From NCBI GenBank assembly GCA_022616555.1, contig JAKEEG010000017.1:1-41181 (forward strand): DNA of 41,181 nucleotides, written 5' to 3'. The notes below the pieces were generated by a model that was not told where the DNA came from, did no database searches, and worked only from the letters and a program-made list of their open reading frames with translations. The stretch comes from Ignavibacteriota bacterium. Its GTDB lineage: Bacteria > Bacteroidota > Ignavibacteria > UBA10030. Both the position numbers and the translations under genes were made by a program. Positions 1-41,181 of the stretch are shown in pieces; position 1 is the first letter of the stretch, and the number at the start of each line of letters is the position of its first letter.

Positions 1-102
1 ACCGTCATCGGAGACACTCGGCGCTCGGATATCACTCGCCGGTTGACTTCGAACAATTACACTCTTAACTTCGTGTCCAACTTTTCGGGGAAAGATCATT
101 GA
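1..102 (+). CDS. C-terminal tail of an unidentified protein (5' truncated)
   Basis: Frame 1 is open from the left edge to a TGA at 100-102, giving 33 residues that end in NYTLNFVSNFSGKDH. The other two forward frames close earlier, at about 45 and 66. The gene would be co-directional with the DUF58 gene that starts 72 nt later. The alternating polar/aromatic pattern is loosely like a beta-strand end, but nothing identifies the family, and such a short open stretch could be chance. Confidence 0.3.
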   Translation, partial: TVIGDTRRSDITRRLTSNNYTLNFVSNFSGKDH

Positions 103-117
103 GTATCTTAGTATAGA

Positions 118-171
118 GCAATCATTACGGAGTACGAATCCGCGCCAATCACGCAAATCAGTGAAATCCGC
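118..171 (+). repeat. Degenerate AATCAGTG-type leader repeat, copy 1
   Basis: The DNA just before the DUF58 start begins GCAATCATT, continues with AGTACG, then runs through degenerate units of about 9-12 nt (AATCCGCGCC, AATCACGCA, AATCAGTGA, AATCCGC). A closely similar stretch precedes uvrA at 1121-1178. No purine-rich ribosome binding site is visible here, so the repeat occupies the usual place of the Shine-Dalgarno. Confidence 0.55.
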
Positions 172-174
172 ATT

Positions 175-1071
175 ATGCAAGAGTCACTCAAATATCTCCG
201 CCCCGATGTCGTCGCACAGCTTGCGAACATGGAGCTGCGCGCGCGGCTTGTCGTTGAGGGCTTTATCACCGGACTGCATAAAAGCCCGTACCACGGGTTC
301 AGTGTGGAGTTTACCGAGCACCGACCGTACATGCCGGGCGATGAAATCCGCAATATCGATTGGAAAGTGTACGGCAAGACGGACCGCTATTATATCAAGC
401 AGTACGAAGAGGAGACGAACCTTAAGTCGTACATCATCCTCGACGCCAGCAAGTCGATGGACTATTCCTCTAACGGCGGATTGCGCAAGATTGAGTACGC
501 CTCGTACATCGCCGCGGCGCTCGCGTATCTGATGGTAGAGCAGCGCGATGCTGTCGGATTGACGGTGTACGACGAGGCGATACGTTTCTCCTTGCCGCCT
601 CACGCAACGCGGTCGTATCTCAAACAGATCCTCAAGGAACTCGAACAACTTCAGCCGAGCAAGAAGACGGGCATTGCCGCGTCGCTCCACGCGGTAGCAG
701 AGCAGATCAAGCGGCGCGGGTTGGTGATCATCCTCAGCGATTTGTTCGACGACCCCGCGCAAGTGATGACGGCGTTCAAGCATTTCCGCCACAAGGCCAA
801 CGAGGTGATCGTGATGCAGGTGCTCGACCCGATGGAGCGCTCGTTCGCGTTCGGGAGCGACGCGGTTTTTCGCGACATGGAGACGAAGGAGGAGCTGATG
901 ACTCAGCCCTGGCACATCCAGAAGGCTTACCAGCAATCGATGCAGGAATTTTTGGAGCGCTACAAGCGCGAGTGCCGCGAGAATGCCATCGAGTACGTGC
1001 TGCTCGATACCAGCACGCCGTTTGACAGAGCGCTTTTTGAATATTTGAATAAGCGAAAGAGGATTGTGTGA
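175..1071 (+). CDS. DUF58 family protein (von Willebrand A-like fold)
   Basis: This 298-residue protein carries the DUF58 signature: a YMPGDEIRNIDWKVYGKTDR block at about 52-71, followed by IKQYEEE. A vWA-like metal-site motif DASKSMD sits at 90-96. DUF58 proteins are commonly encoded beside MoxR-type AAA+ ATPases and are thought to act with them in assembling or activating protein complexes. The ATPase, if present, lies outside the window. No signal peptide or membrane segment is seen, so it should be cytoplasmic. The ATG at 175 is the first good start, but there is no clear ribosome binding site; a repeat lies in front of it. The family call is secure and the specific role unknown. Confidence 0.88.
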   Translation: MQESLKYLRPDVVAQLANMELRARLVVEGFITGLHKSPYHGFSVEFTEHRPYMPGDEIRNIDWKVYGKTDRYYIKQYEEETNLKSYIILDASKSMDYSSNGGLRKIEYASYIAAALAYLMVEQRDAVGLTVYDEAIRFSLPPHATRSYLKQILKELEQLQPSKKTGIAASLHAVAEQIKRRGLVIILSDLFDDPAQVMTAFKHFRHKANEVIVMQVLDPMERSFAFGSDAVFRDMETKEELMTQPWHIQKAYQQSMQEFLERYKRECRENAIEYVLLDTSTPFDRALFEYLNKRKRIV

Positions 1072-1107
1072 GCAGTAGTTGAGTAGTGAAGTAGTGGAGT
1101 ATTTGAG
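1070..1107. repeat. Short GTAGT/GAGTA simple repeat
   Basis: Immediately after (and overlapping) the DUF58 stop codon, the DNA runs AGTAGTTGAGTAGTGA and then AGTAGTGGAGTATTTGAG. This is a degenerate tandem of 6-9 nt GAGTAGT units. It looks like a simple-sequence repeat and does not form an obvious terminator hairpin. Confidence 0.5.
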
Positions 1108-1120
1108 CTTGTGATTTAAT

Positions 1121-1178
1121 GCAATCATTTTGAAGTACGCATCTGTGCGAATCAGTGTGAATCAGTCTGAAATCAGCG
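1121..1178 (+). repeat. Degenerate AATCAGTG-type leader repeat, copy 2
   Basis: This copy starts GCAATCATT like copy 1 at 118, has AGTACGCATC, then tandem units GCGAATCAGT, GTGAATCAGT, CTGAAATCAGCG. It ends 4 nt before the uvrA ATG at 1183. As with copy 1, no Shine-Dalgarno is seen between it and the start codon. Confidence 0.55.
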
Positions 1179-1182
1179 AACT

Positions 1183-4056
1183 ATGGATGAGAAGTTAGTC
1201 GTTAAGGGCGCACGCGTCCACAACCTAAAAAATATCGATGTCGAAATTCCCCGCGACCAGTTAGTCGTCATTACGGGACTTTCCGGCTCGGGAAAGTCCA
1301 GCCTCGCGTTCGATACAATCTACGCTGAGGGTCAACGCCGCTACGTCGAGAGCCTTTCTGCCTACGCGCGGCAGTTCATCGGTTTGATGGAGCGCCCTGA
1401 TGTGGACTACATCGAGGGGCTAAGCCCGTGTATTTCTATCGAGCAGAAGACAGTCAGTCACAATCCCCGCTCTACTGTCGGCACTGTTACTGAGATATAC
1501 GATTTCCTACGCTTGCTCTTCGCGCGCGTCGGCACACAGTTCTGCTATAATTGCGGACGCAAGGTTCAGCGCCAGACCGTCGATCAGATCATCGATGCCA
1601 TTCTGAAGTATCCCGCCGGCACAAAATTGCAGATCCTTGCTCCTGTCGTAAAGGGACGCAAGGGGCATTACCGCGAGCTTTTCGAGCAAATCCGCAAGGA
1701 CGGTTTTGTCCGCGTACGCACGGACGGCGAAGTGCGGGAAATTCACGACGGGATGAAAGTCGACCGCTACAAGATTCACAATATCGAGATTGTCGTTGAC
1801 CGCATACAGGTGAAAAAGGAGATACGCTCGCGCATCGCGGAGTCAGTTGAAGTTGCTCTGCGATACGGCGAGGGTGTGATGATGGTGAACGACGGGGGGC
1901 AGGATCAATTGTTTAGCCAGCGCTACGCGTGCCACTTCTGCGGCATCAGCTACGACGAGCTTGCACCCAACTCCTTTTCATTCAACTCGCCTTCCGGCTA
2001 CTGCGCGGATTGTGAGGGATTGGGCGAGCACAGAGCATTCGACCTTAATTTAATTATCCCCGACGAGAATCTCTCGATTAATGATGAAGGTTTGGCTCCG
2101 CTCGGCAAGCCGCGGCCCACATGGATGTTCAGTCAGTTGGGCGCTGTGGCGAAGCGGTACGGATTCGACTTTGACACGCCGATTAAGAAGATACCGGCGA
2201 AAGCGCGCGAGGTGCTTTTACACGGCGCGGGAGACGAGAAATTCGACGTCGAGTATAATGTCGGAGGCGGCCGCCCAGTCGTCTACAAGCATCGCTACGG
2301 CGGCATGATGGACATGTTGAAGCGCTATTACGACGAGACGACATCCAACCAAATCCGCGAATGGGTGGAATCGTTCATGACCACCTCCGTCTGCAAAACG
2401 TGTAACGGGGGACGGCTCAGGAAGGAGAGCCTCGCCGTAAAGCTGGAGGATGCGAAGACGGGTGATCAATGGACGATTTCGAATGTTGTGGGGAGGTCGA
2501 TTCAAGACGCACGCGAATTCTTCGCCAAGCTCACGTTCACCGACAGGCAGATGGAAATCGCGCGGCAGGTATTGAAGGAAATTACTCAACGTTTGGATTT
2601 CCTGTTGAACGTCGGTCTGGATTATCTCACGCTTGACCGCTCAGCGCGCACGCTCTCAGGCGGTGAAGGACAGCGTATCCGCCTTGCGACGCAAATCGGC
2701 ACGCAGCTTGTTGGCGTGTTGTATATTCTCGACGAACCCAGCATCGGCTTGCACCAGCGCGACAATATCAAGCTGATTAATTCGCTAAAGTCCCTGCGCG
2801 ATATCGGTAATACCATTGTCGTTGTTGAACACGACAAGGAGATGATCCAGCACGCAGATTTTGTGCTCGACCTTGGCCCCGGAGCAGGAGAGCATGGTGG
2901 GCACGTTGTCACGTATGGTAAACCCAGTCAATTGAAAATTAAAAACGGAAAATTAAAAAGCAACGGGAATGGGTATGATGGCCAATCGTTGACGGCGCTG
3001 TACCTTAAGGGAAAAAAATCGATTGAAATTCCCAAAGAGCGGCGGAGGGGGAGCGGTAAATTCATAACGTTGAAAGGCGCATCGGGGAACAATCTCAAGG
3101 ATCTGACGGTGAAATTTCCCCTTGGGACGTTTATCTGTGTCACGGGCGTCAGCGGCTCCGGAAAATCGACGCTCATCAACGAGACGCTGTATCCGATTCT
3201 CTCGAAGAAATTCTATCAGACGAAAGTCGTTCCGCTCCCGCATAAGGGAATAGAAGGGCTTGACCAGATTGACAAAGTCATCGATATCGACCAGTCGCCC
3301 ATCGGCAGAACGCCGCGCTCGAATCCTGCAACGTATACAGGCCTGTTTACGCTCATTCGGGATTTATTTACAGAGTTGCCCGAGGCGAAAATCCGGGGAT
3401 ACAAAGCCGGGCGGTTCAGCTTTAATGTGAAGGGCGGCAGGTGTGAAAACTGCGAGGGCGACGGTCTAAAGCGTATCGAGATGAACTTCCTGCCGGACGT
3501 CTATGTCCTGTGCGATGTTTGTCGCGGCAAACGCTACAATCGCGAAACGCTTGAGGTGCATTATAAGAGTAAGTCGATTTCCGACGTGTTGGAGATGACC
3601 GTGGAGGATGCAATCGAATTGTTCAGCGAGCTTCTGCGCGTCCAACGCAAGCTGCAAACTCTCTACGATGTGGGTTTGGGATATATCCGGTTAGGACAGC
3701 AGGCGACGACGCTCTCCGGCGGCGAAGCGCAGCGTGTGAAGCTCTCGACGGAGCTTTCGAAGGTCGGGACTGGTCAGACACTCTATATACTTGATGAGCC
3801 GACGACGGGACTGCACTTTGAAGATATCCGTATGCTACTCTCCGTGCTAAACAAGCTTGTAGACAAGGGCAATACGGTGATCGTCATCGAGCATAATTTG
3901 GACGTGATTAAGACAGCGGATTGGCTTATCGATTTGGGTCCCGAAGGCGGGCATGATGGCGGAGAAATTGTGTCAGAAGGAACGCCGGAAGAAGTTGCGA
4001 AGAATAAGCGGTCATACACAGGAGTATTTCTTAAGAGCGAGCTCGCCGGGAAGTAG
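1183..4056 (+). CDS. uvrA: UvrABC excinuclease subunit A
   Basis: UvrA is the damage-sensing ABC-type ATPase of nucleotide excision repair; it dimerises and loads UvrB on lesions. The 957-residue length fits the family. Both ATPase halves are intact: Walker [10 protein letters not shown] at 32-40 and GVSGSGKST near 655, with ABC signatures LSGGEGQR and LSGGEAQR and Walker B LDEPS/LDEPT. Two zinc modules are complete: CHFC with CADC, and CENC with CDVC. A short lysine-rich insert (KIKNGKLKS, near residue 585) follows the first ATPase half and coincides with an A/T-rich DNA repeat. The ATG follows an AATCAGTG-type repeat and has no clear ribosome binding site. It converges with the glycosylase gene, with one base between the two stop codons. 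Confidence 0.97.
2931..2960. repeat. A/T-rich repeat-like insert inside uvrA
   Basis: The coding strand reads ATTGAAAATTAAAAACG then GAAAATTAAAAAG: two copies of a GAAAATTAAAAA unit. It encodes [11 protein letters not shown], where other UvrA proteins have a short linker before the TALYLKG-equivalent segment. Base composition is sharply more A-rich than the surrounding gene. Confidence 0.5.
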
Positions 4057-4057
4057 G

Positions 4058-4660
4058 TTACTTCGACACCCACGGATTGTCTTTCACAAAAAACCGCCAT
4101 TGCTTTTCAATCCCGACGCGTATCCCAATTCGCGTTGACCGTTTTATGTTCGAGGCCGGGGTGCGCTCTCCGTTCAAGATGTAGATTGTTTTGCCAAGCA
4201 AGTCGGTACCGTTATCTTTCCCTGTAATTGCGAATGCCTGGCAAAACTTGGCGGGTCCGTTTGTAAGCTGGTGTGAGACAATTTTTCGCCCTTTCATCTC
4301 TGCACGCCTGCCCCTCTGTCGATTTTTCTTCATGATGTCGACTCCGGCAATCGGTTCTACTGCTCGAATCAGTACTGCCTCGCCGATTCCAATTTTTTGC
4401 GTAACGACATTCGCGCACCAGTGCATGCCGTACGTGAAGTACACATAGAGATGCCCGCAGGCATCGAACATCACAGCATTGCGCGTTGTTTTCCCGCGGA
4501 ACGAATGCGCTGCCGGGTCGCCTGTGCAGTACGCCTCGGTCTCGACAATTTTACCGATGAGCAATTTGCCCCGAAACTTTCTTACTATGTATTTACCAAG
4601 AAGGTCTTGAGCGACGCGGGTAGTAGGACGGAGGTAAAAGGAGCGGGGAAGCGGTTTCAA
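4058..4660 (-). CDS. mpg: DNA-3-methyladenine glycosylase (AAG/Mpg family)
   Basis: This 200-residue monofunctional glycosylase of the alkyladenine (AAG) type excises alkylated purines to start base excision repair. The family blocks are in order: LPRSFYLRPT at 4-13, the ETEAY motif with the catalytic glutamate at 40-44, DPAAHSFRGKTTRNAVMF, GHLYVYFTYGMHWCANVV, and VLIRAVEP. The start is TTG at 4660. No in-frame ATG/GTG lies between it and the preceding gene, and the TTG sits exactly at the domain boundary. No ribosome binding site is visible. The start is 22 nt beyond the aldehyde dehydrogenase stop, so translational coupling is likely. Two DNA-repair genes, this and uvrA, meet tail to tail. 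Confidence 0.93.
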   Translation of the reverse strand: MKPLPRSFYLRPTTRVAQDLLGKYIVRKFRGKLLIGKIVETEAYCTGDPAAHSFRGKTTRNAVMFDACGHLYVYFTYGMHWCANVVTQKIGIGEAVLIRAVEPIAGVDIMKKNRQRGRRAEMKGRKIVSHQLTNGPAKFCQAFAITGKDNGTDLLGKTIYILNGERTPASNIKRSTRIGIRVGIEKQWRFFVKDNPWVSK

Positions 4661-4682
4661 GTGCAGAATGAGGAGTATGGAA

Positions 4683-6323
4683 TTACTTCTTATCGACTTT
4701 TTTTATTAAGCGTTCGACGTCTGCTTCTGAGAGTCCAGTGCCATACACAGCGTCCGTCGAAGTTTGTGTTTTTGCAGGAGGAGCGGCTTCTGTCTTCTGA
4801 CTACTGATAACTGACTTCTGTGCAGTGTTCCCGGCTTTCAGGCGGATACGTTCCTCAATTTCGCGGATCCAAGAATGCGATGATTCTACGGTACGTTGAG
4901 GTTTAGGCATTTGAATAGGCTCTGTTGTATTGACGACATCCGCTGAGGTGCTCGCGAATTTTTCCGGCGGATTAATTGGCCGTGTCTCGAACGCCAGTCG
5001 CTTCACGTTGATAAGATGCTTGGCGGAAACATTTTCTGATATGATTGACCCTCCGAATGTGCCGGGTCCCAATGTCATTGAGGGCAGCAATTCGTTCGTA
5101 TAGCCGACAGCCCCGAGAGCCGCTTGCGTGTTCACGAGAACACGGAAGGCGGGCTTTTCAAGTCCAAACTTGAGCACGATTTCCGGGTCGGTGCAATGAA
5201 TCACCATCGTATGCCCGATTCCGCCGAACTCCAGCATCTCGATCGCGCGTTCGCAACCTTCGCGGTAACCGTTGACAGCAAACATCGAGAGCACGGGTGA
5301 GAGCTTCTCTCGGGAGAGAGGATACTCACGTCCAACAGCTGGCAGTTCTGCAATCAGGCACGATGTTTCTCGAGGTACATCGAAACCGGCTTTCCGCGCA
5401 ATGAATGCTGGCGGTTTCCCGACAATGTCAGGATTGATAGCTCCGCGAGGGTCGAACATCGTGCTGCTGAGGCGCGCGATTTCTTCCGGCGAGCAGAAGT
5501 ACGCATCGCGCTTTTTGAATTCGTCGATTACCAAGCGTTTCACCGGCTCATCGACGATGACACCGGATTCTGTCGAACACAAGACGCCCCAGTCGAACAT
5601 TTTGCCGGAGACAATATCGGCGACGGCTTTCTTTACGTTTGCCGTGCGCTCGATAAACGCCGGCACGTTGCCTGAGCCTACGCCGTAGGCAGGTCTGCCA
5701 GAGCTATATGCTGCGCGCACCATCGGATTCGAACCGGTTGCCAGGATGACCGCCGTCTTCTTGTGTTTCATCAGCTCCGTTGTTCCTTCGATCGAAGGAG
5801 TAGACATGCAGGCGATAAGCCCCGGCGGCGCACCGGCTGTTTCTGCGGCTTGTGCGATGATTCGTGTCGCTTCGAATGTTGAATTCACCGCACGCGGATG
5901 GGGGCTTGCAACGAATCCATTGCGCCCTTTCACAGAGATAATGGCTTTGAACATAACTGTGGATGTCGGGTTTGTTGAGGGAATCAACGCAGCAACAACC
6001 CCCATCGGCTCTGCGATCTCAATGATTTTCTTCTCCTGGTCGTCGTTAATGACGCCGACAGTCTTGAGGTCTTTGATGGACTCCCAGACCCGCTTGGTCG
6101 CGAACTCATTCTTTTTCTTTTTATCTTCGGATTTTCCGAAGCCTGTTTCCTCGTGCGCCATCTTGCCGAGCTTCTCAGCAGCAGCAAATCCGGCATCGAC
6201 CATGGCTTTCACGATCTTATCCACCTGCTCTTGTGTGAATTTCCGGAATGCTAGCTGCGCTTCCTTCGCCTTGTTGACGAGATCGCGAGCTTCCTGTATG
6301 GATGTGAGGTCTTTATCTGCCAT
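4683..6323 (-). CDS. CoA-acylating aldehyde dehydrogenase with C-terminal tail helix
   Basis: The 546-residue protein belongs to the CoA-dependent acetaldehyde/propionaldehyde dehydrogenase group (EutE/PduP/AdhE N-terminal type), which converts an aldehyde, CoA and NAD+ to acyl-CoA. The catalytic cysteine is C249 in WGVLCSTESG. Other family blocks are PSTNPTSTVMFKAI near 115-128, EFGGIGHTMVIH near 365-376 and TLGPGTFGGS near 417-426. The catalytic core ends near 460. An extension of about 85 residues follows: a proline/serine-rich linker with a repeat-derived QKSVISSQKTE, then a short amphipathic helix GLSEADVERLIKKV at 530-543. Such linker-plus-helix tails resemble encapsulation peptides of bacterial microcompartment enzymes, but no shell gene lies in the window. 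The physiological aldehyde is unknown. Confidence 0.9.
   Translation of the reverse strand: MADKDLTSIQEARDLVNKAKEAQLAFRKFTQEQVDKIVKAMVDAGFAAAEKLGKMAHEETGFGKSEDKKKKNEFATKRVWESIKDLKTVGVINDDQEKKIIEIAEPMGVVAALIPSTNPTSTVMFKAIISVKGRNGFVASPHPRAVNSTFEATRIIAQAAETAGAPPGLIACMSTPSIEGTTELMKHKKTAVILATGSNPMVRAAYSSGRPAYGVGSGNVPAFIERTANVKKAVADIVSGKMFDWGVLCSTESGVIVDEPVKRLVIDEFKKRDAYFCSPEEIARLSSTMFDPRGAINPDIVGKPPAFIARKAGFDVPRETSCLIAELPAVGREYPLSREKLSPVLSMFAVNGYREGCERAIEMLEFGGIGHTMVIHCTDPEIVLKFGLEKPAFRVLVNTQAALGAVGYTNELLPSMTLGPGTFGGSIISENVSAKHLINVKRLAFETRPINPPEKFASTSADVVNTTEPIQMPKPQRTVESSHSWIREIEERIRLKAGNTAQKSVISSQKTEAAPPAKTQTSTDAVYGTGLSEADVERLIKKVDKK
4787..4820. repeat. 34-bp repeat, copy inside the aldehyde dehydrogenase gene
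   Basis: Plus strand: CTTCTGTCTTCTGACTAC then TGATAACTGACTTCTG. It matches 34420-34453 at 30 of 34 positions with no gaps. On the coding (minus) strand it encodes QKSVISSQKTE in the linker before the tail helix. The unit itself is a degenerate CTTCTGACT tandem. Confidence 0.75.
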
Positions 6324-6381
6324 AGTGGTTTTTCTTTGAGCAAAATGTAATGTAAATTTCTTCCACTGTCAATTTCTATCT

Positions 6382-7119
6382 ATGAAACGTCAACTTGATT
6401 GGCTGTTACGCTCTTCCGGTTGTAAAGTCTTACTCGAAGACGAGCACCTACTCGTTCTTGCCAAGCCTGCGAATTTGCTCGTTCTTCCCGACCGGTTTAA
6501 CAAGGCGCTTGCGAATCTCTATTCAATCCTCATAGAGGAGCTTGGGAAAATTTACATTGTCCATCGCATTGACAAGGAGACGAGCGGAGTCATTATTTTT
6601 GCCAAGACTGCCGAAGCCCATGCAGAGTTGAATAGACAATTTGAAAACAGGGAGGTAGAGAAAATCTACCATGCGATTGTCGAAGGAACGCCGAGCGCTG
6701 ACAAAGGCGCCATCGAGCTGTACCTTTCCGAAAACGCGCAAGGCACAATGAGAGTCGATAGGAAGGGGAAGGAAGCAGTGACGCAATACTCGGTGCGCGA
6801 GCGATTTCAGGGTTATGCGCTCGTTGAAGCAAAGCCGAAAACAGGCCGCCTTCACCAAATCCGCGTACATCTGAAAGCTATCGGTATGCCGCTACTTTGC
6901 GATAAGCTGTACGGAAACGGGATAGGATTTTTCTTATCGCAAATTAAGCCGGGATACAAAAGCGCTGGAGAGGAGAAGCCGTTATTGCAGAGAACGGCAT
7001 TGCATGCGTCGAGCTTAACATTCAAACATCCAATAGACGGTAAGGAAGTAACCCTCATCGCGGAACTGCCGAAGGACATGAATTCTGTGCTGAAGTACCT
7101 GAGGAAATTTAGAGCGTGA
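6382..7119 (+). CDS. RluA-family pseudouridine synthase
   Basis: This 245-residue enzyme isomerises uridine to pseudouridine in structured RNA. The catalytic aspartate is D64 in the signature HRIDKETSGVI (61-71). The RLHQIRVHLKAIGMPLLCDKLYG block near 156-178 is also typical. No S4 RNA-binding domain is present at the N-terminus, so it is a short RluA/RluC/D-type catalytic module. The exact rRNA or tRNA target cannot be read from sequence. It is divergent from the aldehyde dehydrogenase gene (58 nt apart) and convergent with ruvB, with 3 nt between stop codons and no terminator in between. Confidence 0.92.
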   Translation: MKRQLDWLLRSSGCKVLLEDEHLLVLAKPANLLVLPDRFNKALANLYSILIEELGKIYIVHRIDKETSGVIIFAKTAEAHAELNRQFENREVEKIYHAIVEGTPSADKGAIELYLSENAQGTMRVDRKGKEAVTQYSVRERFQGYALVEAKPKTGRLHQIRVHLKAIGMPLLCDKLYGNGIGFFLSQIKPGYKSAGEEKPLLQRTALHASSLTFKHPIDGKEVTLIAELPKDMNSVLKYLRKFRA

Positions 7120-7122
7120 GCG

Positions 7123-8160
7123 TTAGAACAGCGAATTTTGAGATGCAGGTTTTTTATTCATCCCAAAATGTCGATACGCTGAATCGGTTGCCTCGCGGCC
7201 ACGCGGAGTGCGTTGCATGAATCCCTCTTGAATCAAATATGGCTCGTACACTTCTTCGATGGTGCCCGCTTCTTCTCCGACCGCGACGGCGAGGGTGCTT
7301 AATCCTACCGGACCGCCATTGTATTTTTCGATGATTGCCCGCAGAATGCGCTTATCCATTTCGTCCAAACCGTGACTGTCAACCTCGAGGGCTTTGAGGG
7401 AGAAGTCGGCAACGTCGCGTGTAATGACGCCCTTGTGTTGTTCGAGACGAGCGTCAGCTTGTGCGAAATCGCGGCAGCGTTTGAGCAGCCGGTTTGCGAT
7501 ACGCGGAGTACCTCGTGAGCGGGTGGAGAGCTCGCTGATAGCATCTTTTTCAATAGAGATATTTAATATCGAAGCCGAACGGCGGATAATTTTTTGCAGC
7601 TGGTCGCTGTTGTAATAATCCAGACGGTTGGTGATGCCGAAACGCGATCGCAAGGGAGAGCTGAGTAGTCCAGCTCGCGTCGTCGCCCCTACCAACGTGA
7701 ACGGCTGGAGAGCAAGCTGAATCGTTTTCGCACCCGGCCCGCTGTCTATTACGATGTCGACGCGGAAGTCTTCCATTGCCGAGTACAGGTATTCTTCCAA
7801 CTTTGCCGGGACGCGGTGGATTTCATCGATAAATAGCACTTCGCCTGCTTCCAGAGAGGTGAGGATGCCCGCGAGGTCACCTGGTTTTTCCAGAGCAGGA
7901 CCCGAAGTAATTTTGATGCCCGCGCCCATTTCACTTGAAATAATATGGGCGAGAGTGGTTTTGCCCAAGCCGGGAGGACCCGTGAGCAGAACATGGTCGA
8001 GTGATTCCTTGCGTTGTTTTGCCGCGGTGATGAACACGTGGAGGTTATCGACGATCTTTTCCTGCCCGACGAAATCGTGGAACTCCGCCGGGCGGAGCGT
8101 CTGGTCGAGCTCCAGCTCGTTCTCAAAGCGTTCGGGGGCGGTGATGTCGGATTTTCGCAT
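7123..8160 (-). CDS. ruvB: Holliday junction branch migration ATPase RuvB
   Basis: RuvB is the AAA+ hexameric motor that drives branch migration with RuvA. With the ATG at 8160 it has 345 residues, the usual size. Walker A GPPGLGKT is at 61-68, Walker B LFIDEIHR at 109-116, and the sensor/arginine-finger region [18 protein letters not shown] at 158-175. A C-terminal winged helix ([14 protein letters not shown]) follows. An upstream in-frame TTG at 8181 would add seven residues, but neither start has a strong ribosome binding site and the ATG matches family N-termini. It is the last gene of recJ-ruvC-ruvA-ruvB, 50 nt after ruvA. Confidence 0.96.
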
Positions 8161-8210
8161 AGCGCTCACAAGGTACCGCAAAGAGCGTTGAAGTGCAAGG
8201 TCATGCAGTG

Positions 8211-8813
8211 TTAGCGGGAGATGAAGCGGAGAGCGGACTTAATCAGCTCTTCAATGGACAGCGTCTTGCCGTTTTGCTCGTTCAAGACTTGGCGGATTGC
8301 TTTTTCTGCGACAGCGCGCTGATAACCAAGCGAGGTGAGGGCGAGTAATGCTTCAGCTCGTACATTGGAAGCTTCATCGCTTGGATAACCGCTTATGCCT
8401 GCGGGTGAGATTCTGCTCACTTTCTCGCGTAATTCGACAACCAAGCGTTCGGCGGTTTTTTTGCCGACGCCTGGTACCGAAGTAAGGGCTGAGATATTTC
8501 CGCCTGCGATGTGCCGTTTCAGCTCGTCGAGTGTAATACCGGAGAGTATTCCCTGCGCAATTTTGGGCCCGATACCGTTCACGGTTATTAATAACCGGAA
8601 CACCTCACGTTCGTTTTCCGTCGCAAATCCGTACAGTTGCAAGGCATCTTCGCGAACAACGAGATGTGTGAAGAGCGTTACGGCAGTGTCCACCGCGCCG
8701 ATTTTTTCAAAGGTCGAGAGTGGGATACTCACAGCATACCCGACGCCGTTGGTATTCACAACGATTTCGGTTGGACTTTTGGTTTTAAGAATTCCGGTGA
8801 GTGTTGCAATCAT
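8211..8813 (-). CDS. ruvA: Holliday junction DNA helicase subunit RuvA
   Basis: This 200-residue protein matches RuvA, which tetramerises on four-way junctions and targets RuvB to them. Its layout is an N-terminal OB fold ([19 protein letters not shown]), two helix-hairpin-helix motifs ([13 protein letters not shown] and [20 protein letters not shown]) and a C-terminal RuvB-contacting domain ([12 protein letters not shown] to the end). Its ATG is 3 nt after the ruvC stop, so it is cotranscribed and probably translationally coupled with ruvC. Confidence 0.97.
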
Positions 8814-8816
8814 GTT

Positions 8817-9389
8817 TTATTTATTCAGTATTCGCTCCGGATGCTCTCGCAAGAACACCTCCCACTGCGAGCGAGATTTGCTGCTTCCACTTTTACGCGT
8901 CCGTTGGCCGGTTTCTTTTTTACCTTTCCGATGGTAGTGGCAGAGCGCCACAGCAAGCGCGTCGGACACGTCATGGAATTTTGGCATAGTCCGTAATTGC
9001 AGAATGGATTTCACCATAAATTGCACCTGGTCTTTGGACGCTGCGCCGTTGCCGACCACAGCTTTTTTTACTTCGCGCGGTGAGTATTCTGCAGTAGGCA
9101 ATTGACGATTTACTGCAGCGAGAATCGATACACCGCGGGCGTGCCCGATTTTCAGCGTAGACTGTGCATTCTTGCCATAGAACGCAGTCTCAATCGCGAA
9201 CTCATCCGGATGATATTTGTCGATAACCTCGCACAGTGCCGAGTATATCGCTTTCAACCGGAGAGGCATCGAATATGTGCTGCGGTTTTTCACGACGTTG
9301 TAATCGAGCACGCGGAATTTCCCGTTCTTCCGCTCGATGACTCCGTAGCCGGTAACCAGCGTGCCCGGGTCGACGCCGAGGATGATCAT
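8817..9389 (-). CDS. ruvC: Holliday junction resolvase RuvC
   Basis: RuvC is the dimeric endonuclease that resolves Holliday junctions. Its RNase H-like active site is intact: D7 in GVDPGT, E67 in AIETAF, and the HDVSDALA block with D140/D143. The protein has 190 residues; the last 35 or so are a lysine/arginine-rich tail (RKGKKETGQRTRKSGSSK) longer than in many RuvC proteins, probably extra DNA contact. The ATG overlaps the recJ stop by 4 nt (ATGA), showing coupling to recJ. Confidence 0.97.
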   Translation of the reverse strand: MIILGVDPGTLVTGYGVIERKNGKFRVLDYNVVKNRSTYSMPLRLKAIYSALCEVIDKYHPDEFAIETAFYGKNAQSTLKIGHARGVSILAAVNRQLPTAEYSPREVKKAVVGNGAASKDQVQFMVKSILQLRTMPKFHDVSDALAVALCHYHRKGKKETGQRTRKSGSSKSRSQWEVFLREHPERILNK

Positions 9390-11167
9390 TTGATATCTCT
9401 TACTTTGAGTTGCGGGATGACTTCCCCCGCGTATTCGCTTTCATCGATTGAGAATGCAACATCGATGCCGCCGTTGCTGCTTCTGAGCCGGTCGATGTGC
9501 GCACCCAGATTAAAACCGATGGCGTCGAACACTCTGCCATTCTTTCTCACCTTGAAGGTTAGGTGGTTGTTGCCAACGATACGCGGCGCGCCGCTCAATT
9601 GGACATTTCGCGCTGCGAACACCGGCCGCATGTTTCCCGGTCCGTGCGGAGCAAATTGCCTGAGTACATTGACGAAATTCGGTGTGAACTCACTCAAATT
9701 CACTTCCGATTCGATGCGAATCTGCGGCGTGAGCAATTCCTCCGTCAATTGCTCTTTTGCGACGGCGTTGAATGCCTCGCGGAATTCATTGACACGATTC
9801 AACTCGACTGTTAGTCCTGCGGCATATTTATGACCGCCGAACTGAATGAGTGTGCTCTCGCATTTCTTCAGAGCCTTATGGATGTCGAACCCCGATACGC
9901 TACGTGCCGAACCTTTTGCAACCCCATCCACAGTCGTCATCATAATGGTTGGGCGGTAATAACGCTCGACGAGCCGGGACGCGACGATTCCGATGACGCC
10001 CGGGTGCCAGCTCTCGCCGTGAAGCACAATGGCGCTTTCCTGCAACAAGTCCGGTGAATTTTCGACAATTTGCTGGGCTTCAAGAAAGGCCTCTTCATCG
10101 AGCTTACGGCGAGCTCGATTTTCATCTTCGAAGACTTTAGCGAGGCTCAGTGCGGTGTCATACGATTCGCACGTCAGCAATTCGACAGCCCGCATGGCGT
10201 CGCCTAAGCGGCCGACCGCGTTAATGCGCGGCGCAATAATGAACACGATTTGTCCCCCGGAAATCCTGGTGCGCTTCATGCCGGAGGTTTGGATCAGCGC
10301 TTGTATTCCTGGTCTGGGCGATTTGTTAATGAGGTTCAATCCGAGGCTGACAAGTGTGCGGTTTTCCCCAACCAGGGGAACGATATCCGCGGTAGTAGCG
10401 AGCGTAACGAAATCCAGGTAAGACTCAAGTGGTTGGTCGCCGCCCTGCTCGAAGAGAGTTCGAATTGAGTCACGCGTGATCAACGCCTGCAAGAGTTTGA
10501 AAGCCACTCCGCACCCGCAAAGCTGTTTGAATGGATAACTACAGCCGGGCTTGATGGGGTCGAGTACTGCGTAAGCGTTAGGCAACCTATCGGCAGGTTC
10601 GTGGTGGTCGCAGATGACGACATCGATGCCAGATCGCTGCACGGTTTCGATATTCTCGACAGCGGTGATACCACAGTCGACAGTAATAAGCAGCGTCGCG
10701 CCGCTGGCTTTTACATGCTCAACGCCGCTTGGCGATAAGCCATAGCCGTCTTTAATACGGTCCGGAACGAAATATGTTACGTTTGCTCCAACCCGTTTGA
10801 GAAATGACCAGAGTAGAGCTGTGCCATTGGTTCCATCGACGTCGTAGTCGCCGTACACAAGTACATGCTCTTTGCTCGCGGCTGCGCGTTCAATACGTTC
10901 GACAGCTCGTTCCATTCCGTCCATCAGGAACGGGTCGTGCAGGTCATTGAAATCAGGCCGGAAGAACGCTTTTGCTTTATCGAACGAATCGATGCCGCGG
11001 CTTACAAGAAGCTCGCAGAGAGTCATCGAGAGGTTGAGCTCGTCGGAGAGTTTTTTCGCTATACCTTGAGCCTCGTTACCGAGTGAATCGAGTGGAAGAG
11101 ATGATTCGTCCGTTTGCATTCGCTCGTGCGGGAAAGTCCAGCGGTATTCTCGTACGGGTTTCATCAT
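9386..11167 (-). CDS. recJ: Single-strand-specific 5'-3' exonuclease RecJ
   Basis: RecJ degrades ssDNA 5' to 3' in recombination, mismatch and base-excision repair. The 593-residue protein has the DHH phosphoesterase motifs DYDVDG at 107-112, DCG at 164-166 and DHH at 187-189. The DHHA1 block QFGGHKYAAGLTVE and a C-terminal OB fold follow. Two consecutive ATG codons lie at 11162-11167. The 3' end of RNase P RNA lies 31 nt upstream on the same strand. It leads the recJ-ruvC-ruvA-ruvB run. Confidence 0.96.
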   Translation of the reverse strand: MMKPVREYRWTFPHERMQTDESSLPLDSLGNEAQGIAKKLSDELNLSMTLCELLVSRGIDSFDKAKAFFRPDFNDLHDPFLMDGMERAVERIERAAASKEHVLVYGDYDVDGTNGTALLWSFLKRVGANVTYFVPDRIKDGYGLSPSGVEHVKASGATLLITVDCGITAVENIETVQRSGIDVVICDHHEPADRLPNAYAVLDPIKPGCSYPFKQLCGCGVAFKLLQALITRDSIRTLFEQGGDQPLESYLDFVTLATTADIVPLVGENRTLVSLGLNLINKSPRPGIQALIQTSGMKRTRISGGQIVFIIAPRINAVGRLGDAMRAVELLTCESYDTALSLAKVFEDENRARRKLDEEAFLEAQQIVENSPDLLQESAIVLHGESWHPGVIGIVASRLVERYYRPTIMMTTVDGVAKGSARSVSGFDIHKALKKCESTLIQFGGHKYAAGLTVELNRVNEFREAFNAVAKEQLTEELLTPQIRIESEVNLSEFTPNFVNVLRQFAPHGPGNMRPVFAARNVQLSGAPRIVGNNHLTFKVRKNGRVFDAIGFNLGAHIDRLRSSNGGIDVAFSIDESEYAGEVIPQLKVRDIK

Positions 11168-11198
11168 AAGGCGAGGAAGTGCAGTCTTATAAAATCGA

Positions 11199-11633
11199 GC
11201 CAGAGGTCGAGCGGAGCCGGTCGATAAGCCGAATTCTGTCTTCCCACTTACGTGGGGAGGCAGTCATTTCTCTGATGCGACCTACCCGTCACTGGTTCAC
11301 CGGAGTGAAGAACGCGCGGGCAACGCGCCTCCCGATGCGAACATCGGGACGTGTGACTTACATGGTCTTGCACCGGGCGGGGTTTGTCGTGCCGCCGCCA
11401 TTGCTGGCGGCGCGGTGGTCTCTTACACCACCTTTTCACCTGTTTCTGTGCGTCCGACATGTCGGAACGCACAGATGTGTTTTTTCTGTGACACTATCCG
11501 TTCGCACGGGATGTTGCTCGTGCGACCCCCGTTTAACACGGGGCACCGTGCCCTTTGGTGTTCGGACTTTCCTCATCCCACTCGCCGAAGCGAACGGAAC
11601 GCGACTGCCTGACCGAACTCCGCGACCTCTGGC
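11199..11633 (-). ncRNA. rnpB: RNase P RNA (bacterial type A-like)
   Basis: The ends pair perfectly as helix P1: GCCAGAGGTCG at the 5' end (11633-11623) and CGACCTCTGGC at the 3' end (11209-11199). Conserved regions occur in order: GAGGAAAGTCCGAACACC (CR-I, part of P4), AAAAGGTGGTGTAAGAGACC, CGGTGCAAGACC, AGAGAAATGACTGCC, and ACAGAATTCGGCTTA (CR-V). The length is 435 nt. RNase P RNA is the catalytic subunit that matures tRNA 5' ends. The gene sits between the RNase HI-like gene (14 nt upstream) and recJ (31 nt downstream), all on the minus strand, with no recognisable dedicated promoter in the gap. Confidence 0.95.
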
Positions 11634-11647
11634 ATTTGCTTTACACT

Positions 11648-12064
11648 TTACACCGTCATGCGGCGCTTGGTATCGATGCCCAGGTTGGCGAGCTCGTCCG
11701 CTTCCTTGTTCTTCTCGCGCATGACGTGTTTAATTTCAAACTCGAATGAAGCGTCCTGCAACAGCTTGTGCACTTCTTGAAAATGCTTTTTCAGCGTTGC
11801 ATCTTTTACACGGTACTTTCCGTGCAGTTGCTTCACCATCAGCTCGCTATCCGAGTGGACGACAAGTTTCGAGCACTCCATGCTGCGCACCATCTGCAGG
11901 CATGTTCTCAAAGCAGTGTATTCGGCAATGTTGTTCGTCGCTGTGCCGATGTAGCTAAATTCTTTTCTGAGCACTTCGCCGTTGTGGTCTTTCAGTAGAA
12001 TGCCAATTCCGCTCTCGCCCGGATTGTTACGAGACGCCCCGTCGATAAACGCGTAAATCGTCAT
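11648..12064 (-). CDS. RNase HI-like ribonuclease
   Basis: This 138-residue protein has the RNase H fold and carries the four acidic catalytic positions: D8 in FIDGASRNNPG, E47 in NNIAEYTAL, D71 in VHSDSEL, and the aspartate in NKEADELANLGID. It should cleave the RNA strand of RNA:DNA hybrids. It is of the short RnhA-like type, without the basic handle of E. coli RNase HI. Its ATG overlaps the zinc-ribbon gene stop by 4 nt (ATGA at 12061-12064). The 5' end of rnpB lies only 14 nt past its stop. Confidence 0.9.
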   Translation of the reverse strand: MTIYAFIDGASRNNPGESGIGILLKDHNGEVLRKEFSYIGTATNNIAEYTALRTCLQMVRSMECSKLVVHSDSELMVKQLHGKYRVKDATLKKHFQEVHKLLQDASFEFEIKHVMREKNKEADELANLGIDTKRRMTV

Positions 12065-12792
12065 TGTAGAGCGCAGGCACTTTCGACGATCTCGTCGGAG
12101 ACCAGCATTCTGCCGCAGTGCTCACAGACAAGGATTTTCGTGTTTTTCCGTAATTCGAGCACCGTCTGCGGCGGTATTCGGTTGAAACAGCCGCCACAGG
12201 CATTTCGTTTCACAGGTACAACTGCCTTGCCGGCTTTAGCTTTGCGCACACGCTCGTACTGTCGCAGGTCGGCTTTGTCCAGCCGGACGACGATTTTTTC
12301 TCGTTCGTGCCGCAGCTTAGTTTCTTCTTCTTCGTGCTCTTTGTTCACCAACGCAAGCTCCGACATCCGCTCATCGAGTTCTTTACGCAATTCCTCAATT
12401 TCGGGGCCAAGCTTTTCGGCATCGGCTTTAGCGACGCTTGCTTTGCCTTCCAAGCTTTCAATATCGCGGGTTAGCTTGGCGATTTTTTCCTGAGCATGGT
12501 CGGCTTCCCGCGCAAGCGCATCGTACTGGCGGTTCGTCTTCACCTCGAATTGCTGCGTTTTGTATTTTTCGATGTGCTCTTTTAGCGACAGGATTTCCAA
12601 GTCAGCTTGGTCGCGGGAAACAATCGATTTCGAGAGGGTTTCTTCAAGGCCTCTCTTCCGGTCTTCCTTTTTTTGAAGCTGTTGTTCCAAGTTTGCTACA
12701 ACGTGTGGTAAATCTCCTTTGAGTTCCTGCACTTCATCGAGATTTAAGTCAATTTTTTGAAGCGCATACAAGAGCCGTAAACGATTTTCCAA
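12061..12792 (-). CDS. C4-type zinc ribbon coiled-coil protein (DUF164 type)
   Basis: This 243-residue protein is mostly heptad-patterned, charged helix (about 5-180), predicted to form a long antiparallel coiled coil. It ends in a zinc ribbon: CGGC at about 202-205 and CEHC about 22 residues later. This matches the zf-RING_7/DUF164 family, whose members have been suggested to bind nucleic acid but lack a settled function. The start is TTG at 12792, supported by an AAGGAG eight nt upstream. It is cotranscribed with the NIF3-like gene (13 nt gap) and the RNase HI-like gene (4 nt overlap). Confidence 0.88.
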   Translation of the reverse strand: MENRLRLLYALQKIDLNLDEVQELKGDLPHVVANLEQQLQKKEDRKRGLEETLSKSIVSRDQADLEILSLKEHIEKYKTQQFEVKTNRQYDALAREADHAQEKIAKLTRDIESLEGKASVAKADAEKLGPEIEELRKELDERMSELALVNKEHEEEETKLRHEREKIVVRLDKADLRQYERVRKAKAGKAVVPVKRNACGGCFNRIPPQTVLELRKNTKILVCEHCGRMLVSDEIVESACALQ

Positions 12793-12800
12793 ATTGAATG

Positions 12801-12806
12801 CTCCTT
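12801..12806 (-). promoter_or_regulatory. Ribosome binding site fixing a TTG start
   Basis: On the minus strand AAGGAG lies 8 nt before the TTG at 12792 and overlaps the stop codon of the NIF3-like gene. It decides in favour of the TTG start, since no ATG or GTG is placed nearby. Confidence 0.7.
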
Positions 12807-13915
12807 CAGTAACTATAATGTGTTGGGTTTGTCGAAAACTTAGTAACGCGTACTGTCAATTGTTCCTTGCTGTGCCGTGCTGCCTCACGAAGTCGTTTGG
12901 CAAGTGGTTCAAGAATCACCTGCTCGGTTTCCCAATGCCCGGCATCCACTAATGCGATTGTACCTTCCGCCGAGTGGTATGTATGGTATTTAACATCGGC
13001 AGTAACGAATGCGTCTGCGTTAGCTCTCACAGCTGTTTGCAAGAGGTCTGAGCCGCTCCCGCCGCACACAGCGATTTTTTGAACACGCTGTTTGGCTCCT
13101 GCCGTATAGCGCACGGCCTCGGCTTTAAGCGATTTCTTCACAAGCTGCAAAAACGATTTCAGCGGCATGCTGTTTGGCAGATCGCCAATTGCGCCCATGC
13201 CGTAATTTGTGCTGTCGTTTTCTAGCGGATAAACATCATATGCAATTTCTTCGTACGGGTGCGCTGTTTTCATCGCCGATACGATTGTATTCACGGCTCC
13301 GCGCGGAGCGATCATTTCAAGTCGAACTTCCTCAACCGTTTCTAATTTGTTCGCTGTGCCAATGAATGGGTTCGTCGATGCGGAGCCCCGGAACGTCCCT
13401 GTTCCGCTTATGCGATATGAACACGAGGAATACTCCCCGATGACCCCTGCGCCGGCGTCCGACATAGCATCCGCCACACGCTCAACATGTTCTTGCGGCA
13501 CGAAGACGACAATTTTCGACGACAAGCCTTTCAAAGGAGAAAGAAATCTTATGTTCGTTAGCCCAAACTTTTCCGCAAACGCAAAACTGACGCCGTGTTT
13601 TGTAAAATCAAGATTCGTATGAGCCGAATAAACAGCGATGTTCGATTTTGCTAATTTCAGCACGAGCTTTCCCGTTTCGTCTGTTGTTGTGACCGCTTTC
13701 AGCGGACGAAACAACAGCGGGTGATGCGAAACAATCAGCTCTGCCCGTTGTGCGATAGCCTCTGTGACAATTTTCTCTGTGACATCAAGCGCAACAAGGA
13801 TTTTTGAAACATGCCGCGAACGGTCTCCAAGTTGTAAACCGACATTATCTTTCTCCCACGCAATCCATTTTGGCGCCCACGCTTCGATGATGTGTTCGAT
13901 ATCCGCTATCGTCAT
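12806..13915 (-). CDS. NIF3-like (DUF34) dinuclear metal-centre protein
   Basis: This 369-residue protein is of the long YqfO type: an N-terminal half with metal ligands in VSHHPLLF, a CutA/PII-like insert (roughly 130-240, with IAPRGAVNTIVSAMKTAHPYEE), and a C-terminal half with the remaining ligands in DAGHWETE. NIF3/DUF34 proteins bind two metals; a GTP cyclohydrolase I type 2 annotation is common in databases, but the function is unsettled. The start ATG at 13915 has AAAGGAAC a few nt upstream. Its leader contains a strong intrinsic terminator ending 35 nt before the start, so expression may be controlled by readthrough. Confidence 0.9.
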   Translation of the reverse strand: MTIADIEHIIEAWAPKWIAWEKDNVGLQLGDRSRHVSKILVALDVTEKIVTEAIAQRAELIVSHHPLLFRPLKAVTTTDETGKLVLKLAKSNIAVYSAHTNLDFTKHGVSFAFAEKFGLTNIRFLSPLKGLSSKIVVFVPQEHVERVADAMSDAGAGVIGEYSSCSYRISGTGTFRGSASTNPFIGTANKLETVEEVRLEMIAPRGAVNTIVSAMKTAHPYEEIAYDVYPLENDSTNYGMGAIGDLPNSMPLKSFLQLVKKSLKAEAVRYTAGAKQRVQKIAVCGGSGSDLLQTAVRANADAFVTADVKYHTYHSAEGTIALVDAGHWETEQVILEPLAKRLREAARHSKEQLTVRVTKFSTNPTHYSY

Positions 13916-13950
13916 CCATGTTCCTTTGAATCACCATCCCAATAGGGGAT

Positions 13951-13985
13951 AAAAAAAGTGTCCCGCCTCTTGGGCGGGACACTTT
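13951..13985 (-). terminator. Strong intrinsic terminator upstream of the NIF3-like gene
   Basis: Arms AAAGTGTCCCGCC (13955-13967) and GGCGGGACACTTT (13973-13985) form a perfect 13-bp stem with a 5-nt loop. On the minus strand the hairpin is followed by a run of seven T (13957-13951, overlapping the stem base). On the plus strand no T tract follows, so it acts on minus-strand transcripts, before the NIF3-like gene. Confidence 0.85.
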
Positions 13986-14087
13986 GACGAGATTTAGTCA
14001 AGTAGATAAACGACAACCGGATGTTTTTGCCTTTTCGTCTTGAGCATCGCCTGCAGTTAAACCAACTTGTGTGTATGAGTAAATCGC
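13951..14087 (-). ncRNA. Candidate small RNA or attenuated leader
   Basis: A minus-strand transcript of about 135 nt is outlined by a plausible promoter (14092-14119) and the strong terminator at 13951-13985. Just inside the predicted start, GATTTACTCA (14085-14076) pairs with TGACTAAATC (14000-13991) at nine of ten positions, closing a domain of about 95 nt that contains an AGTT/AACT hairpin. The domain ends directly at the terminator stem. I could not match it to 6S, SRP RNA, tmRNA or a known riboswitch. It may be a stand-alone sRNA or a cis leader of the NIF3 operon. Confidence 0.45.
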
Positions 14088-14091
14088 CGTA

Positions 14092-14119
14092 GATATATAG
14101 TAGAGAAAAAAAGGCACAA
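14092..14119 (-). promoter_or_regulatory. Candidate promoter for the leader/sRNA
   Basis: The minus strand reads TTGTGC (14119-14114), a 16-nt T-rich spacer, then TATATC (14097-14092). Initiation would fall near 14087-14085, exactly where the paired GATTTACTCA arm starts. Confidence 0.4.
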
Positions 14120-14161
14120 AAGCAAGCTTTGGAATTGACCATACTGTTTAGCGTATTGCAC

Positions 14162-14190
14162 TTGCTTTTTGTGTATTGTGTCTCTACAAT
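14162..14190 (+). promoter_or_regulatory. Candidate sigma-70 type promoter of the OsmC-like gene
   Basis: TTGCTT (14162-14167), a 17-nt spacer and TACAAT (14185-14190) make a near-consensus promoter. Transcription would begin near 14197, giving a leader of about 90 nt. Confidence 0.55.
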
Positions 14191-14197
14191 TATTTAA

Positions 14198-14223
14198 GCT
14201 CCCATCCTGTAAGCTGGGGGAGC
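14198..14223 (+). other. Hairpin at the start of the OsmC-like mRNA
   Basis: GCTCCC (14198-14203) pairs with GGGAGC (14218-14223) around a 14-nt loop, almost at the predicted 5' end of the transcript. No T tract follows, so it is not a terminator; a 5' stabilising or regulatory hairpin is possible. Confidence 0.35.
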
Positions 14224-14287
14224 CGTAGCTGCAAGCGATTCAAGAAAAACATTCAAGAAATACTCAAAGGGTTTCAGAGGAAAAACA

Positions 14288-14740
14288 ATGGGTGAAGTCA
14301 AAACAATGACCGTGCAGCACCTTTCGGGTCATGCATTTGCTGCCAAGGGCGGCTCGAATCATTATGCCATCATCGATGGAGGTTCAGAAGGCCAACCGGC
14401 AGGAGCGCAGGGACCGATGGAAATGATCCTTGCCGCATTAGGAAGTTGCTCGGGCGGCGATGTGGTGGAGATTCTCAAAAAAAAGCGGCAGGACGTCCGC
14501 AGGTTTTCAGTTCAGCTTTCAGGCGAACGGGCTGAAGACCATCCGCGGGTCTATAAAAAAATCCATATGAAGTTTATCATTCACGGCAAGAACGTCGAAA
14601 GAGCTGCCGCGGAGCGTGCCATTGAGCTTTCGTTAACCAAGTACTGTTCAATCAATGGTATGCTCTCGAAGGTTGTTGACATCACGCACGACTATGAACT
14701 ACACGAGTGGGATGCGGAGACCGAGCACGTAAGCGGTTAA
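14288..14740 (+). CDS. OsmC/YhfA-like peroxide-related protein
   Basis: This 150-residue protein has the OsmC fold with both conserved cysteines: C54 in ALGSCSGGDV and C120 in LTKYCSINGML. In the family these form the thiol pair used to reduce organic hydroperoxides. The sequence is nearest the YhfA-like branch, whose substrate is less clear than that of Ohr. The start ATG follows AGAGGA at a good distance. The 3' end overlaps the convergent receiver-DHp gene by 4 nt. Confidence 0.88.
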   Translation: MGEVKTMTVQHLSGHAFAAKGGSNHYAIIDGGSEGQPAGAQGPMEMILAALGSCSGGDVVEILKKKRQDVRRFSVQLSGERAEDHPRVYKKIHMKFIIHGKNVERAAAERAIELSLTKYCSINGMLSKVVDITHDYELHEWDAETEHVSG

Positions 14741-15435
14741 GATTCCGCTTTGTCGTCTGAGGTGGAAAGCTTTCGGAATTCGTACTTTTCGAAATTAATG
14801 TCGCGGAGGCGTTTGATTTCGGTGTCGATCTGAATAAAGAACTCTTCGAATTTTTTCATTTCGGATTTGTCTTCAGCGCTTAATTGCTGACGCTGGACGA
14901 GGTCGGAGCTGATTTTGATTGCTGCGAGCGGATTGTTAAATTCGTGACAGACGGTGACGACAAGCTGGCGGATGGCTTCCGCCTGCTTCTCCGCAATCAG
15001 GATCCTCTTTTCGACAGCTTGTAACTGCTCGTGCCGCTGGACGCGGTCGAGCACGTTCAGGATGGTGCGGGGGAGTAGCGATTCAGCGAGGTCGTCTTTG
15101 ACGAGAAAATCGTCCACACCGAGCTTCATCGCTTCAATCGCCAATTTGACGTCCCGCATCGACGTAATAAAAATGATTGGCGTTTGGTTGTTCAGCTGGT
15201 TGAGCTGTAAGCAAAAATCCAAGCCTGTCGCACCGGCGAACTGGTAATCGGTGATAATAATATCGAGGCCTGTATTCGTTTTTGTTTCCTCGATGGCGTC
15301 TTCGACATTATCTTTCCAGACAAGTTTAAACTCGTGGTCTTGGTACTTTTGCAAGTGATGCTGGACGATCTTGACGAACGCAACATCATCATCGACTAAC
15401 AGGACATTTGTTATTTTTGCAGGCTCTTGGCTCAT
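14737..15435 (-). CDS. Receiver-DHp protein lacking a kinase ATPase domain
   Basis: The 232-residue protein has an N-terminal receiver with acid pair D15/D16, phospho-acceptor D63, T91 and K113. A coiled linker (about 125-158) leads to a HisKA/DHp-type helix with H164 in VTVCHEFNNPLAAI. The protein ends about 70 residues later, after a second helix; no HATPase_c (N, G1, F, G2 boxes) is present. It cannot autophosphorylate by itself. It could serve as a phosphotransfer hub, a phosphatase, or a dominant partner of another kinase. The stop is clean and no ATPase ORF follows, so a frameshift is not evident. Confidence 0.85.
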   Translation of the reverse strand: MSQEPAKITNVLLVDDDVAFVKIVQHHLQKYQDHEFKLVWKDNVEDAIEETKTNTGLDIIITDYQFAGATGLDFCLQLNQLNNQTPIIFITSMRDVKLAIEAMKLGVDDFLVKDDLAESLLPRTILNVLDRVQRHEQLQAVEKRILIAEKQAEAIRQLVVTVCHEFNNPLAAIKISSDLVQRQQLSAEDKSEMKKFEEFFIQIDTEIKRLRDINFEKYEFRKLSTSDDKAES

Positions 15436-15459
15436 AAAGCGTATTCTTCTATGAATGTC

Positions 15460-15488
15460 AAAGTAAGGGTTGATTTGTTGATTTGCAA
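15460..15488 (-). promoter_or_regulatory. Candidate promoter of the receiver-DHp gene
   Basis: The minus strand has TTGCAA (15488-15483), a 17-nt spacer and TACTTT (15465-15460), 25 nt before the start codon at 15435. The expected leader is under 20 nt. Confidence 0.4.
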
Positions 15489-15585
15489 CTTGAATTCAAG
15501 ACGATATACGCCGTCTTATGGAAATCGCAAAAAACATATCGTGTCGGAAGAACTTTTTAAGAGTATATAGACATAATGGTTAGTA

Positions 15586-15614
15586 TTGCTTTTCGTGAGG
15601 AAATTCTCTATACT
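15586..15614 (+). promoter_or_regulatory. Candidate promoter of the response-regulator pair
   Basis: TTGCTT (15586-15591), 17-nt spacer, TATACT (15609-15614). This is close to the sigma-70 consensus and has the same -35 hexamer and spacing as the OsmC promoter. Initiation is expected near 15621. Confidence 0.6.
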
Positions 15615-15624
15615 CACCCTGCTA

Positions 15625-15676
15625 CACTGGGGAGAACATAGTGAGCATAGAACAAAGAGAAACAATTTTCCCAGTG
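15625..15676 (+). other. 5' UTR stem of the response-regulator mRNA
   Basis: CACTGGG (15625-15631) is complementary to CCCAGTG (15670-15676), closing a loop of 38 nt right at the start of the predicted transcript. The likely ribosome binding site AAGGAAAG follows directly after the second arm, so stem formation could affect its access. Confidence 0.35.
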
Positions 15677-15692
15677 ACAAGGAAAGACACCG

Positions 15693-16064
15693 ATGCCGGC
15701 AAAAAATAGAATACTCGTGGTTGACGACGAAGAAGCGCTCCGCACCGTGCTTGGCTCCGAGCTTGAAGGCGAAGGATATGTTGTGCAAATGGCTGGAGAC
15801 GGAGACGAGGCGATTAAGATTCTCGAGAGCAACGCTTTCGACCTGATCCTCTTGGACATCAAAATGCCGACAGTCGACGGATTTGAAGTCCTCAAGTTCA
15901 TCAAGCAGAAGCACCCGCTCAGCAAGGTGATCATGCTGACCGGATTTGCCGACCTCAAGAATGCCATCGAATCGAAAAAGCTCGGCGCGGAAGATTTTGT
16001 GAGCAAGCCGTACGACTTAGTAGACCTGCTCACCACCGTCGAGCGAGTATTGAGCGGCGTCTGA
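15693..16064 (+). CDS. Single-domain response regulator (CheY-like)
   Basis: This is a 123-residue receiver with no output domain. The acidic pair is D11/D12, the phospho-acceptor D55 in LLDIKMP, with T83 and K105 (SKPYD). Its helix 3 to helix 5 region is strikingly similar to the receiver of the downstream NtrC-type regulator (shared blocks LLDIKMP, EVLKFI, VIMLT, KLGA, DFVSKPYD), which suggests tandem duplication. The two genes are 52 nt apart and probably one operon. A competing phosphate sink or a shuttle for the neighbouring DHp protein is a reasonable role, but inferred. Confidence 0.92.
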   Translation: MPAKNRILVVDDEEALRTVLGSELEGEGYVVQMAGDGDEAIKILESNAFDLILLDIKMPTVDGFEVLKFIKQKHPLSKVIMLTGFADLKNAIESKKLGAEDFVSKPYDLVDLLTTVERVLSGV

Positions 16065-16116
16065 CCATTCCCACAGTGTCGCCGTTGGCCACAGTTTTGG
16101 ATTGAGACGGACGTGC

Positions 16117-17520
16117 ATGGCAAAGAAGTATCACATTTTGATTGTGGACGACGAAGAGTCCATCACCTTCCTCCTGCAAACCGAGTTTGAAGAGTTCTCC
16201 GAATATGAGGTCGATACCGCCCTCAATGGCACTGAAGCCATCAACCTGATCCAATCCAAACCATACGATGTTGCACTACTCGACATTAAAATGCCGCGTG
16301 TCGGCGGTTTGGAAGTCCTGAAATTCATCAACGAGCATTCCCCCGCAACGCAAGTGATTATGCTGACGAACGTCATCGACGTGAAGACGGCAGTCGAGAC
16401 GGTCAAGCTGGGCGCGTATGATTTTGTCAGCAAGCCGTACGACCGCGACCAGTTGCTGGTGACAGTCCGCCGCGCGCTGGAGCGCAGGCAATTGGTGATC
16501 GAGAAAGAGATGATGGCTCGCGAACTCAACCGTCTTGGCGGGAGAGTTGAGATTATCGGGCAGAGCAAGCCGTTCCGCGAAGTGATGGAGCATACGAAAA
16601 AGGTCGCGGCGAGCGACGCGTTCGTTCTCATCGAAGGCCCGAGCGGTACAGGCAAGGAGCTTGTTGCCCACCTTATCCATCAGGAAAGCCCTCTCAAAGA
16701 CCGTCCCTTCGTGGCGGTAAACTGCGCATCTATTCCCGACCAGTTGCTCGAGAGCGAGTTGTTTGGGCATGAAAAGGGTTCGTTCACCAACGCTTATAAC
16801 ACGAAGCAGGGATTGGTCGAGGTTGCGCACGGTGGAACATTGTTTTTGGATGAAGTTGGAGACATTAGCCCGGTGACACAGCCTAAGCTGCTCCGGTTTT
16901 TAGAGACGGGCGAGTTCCGTCGTGTTGGTGGAACGACATCCATGAAAGTTGAAGTTCGAGTCGTCTCCGCCACGAATAAAAATCTTCAGAATGAGGTCAG
17001 AGCAGGGAAGTTTCGCGAAGATCTTCTCTATCGCTTGAATGTCGTCAGCATCCGTTTGCCGAGTTTAAAAGAACGCAAAGAGGACATTCCGCAATTGGTG
17101 GAGTACTTCCTCTCGCGGAAATCAAAATCGAATCCTAAGAAAATCACCCCTGAAGCGCTAAACGTATTGAAACAGTACGATTGGCCCGGCAATGTACGCG
17201 AATTAGAACACGTGATCGAAGGGGCGACCGTCATTTGCCAGAATGATACGATAGAGCCGTCCGACCTGTGGATTAACGCCGCACTGTCTGCTTCCTCGCG
17301 CAGCAGCGGCTCAGTGCAGGCTCCGGTTGACTCCCGCAATAACGGCTCGGCAGAATTGATTTCGCTTGAGGAGCTTGAGAAGATCCATATCGAAAAAGTC
17401 CTCCGCTACAACCGCTGGAACCGGCTTAAGACAGCCGAGATGCTTGGAATAACCCCAAAAACCCTCTACTTGAAAATTAAGCGCTACGGGCTAAAAACCC
17501 GCAACCCTGAAGAAGAATAA
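16117..17520 (+). CDS. NtrC-type response regulator with GSFTNA loop
   Basis: Starting at the ATG (16117) the protein has 467 residues; an upstream in-frame TTG at 16102 is less likely. Receiver: D11, D12, D56, T84, K106. AAA+ domain: Walker A GPSGTGKE at 174-181, Walker B TLFLDEVGD at 241-249, and the R-finger region FREDLLYRL. A Fis-type helix-turn-helix lies at about 437-459. The loop that normally reads GAFTGA is GSFTNA (221-226), with asparagine replacing the second glycine. That loop contacts sigma-54, so activation through sigma-54 may be altered. The gene lies 52 nt after the single receiver. Confidence 0.92.
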   Translation: MAKKYHILIVDDEESITFLLQTEFEEFSEYEVDTALNGTEAINLIQSKPYDVALLDIKMPRVGGLEVLKFINEHSPATQVIMLTNVIDVKTAVETVKLGAYDFVSKPYDRDQLLVTVRRALERRQLVIEKEMMARELNRLGGRVEIIGQSKPFREVMEHTKKVAASDAFVLIEGPSGTGKELVAHLIHQESPLKDRPFVAVNCASIPDQLLESELFGHEKGSFTNAYNTKQGLVEVAHGGTLFLDEVGDISPVTQPKLLRFLETGEFRRVGGTTSMKVEVRVVSATNKNLQNEVRAGKFREDLLYRLNVVSIRLPSLKERKEDIPQLVEYFLSRKSKSNPKKITPEALNVLKQYDWPGNVRELEHVIEGATVICQNDTIEPSDLWINAALSASSRSSGSVQAPVDSRNNGSAELISLEELEKIHIEKVLRYNRWNRLKTAEMLGITPKTLYLKIKRYGLKTRNPEEE

Positions 17521-17557
17521 CCCCTTCTACCCTCAGTAAAGCCCGTAACAATTTTTT

Positions 17558-17582
17558 AACAAAAAAAAATATTTTTTTTGTT
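17558..17582. other. A/T-only palindrome after the NtrC-type gene
   Basis: AACAAAAAAAA (17558-17568) and TTTTTTTTGTT (17572-17582) are perfect inverted copies around ATA. The sequence sits 38 nt past the regulator stop. A small GTTGC/GCAAC hairpin with five T (17580-17601) overlaps its end. Together these could act as a weak bidirectional terminator; the A-tract may also bend the DNA. Confidence 0.4.
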
Positions 17583-17657
17583 GCCGCGAATGCAACTTTT
17601 TCGGGGTTGCTCACGTCTAATAAAGTGCAACACCTAAGCAACACATATCTCCTTCTT

Positions 17658-17715
17658 AATTGAGCCGGTTCTTTTCTGCCGTGGTGGGAAGATTAGACGC
17701 CGGCTCAATTTTTTT
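17658..17715 (+). terminator. Intrinsic terminator with long loop
   Basis: AATTGAGCCGG (17658-17668) pairs perfectly with CCGGCTCAATT (17700-17710); the arm ends in a run of seven T (17709-17715). The 31-nt loop is longer than usual. It lies 138 nt beyond the NtrC-type stop and ends before the promoter region of the next gene, so it could end either the regulator operon or a short independent RNA from about 17600. Confidence 0.75.
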
Positions 17716-17739
17716 GCCTTTCGCGCAGCCTCGCTCACC

Positions 17740-17768
17740 TTGACTTTCCGCTGAAAACTGAGTATTTT
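17740..17768 (+). promoter_or_regulatory. Candidate promoter for the acyl-CoA dehydrogenase/guaB run
   Basis: TTGACT (17740-17745), a 17-nt spacer and TATTTT (17763-17768) lie just downstream of the terminator. Repeated ACTCAA/GAGTA sequences next to the -10 (17757-17785) and a TGTATAAACTGTACA stretch further down could be operator elements. An AAAGGAG lies about 12 nt before the gene start. Confidence 0.45.
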
Positions 17769-17864
17769 ACTCAATGTTGAGTACATTTCTTCCCAGCTTG
17801 TTGTATAAACTGTACACCTCTTTACCTTCCGTCGAAATGATCTCCAAAGGAGCGACATAACCGC

Positions 17865-19034
17865 ATGCCGAAGTTCCAAGGCGTTGACTATTATAATTTA
17901 GATGAGTTGCTTTCCGAGGACGAGATTCTCGTTCGCAATACCGTACGAGAGTTTGTGGACGAACATATCACCCCGGTCATTGAAAAGCATTATATCGCTG
18001 GGACATTTCCCATGGATCTCATCCCCAAGATGGCTGAGTTGGGCTTATTCGGTCCTACGCTTCCAGCAAAGTACGGCTGCGCGGAGATGAATAACGTTGC
18101 CTACGGGTTGATGATGCAGGAATTGGAGCGCGGCGATAGCGGCGTGCGCAGCTTTGCGTCCGTGCAGAGTGGGTTGGTGATGTATCCCATTTATGCTTTC
18201 GGTTCGGAGGAGCAGAAAGACCACTGGCTGCCGAAGCTCGCCTACGGCAAAGCCATCGGCTGCTTTGGGCTGACGGAGCCGGACTACGGCTCCAATCCCG
18301 GCGGTATGGTCACTCGAGCTGAGAAGAAGGATGGCGGCTACCTCCTGAACGGTGCCAAGATGTGGATTACTAACGGCACTCTCGCAGATGTGGCAGTCGT
18401 TTGGGCGAAACTTGACGGGGAGATTAAAGGGTTTCTTGTTGAGAAGGGAACGAAGGGATTTACAGCTCCTGAAATGACGGGCAAACATTCCCTGCGCGCT
18501 TCAGTTACCTCTGAGCTGGTATTTCAGGATTGCTTAATTCCGGAGAAGAATCTTCTCCCGAAGTCGGGTGGATTAAAATCCCCGCTCATGTGCTTAACAC
18601 AAGCGCGCTACGGCATTGCATGGGGCGCTATCGGCTCGGCGATGGCGTGCTATGACACGGCGCTGAACTACGCGAAGAGCCGCATTCAGTTCGATAAGCC
18701 GATTGCGTCGTTCCAGCTGACGCAAGAAAAGCTCGTGCACATGGTCACAGAGATCACCAAGGCGCAGTTGATGTGCTTGCAGCTCGGCAGGTTGAAAGAC
18801 AAAAATAAAGTGAAGTTTACGCAGATTTCCATGGCGAAACGCAATAACGTGTACCACGCTCTGGAAATTGCTCGCGTCGCTCGGGAGATTCTCGGCGCGA
18901 ACGGCATTTTGAGCGAGTACCCTGTGATGCGACACGCCGCGAACCTTGAATCGGTAAAGACGTACGAAGGTACGCACGAAATGCACACGTTGATCATCGG
19001 AGAAGATATCACCGGAATACCGGCGTTTGTGTAG
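17865..19034 (+). CDS. Acyl-CoA dehydrogenase, glutaryl-CoA dehydrogenase-like
   Basis: This 389-residue flavoenzyme has all three acyl-CoA dehydrogenase domains. The closest features are those of glutaryl-CoA dehydrogenase: [19 protein letters not shown] with the substrate-binding arginine, [14 protein letters not shown], and catalytic base E368 in [10 protein letters not shown]. That enzyme oxidises and decarboxylates glutaryl-CoA to crotonyl-CoA in lysine/tryptophan catabolism. The context of further acyl-CoA genes downstream supports a catabolic role. guaB follows after only 6 nt. A non-decarboxylating or different short-chain specificity cannot be excluded. Confidence 0.88.
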
Positions 19035-20501
<1,467 letters not shown>

Positions 20502-20511
20502 GCGCCTGCCT

Positions 20512-21582
20512 ATGAACTCTCAACGGCTTGACGCTCTCCGCCGCAAGCTTTCTACCGCCCGCCTCGACGCCTTTCTCGTTACATTTCTTCCGCACGTCAG
20601 GTACCTAAGCGGATTTTCGGGTTCGAACGGTATATGCATCATCACGCGTTCGAATCAAGTGTTTCTTACCGACGGGCGGTATCGGGAGCAAGTGAAAGAC
20701 GAAGTGCGCGGGTTTCGCATCGTCGTGGCGAGCGAGAGCTTGTTTGTTACAGCCGTTCAGAAGCAGCTTATCCCCCGCAATGGTAGGATTGGTTATGAAT
20801 CGCAACACCTAACAGTGATAGAGCTGCGTAATCTCAAAAAGCTGCTTCCGAAAGCAATCTGGACTGCTACGAACGGGCTTGTTGAAGATATTGCGGTTGT
20901 CAAGGATGATTCGGAAATTCGATTGTTGAAGCAGGTTGTTACCATCACGGACCGAGTGTTTGAGCAGTTATTGAATGTGATCAAGCCCGGAGTCCGCGAG
21001 TTGGAAGTTGCGGCTGAGGCGTCGTATCTTCACCGGATGGCAGGCTCGGAAGCAGATGCATTTGAGCCTATTGTTGCAAGCGGAAAGCGCGGTGCGCTGC
21101 CTCATGCCCGTGCAACAGACAAAAAGATTGCAAAAGGCGAGTTGGTAACCATTGATATGGGCGGTCGTTTCCAAGGCTATCACAGCGACCTGACACGTAC
21201 AGTTGCGGTCGGAAAGCCATCCCCAAAAGCTCGACGGATGTATCAAGTAGTCGCTGATGCGCAGCAGTTGGCTATCGAAGCTGCCGGAAGCGGTATCAGC
21301 GGCAAAGCCCTGGATGCGGTTGCGCGGTCGCACATCAAAAAGAACGGCTATGGCAAGTACTTCAATCATTCGCTTGGCCATGGGTTAGGCCTGCAAATTC
21401 ACGAACAGCCGCGCCTTTCTGTATTAAGTAAAGATATGCTTGTCGAGGGTAACGTCGTTACCATCGAGCCTGGTGTGTACATGCCGGGTGTGGGAGGCGT
21501 ACGGATAGAAGATGACGTCGTCATCCGTCGCGGACACTGTGAAGTGCTCAACAAAGCTCCTAAAGAATTGATCATTCTCTAA
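20512..21582 (+). CDS. M24 family aminopeptidase (Xaa-Pro peptidase-like)
   Basis: With the ATG at 20512, 10 nt after guaB, the protein has 356 residues; the open frame extends upstream into guaB but has no reason to be used. An N-terminal creatinase-like domain (1-125) precedes the pita-bread metallopeptidase domain. The metal ligands are visible: the aspartates in VTIDMGGRFQGYHSDLTRT, the histidine in HSLGHGLGLQIHE, and the glutamates in TIEPGVY and RIEDDV. It should be a cytoplasmic dimetal enzyme cleaving X-Pro peptides; the precise substrate (PepP/PepQ type) is not resolvable here. Confidence 0.92.
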   Translation: MNSQRLDALRRKLSTARLDAFLVTFLPHVRYLSGFSGSNGICIITRSNQVFLTDGRYREQVKDEVRGFRIVVASESLFVTAVQKQLIPRNGRIGYESQHLTVIELRNLKKLLPKAIWTATNGLVEDIAVVKDDSEIRLLKQVVTITDRVFEQLLNVIKPGVRELEVAAEASYLHRMAGSEADAFEPIVASGKRGALPHARATDKKIAKGELVTIDMGGRFQGYHSDLTRTVAVGKPSPKARRMYQVVADAQQLAIEAAGSGISGKALDAVARSHIKKNGYGKYFNHSLGHGLGLQIHEQPRLSVLSKDMLVEGNVVTIEPGVYMPGVGGVRIEDDVVIRRGHCEVLNKAPKELIIL

Positions 21583-21586
21583 TAAC

Positions 21587-22897
21587 ATGTCATTCGCTCC
21601 TAGAAAAGTTCTCGTTATCGCGTATTACTTCCCGCCGCTGGGACTCAGCGGTGTGCAGAGGACAACGAAGTTCGTTAAGTATCTACCCCAATACGGCTGG
21701 AAGCCGACTGTGCTGACTGTCGCGCCGACGGGTTACTATGCGTTGGATGCTTCACTTCTGCTAGAAGTAGAAGGGACAGAGATTGTCCGCACGAGTTCGC
21801 TGGATGCGAACAGGTTGTTCCGTAAGCATGGTGTTGTCAAGATGCCGTCCGAGCGCATGAGGAAATTTCTGCAGTTTGCAGGGGATACTTTTTTTATTCC
21901 GGACACAAAAATCGGATGGAAACCCGGGGCTCTGAAAGCAGCGAACGATTTGTTGAAGCGTGAACAGTTCGACCTGATTTTCGCAACCGCGCCACCGCAG
22001 ACGGATTTCCTTATCGGACGAGAATTGAAAAAGCGAACCGGATTGCCGCTGGTGCTTGATTACCGCGACGCGTGGCTTGATTATCCGTTCAAGTACTTCC
22101 CGACTCCATTGCACAAGTATTTGAATTACCGGCTTGAAAAACGGGTCGTTGCGGCTGCAGACCGCATCATCGTCACTCATCGAAGAGTGAAAGAAGGCAT
22201 TCTGAAACGGTATATCAGACTGCATTACAACGATGTCACAATCATTCCACAGGGATACGACCCGGAAGATTTTCAAACTGCTGAAGAGAAGATCAAGCGC
22301 CGAGCGCGTTTTCGTATCACGCATGCTGGGACGTTCTATGGCGGAAGAAATCCAAGCGCATTACTGCACGGGTTGCGTAAGCTTTTTGATGAATCGCCGA
22401 GTCTTGAAGATTCCATCGAGGTTTGTTTTGTTGGTACCATTCGTCAACAAGACCGCCAGCTTGCCGAGCGTTTGGAGCTTGAGGAAAACGTGAAGTTTCT
22501 CGGCTATCTCAACCATCAGGAGTGCGCAAAGCAGCTGTTGGCGTCGGACCTGCTCTATCTTGTTCTCGATAACGATTATCAATCACCGGGGAAGTTGTAT
22601 GAATATTTCGGTTCGCAGAAGCCGATCCTCGCTTCTCTCGTTGACGGCTACATGAAAGAGGTGGTTGAGGCTTCTCAAGCTTCCGTTTCCGTGCCGCTCG
22701 ACGATGCCGCCGCTCATGCAAAGGCGTTAAGCGATTTCTACCAACAGTACGAGCGCAAGAAATTGAAGCAAGTTCCCAAAGAATACGCCGACCGGTTTAA
22801 CCGTGTTGAGTTGACCGGCGAGCTGGCAAAGATGTTCGAATCGCTGATGGATTACGAAAGACACGCGATCACAAAATTGCAGGAGCGTGTCTCGTGA
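21587..22897 (+). CDS. Glycosyltransferase family 4-like protein
   Basis: This 436-residue protein has a GT-B shape. The N-terminal part starts KVLVIAYYFPPLGLSGVQRT, as in surface-polysaccharide glycosyltransferases; a middle segment VLDYRDAWLD and IIPQGYDPEDF are typical acceptor/hinge blocks; the C-terminal half has SPGKLYEYFGSQKPILA, equivalent to the donor-binding EX7E region. The donor and product are unknown. No sugar cluster surrounds it apart from the epimerase two genes downstream. It overlaps purD by 4 nt (GTGA). Confidence 0.85.
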   Translation: MSFAPRKVLVIAYYFPPLGLSGVQRTTKFVKYLPQYGWKPTVLTVAPTGYYALDASLLLEVEGTEIVRTSSLDANRLFRKHGVVKMPSERMRKFLQFAGDTFFIPDTKIGWKPGALKAANDLLKREQFDLIFATAPPQTDFLIGRELKKRTGLPLVLDYRDAWLDYPFKYFPTPLHKYLNYRLEKRVVAAADRIIVTHRRVKEGILKRYIRLHYNDVTIIPQGYDPEDFQTAEEKIKRRARFRITHAGTFYGGRNPSALLHGLRKLFDESPSLEDSIEVCFVGTIRQQDRQLAERLELEENVKFLGYLNHQECAKQLLASDLLYLVLDNDYQSPGKLYEYFGSQKPILASLVDGYMKEVVEASQASVSVPLDDAAAHAKALSDFYQQYERKKLKQVPKEYADRFNRVELTGELAKMFESLMDYERHAITKLQERVS

Positions 22898-24189
22898 GGG
22901 TGCTCCTTATCGGCTCGGGCGGAAGGGAACACGCCATCGCGTGGAAGCTTCGGCAGAGCAGGCACGTACAGGAGTTATACTGCGCTCCGGGGAATGCAGG
23001 CATCGAAGAATATGCAATGCTCGTTCCGATAAAGGCTGCGGAGAACGAGAAGTTGCTTGCGTTTGCTCAAGAACAAAAAATCGATTTGACTGTCGTTGGC
23101 CCTGAGCAGCCGCTGGTAGAAGGTATCGTTGATGCGTTTGAAGAGCGAGGGTTGAAAATCTTCGGACCACGCAAGGCTGCAGCCTTGCTTGAAGGAAGCA
23201 AAGCGTATTCAAAGAACTTCATGCAGAAATACAGTATCCCGACAGCGCGCTTCAAGAGTTTTTCCGCGAACGAAGTTGCTGAAGCGAATCGTTTTCTGCA
23301 GGGAACGACTTTTCCCGTCGTGCTCAAAGCTGATGGGCTTGCTGCGGGTAAGGGCGTGCTGATCAGTGAAACGAAGGAAAAAGCCCAGCGCGCGTTTGAG
23401 GATATTGCGGTCAAGAAAGCATTCGGCGCGGCTGGGGAAAAGGTTGTCATTGAAGAATTCTTGGAAGGCGAAGAGGTTTCCGTGTTTGTCGTTACTGACG
23501 GCACCGAATTCGTCACGCTTGCGTCGGCACAAGACCACAAACGCATTTTTGACGGCGACCGAGGGAAGAACACCGGTGGCATGGGTGCGTATGCACCGGC
23601 ACCGATTGTTGATGAGGCGTTGCTTCGACAAATTACCGAACAGGTTGTGCGCCCAACACTCGACGGCATGCGCAAAGAAGGCACGCCATACCGAGGGTGC
23701 TTATATTGCGGATTGATGATAACGAAATCCGGACCAAAGGTGCTCGAGTACAACTGCCGCTTTGGTGACCCCGAGACGCAGGTAGTAATCCCGTTGATTG
23801 CAGGAGATTTCGCCGAACTACTTTTCTCAGTTGCAGATGGCAGGCTCGATAACAGGAACGCGCGGCTTCACTCCGGCTCCGCTGTCTGCGTGGTTATGGC
23901 GTCAAAAGGTTACCCGGACGAATATGAAACCGGCAAAGTTATTTCGGGATTCGACAAATTTTCGCATGGTGACGATGTCGTGGTGTTTCATGCCGGCACA
24001 AAGAAAAATGGGAGTGACATTCTCACAGCCGGTGGACGAGTGCTGGGTGTAACGGCAATCGGGCAAAATTTAGAATCGACAATTCAAAAAGCATATCAAG
24101 CGGTTGAAAAAATCTCATTCGACGGGGCTCAGTATCGTAGGGACATTGGACAAAAAGCATTGAAGAGGTTAGACAAAGCACAGTTATGA
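22894..24189 (+). CDS. purD: Phosphoribosylamine-glycine ligase
   Basis: PurD joins phosphoribosylamine and glycine with ATP to give GAR, step two of purine synthesis. The 431-residue protein starts with GTG in the GTGA overlap with the preceding gene. Blocks: MRVLLIGSGGREHAIAWKL at the N-terminus, an ATP-grasp domain with KADGLAAGKGV, GGMGAYAPAPI, and NCRFGDPETQ with metal ligands. The C-terminal domain is complete. The ATG of the next gene overlaps its stop (ATGA), so the run from guaB to the epimerase looks like a single operon. Confidence 0.97.
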   Translation: MRVLLIGSGGREHAIAWKLRQSRHVQELYCAPGNAGIEEYAMLVPIKAAENEKLLAFAQEQKIDLTVVGPEQPLVEGIVDAFEERGLKIFGPRKAAALLEGSKAYSKNFMQKYSIPTARFKSFSANEVAEANRFLQGTTFPVVLKADGLAAGKGVLISETKEKAQRAFEDIAVKKAFGAAGEKVVIEEFLEGEEVSVFVVTDGTEFVTLASAQDHKRIFDGDRGKNTGGMGAYAPAPIVDEALLRQITEQVVRPTLDGMRKEGTPYRGCLYCGLMITKSGPKVLEYNCRFGDPETQVVIPLIAGDFAELLFSVADGRLDNRNARLHSGSAVCVVMASKGYPDEYETGKVISGFDKFSHGDDVVVFHAGTKKNGSDILTAGGRVLGVTAIGQNLESTIQKAYQAVEKISFDGAQYRRDIGQKALKRLDKAQL

Positions 24190-25106
24190 AAATCCTCATT
24201 ACCGGCGGCGCTGGGTTTATCGGTTCTCATGTTGCCGATGCATATGTCAATGCAGGTCATCAGGTTGTTGTTTTCGACGATCTTTCCAGCGGGTCGCGAG
24301 AGAACTTAAACCCGAAGGCGAAATTTTATCAAGTAGATATCCGCAGTGACCAGATCGAAGGCATTTTCCAGCGCGAGAAGTTCGATGTGGTGAACCACCA
24401 TGCCGCGCAGATGGATGTGCGTCGCTCCGTGGCTGATCCAAAGTACGATGCTTCAATCAATGTCATGGGAACGCTGAACCTGCTTGAATCCGCGCGGAAA
24501 AACGGAGTGAAGCAGATTATCTTTGCCTCCTCCGGTGGAACGGTGTACGGCGAGCAAGAAACATTCCCTGCAACAGAAAGCCACCCTCTCAAGCCTCTGT
24601 CTCCTTACGGAATCACTAAAGTTGCCGTTGAGAAGTATCTCTACTACTATAGAGAAGTATATGGTATTCCGTACGTCATCCTGCGCTATGGGAATGTGTA
24701 CGGGCCGAGACAAAATCCGTTTGGCGAGGCAGGGGTTGTTGCAATCTTCGCGCACAAATTACTCAAAGGCGAACAAGCGATTATCAACGGCGATGGCAAG
24801 CAAACCCGGGATTATGTGTACGTAGGCGACGTTGTTCAAGCTAACGTGCTTGCGCTTCAGTATGACGGCTCTGGAATCTATAACGTCGGAACTGGCGTTG
24901 AGAACGATGTCAACACGATTTTTAAAAAACTGCGAAAGCATCTGAACCCAGAAAGCAAGGAAGAACACGGACCGCCGAAAGCCGGAGAGCAGCAACGCAG
25001 TGTGATTAGCTTTGCAAAAATCAAGAAAGAGCTTGGTTGGTCGCCTGTAACTAAATTCGACGAAGGATTGTCTCTCGCAGCCGAATATTTTAAACAAAAG
25101 CATTAA
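24186..25106 (+). CDS. NAD-dependent sugar epimerase/dehydratase (GalE-like)
   Basis: This 306-residue short-chain-dehydrogenase-type enzyme has the NAD-binding GGAGFIGSHV at 7-16, FDDLSSGSREN, the serine-rich ASSGGTVYG, and the catalytic YGITK (Tyr and Lys). It most resembles UDP-glucose 4-epimerases, interconverting UDP-hexoses for surface glycans; it is a little shorter than E. coli GalE, and other nucleotide-sugar substrates are possible. It starts within the purD stop codon region (ATGA). Confidence 0.88.
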   Translation: MKILITGGAGFIGSHVADAYVNAGHQVVVFDDLSSGSRENLNPKAKFYQVDIRSDQIEGIFQREKFDVVNHHAAQMDVRRSVADPKYDASINVMGTLNLLESARKNGVKQIIFASSGGTVYGEQETFPATESHPLKPLSPYGITKVAVEKYLYYYREVYGIPYVILRYGNVYGPRQNPFGEAGVVAIFAHKLLKGEQAIINGDGKQTRDYVYVGDVVQANVLALQYDGSGIYNVGTGVENDVNTIFKKLRKHLNPESKEEHGPPKAGEQQRSVISFAKIKKELGWSPVTKFDEGLSLAAEYFKQKH

Positions 25107-25122
25107 CCGTATTAGCAGCAAC

Positions 25123-26100
25123 GTGAAGCGACACATCGACGATACTATCCAGAGCATTTTCAACGGCGACCGCCGCGCTGTCGCCCGCGCGATCTCGCAA
25201 GTAGAGAATGATACGATCGATGCGGCCGAAATACTTCAGCAGGTTTACCCGCGCACAGGCGGGGCGTACCGTATCGGTATTACCGGCCCTCCTGGGGCTG
25301 GCAAAAGCACATTGACGAATAAACTGGCACGCTTCTATCGGATGCAAGGGAAAAAAGTCGGCATCATCGCTGTTGACCCGACGAGTCCGTTTACCGGCGG
25401 CGCGCTCTTGGGAGACCGGGTGCGGATGACTGATGTGGAATTGGATGAGGGGGTGTTCATCCGCAGCATGGCGTCGCGTGGCAGCTTGGGCGGACTGAGC
25501 AAACGCGCAAAGGAGGCAGCGGATATTCTTGACGCGGCGGGCTTTGAGTACGTGTTGATGGAGACGGTTGGGGTCGGGCAATCGGAGCTTGATATCGCCG
25601 GGGCGGCGGATACGACCGCTGTGGTGCTGGTGCCAGAATCGGGCGACGGCATCCAGGCGATGAAAGCAGGGCTGATGGAGATTGCCGATTTCTTTGTGAT
25701 GAACAAGTCAGACCGCCCGGGCGCAGACCAGGCGGTGATGTCGATTAACATGATACTCGGTTTCAAGCCAAAGACGGATAACCGTGCATGGGCGCCCACT
25801 GTGATTCAGACCGTTGCAAGTGAAGCAAAAGGTGTGGAAGCTGTTGCGGGGTTGGTGGAACAGCACCGGTCGTTCCTTGAAACCTCGGGCGGATTGGGAC
25901 GAAAACGGAAATCACGGCTGCGCAACAGGATTCTTGAATTAATCGACCAACGCCTGCAAGTCGATTTTTGGAATGCCGAGCGAACGGAAGAGTTAGAGCA
26001 GGAAGTTGAGCATGTGCTGAACCGCAAATTAACACCGTACGACGTAGCGGCGAAGTTATTTACGCATTTCAAAGCCAGCGAGGTAAGTCATGGCAAATGA
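25123..26100 (+). CDS. meaB: Methylmalonyl-CoA mutase-associated GTPase MeaB
   Basis: MeaB is a G3E-type P-loop GTPase that protects and gates cofactor loading of B12-dependent methylmalonyl-CoA mutase. The 325-residue protein (GTG start) has Walker A GPPGAGKST at 55-63, the family block DPTSPFTGGALLGDRVRM, METVGVGQSE (Walker B/switch) and the base-specificity motif NKSD. The mutase subunits themselves are not in the window. Its 3' end overlaps the following acyl-CoA dehydrogenase by 11 nt, tying it to acyl-CoA catabolism. Confidence 0.95.
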   Translation: MKRHIDDTIQSIFNGDRRAVARAISQVENDTIDAAEILQQVYPRTGGAYRIGITGPPGAGKSTLTNKLARFYRMQGKKVGIIAVDPTSPFTGGALLGDRVRMTDVELDEGVFIRSMASRGSLGGLSKRAKEAADILDAAGFEYVLMETVGVGQSELDIAGAADTTAVVLVPESGDGIQAMKAGLMEIADFFVMNKSDRPGADQAVMSINMILGFKPKTDNRAWAPTVIQTVASEAKGVEAVAGLVEQHRSFLETSGGLGRKRKSRLRNRILELIDQRLQVDFWNAERTEELEQEVEHVLNRKLTPYDVAAKLFTHFKASEVSHGK

Positions 26101-27259
26101 GACGATGACGGAAACAGGTCTCGATTTCCATCTAACGGACGAGATGAAAATGTTCCAGCAAGCAGCGCGGGAGTTTGCTGAGAACGAAATCCGCCCGCAG
26201 GTGATGAAACTGGACGAGGCACAGGAATTCCCAATGGACGTCTTGAAGAAAATGGCGGAGTTGGGTTTTCTCGGTGCTACAGTGCCGACAGAACTCAGTG
26301 GCGCCGGGTTGACCGCTCTGGAATTCATCATCATCATGGAAGAAATCGCGCGCATCGACCCTTCCGTCGGGTTAACTCTTGCCGCGCACAGCGGTCTGTG
26401 TTTGGAGCACCTCTCCCAGTTTGCAAACGATGTGCAAAAGAAAAAATATATCCCGGATCTGGCGACCGGAACAAAGATCGGCTCCTGGTGTTTGACCGAA
26501 CCGGAAGCGGGGAGCGATGCGAGCGGCACCAAGACCGTTGCCGTCCACACCGGCAATTCGTACATTATTAACGGCACGAAGACATTCATCACGAATGGCT
26601 CCTACGCCGATACGTTCGTCGTGATGGCGAAGACCGACCAGTCTAAAGGCAAGAGCGGCATATCGGCTATCATTGTTGAGCGTGCGATGGGTGGAATCTC
26701 CGTAGGAAAAAAAGAAAACAAGCTCGGTATGCGTGCCAGCGATACGGTGCAGTTGATTTTCGACAATGTGAAGGTTCCGTCAGAAAACCTGTTGGGCAAT
26801 GAAGGCGAAGGTTTCAAACAAGCCCTTTCTGTATTGGATAGCGGACGTATTGGGATCGCAGCATTGTCCGTCGGGTTGGCGCAAGGAGCGATGGATGCCT
26901 CGTTGAAGTACGCCAAAGAGCGGAAGACATTTGGCAAGCCTCTTGCCGAGCACCAAGCGATTCAATTTAAACTTGCGAAGATGTCCGTAGAAATTACCGC
27001 CGCGCGTTTGTTGACTCAACGGGCTGCCGCGGCAAAGGCGAGCGGGAAGGATATTAATTTGCTGGCAGCGACTGCGAAGCTCTTCGCCAGCGAAGTTGCT
27101 GAACGCGTTGCGTCAGAAGCTGTGCAAATACACGGCGGGTACGGGTTCATCAAAGAATTTCCGGTGGAGAAATACTACCGGGACGTGAAGCTCCTCACTA
27201 TAGGCGAGGGGACGTCGGAAGTGCAAAAAATGGTCATTGCGAAGAACCTTTTGAAATAA
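26090..27259 (+). CDS. Acyl-CoA dehydrogenase (short/branched-chain type)
   Basis: This 389-residue flavoenzyme oxidises an acyl-CoA at the alpha-beta bond, passing electrons to ETF. Visible blocks: CLTEPEAGSDASGTKT, the KTFGKPLAEHQAIQF segment, QIHGGYGF, and catalytic E373 in TIGEGTSEVQ. It belongs with the butyryl/short-branched-chain enzymes. The ATG lies inside the end of meaB, preceded by GAGGTAAG as ribosome binding site. With the carboxylase beta gene further down it may serve branched-chain amino acid or short-chain fatty acid oxidation; the substrate is inferred only. Confidence 0.93.
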   Translation: MANETMTETGLDFHLTDEMKMFQQAAREFAENEIRPQVMKLDEAQEFPMDVLKKMAELGFLGATVPTELSGAGLTALEFIIIMEEIARIDPSVGLTLAAHSGLCLEHLSQFANDVQKKKYIPDLATGTKIGSWCLTEPEAGSDASGTKTVAVHTGNSYIINGTKTFITNGSYADTFVVMAKTDQSKGKSGISAIIVERAMGGISVGKKENKLGMRASDTVQLIFDNVKVPSENLLGNEGEGFKQALSVLDSGRIGIAALSVGLAQGAMDASLKYAKERKTFGKPLAEHQAIQFKLAKMSVEITAARLLTQRAAAAKASGKDINLLAATAKLFASEVAERVASEAVQIHGGYGFIKEFPVEKYYRDVKLLTIGEGTSEVQKMVIAKNLLK

Positions 27260-27273
27260 ACGAAAGCCTCGAC

Positions 27274-30200
27274 TTGAACAATCGCCGGAATCTTCTCTCC
27301 ATCATCGCACTGCTTTTTATCGTATCCGGGGCAGCGGGACTCATCTACCAAATAGTGTGGTTTAAATATCTCTCGTTATTCCTCGGCAGCACCACATACG
27401 CGCAGACCATGGTGTTGGCGTCATTCATGGGCGGGCTCGCCATTGGCGCGGCGCTCTGGGGTAAGCGTGCCGACGTCTCGAAAAATCCTCTTTCACTGTA
27501 TGCTTGGCTTGAGCTAGGTATCGGCGTATACTGCCTCGCTTACCCGTGGCTGTTGGATATTGTCAAATCGGTATTTATCAGTATTGTTGTCGGTGCGGGA
27601 TGGGAGAGCGATAGCGGAGCAACGTTATTCCTAAAGTTGGTTGTGAGCTTGTTAACTTTACTGCCGCCGACAATTCTCATGGGTGGCACGTTGCCCGTGC
27701 TTGTCCGGTTTCTTTCTCATAGGATCGAAGATGCAGGAAAGAATGTCGCGATTCTGTATTTTTTGAACAGCTTCGGCGCTGTCGGCGGGTCGATCTTGGG
27801 CGGTTTCTTTTTTGTTTCAATGGTAGGATTGCAAGCGACAATTTTTTCCGCCGTGGCTGTCAATATTCTCGTTGGTGTTGTCGCGTTGATTCTCTCGCGC
27901 AAGCAACTTCCGGAAGTTGAGGAGGTTCCCGAAGCTGCCGAATCAACATCGCAAACGTTTAGCGATAAGCAAGTCCGGATAGCCGTTATGGTTGCCGGCT
28001 TTTCCGGTTTTACAGCGATGGTATACGAGGTTGCATGGGTGCGATTGCTTATGCCGCTCTTAGGCTCTACGACATACTCGTTTACGTTGATGCTGGTGGC
28101 GTTCATTTCTGGCATCACCGTTGGCAGCTGGGTCGTTTCCGCGGTCATTTCGCGCATCAAAAATCTTTTTGGCTTTCTCGCGTATTGCCAGATTGGCGTA
28201 GTGCTCTCGCTGTTGCTTGCCTTGCCATTGTACGGACGTTTGCCGTATTACTTGTGGAAAATCGGTTCGTTGCTCGCACGCACCGAAGGCGCCTATCCGT
28301 TCTTCCTCACTGCCGAATTCTTACTCTGTTTCGCCGTGATGGTGGTGCCGACAATTTTCCTCGGCATGTCATTGCCGGTTGCGAGCCGTATCGCCAGCCA
28401 GCGCATTGAGGTATTAGGCGCAGCGGTAGGAAATATTTTTTCAGTGAATACGGTGGGAACAGTTCTCGGCTCGTTGACTGCGGGGTTGGTGCTGATACCC
28501 GCTGTAGGAATACGACACACTATTGAGCTGGCGGTTGCGCTCAACCTTGCCCTTGGGGTAGTGATTTTGCGGGCTGAAACGGATTTTTCAGCCAGGTTGA
28601 AGAAGGTGTTAACCGCCGTTCCGGTTGTGTTATTTCTGGTGTACATCGTTTCCGCGTCCGGCTGGAATCAGAATGTGATGCTGATGAGTATTTTCCGGAA
28701 ACTTGCGTACAGCGTTCAACCTCCAAATACGTACACTGAGTTTGAGAGTGAGGCTTCGGTCATCAATGTTTTGTACCACAAAGAGGGAGCTAGCTCCACA
28801 GTAGCCATTGCACAGGCCAAGGGGTCGCCAACGCTATCGCTCTATATCAACGGGAAAGTTGATGCGACCAATGACGCTGATTTGGCGACTCAGGTACTGT
28901 TAGGCCAATATCCGATGATGTATCACCGGGATGTAAAGGACGCACTGGTGATAGGGCTTGGGAGCGGAGTGACGGTCGGCAGCATGCTTACTCATCCGGT
29001 TAACAGCATCGACTGCGTGGAAATTTCTCCGGAGGTTGTGCAGGCATCAACGTTTTTCAACGACGTGAATAACCGGCCGCTCGAAGACAAGCGTATGCGT
29101 CTGGCGATAGACGATGCACTGGCATTCCTTCAGTTGACGCAGAAATCATACGACGTGATTGTCAGCGAGCCGTCAAATACATGGGTGAGCGGTGTGGGGA
29201 ACCTCTTTACACGCGAATTTTTCCAGCAATGTAAAACGCGCTTGAAGGATGGCGGGTTCTTGGTGCAGTGGTTCCACCTCTATGAAATCAGTGATGAAAC
29301 GTTCCGAGTTGTTCTTCGGACGCTGCGGGAAACATTCCCGCACGTGATGATGTGGCAGGGATTGGATCAGGATATGATCCTCCTCGCCTCTGTAGAACCG
29401 CTCCAGATCGACTATGCACTCGTCAAAGAAAAATTCAATATCCCAGCGGTTCGAAATGATTTGAGGCGGATAGCCATTCCTGACCCGATGACGTTGTTTT
29501 CGCTTCAAGTTCTCTCCGAAAAATCGTTGGAGCGCTATGTGGGCGCGGGGGTTGTTAATACTGAAGACCTTCCGTTGCTCGAATATTGGTCCCCGCGAGA
29601 TTTGTTCTTGCAACGCAATGTTGAACAGCTTGCACAGCTTGATGAGCGGATAAATTTTTCGAAATCAACCCTCGTTCTGCAAACGGTGGCGGATTCCGTC
29701 GGGTTGCCGGACTCAGTAATGATGAACATCGGGAAGCTTCATCTCGCTGTACGAAGGGGAAATCCTGTGTTGGGGTACAGCATGCTTCGGAGATATTACG
29801 AGAATAATCCTAGGGATATTACGGCGTTGCAATTGCTTGTTGGCGCTGCAGACCGGTTTAATCGAGACGAGGAGGCGTTGCGCTACGTACAAAAAATTGC
29901 GGAGATGAAGCCAAAGGATCCTGTTGCGCTTTCGGCATACGCGTGGAGAAAGTATCTCTCTGCACGGCGAGTTGCAAGCTCTCTGGAATCTTTCGATTTC
30001 TCTAAAGAACGAAAAGTCCTCGAACAGTGCATCGAACTGGCTGCGGATACGGTAGACGACTTCCAGTTGAAACTTGCGGAAATGTTTTTCCGCGCTCAAG
30101 AGTATGAGGAGGCGATTCCGCATTACATCCGCGCAATTAAAATCCGTGAAACCCATCGTCCTCGTTCCGACATGCGGGACGATCAACTTCGTTTAAGGCT

Positions 30201-30342
30201 CGCGCAAAGCTATCGACATTTGGGCAACAACCAACGAGCTTTGCAGTTTGGCGTTCAGGCGACGTTGCTAAATCCCCGGAATGAGGCGGCACGCGAGCTT
30301 GTCTATCAGATCTGGAAAACAATGGAGAATGAAGCGAACTGA
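27274..30342 (+). CDS. Membrane / spermidine-synthase-like / TPR fusion protein
   Basis: This 1022-residue protein has three parts. Residues 1-465 are a polytopic membrane region with an internal duplication: the segment at about 17-60 (SGAAGLIYQIVWFKYLS, GSTTYAQTM) recurs at about 243-286 (SGFTAMVYEVAWVRLLM, GSTTYSFTL). Residues 500-720 are a Rossmann methyltransferase-like domain of the spermidine-synthase type, with GLGSGVTVG at 561-569 and VEISPEVV. The usual DxxDP active-site acid is replaced by SEPSNTW, so polyamine synthesis is doubtful. Residues 820-1022 hold TPR-like repeats. The start is TTG at 27274. Its TGA overlaps the next ATG by one base. Confidence 0.85.
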   Translation: MNNRRNLLSIIALLFIVSGAAGLIYQIVWFKYLSLFLGSTTYAQTMVLASFMGGLAIGAALWGKRADVSKNPLSLYAWLELGIGVYCLAYPWLLDIVKSVFISIVVGAGWESDSGATLFLKLVVSLLTLLPPTILMGGTLPVLVRFLSHRIEDAGKNVAILYFLNSFGAVGGSILGGFFFVSMVGLQATIFSAVAVNILVGVVALILSRKQLPEVEEVPEAAESTSQTFSDKQVRIAVMVAGFSGFTAMVYEVAWVRLLMPLLGSTTYSFTLMLVAFISGITVGSWVVSAVISRIKNLFGFLAYCQIGVVLSLLLALPLYGRLPYYLWKIGSLLARTEGAYPFFLTAEFLLCFAVMVVPTIFLGMSLPVASRIASQRIEVLGAAVGNIFSVNTVGTVLGSLTAGLVLIPAVGIRHTIELAVALNLALGVVILRAETDFSARLKKVLTAVPVVLFLVYIVSASGWNQNVMLMSIFRKLAYSVQPPNTYTEFESEASVINVLYHKEGASSTVAIAQAKGSPTLSLYINGKVDATNDADLATQVLLGQYPMMYHRDVKDALVIGLGSGVTVGSMLTHPVNSIDCVEISPEVVQASTFFNDVNNRPLEDKRMRLAIDDALAFLQLTQKSYDVIVSEPSNTWVSGVGNLFTREFFQQCKTRLKDGGFLVQWFHLYEISDETFRVVLRTLRETFPHVMMWQGLDQDMILLASVEPLQIDYALVKEKFNIPAVRNDLRRIAIPDPMTLFSLQVLSEKSLERYVGAGVVNTEDLPLLEYWSPRDLFLQRNVEQLAQLDERINFSKSTLVLQTVADSVGLPDSVMMNIGKLHLAVRRGNPVLGYSMLRRYYENNPRDITALQLLVGAADRFNRDEEALRYVQKIAEMKPKDPVALSAYAWRKYLSARRVASSLESFDFSKERKVLEQCIELAADTVDDFQLKLAEMFFRAQEYEEAIPHYIRAIKIRETHRPRSDMRDDQLRLRLAQSYRHLGNNQRALQFGVQATLLNPRNEAARELVYQIWKTMENEAN

Positions 30343-31997
30343 TGGCGCGAATCGGCAGCGAAATAAAGAAATCAGCCGTTACGAAGGCGAACGAGGAATA
30401 CCTCTTGAGCGCGTTGACACGCCTTAAGGCTGAAGGGCATACGGTGAAACTCGGAGGTGGAAAAGATGCAATCGAGAAGCACCGCAAGCGCGGGAAGCTG
30501 TTCGTTCGCGATCGTATTGAAAAACTCATTGACCCCGGCAGCAAGTTTCTTGAAGTCGGGCTGTTTACTGCGTATGGAATGTACCAAGAGTACGGCGGAG
30601 CACCTTCGTCGGGGACGGTGTTCGGCGTCGGAAAGATCCACGGCCGCGACGTTGTCGTCGTTGCGAACGACGCGACAGTGAAAGCGGGGGCGTGGTTCCC
30701 AATGACGTGCAAGAAAAATCTTCGCGCGCAGGAAATTGCCATCGAGAACCGTCTGCCCATCGTATACCTTGTGGACTCCGCAGGCGTATTTCTCCCGCTT
30801 CAATCCGAAATTTTTCCGGATAAGGAACACTTCGGGCGCATCTTCCGTAACAATGCTATAATGTCCTCGATGGGCATTACGCAAATCGCCGCTATCATGG
30901 GTCCTTGCGTGGCCGGTGGGGCCTATCTGCCGATTATGAGCGATGAGGCGATGATTGTGGATAAAACAGGAAGCGTCTTCCTTGCCGGCTCTCACCTGGT
31001 AAAAGCGGCGATCGGCGAGGAAATCGATAACGAGTCGTTAGGCGGTGCGACTGTGCATTGCGAGATCAGCGGTGTCACCGACCACAAGATGAAGGACGAC
31101 GAGGAGTGCCTCGCGAAAATCCGCAGCATCATCAGTAAGTTAGGCGAGCGGCAGAAAGCCGGGTTCGACCGCACGGAACCAAAACCTCCTGCGTTCAGTC
31201 CAAAGGAAATGTACGGACTGATGCCATCCGACAGGGCGAAGCCGTACGATATGTATCAGGTCCTCGCGCGAATACTTGATGACAGCGAGCTAGAAGAATA
31301 TAAGGAGGGTTACGGGAGGACGATCATTACTGGTTATGGGCGTGTGGATGGCTGGGCGGTAGGCATTGTGGCAAACCAGCGGCAAGTAGTGAAAACCAAG
31401 GAAGGCGAGATGCAGGTGGGGGGCGTTATCTACAGCGACAGCGCCGATAAAGCCGCGCGGTTTATCATGAACTGTAACCAAAAGTTGATTCCGCTCGTAT
31501 TTATTCAAGATGTCGCGGGGTTCATGGTGGGAAGCAGGGCGGAGCAGGGAGGCATCATCAAAGACGGCGCGAAGATGGTGAATGCGGTCGCCAACAGCGT
31601 CGTGCCGAAGTTTACCTTCATTGTAGGCAATAGCTACGGAGCGGGCAACTACGCCATGTGCGGGAAGGCGTACGACCCGCGGCTCATCTATGCGTGGCCC
31701 ACGGCTCAAATTGCTGTGATGGGTGGAAAGCAGGCGAGCGAAACCTTGTTGAGCATTAAAGTGCAGGCCATGGAGCGCGGCGGGCAGCACATTTCGCAGG
31801 AACAACAAGCGCAGCTGTTGAAAGAAATTCAAGAACGGTATGACGCTGAACTCGACCCTCTCTTTGCAGCATCTCGACTCTGGGTGGACGGCATTATCGA
31901 CCCGGTTGAGACGCGCGAAATTCTCTCACGGGGGATCACTATGGCTTCGCACAACCCCGATATCCCCAAGTTTAACCCCGGTGTTATCCAAACATAA
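30342..31997 (+). CDS. Acyl-CoA carboxylase, carboxyltransferase beta subunit
   Basis: This 551-residue protein is the carboxyltransferase subunit of a biotin-dependent acyl-CoA carboxylase. Both crotonase-like halves are present, with acyl-CoA and biotin pocket signatures: VDSAGVFLPLQ, GPCVAGGAYLPIMSDE, SLGGATVHCEISGVTDH in the N half and DVAGFMVGSRAEQGGIIKDG, NSYGAGNYAMCGKAYDPR in the C half. The DKTGSVFLAGSHLVKAA-GEE region is closer to methylcrotonyl-CoA carboxylase than to propionyl-CoA carboxylase. The biotin carboxylase/carrier subunit is not in the window. Leucine or propionyl-CoA catabolism are the two likely pathways. Confidence 0.92.
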   Translation: MARIGSEIKKSAVTKANEEYLLSALTRLKAEGHTVKLGGGKDAIEKHRKRGKLFVRDRIEKLIDPGSKFLEVGLFTAYGMYQEYGGAPSSGTVFGVGKIHGRDVVVVANDATVKAGAWFPMTCKKNLRAQEIAIENRLPIVYLVDSAGVFLPLQSEIFPDKEHFGRIFRNNAIMSSMGITQIAAIMGPCVAGGAYLPIMSDEAMIVDKTGSVFLAGSHLVKAAIGEEIDNESLGGATVHCEISGVTDHKMKDDEECLAKIRSIISKLGERQKAGFDRTEPKPPAFSPKEMYGLMPSDRAKPYDMYQVLARILDDSELEEYKEGYGRTIITGYGRVDGWAVGIVANQRQVVKTKEGEMQVGGVIYSDSADKAARFIMNCNQKLIPLVFIQDVAGFMVGSRAEQGGIIKDGAKMVNAVANSVVPKFTFIVGNSYGAGNYAMCGKAYDPRLIYAWPTAQIAVMGGKQASETLLSIKVQAMERGGQHISQEQQAQLLKEIQERYDAELDPLFAASRLWVDGIIDPVETREILSRGITMASHNPDIPKFNPGVIQT

Positions 31998-32022
31998 TCG
32001 CCGCGCAAACAAACGGCTTCAC

Positions 32023-32748
32023 ATGCGAACGCTTTTGCTTATTGCGGTGTTACTCATAGCGGGGAGTTCGCCTTCCTTTTCGCAGTGCGACAACGAGCCG
32101 GGTCCCGGCGGCTTAACATGGGAATACGAAACCGAGAAGAAAGGCTTTTCCATCTTCGGATTTCTTGGAGATGCCTTTACGCCGCGCATCGTGCTGGATG
32201 TAAAAGCTATACGTGGATATGTTCGTGATGAGCGCTTTGTCGAGCTGACAAAGCTCTGTGGAGACCAGCGTGCCGTGGATGCGATCTACCTCCGGGCACT
32301 CAAGATTGCGGAATATCACATCGGCCGGGCGTTGTTTCTCTCGATGGCGGCAACGATGGAACACCAGAACCTCGACGTCCGGATGCCGCTGGTCGAATCA
32401 ATCAAGTTGCCGTTGACGTTTGAAGAAGATTCGTTGTTCAAGTCGCGAACCAAAAATCTCCCCGCGCGGATTTATCCGGATTCCCCGATGGACGAGCATG
32501 GGGATAAGGATAAGTTGCAGCACTTTTTCGGGTCGGCATACCTCGCGTATGCGACAGAATCACGAGAAGTTGCGCGTTCGACGGGCGATGTGATGGAATG
32601 GGGCGAGGCTCGCTTTGTCGTCGGCGGTGCGGACGATTCGCGCGATCGTATCGCGAATATACAGGGTGAAAAATTCGGCCACGACTTGCTGTTGGTAAAA
32701 ACGCTGTTGCCTTCAGACTACTTAAACTTACCGGTGAAAGTCGAGTGA
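32023..32748 (+). CDS. Secreted protein of unknown function with DKDKLQHFF motif
   Basis: The frame is open from 31840, but the ATG at 32023 gives a clear signal peptide (MRTLLLIAVLLIAGSSPSFS, then QC), so I take it as the start: 241 residues, 25 nt after the carboxylase stop. The mature part has an aromatic segment KKGFSIFGFLGDAF, an amphipathic helix region, and late motifs DEHGDKDKLQHFFGSAYLAY and GEKFGHDLL. The (D)KLQHF motif recurs in several uncharacterised envelope proteins. I do not recognise a family. The cysteine after the signal is not in a lipobox, so a soluble periplasmic protein is most likely. Confidence 0.7.
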   Translation: MRTLLLIAVLLIAGSSPSFSQCDNEPGPGGLTWEYETEKKGFSIFGFLGDAFTPRIVLDVKAIRGYVRDERFVELTKLCGDQRAVDAIYLRALKIAEYHIGRALFLSMAATMEHQNLDVRMPLVESIKLPLTFEEDSLFKSRTKNLPARIYPDSPMDEHGDKDKLQHFFGSAYLAYATESREVARSTGDVMEWGEARFVVGGADDSRDRIANIQGEKFGHDLLLVKTLLPSDYLNLPVKVE

Positions 32749-32784
32749 CCATTTGCTAACATTGTTAACAGGAATCCCCGCGCA

Positions 32785-34152
32785 ATGAAAACTGTGTTAG
32801 TTGTCGACGACGAAAAAAGCGTCCGCGATTCGCTCAAGATGATTCTTGAGTACGATAAATACGACGTGCTCTTTGCGGAAAACGGCGAGCAGGCGCTGAA
32901 AACTGTCGATGGGTCGTACCTTGACGTCGTCCTGCTCGATGTAAAAATGGCGGGTATGGACGGCATCGAAGTTCTGCAGCGTGTGCGGGAACGCAAACCA
33001 GAGCTACCGGTGGTGATGATTTCAGGGCACGGGACGATTGAAACTGCGGTGGAGGCGACGAAACTGGGCGCGTTTGATTTTCTCTCCAAGCCCCTTGACC
33101 GCGATAAACTTCTCGTTACACTCCGCAACGCTCTCAACCACGCTCGCCTCACACACGAAAAACAAAAATTAGAAGAAGCCGTCGAAGGCAAACGGCAGAT
33201 CTTGGGCGAAAGTCCGAAAATCAAGGAAGTGCTGGCTGTTATCGATCGGGTTGCGCCGACGGATGCTCGTGTGCTTATTACCGGCGAGAATGGGACAGGT
33301 AAAGAGCTTGTTGCGAGGGCAATTCACCGCAAAAGCAAACGCGCCGAGAAACCGTTCGTGGAAGTCAACTGTGCCGCGATTCCGGCTGAGCTCATCGAGT
33401 CTGAACTCTTCGGGCATGAGAAAGGCTCCTTCACTGGAGCAACATCTCAGCGCATCGGGAAATTCGAGCAGGCAGACGGCGGCACGTTGTTTTTAGACGA
33501 GATTGGTGATATGAGCCTCGCCGCGCAGGCAAAGGTGCTTCGCGCCTTAGAGGAGGGCAAAATCGAACGGGTGGGGGGCAATAAATTGATTTCAGTCGAT
33601 GTGCGTGTCATTGCCGCGACAAACAAAAATCTCGAAGCAGAAAATAAAAAAGGCGGCTTCCGAGAAGACCTGTATCACCGGCTTAATGTTATTCCCATAC
33701 ACGTTTCGCCCTTACGCGAGCGCCGGGATGATATCCCGGTTCTCGTAAAGGCCTTCGTAGAAGACGTATGTGGGCGAAACGGTTTGGCAAAGAAATCCAT
33801 CTCTGAGCAATCGTTGCTTGAGCTGGCAAAACGCGATTGGCCCGGCAACGTGCGCGAGCTGCGCAATGCCGTGGAGCGGATGGTGATTCTCTCGCCCAAC
33901 GCGGAAGTCGATGTGAGCGTGCTGTCAAGCTTCGGCACGGCGACGGGCAGCAACGCGGCCGATGTTCTGAATATTGCAGGCACGTTCCAGGAATTCAAAG
34001 AGCGAGCCGAGGGTGCGTTTATCAAGAAGATGCTCGAGTTGTATAAATGGAATATCTCCAAGACCGCCGAAGCATTGGACATCCAGCGCAGCCACCTCTA
34101 CACCAAAATGAAGCGCTATGGGTTAATGCGTGAGGGGGAGGAAGTGGAGTAG
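32785..34152 (+). CDS. NtrC-type sigma-54-dependent response regulator
   Basis: This 455-residue regulator has receiver residues D8, D9, D52, S80, K102. The AAA+ domain has Walker A GENGTGKE at 167-174, the sigma-54 contact loop GSFTGA at 214-219, Walker B TLFLDEIGD at 234-242, and the R-finger stretch FREDLYHRL. A Fis-type helix-turn-helix lies at about 422-447. Unlike the regulator at 16117, the contact loop keeps its second glycine. No cognate kinase is adjacent. The 36-nt gap upstream contains GCTAAC-ATT-GTTAAC, a near-palindrome that could be an operator. Confidence 0.94.
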   Translation: MKTVLVVDDEKSVRDSLKMILEYDKYDVLFAENGEQALKTVDGSYLDVVLLDVKMAGMDGIEVLQRVRERKPELPVVMISGHGTIETAVEATKLGAFDFLSKPLDRDKLLVTLRNALNHARLTHEKQKLEEAVEGKRQILGESPKIKEVLAVIDRVAPTDARVLITGENGTGKELVARAIHRKSKRAEKPFVEVNCAAIPAELIESELFGHEKGSFTGATSQRIGKFEQADGGTLFLDEIGDMSLAAQAKVLRALEEGKIERVGGNKLISVDVRVIAATNKNLEAENKKGGFREDLYHRLNVIPIHVSPLRERRDDIPVLVKAFVEDVCGRNGLAKKSISEQSLLELAKRDWPGNVRELRNAVERMVILSPNAEVDVSVLSSFGTATGSNAADVLNIAGTFQEFKERAEGAFIKKMLELYKWNISKTAEALDIQRSHLYTKMKRYGLMREGEEVE

Positions 34153-34190
34153 GTGAGTGCGGGTTGCGGACTTCGGAATAAAAAATACAT

Positions 34191-34324
34191 CTGTCATTCC
34201 CGAATGCTTTTTGTCGAGAATCCATTACAATGATGATAAATAAATCCTCCTTCGTGATTATCCTGAATACTATGGTTAAGCTGTAGAGTTATGGATTCCC
34301 GCCTACAACGTGCGGGAATGACAG
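34191..34324. repeat. REP-like inverted-repeat element
   Basis: Outer arms CTGTCATTCCCGAATG (from 34191) and CGGGAATGACAG (to 34324) are inverted copies; the inner parts GAGAATCCA (to 34224) and TGGATTCCCG (from 34292) also correspond. The arms are separated by 67 nt of A/T-rich sequence. It lies in the 259-nt gap between the NtrC-type gene and rlmB, which shows no gene. The arm matches the one at 36742-36779. Confidence 0.65.
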
Positions 34325-34411
34325 CTTTTGTTTTTATGGAGAGTAGAAAAAATTACGTGGTGGGAAGGTTAATATGGGCGCAATTCTGTTCTGCGAGGAG
34401 GCCGATTTATA

Positions 34412-35194
34412 CTATCCGCCTTCTGTTTTCTGACTCCTGATGTCTGACTTCTGCTGTCGTACCGCCTCAAACATCACCAGCGCGCCAGCGACACTGGCAT
34501 TCAGCGATTCAATCTTGCCATATAGCGGTATCTTCACCAAAAAATCGCATTTCTCTTTTACGAGCCGGCGTATGCCTTTGCCTTCATTACCGACAACGAT
34601 AGCGATGGGACCTTTGTAATCGGCTTCATAATACGTCCTGTCGCCTTCCATAGCAGTGCCGATAATCCACACACCATTTTCTTTTAACTCTTCCATTGCT
34701 TGGACGATATTCGAAACGCGCGCAATCGGCACGTGAAGCGAGGCGCCTGCCGAGGTCTTTGCCACCGTTTCGCCGATGGACGCCGAATGGTGTTTCGGCA
34801 CGATAACGCCGTGCACGCCAGCACACTCGGCGGTGCGAATCAACGCGCCGACGTTGTGCGGGTCTTCCAGTTCATCGAGTATCAACAAGAACGCCGGCTC
34901 GTTTTTTTGTTTTGCGGCAGCAAGGAGGTCTTCAAGTTCCGCAAACGGGGCTTGGGCGAGAAACGCGATCACACCTTGGGTTGTGGATTCATCGGCGTAG
35001 CCGCGGAATTTTTGCTTATCCGCTTCTGACACAGGTACGCCGTGTTGTTTCGCCAGCGCGCGGATTTTCTCTATGGCGTTTCCCTTCGTGCCGAAGAGAA
35101 TAAGAATTTTCTCAACTGGCACACCGGATTTTAGCGCTTCTATGACAGGCTGGCGGCCGAATATGATGTTGGTATGTTGAGAGGAATCGGGCAT
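34412..35194 (-). CDS. rlmB: TrmH/RlmB-family rRNA 2'-O-methyltransferase
   Basis: This 260-residue SPOUT methyltransferase has the N-terminal substrate-binding domain (NIIFGRQPVIEALKSG) and the three knot motifs LDELEDPHNVGALIRTAECAG, IVVGNEGKGIR and IPLYGKIESLNASVAGALVMFE. It most likely 2'-O-methylates 23S rRNA G2251 (RlmB), although other TrmH-family targets are possible. The final dozen residues (QKSDIRSQKTEGG) are not family sequence; they come from the 34-bp repeat. A TTGAAA and TACAAT pair with 19-nt spacing lies upstream on the minus strand, a weak promoter candidate. Confidence 0.9.
   Translation of the reverse strand: MPDSSQHTNIIFGRQPVIEALKSGVPVEKILILFGTKGNAIEKIRALAKQHGVPVSEADKQKFRGYADESTTQGVIAFLAQAPFAELEDLLAAAKQKNEPAFLLILDELEDPHNVGALIRTAECAGVHGVIVPKHHSASIGETVAKTSAGASLHVPIARVSNIVQAMEELKENGVWIIGTAMEGDRTYYEADYKGPIAIVVGNEGKGIRRLVKEKCDFLVKIPLYGKIESLNASVAGALVMFEAVRQQKSDIRSQKTEGG
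34420..34453. repeat. 34-bp repeat, copy at the 3' end of rlmB
   Basis: Plus strand: CTTCTGTTTTCTGACTCC then TGATGTCTGACTTCTG, differing from 4787-4820 at four positions and without gaps. On the minus strand it encodes QKSDIRSQKTE, forming the last residues of the methyltransferase before GG and the stop. Confidence 0.75.
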
Positions 35195-35381
35195 TAAAAC
35201 AGGAAAATTGTATTTTTCATCGTCAAAGCATTTTCAAATTCGTGCATTAGCTCGCATTTAGAGAGCGTTTCACGGCCGACCCTATGCGGGGTACCACCCG
35301 AGTGTGGGAAAAACCTGCCTGCCGGCTGGTCCAAGCCCATTTGGGGAATTTCCAAGCGCATCGTAGAAATGCGTTGAAGAC

Positions 35382-35825
35382 CTATTCCGCCATTGCTTTC
35401 AGGTGTTGCCGCTTCATTTCACGTTTTTCAAGCATTCTGCCCGCTGCAAACACAACAATCCCCGACAGAAAGAAATACAAATCCGTCCACATGTCGCCTA
35501 AAAAGCCATAGATAAGTCCGACGAACACAGTAATAAACCCAAGAGCCTCTAAGAATTTCCCCCCGGAAAGCATTGGCGTGAGCTTGTATGCCATCCCCAA
35601 CGCCTCACGCAACGATTGCTCGGTAATGTTGCCGAGCAATTCTTTTTTGCCGTTGATAACGACAACCGGCACTGCAACAAGGTATTCTTTATATCTAGGA
35701 TGGTCTTCCGTCAGGATAATTTGAGTAGCGTCGAGGGGGACTTCTTTTTTCAGGCGCCTGATGAGAAGTTTGGCTTCCTCGCACAGTGTGCAATCGGGTT
35801 GGACGTACAGCTCCACTTTCGTCAT
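35382..35825 (-). CDS. Glutaredoxin-like domain fused to two membrane helices
   Basis: Residues 1-80 of this 147-residue protein form a small thioredoxin/glutaredoxin fold with the redox pair C12 and C15 in QPDCTLCEEAK and the cis-proline segment VAVPVVVINGK. Residues about 90-130 contain two hydrophobic stretches (FLEALGFITVFVGLIYGFLG and LYFFLSGIVVFAAG) expected to span the inner membrane, followed by a charged tail. A membrane-tethered cytoplasmic thiol-disulfide reductase is the natural reading. It is 5 nt after lgt and shares its operon. Confidence 0.8.
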   Translation of the reverse strand: MTKVELYVQPDCTLCEEAKLLIRRLKKEVPLDATQIILTEDHPRYKEYLVAVPVVVINGKKELLGNITEQSLREALGMAYKLTPMLSGGKFLEALGFITVFVGLIYGFLGDMWTDLYFFLSGIVVFAAGRMLEKREMKRQHLKAMAE

Positions 35826-35830
35826 GATGT

Positions 35831-36646
35831 CTAAACTATCTGAGGTTTATTCGTGAGCCGGAACCAACCGTACGCCCCGACCAGAATCAACACGAGGGCA
35901 ATCAACTGTGCTTCGGAAAGCCCGAACGCGAGGCGCGGGTTGAGTCGGAGGAATTCGATAGCGAACCGCTCGATTCCCGCCAGCACGAGGTACGCCATGA
36001 ACAGCTTGCTGTTTGGCGTTGTGGTTTTTCTCATGCGCCACAGGAGATAGAAAAACGCCGAGCAGATCAGAAACTCGTACACGGGCGTAGGATGTAGCGG
36101 TGTCGTATCGGGCACAATGCCGTTTGGAAATTGGCTGGTGATTTCAGGGAAATCCCTAAATGCCGCAGAAGGCGGGTACGTTCCGTTGGAGTAATCCGTT
36201 CCCCACGGCAGGTCGGTGGGAAATCCGTAATCGCCATCTCCCGCCAAATGACACCCGATGCGCGCGATTCCATAACCTAAGAGCAATCCCGGCGCAATTG
36301 CATCCGCCCCTACAAAGAAAGGGATGCCTTTCTTTTTGAGATATAAATAGATTGCAAACGCAGCGAGGATAAATCCGCCATAAAACGTTAACCCCGACGG
36401 CGAGAATGCCATGCCGATAGGGTCGGCAACGAACTGCGACCAATGTTCGATGAGGTAGAGCAGCTTGGAGCCGGCAACGCCCGCGATCAGAGCAATGAGC
36501 GTAATGTTATTACCGAACTGTGGGTTAATATGTTTCCGTTTCAGCTCGGATGGCAGCAAGTAACTTGCGGCGATGAAACCTATCGCCAGCATTAAGCCGT
36601 AGCTGTAAATAGTGAAGGGGCCTATTTCAAGAAGTCGAGGATACAT
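35831..36646 (-). CDS. lgt: Prolipoprotein diacylglyceryl transferase
   Basis: Lgt transfers diacylglycerol from phosphatidylglycerol to the lipobox cysteine of prolipoproteins at the inner membrane. The 271-residue protein has the expected multiple membrane helices, the early GPFTIYSYGLMLAIGF, LTFYGGF near 86-92, the signature YGIARIGCHLAGDGDYG with R129, and HPTPVYE followed by ERFAIEFLR. In the classical signature the RIG is followed by N; here it is C132-H133, a variant known in some non-proteobacterial Lgt proteins. There is no obvious ribosome binding site. It lies upstream of the glutaredoxin-like gene. Confidence 0.92.
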   Translation of the reverse strand: MYPRLLEIGPFTIYSYGLMLAIGFIAASYLLPSELKRKHINPQFGNNITLIALIAGVAGSKLLYLIEHWSQFVADPIGMAFSPSGLTFYGGFILAAFAIYLYLKKKGIPFFVGADAIAPGLLLGYGIARIGCHLAGDGDYGFPTDLPWGTDYSNGTYPPSAAFRDFPEITSQFPNGIVPDTTPLHPTPVYEFLICSAFFYLLWRMRKTTTPNSKLFMAYLVLAGIERFAIEFLRLNPRLAFGLSEAQLIALVLILVGAYGWFRLTNKPQIV

Positions 36647-36710
36647 TGAAGAAGCTGTTAATTGTTATTCAATAGTTATACTTTTGTGATAGAGCCAGAC
36701 CGAAAAAATT

Positions 36711-36780
36711 GTCATGCCCGCAGATTGTAAGCGGGCATCCACCAGCTGGATTCCCGACAAAAACATTCGGGAATGACATG
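36711..36780. repeat. REP-like double hairpin element
   Basis: Two adjacent hairpins: ATGCCCGC/GCGGGCAT (36714-36738), then ATTCCCGA/TCGGGAAT (36750-36774). The whole unit starts GTCATGCCCGC and ends GGGAATGACATG, so it is also an overall inverted repeat. The second half, read in reverse, nearly matches the left arm of the element at 34191. It sits between the hisS-coupled unknown gene and lgt, on the promoter side of lgt. Confidence 0.7.
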
Positions 36781-36795
36781 CTTTTTATATAAACT

Positions 36796-37200
36796 TCAAA
36801 TCTTCGTTACCTTTAACCCGTCGATTTTCGCAATGATGAATGAATCGTTGGGATGTTTTTTGATATAAATCCGGTCGGGAGTTATCTCTATGCTGAACTC
36901 ACTGACCTCTTTATTCATTTTATTGACCCGCACCGTGTACACCCCGTCGAGGTCGAAATATTCGCGCGTGCCCAGCGCCGGACCTTTGCCCGGCATTAGC
37001 ATTGCCGGGGCGTGGAGGCCGATAATTTTAAGCTCGATGTCGTTTCCATCTCGCTTATCTTCCAGCGTAATATCGTAGCGGAAGTTGGTAAAGATTTCCG
37101 CCGTCTCAATTGCAAAGACGACGCCCTGTTGCTGTGTACGCTCGTCGACGTGGGCATACAAGCGAAGAACGTATTCCGGCTCTCTTGGTTTCTTTTCCAT
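36796..37200 (-). CDS. Conserved-looking unknown protein coupled to hisS
   Basis: This 134-residue soluble protein has no signal or membrane segment. The sequence is beta-rich with alternating hydrophobics (EYVLRLYAHVDERTQQQGVV, RYDITLEDKRDG, FSIEITPDRIYIKKHPNDS), suggesting a small beta sandwich. I do not recognise the family. Its ATG overlaps the hisS stop by one base (TGATG), so translation is coupled to histidyl-tRNA synthetase. Codon usage and composition are like its neighbours. Confidence 0.75.
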   Translation of the reverse strand: MEKKPREPEYVLRLYAHVDERTQQQGVVFAIETAEIFTNFRYDITLEDKRDGNDIELKIIGLHAPAMLMPGKGPALGTREYFDLDGVYTVRVNKMNKEVSEFSIEITPDRIYIKKHPNDSFIIAKIDGLKVTKI

Positions 37201-38453
37201 CAGCTCTGCAGCGACCCGTCAATCCGTTCCAACGAAATTTCTTGTTCACCGCCATTGCGCATATCTTTCAGTTTCGCTTTTCCGCTTTTCAGCTCGGTTT
37301 CACCAACCACGACAACATAGCGCGCATTCTGCCTGTTTGCCTCGCGCATTTGGGCTTTGACGCTCCTGCCGAGATAATCAAGCTCAACGGCAATCCCTTT
37401 CGCGCGCAACTTTGTGGCTTCAGCGAACGCCCACGTGAGCGAAGAGTTATCCAGTGCGACGAAAAATAATACTGGACCCGCCTCATCCTTCGGCGTATTT
37501 CCGGATTTTTCCAGCACCATCAACAAGCGCTCGATCCCTGCAGCAAAGCCCACGCCAGGAGTCGGTTTGCCGCCGAGCTTCTCGACGAGCAAATCATACC
37601 GCCCGCCGCCGGCGAGCGCGTCTTGTGAACCAAGCGCAGTGCTGGTGATTTCGTATGCAGTTTTAGTATAGTAGTCCAACCCGCGCACTAATCTGCCGTC
37701 GATAGCGTATTTGATGCCGATGGCATTGAGCAGCTGTTGCACTTTGGTGAAATGCTCCACACATTCCGTGCAGAGATGGTCTTTCATTAACGGGACATTC
37801 TTCGTGGCAGCTTTATCGCCTTCGTCTTTTGAATCGAGGACTCGCAGCGGGTTTTGCTTCAAGCGTGCCTGGCTTTCGGGCGAAAGTTTGCTCTGTATTC
37901 TTGTCAATTCGGCAACGAGCAATTCCTTATACTGTGGGCGGCATTTTTCACACCCGACAGAGTTTATTTTCAACTCAAATTGCTTGATGCCGAGCTGGCT
38001 GTAAATTTCGAGTGCAAGAGCCGTCATTTCCACATCGAGCAGCGGTGATTGCGACCCAATGGCTTCCGCGCCAAATTGGTGAAATTGTCGTAGTCTTCCT
38101 GCTTGCGGGCGTTCTTGCCGGAACATCGGTCCCATGTAGTACACTTTAACAAGCGGCGATTGCTCGCCAAGGTTATTCTGAATATACGCCCGCAATACTG
38201 ATGCCGTTCCTTCAGGCTTAAGTGTAACGCTTTCTTCGCTGCGGTCTAAGAACGTATACATCTCTTTGTTGACGATATCGGTGAGCTCACCGATACTGCG
38301 TGAGAAGAGGGCTGTCGTTTCGAAGACTGGTGTGCGGATTTCTCGGTAGTTGAAGTCCCGCATCACGCGGTGCACAACGCGCTCCACATGCTGCCAGGCT
38401 TCCACCTCGCCGGGCAGAATATCTTTAGTGCCTTTGATGGATTTGAATTTCAC
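37200..38453 (-). CDS. hisS: Histidyl-tRNA synthetase
   Basis: This class II synthetase charges tRNA-His. The 417 residues include motif 1 (REIRTPVFE), motif 2 (MGPMFRQERPQAGRLRQFHQFG), the histidine-specific motifs RGLDYYT and AGGRYD, GVGFAAGIERL (motif 3), and the C-terminal anticodon-binding domain. The start is GTG at 38453 with GGAG six nt upstream. Its leader interval holds several strong hairpins. The 3' end overlaps the unknown gene by one base. Confidence 0.97.
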   Translation of the reverse strand: MKFKSIKGTKDILPGEVEAWQHVERVVHRVMRDFNYREIRTPVFETTALFSRSIGELTDIVNKEMYTFLDRSEESVTLKPEGTASVLRAYIQNNLGEQSPLVKVYYMGPMFRQERPQAGRLRQFHQFGAEAIGSQSPLLDVEMTALALEIYSQLGIKQFELKINSVGCEKCRPQYKELLVAELTRIQSKLSPESQARLKQNPLRVLDSKDEGDKAATKNVPLMKDHLCTECVEHFTKVQQLLNAIGIKYAIDGRLVRGLDYYTKTAYEITSTALGSQDALAGGGRYDLLVEKLGGKPTPGVGFAAGIERLLMVLEKSGNTPKDEAGPVLFFVALDNSSLTWAFAEATKLRAKGIAVELDYLGRSVKAQMREANRQNARYVVVVGETELKSGKAKLKDMRNGGEQEISLERIDGSLQS

Positions 38454-38470
38454 TCGTTCTCCGAATTACG

Positions 38471-38492
38471 AAACCCCGCATAAGCGGGGTTT
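38471..38492. other. Perfect hairpin just before hisS
   Basis: AAACCCCGC (38471-38479) and GCGGGGTTT (38484-38492) form a 9-bp stem with a 4-nt loop, 18 nt upstream of the hisS start. The minus strand has only TTT then CG after the stem, while the plus strand has TTATTTTAAT. As a terminator it would work better on the plus strand, or as a weak attenuator before hisS. Confidence 0.6.
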
Positions 38493-38506
38493 ATTTTAAT
38501 CACTCT

Positions 38507-38622
38507 AACGCGAAGGCGTCCCGCCGAGCGTTATGTTTAGAAAAGACAAATCCTCGGCGACAAGCCCGCTAAGGTTTTTTAGCGGGGATGCCTTCCTCCG
38601 GAGGAGTCCCTTCGGGAGGATT
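38507..38622. other. Nested hairpin region between the PTS-like gene and hisS
   Basis: First structure: AACGC(gaa)GGCG(tcc)CGCC(ga)GCGTT, 38507-38532. Second: outer arms AATCCTC (38549-38555) and GAGGATT (38616-38622) enclose CCCGCTAA/TTAGCGGG (38565-38586), the palindrome TCCTCCGGAGGA (38594-38605) and TCCC/GGGA (38607-38617, sharing bases with the outer arm). No T tract follows any of them on the minus strand. There is no ORF here. Confidence 0.55.
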
Positions 38623-38634
38623 AGAACAAATTTG

Positions 38635-39105
38635 TTACACCTCAAAATACGTCGCCTCTTCCTGCCGGAAGATATCCAGAATTTCTTGAGACGATTTTGC
38701 TTCGATTAAACGGTTGCGAAACTCTTCCTTGTTCATCAATCGGGAAATACGGCTGAGCAGTTTAATATGCGGTCCCACCATGTTATCCTTTCCCACGAGT
38801 AGAAAGATGATGCGCACCGGCTGCTCGTCCAACGATTGGTAATCGATGGGCTGCGCGGTGACGGCGAACGCGCCGATGATATCTGCCACCGCGTCCGTTT
38901 TACCGTGAGGAATGGCGAAGCCGGACCCGACACCGGTCGACATGATTTTTTCGCGCTCGAGGATGGCTTCCCGCATCTTCTGCTTGTCCAGAACTTTTTC
39001 CTGTGCGCCCGCGAGATCGATCATGGCGTTAATAATTTCCGCTTTACTCGCGCCGGGGAGGTTTACACGCACAACTTTTTCGTTCAGGATGTCTGTTATT
39101 TTCAT
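38635..39105 (-). CDS. PTS EIIA-like protein (fructose/PtsN type)
   Basis: This 156-residue protein has the EIIA-Fru fold. The phosphorylatable histidine is H67 in GSGFAIPHGKTDAV and the supporting histidine is H113 in GPHIKLLSRIS. In PtsN-like proteins this domain regulates metabolism by phosphorylation rather than transporting sugar. No EI, HPr or EIIB/C gene is visible. It starts MKITDILNEK, close to PtsN N-termini. It lies 37 nt after the nucleotidyltransferase fusion and probably shares its transcript. Confidence 0.88.
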   Translation of the reverse strand: MKITDILNEKVVRVNLPGASKAEIINAMIDLAGAQEKVLDKQKMREAILEREKIMSTGVGSGFAIPHGKTDAVADIIGAFAVTAQPIDYQSLDEQPVRIIFLLVGKDNMVGPHIKLLSRISRLMNKEEFRNRLIEAKSSQEILDIFRQEEATYFEV

Positions 39106-39142
39106 CTCACAATGATCTCAATGTTGACTCGATTGGGTTGAC

Positions 39143-41181
39143 TCAATCTGTTTCTATCCAGCGAAGAATTTTCGTTTCGTATTCCAGTGCAAGCTCGTGC
39201 GCCGTTGTCGCTTCATCCGCTTCAACATAGATGTGGAACATCGGCCGCGTCCGGTCGGGATTTAAGAACACCGACGTATGGTTGCCTTTACTCTGTAAAT
39301 AAACTTTGACGCCCTCCACGAGGTCGCGCCTCAGCGGTTCGGAGTCTTTCATCAGCCTGCGCATTACCCGCCCTTTGGCGTGCCAAGCACAAGGAACAGT
39401 TTTTTTGACAAAATGCAAGCGCGGAGTTTCGCCATCGAGCTCTCCAAGCCGCTTTTTTGTGACCGCCATGAACTCAAGCAACTTGGCGACCGAGTACATA
39501 CCGTCCGAGGCGAACAGGAATTCGTTGAAAATGAACCCGCCCTTTGTTCCAGCCACAAATTTGTACTCTTTATCGCTCGCGGCGTCCATGAGAGCGAGGT
39601 GGCTATCACGGGTTCTTAAAACGCTCAGACCGAACTGTCCGGCAATCAGGTCGACCTCGCTGGAAGCGGAAATGGGGACTGCGATTTTCTTAAAGTCCGG
39701 GTTTGCCAAGGCGAAGAATTTCGTCATGAGCGTCAACATACGGTCGTTGTCGATCCTGTTGCCGTGCTCGTCCACCGTATAGAGCTTTTCCGCTCCGGGG
39801 TCAAGCATGCAGCCGACGTCATACTTGAGCGATGTAACGACATACGCAAGCTCTTTGAGTGATCCTTCAATTTCCTCGCGTGTGCGGGTCAGTCGCGTGT
39901 TATCAAGATACGCATTAAGAGCGACAACCTGAACATTCAGCTTTCCCAGGATATGGGGAAAGATTGTCGATGCAATGCCGTTTGAGTAATCTACCACGAG
40001 ACGTAAATTCGCTGAGCGGATTGCTTGAATGTTAATTGTGCCGAGGAATCGTTCAGTATAACTTTCCGTCGTTCGTTCTGGGAAGGTGATGGAGCCGACC
40101 TTATCGTGGTTTGCGCGGATGAAGTCTTCCCCGAAGAACAACCGCTCAACCGATTTCGCTTTGCCGGTTGGGAGGTCTTTTCCATCGCCGTCAAAAAAAA
40201 TGATGTCGGTATAATTTTTAAAGTACGGGGAGCGTCGGACGTGGATGCCGCCGCGTTCTTTGCCGCTTTTCAATTCATGGCGCACAATGGGGATGGAGGA
40301 TGCGCGCAAGTCGCTGCAGTTAACGCCTGCGGACGTGAGCCCGCACATCACCGCGCGGTTGATCATACGCGAAACGTTATCGGCATCGCGGCTCGTCACA
40401 ATGGTAGAGCCTGCTCCGACAAAGGCGCCGAACGCCGCACCCAACTTGGCGCCGAATTCCGGGTTCATTTCAATGTTTGAAATCCCTGACACTCGTGCTT
40501 CGGCGAACAGCTCACGCAGCCACCGGTCTTCCCATACAAGGCTGCGCGTCACGATGGCGCCTTCTTCTACCACTTTCTCGGGCCACAGTTTAATGTTGGA
40601 AAGCAACTGGCTTTTCTTGCCTATGATGCACTGGTCGCTCATGAAAACATTGTCTTGAATGACCACTTCATCACCGATAATGCACTTCTCGCCGATAACG
40701 GAAGCAGAAACGTCCGAACGCGAGCCGATTTGCGTACCATGCCAGATGACGGAATTGCGAATCACCGCGCCGGAGAGTATCTCACAGTTGTTCCCGATGA
40801 CGGAGTTCACCACGACGGCGTCGCGGTGAATGCGCGAATTTTTCCCCACGATGACTGTGCCCGAAAGATTCCGGTCTGGAGTTTCGATTTTCGCATTTTC
40901 ATCGAGATGGACGTTCTGTTTTTTCTTTCCCCCGATCTGGATGTGCACCGTGCTGCGAAGGATGTCGTTATGCGCTTCCTGATACTCGCTGAGGTTGCCG
41001 ATGTCGCGCCAGTAACCTTCAGCAATATAACCGTATAGTCCAAGGTCTTGTTCCAGCAGCAGGGGAAACAGGTTCTTGCTGAAATCGAATTCTTCGCCTT
41101 TGGGAATAAAGTCGAGAACTTCCGGCTCGAAGATATAGATGCCGGTATTGATGGTGTCGCTGAATACTTCGCCCCATGACG
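39143..41181 (-). CDS. Sugar nucleotidyltransferase / phosphomannomutase-like fusion (5' truncated)
   Basis: The reading frame is open from the right edge (5' end missing). The first visible part (SWGEVFSDTINTGIYIFEPE, ending YWRDIGNLSEYQEAH) is the end of a nucleotidyltransferase domain of the GDP-mannose/glucose-1-P type. A left-handed beta-helix of hexapeptide repeats follows (IGEKCIIGDEVVIQDNVFM). The rest is a four-domain phosphohexomutase fold. Its catalytic loop is HVRRSPYFKN rather than TxSHNP, and the metal loop reads LDPGAEKLYTVDE rather than DGDADR. The mutase part is therefore probably inactive or altered. The gene likely supplies GDP-mannose-type nucleotide sugar. Confidence 0.9.
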   Translation of the reverse strand, partial: SWGEVFSDTINTGIYIFEPEVLDFIPKGEEFDFSKNLFPLLLEQDLGLYGYIAEGYWRDIGNLSEYQEAHNDILRSTVHIQIGGKKKQNVHLDENAKIETPDRNLSGTVIVGKNSRIHRDAVVVNSVIGNNCEILSGAVIRNSVIWHGTQIGSRSDVSASVIGEKCIIGDEVVIQDNVFMSDQCIIGKKSQLLSNIKLWPEKVVEEGAIVTRSLVWEDRWLRELFAEARVSGISNIEMNPEFGAKLGAAFGAFVGAGSTIVTSRDADNVSRMINRAVMCGLTSAGVNCSDLRASSIPIVRHELKSGKERGGIHVRRSPYFKNYTDIIFFDGDGKDLPTGKAKSVERLFFGEDFIRANHDKVGSITFPERTTESYTERFLGTINIQAIRSANLRLVVDYSNGIASTIFPHILGKLNVQVVALNAYLDNTRLTRTREEIEGSLKELAYVVTSLKYDVGCMLDPGAEKLYTVDEHGNRIDNDRMLTLMTKFFALANPDFKKIAVPISASSEVDLIAGQFGLSVLRTRDSHLALMDAASDKEYKFVAGTKGGFIFNEFLFASDGMYSVAKLLEFMAVTKKRLGELDGETPRLHFVKKTVPCAWHAKGRVMRRLMKDSEPLRRDLVEGVKVYLQSKGNHTSVFLNPDRTRPMFHIYVEADEATTAHELALEYETKILRWIETD

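Follow-up and report, generated by a model that had tools for sequence, protein, structure and literature searches.

A conserved short reading frame and terminator ahead of nif3 in Ignavibacteria: a putative translation-coupled transcription attenuator

The nif3 locus and its leader

The window analysed here is a stretch of 41,181 nucleotides from an Ignavibacteriota bacterium (assembly GCA_022616555.1, contig JAKEEG010000017.1, positions 1 to 41,181 of the forward strand). Its minus strand carries a NIF3/DUF34 gene, two further protein genes and the RNA of RNase P, and directly ahead of the NIF3 gene lie a promoter, a short open reading frame (ORF) and an intrinsic terminator:

14120 to 14125, minus strand: -35 element TTGCTT of the leader promoter, whose copy in the window has 3 mismatches
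14097 to 14102, minus strand: -10 element TACTAT of the leader promoter, separated from the -35 element by a 17-nt spacer
13994 to 14047, minus strand: leader ORF of 17 codons, MLKTKRQKHPVVVYLLD, with a TAA stop 11 nt before the stem core
13955 to 13985, minus strand: intrinsic terminator hairpin, AAAGTGTCCCGCC-CAAGA-GGCGGGACACTTT, a perfect 13-bp stem
13951 to 13957, minus strand: T-run of the terminator, read from the sequence
12806 to 13915, minus strand: NIF3/DUF34 gene, the first gene behind the putative attenuator (Pfam PF01784, E 1.4e-82)
12061 to 12792, minus strand: second gene, a protein with a C4 zinc ribbon (PF02591)
11648 to 12064, minus strand: third gene, an RNase H-like protein (domain search)
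11209 to 11621, minus strand: rnpB, RNase P RNA type A, further downstream (Rfam RF00010, 214.5 bits)

The NIF3 gene opens with the ATG at 13915, another ATG at 13919 being in a different frame, and the product of the second gene (12061 to 12792) is, in our reading, a coiled coil. A preliminary description of the region had reported a 13-bp terminator with a T run some 35 nt ahead of a NIF3-like start, and both statements are confirmed: a perfect hairpin extends from 13985 to 13955, its T's reach 13951, and the terminator ends ~35 nt 5' of the NIF3 ATG. The 17-codon ORF, which lies inside a supposed 95-nt structured domain, had been overlooked. A 76-codon ORF in another frame (14142 to 13912), starting 5' of the promoter, also spans the leader.

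Conservation of hairpin, promoter and reading frame

We compared the regions upstream of NIF3 in 133 genomes, drawn from the window's own family (f1), from five more in the same order and from eight that belong to the class but to other orders; G049, whose contig begins within NIF3, and G141, whose contig breaks off, stood outside this set. A hairpin precedes NIF3 at 132 of the 133 loci, in 13 families, the sole exception being G115 (family f15), and in two of the 132 it is incomplete (no T-run in G014; partly masked in the assembly of G016). These calls comprise 129 made automatically, five of them corrected by hand (a spurious call in G023; poor stems in G100, G110, G145 and G027), and three placed by hand where no automatic call was made (G014, G119 and G016). 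NIF3 begins 7–65 nt past the stem core at 131 loci and 152 nt past it in G023.

Within the window's family the stem itself is close to invariant. NIF3 was found in 31 of the 32 f1 genomes, with the hairpin preceding it, and 30 of the 32 contain an exact match to the stem pattern TGTCCCGC..GCGGGACA, which 28 of them have only once; the two genomes lacking the pattern are G016, with assembly Ns in the stem, and G017, in which no NIF3 was found. A 69-nt probe of the G021 stem matched 25/32 f1 genomes, as compared to 4/32 and 4/32 for probes of two other strong terminators of G021 (source genome counted each time). Scanning 84,980 species, one genome each, with a longer stem pattern returned 37 stretches, 25 with NIF3 behind the match and a further one (L114) cut at the edge; the titles of 18 of these 26 records name Ignavibacteria, Ignavibacteriae or Ignavibacteriales, and those of the remainder Bacteroidetes, Bacteroidota, Bacteroidia, Chlorobi or bacterium. 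On these comparisons the f1 stem is kept letter by letter, though structure alone would permit compensating changes, and its invariance could possibly reflect the binding of a factor or some further role of the stem. Other families have stem sequences of their own: GTGTCCCGCC is shared by f1 and part of f6, GTGTTCC is found in f12, GTGTCCG in most of f9, and TGCACTCC or TGCACTTC in many members of f14, f24, f16 and f27. The structure and its place are therefore older than the sequence.

The preliminary description had proposed looking for conservation in relatives. Promoter, short ORF and terminator are kept as an arrangement, but strong DNA matches cover the hairpin only: when a 186-nt probe of the region was run against 41 genomes, its strong matches to relatives aligned over nothing else. 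The promoter-like pair that had been described, -35 and -10 boxes with a 17-nt spacer, is present. The window's own copy is weak, and a consensus scan of the window listed no promoter at the leader site; our trust in it rests on its conservation among relatives. Searching the region 60–180 nt 5' of the stem (129 loci; G043, G213 and G262 left out) recovered a promoter with a 17-nt spacer and at most two mismatches at 119/129 loci (shuffled mean 8.8, maximum 13) and one with at most one mismatch at 76 (shuffled mean 0.7, maximum 3), while spacers of other lengths gave a far weaker signal. Transcription would start near 14090.

The position of the leader stop codon is likewise conserved. At 132 loci, the longest leader ORF beginning with ATG stops between -20 and +12 nt of the stem core in 91 cases, runs through the stem in 32 and ends well ahead of it in 2; the remaining 7 have no such ORF of at least 8 codons and include G043 (cut contig) and G062 (GTG start). 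In 200 dinucleotide shuffles, near stops averaged 17.6 (maximum 29, as compared to the real 91), and ORFs reaching -20 or beyond averaged 49.7 (maximum 64), as compared to the real 123. Taking one genome per genus (81 genera) left 55 near, 19 through, 2 short and 5 without an ORF, again far above the shuffles (55 near versus a mean of 10.6 and maximum of 20; 74 reaching versus 31.1 and 42). Four masked or cut leaders (G016, G043, G213 and G262) were kept in these ORF-stop counts and excluded from the fold, antiterminator, amino-acid, codon-run and U-tract tests below. As a control, 30 terminators behind frames of at least 100 codons, drawn from 800 kb in two compared genomes, lie a median of 30 nt past the stop, only 5/30 within 20 nt; the difference from the leaders is significant both by loci (Fisher p 1.9e-7) and by genera (1.4e-6). 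In family f7, an ORF of 20–21 codons stops at offset 0 of the stem core in 6 of the 8 terminator-bearing genomes, one of which (G158) also has a longer 22-codon ORF in another frame that stops at -20.

The peptide, by contrast with its stop, leaves little trace. In 16 groups of near relatives, chosen by hand, the first, second and third codon positions carry 91/103/134 substitutions, a mild preference for the third, and changed codons are synonymous in 62/239 cases in frame as compared to 40/234 and 37/240 out of frame; the largest group (g61) shows next to no excess (16/87 versus 13/86 and 14/88). Leader peptides also differ from family to family. As judged from these alignments, the leader retains its frame and the place of its stop but hardly its peptide sequence, and we rejected the idea of the leader peptide as a conserved protein on account of its weak in-frame signal.

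In 9 of the 32 read-through loci (G021, G045, G011, G015, G016, G005, G018, G065 and G293), the TGA stop of the leader ORF and the start of NIF3 overlap within an ATGA, an arrangement that is also suggestive of translational coupling.

A predicted translation-coupled attenuator and its rivals

The preliminary description saw in this leader a structured RNA, closed by a nine-of-ten pairing around a 95-nt domain, and likened it to an attenuating riboswitch. That pairing is at chance level: dinucleotide shuffles of the leader gave a pairing of 9/10 or 10/10 spanning at least 70 nt in 57 of 200 cases. Stripped of the terminator, the window's leader folds no better than its shuffles (z 0.09; 106/200 at least as good), as do 128 leaders on average (mean z -0.05; z < -2 in 6/128); the lower score of the whole 169-nt stretch (z -2.62) is therefore mostly the terminator's. 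The domain had been said to match no familiar class, and Rfam bears this out: at the gathering cut-off rnpB is the sole match in the window and the region has none. Relaxed thresholds gave seven matches in the region, all far below cut-off (Phe_leader at 18.2 bits and ryfA at 15.2 bits, for example), which we judged to be chance, several of them resting on the terminator. Nor does the leader hold an alternative antiterminator pairing, which had been put forward as the mark of a riboswitch: across 128 loci the pairing of the left arm with the leader scores z +0.33, and no alternative is stronger than the hairpin (0/128). What stands of the earlier reading is the conserved terminator ahead of the NIF3 operon, an attenuator by its position; the aptamer fold, the Rfam match and the alternative pairing are missing, and we rejected a riboswitch or structured domain on the Rfam and folding results. 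A riboswitch or a trans-acting small RNA would fit the terminator and the defined short transcript predicted here; set against the unstructured leaders, the empty Rfam search and DNA matches confined to the hairpin, it is highly improbable.

The order promoter, ORF, terminator, nif3 is conserved, the stop position is kept, alternative pairing is lacking and the spacing is unlike that of ordinary genes. We consider it probable that the element is a translation-coupled transcription attenuator resembling that of E. coli pyrBI. RNA polymerase would start near 14090, transcribe the leader with its short ORF and reach the terminator just before nif3; because in most genomes the terminator stands too close to NIF3 to leave room for a second promoter, nif3 transcription would have to pass it. 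A ribosome that kept pace would be at the stop codon, or in some lineages passing through the hairpin, while the terminator emerged, and its footprint would hide the left arm, so that no stem would form and the nif3 operon would be transcribed. Were the leader untranslated or translated too slowly, the terminator would fold and only a short RNA of ~140 nt would result. The ribosome would be the obvious antiterminator because no leader sequence can hold the left arm, and the signal would be the pace of translation relative to transcription, not one amino acid. For the present organism, translation of the leader ORF and shielding by the ribosome are what we infer from sequence comparison.

Attenuators of the pyrBI kind sense UTP by means of a U-rich pause tract, and pyrE behind rph follows the same leader-ORF/terminator principle. 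In the partial accounts consulted of E. coli pyrBI (pyrL), a short leader ORF runs into or beside an intrinsic terminator and the ribosome suppresses termination on the pyrBI side. The nif3 locus shares two features of this type, namely a leader ORF overlapping or close to the terminator (123/132, window and relatives) and a terminator between that ORF and the first structural gene (hairpin at 132/133). Unlike pyrBI, it has no U-rich pause tract (longest U run 3.87 versus 3.78 shuffled, n=128 leaders), no pyrimidine genes and no peptide conserved between families, and nif3 is where it recurs, across many families within the Bacteroidota/Ignavibacteriota group. If it acts as proposed, the nif3 element is a mechanistic variant of the pyrBI kind, from which it differs in gene, breadth of conservation and the missing pause tract.

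Stop-to-terminator spacing has been measured in E. coli with the engineered tR2 system, and the portions of that report considered here offer a scale for the leaders (PMC4824070). A terminator 5 bp past the stop (17 bp in one series) was repressed to an efficiency of ~0.1, termination was full beyond ~27–30 bp, and repression was lost when translation was uncoupled (PMC4824070). The likeness to the nif3 leader lies in strong repression within a few to ~17 bp of the stop and none beyond ~27–30 bp; unlike it, the tR2 system is no natural conserved regulator, and its repression depends on sequence (~0.8 for a construct at 18 bp in one series as compared to ~0.12 for another at 17 bp). The leader stops fall mostly in the repressing zone or past the stem, and those of most ordinary genes do not, which argues for a translation-coupled attenuator. 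The same report describes terminators within the first 100 bp of a coding region as usually functional, the ribosome not having caught up (PMC4824070); an attenuator of this kind would therefore need quick ribosome loading or a pause of RNA polymerase. In families f2 and f3, the ATG lies 8–9 nt past the -10 box at 16/16 loci, so the transcript would be leaderless or almost leaderless, and such starts may help quick loading. Several points speak against the coupled attenuator: the coding signal is weak; 7/132 loci lack any ATG ORF of 8 codons or more, and in 2 the ORF ends far short; the mechanism as framed would not account for the invariance of the f1 stem; and the terminator is absent in 2/10 f7 genomes, the f23 genome and G115 (f15).

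Other readings of the same arrangement have to be weighed. The leader could be a free-standing gene, equipped with a promoter and a terminator and coding for a basic micro-protein, nif3 being expressed by leaky read-through; such a gene would fit an ORF that has both almost everywhere, the weak in-frame constraint, and a modest lysine excess (279 versus 241 expected; lysine plus arginine 0.248 versus 0.224). We find this unlikely, since the peptides vary from one family to another under weak constraint, 32/132 loci have a longest ORF that continues through the terminator (9 with the ATGA overlap at the NIF3 start), and ordinary genes in two genomes mostly have more than 20 nt between stop and terminator (25/30). 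A bound trans-acting factor (a product of the operon, for example), with the invariant hairpin as its site and the ORF secondary, would explain why TGTCCCGC..GCGGGACA is nearly invariant in 30/32 f1 genomes and why the stem probe matched so many more genomes (25/32) than those of other terminators (4/32 each). Yet the binder is purely hypothetical and the stem differs between families, while the stop position is kept across families with different stems, and we give this reading little credence.

A leader peptide and a terminator ahead of an operon are also what attenuators of the his/trp type have, in which stalling at particular codons releases an antiterminator, and one compared genome (G237, L265, ~5000–5140) does carry a classical his leader peptide, MKNFNNTYHHHHHSNALGVRR, with a terminator before HisG. 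The nif3 leader differs from this type: it has no shared codon run (a triple residue in 14/122 leader peptides, the residues differing), no antiterminator (0/128 loci), and a stop at the stem where that of the his leader is 37 nt upstream. This type is thus very unlikely at nif3. Amino-acid content over 77 genera is near expectation with no amino acid outstanding, and together with the lack of a shared codon run this led us to reject a sensor of codons or amino acids.

Returning to the translation-coupled attenuator, NIF3/DUF34 is described, in the parts of PMC8469502 drawn on here, as widespread and of unsettled role, with a metal chaperone or insertase proposed. A switch before nif3 in so many families hints that NIF3 is wanted when ribosomes match the pace of RNA polymerase. 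Speculatively, and with more doubt than belief, the element, which occurs with its leader ORF in 74 of the 81 genera, might be an ancient sensor of transcription–translation coupling that sets NIF3/DUF34 supply with ribosome pace, rather than a metabolite or amino acid, as its input, its stem being read in addition by a sequence-specific factor; such a factor would account for the invariance of TGTCCCGC/GCGGGACA inside f1. If the coupled mechanism is right, the spacing rule, measured on engineered E. coli constructs, would have a natural and conserved instance in this locus. In related bacteria, leader-peptide attenuation of amino-acid operons is reported for Flavobacterium psychrophilum (PMC9723704) and unvalidated leader-like sORFs are reported for Bacteroides thetaiotaomicron (PMC7366714); the term nif3 is absent from the main texts of both, and a search of the open-licence literature, covering leaders and attenuators ahead of nif3 as well as those of Ignavibacteria, yielded no report of such an element.

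Extent of the element and its surroundings

To which gene the element belongs can be read from genomes in which nif3 and rnpB are apart. rnpB was detected in 42/43 genomes and follows NIF3 on its strand at a distance of at most 2 kb in 31 of the 42 (the window's genome included), so the RNase P RNA may share its control. In the genomes whose rnpB is not within 2 kb of NIF3, the hairpin is still kept (11/11) and the leader ORF is found in 9/11, whereas G115, one of the 31 with rnpB nearby, has no hairpin. The element therefore belongs to nif3. Control of an operon that includes rnpB, suggested by the preliminary description, is possible in the window, where rnpB is downstream, but regulation of rnpB as a general purpose was rejected because the hairpin is kept without a close rnpB and G115 shows the reverse.

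Beyond these loci, the terminator is present in 8/10 genomes of family f7 and in the one f22 genome, and no terminator precedes NIF3 in the other two f7 genomes or in the one f23 genome. Twenty genomes picked from other classes were inspected by eye: two from f39 show a terminator through which an ORF runs, two from f31 combine a terminator with a tRNA-Leu-like gene and lack a leader ORF of their own, and in 16/20 the element was not seen. Within the class, the comparison did not take in families f8, f10, f11, f17–f21, f25, f26 and f28–f30, for which NIF3 was weak, partial or missing among the matches listed, nor members of f15 beyond G115. A scan of 400 kb each of G021 and G237 (31 and 43 terminators called) found the full architecture at the NIF3 locus only: the second candidate in G021 was rejected as lying inside a long ORF, that in G237 as being the his leader. 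With only the NIF3 locus qualifying in these stretches of the two genomes, we also rejected a genome-wide class of such attenuators.

A tRNA-Ala(CGC) gene lies ahead of the nif3 leader region in all 12 genomes of f7 (n=10), f22 and f23 (L268–L278 and L280), in which tRNA, leader and nif3 may share one transcript. In the two f31 loci (L284 and L285), the tRNA-Leu-like gene, recognized by eye, and then the terminator stand directly 5' of nif3, an arrangement that perhaps represents a stage in the origin of the attenuator.

On the far side of the leader promoter, an OsmC-like gene on the plus strand (14288–14740) lies between the promoter and a response-regulator gene, and in several relatives the stretch just 5' of the promoter resembles, by eye, the end of a response-regulator gene on the NIF3 strand. 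Between the -35 box, which it overlaps, and the divergent OsmC gene, the window also has an imperfect inverted repeat, CTTGCTTTTGTG / ACACAAAAAGCAAG on the minus strand (14115–14126 and 14161–14174), part of a 30-nt pair that is 70% complementary and a possible candidate for an operator.
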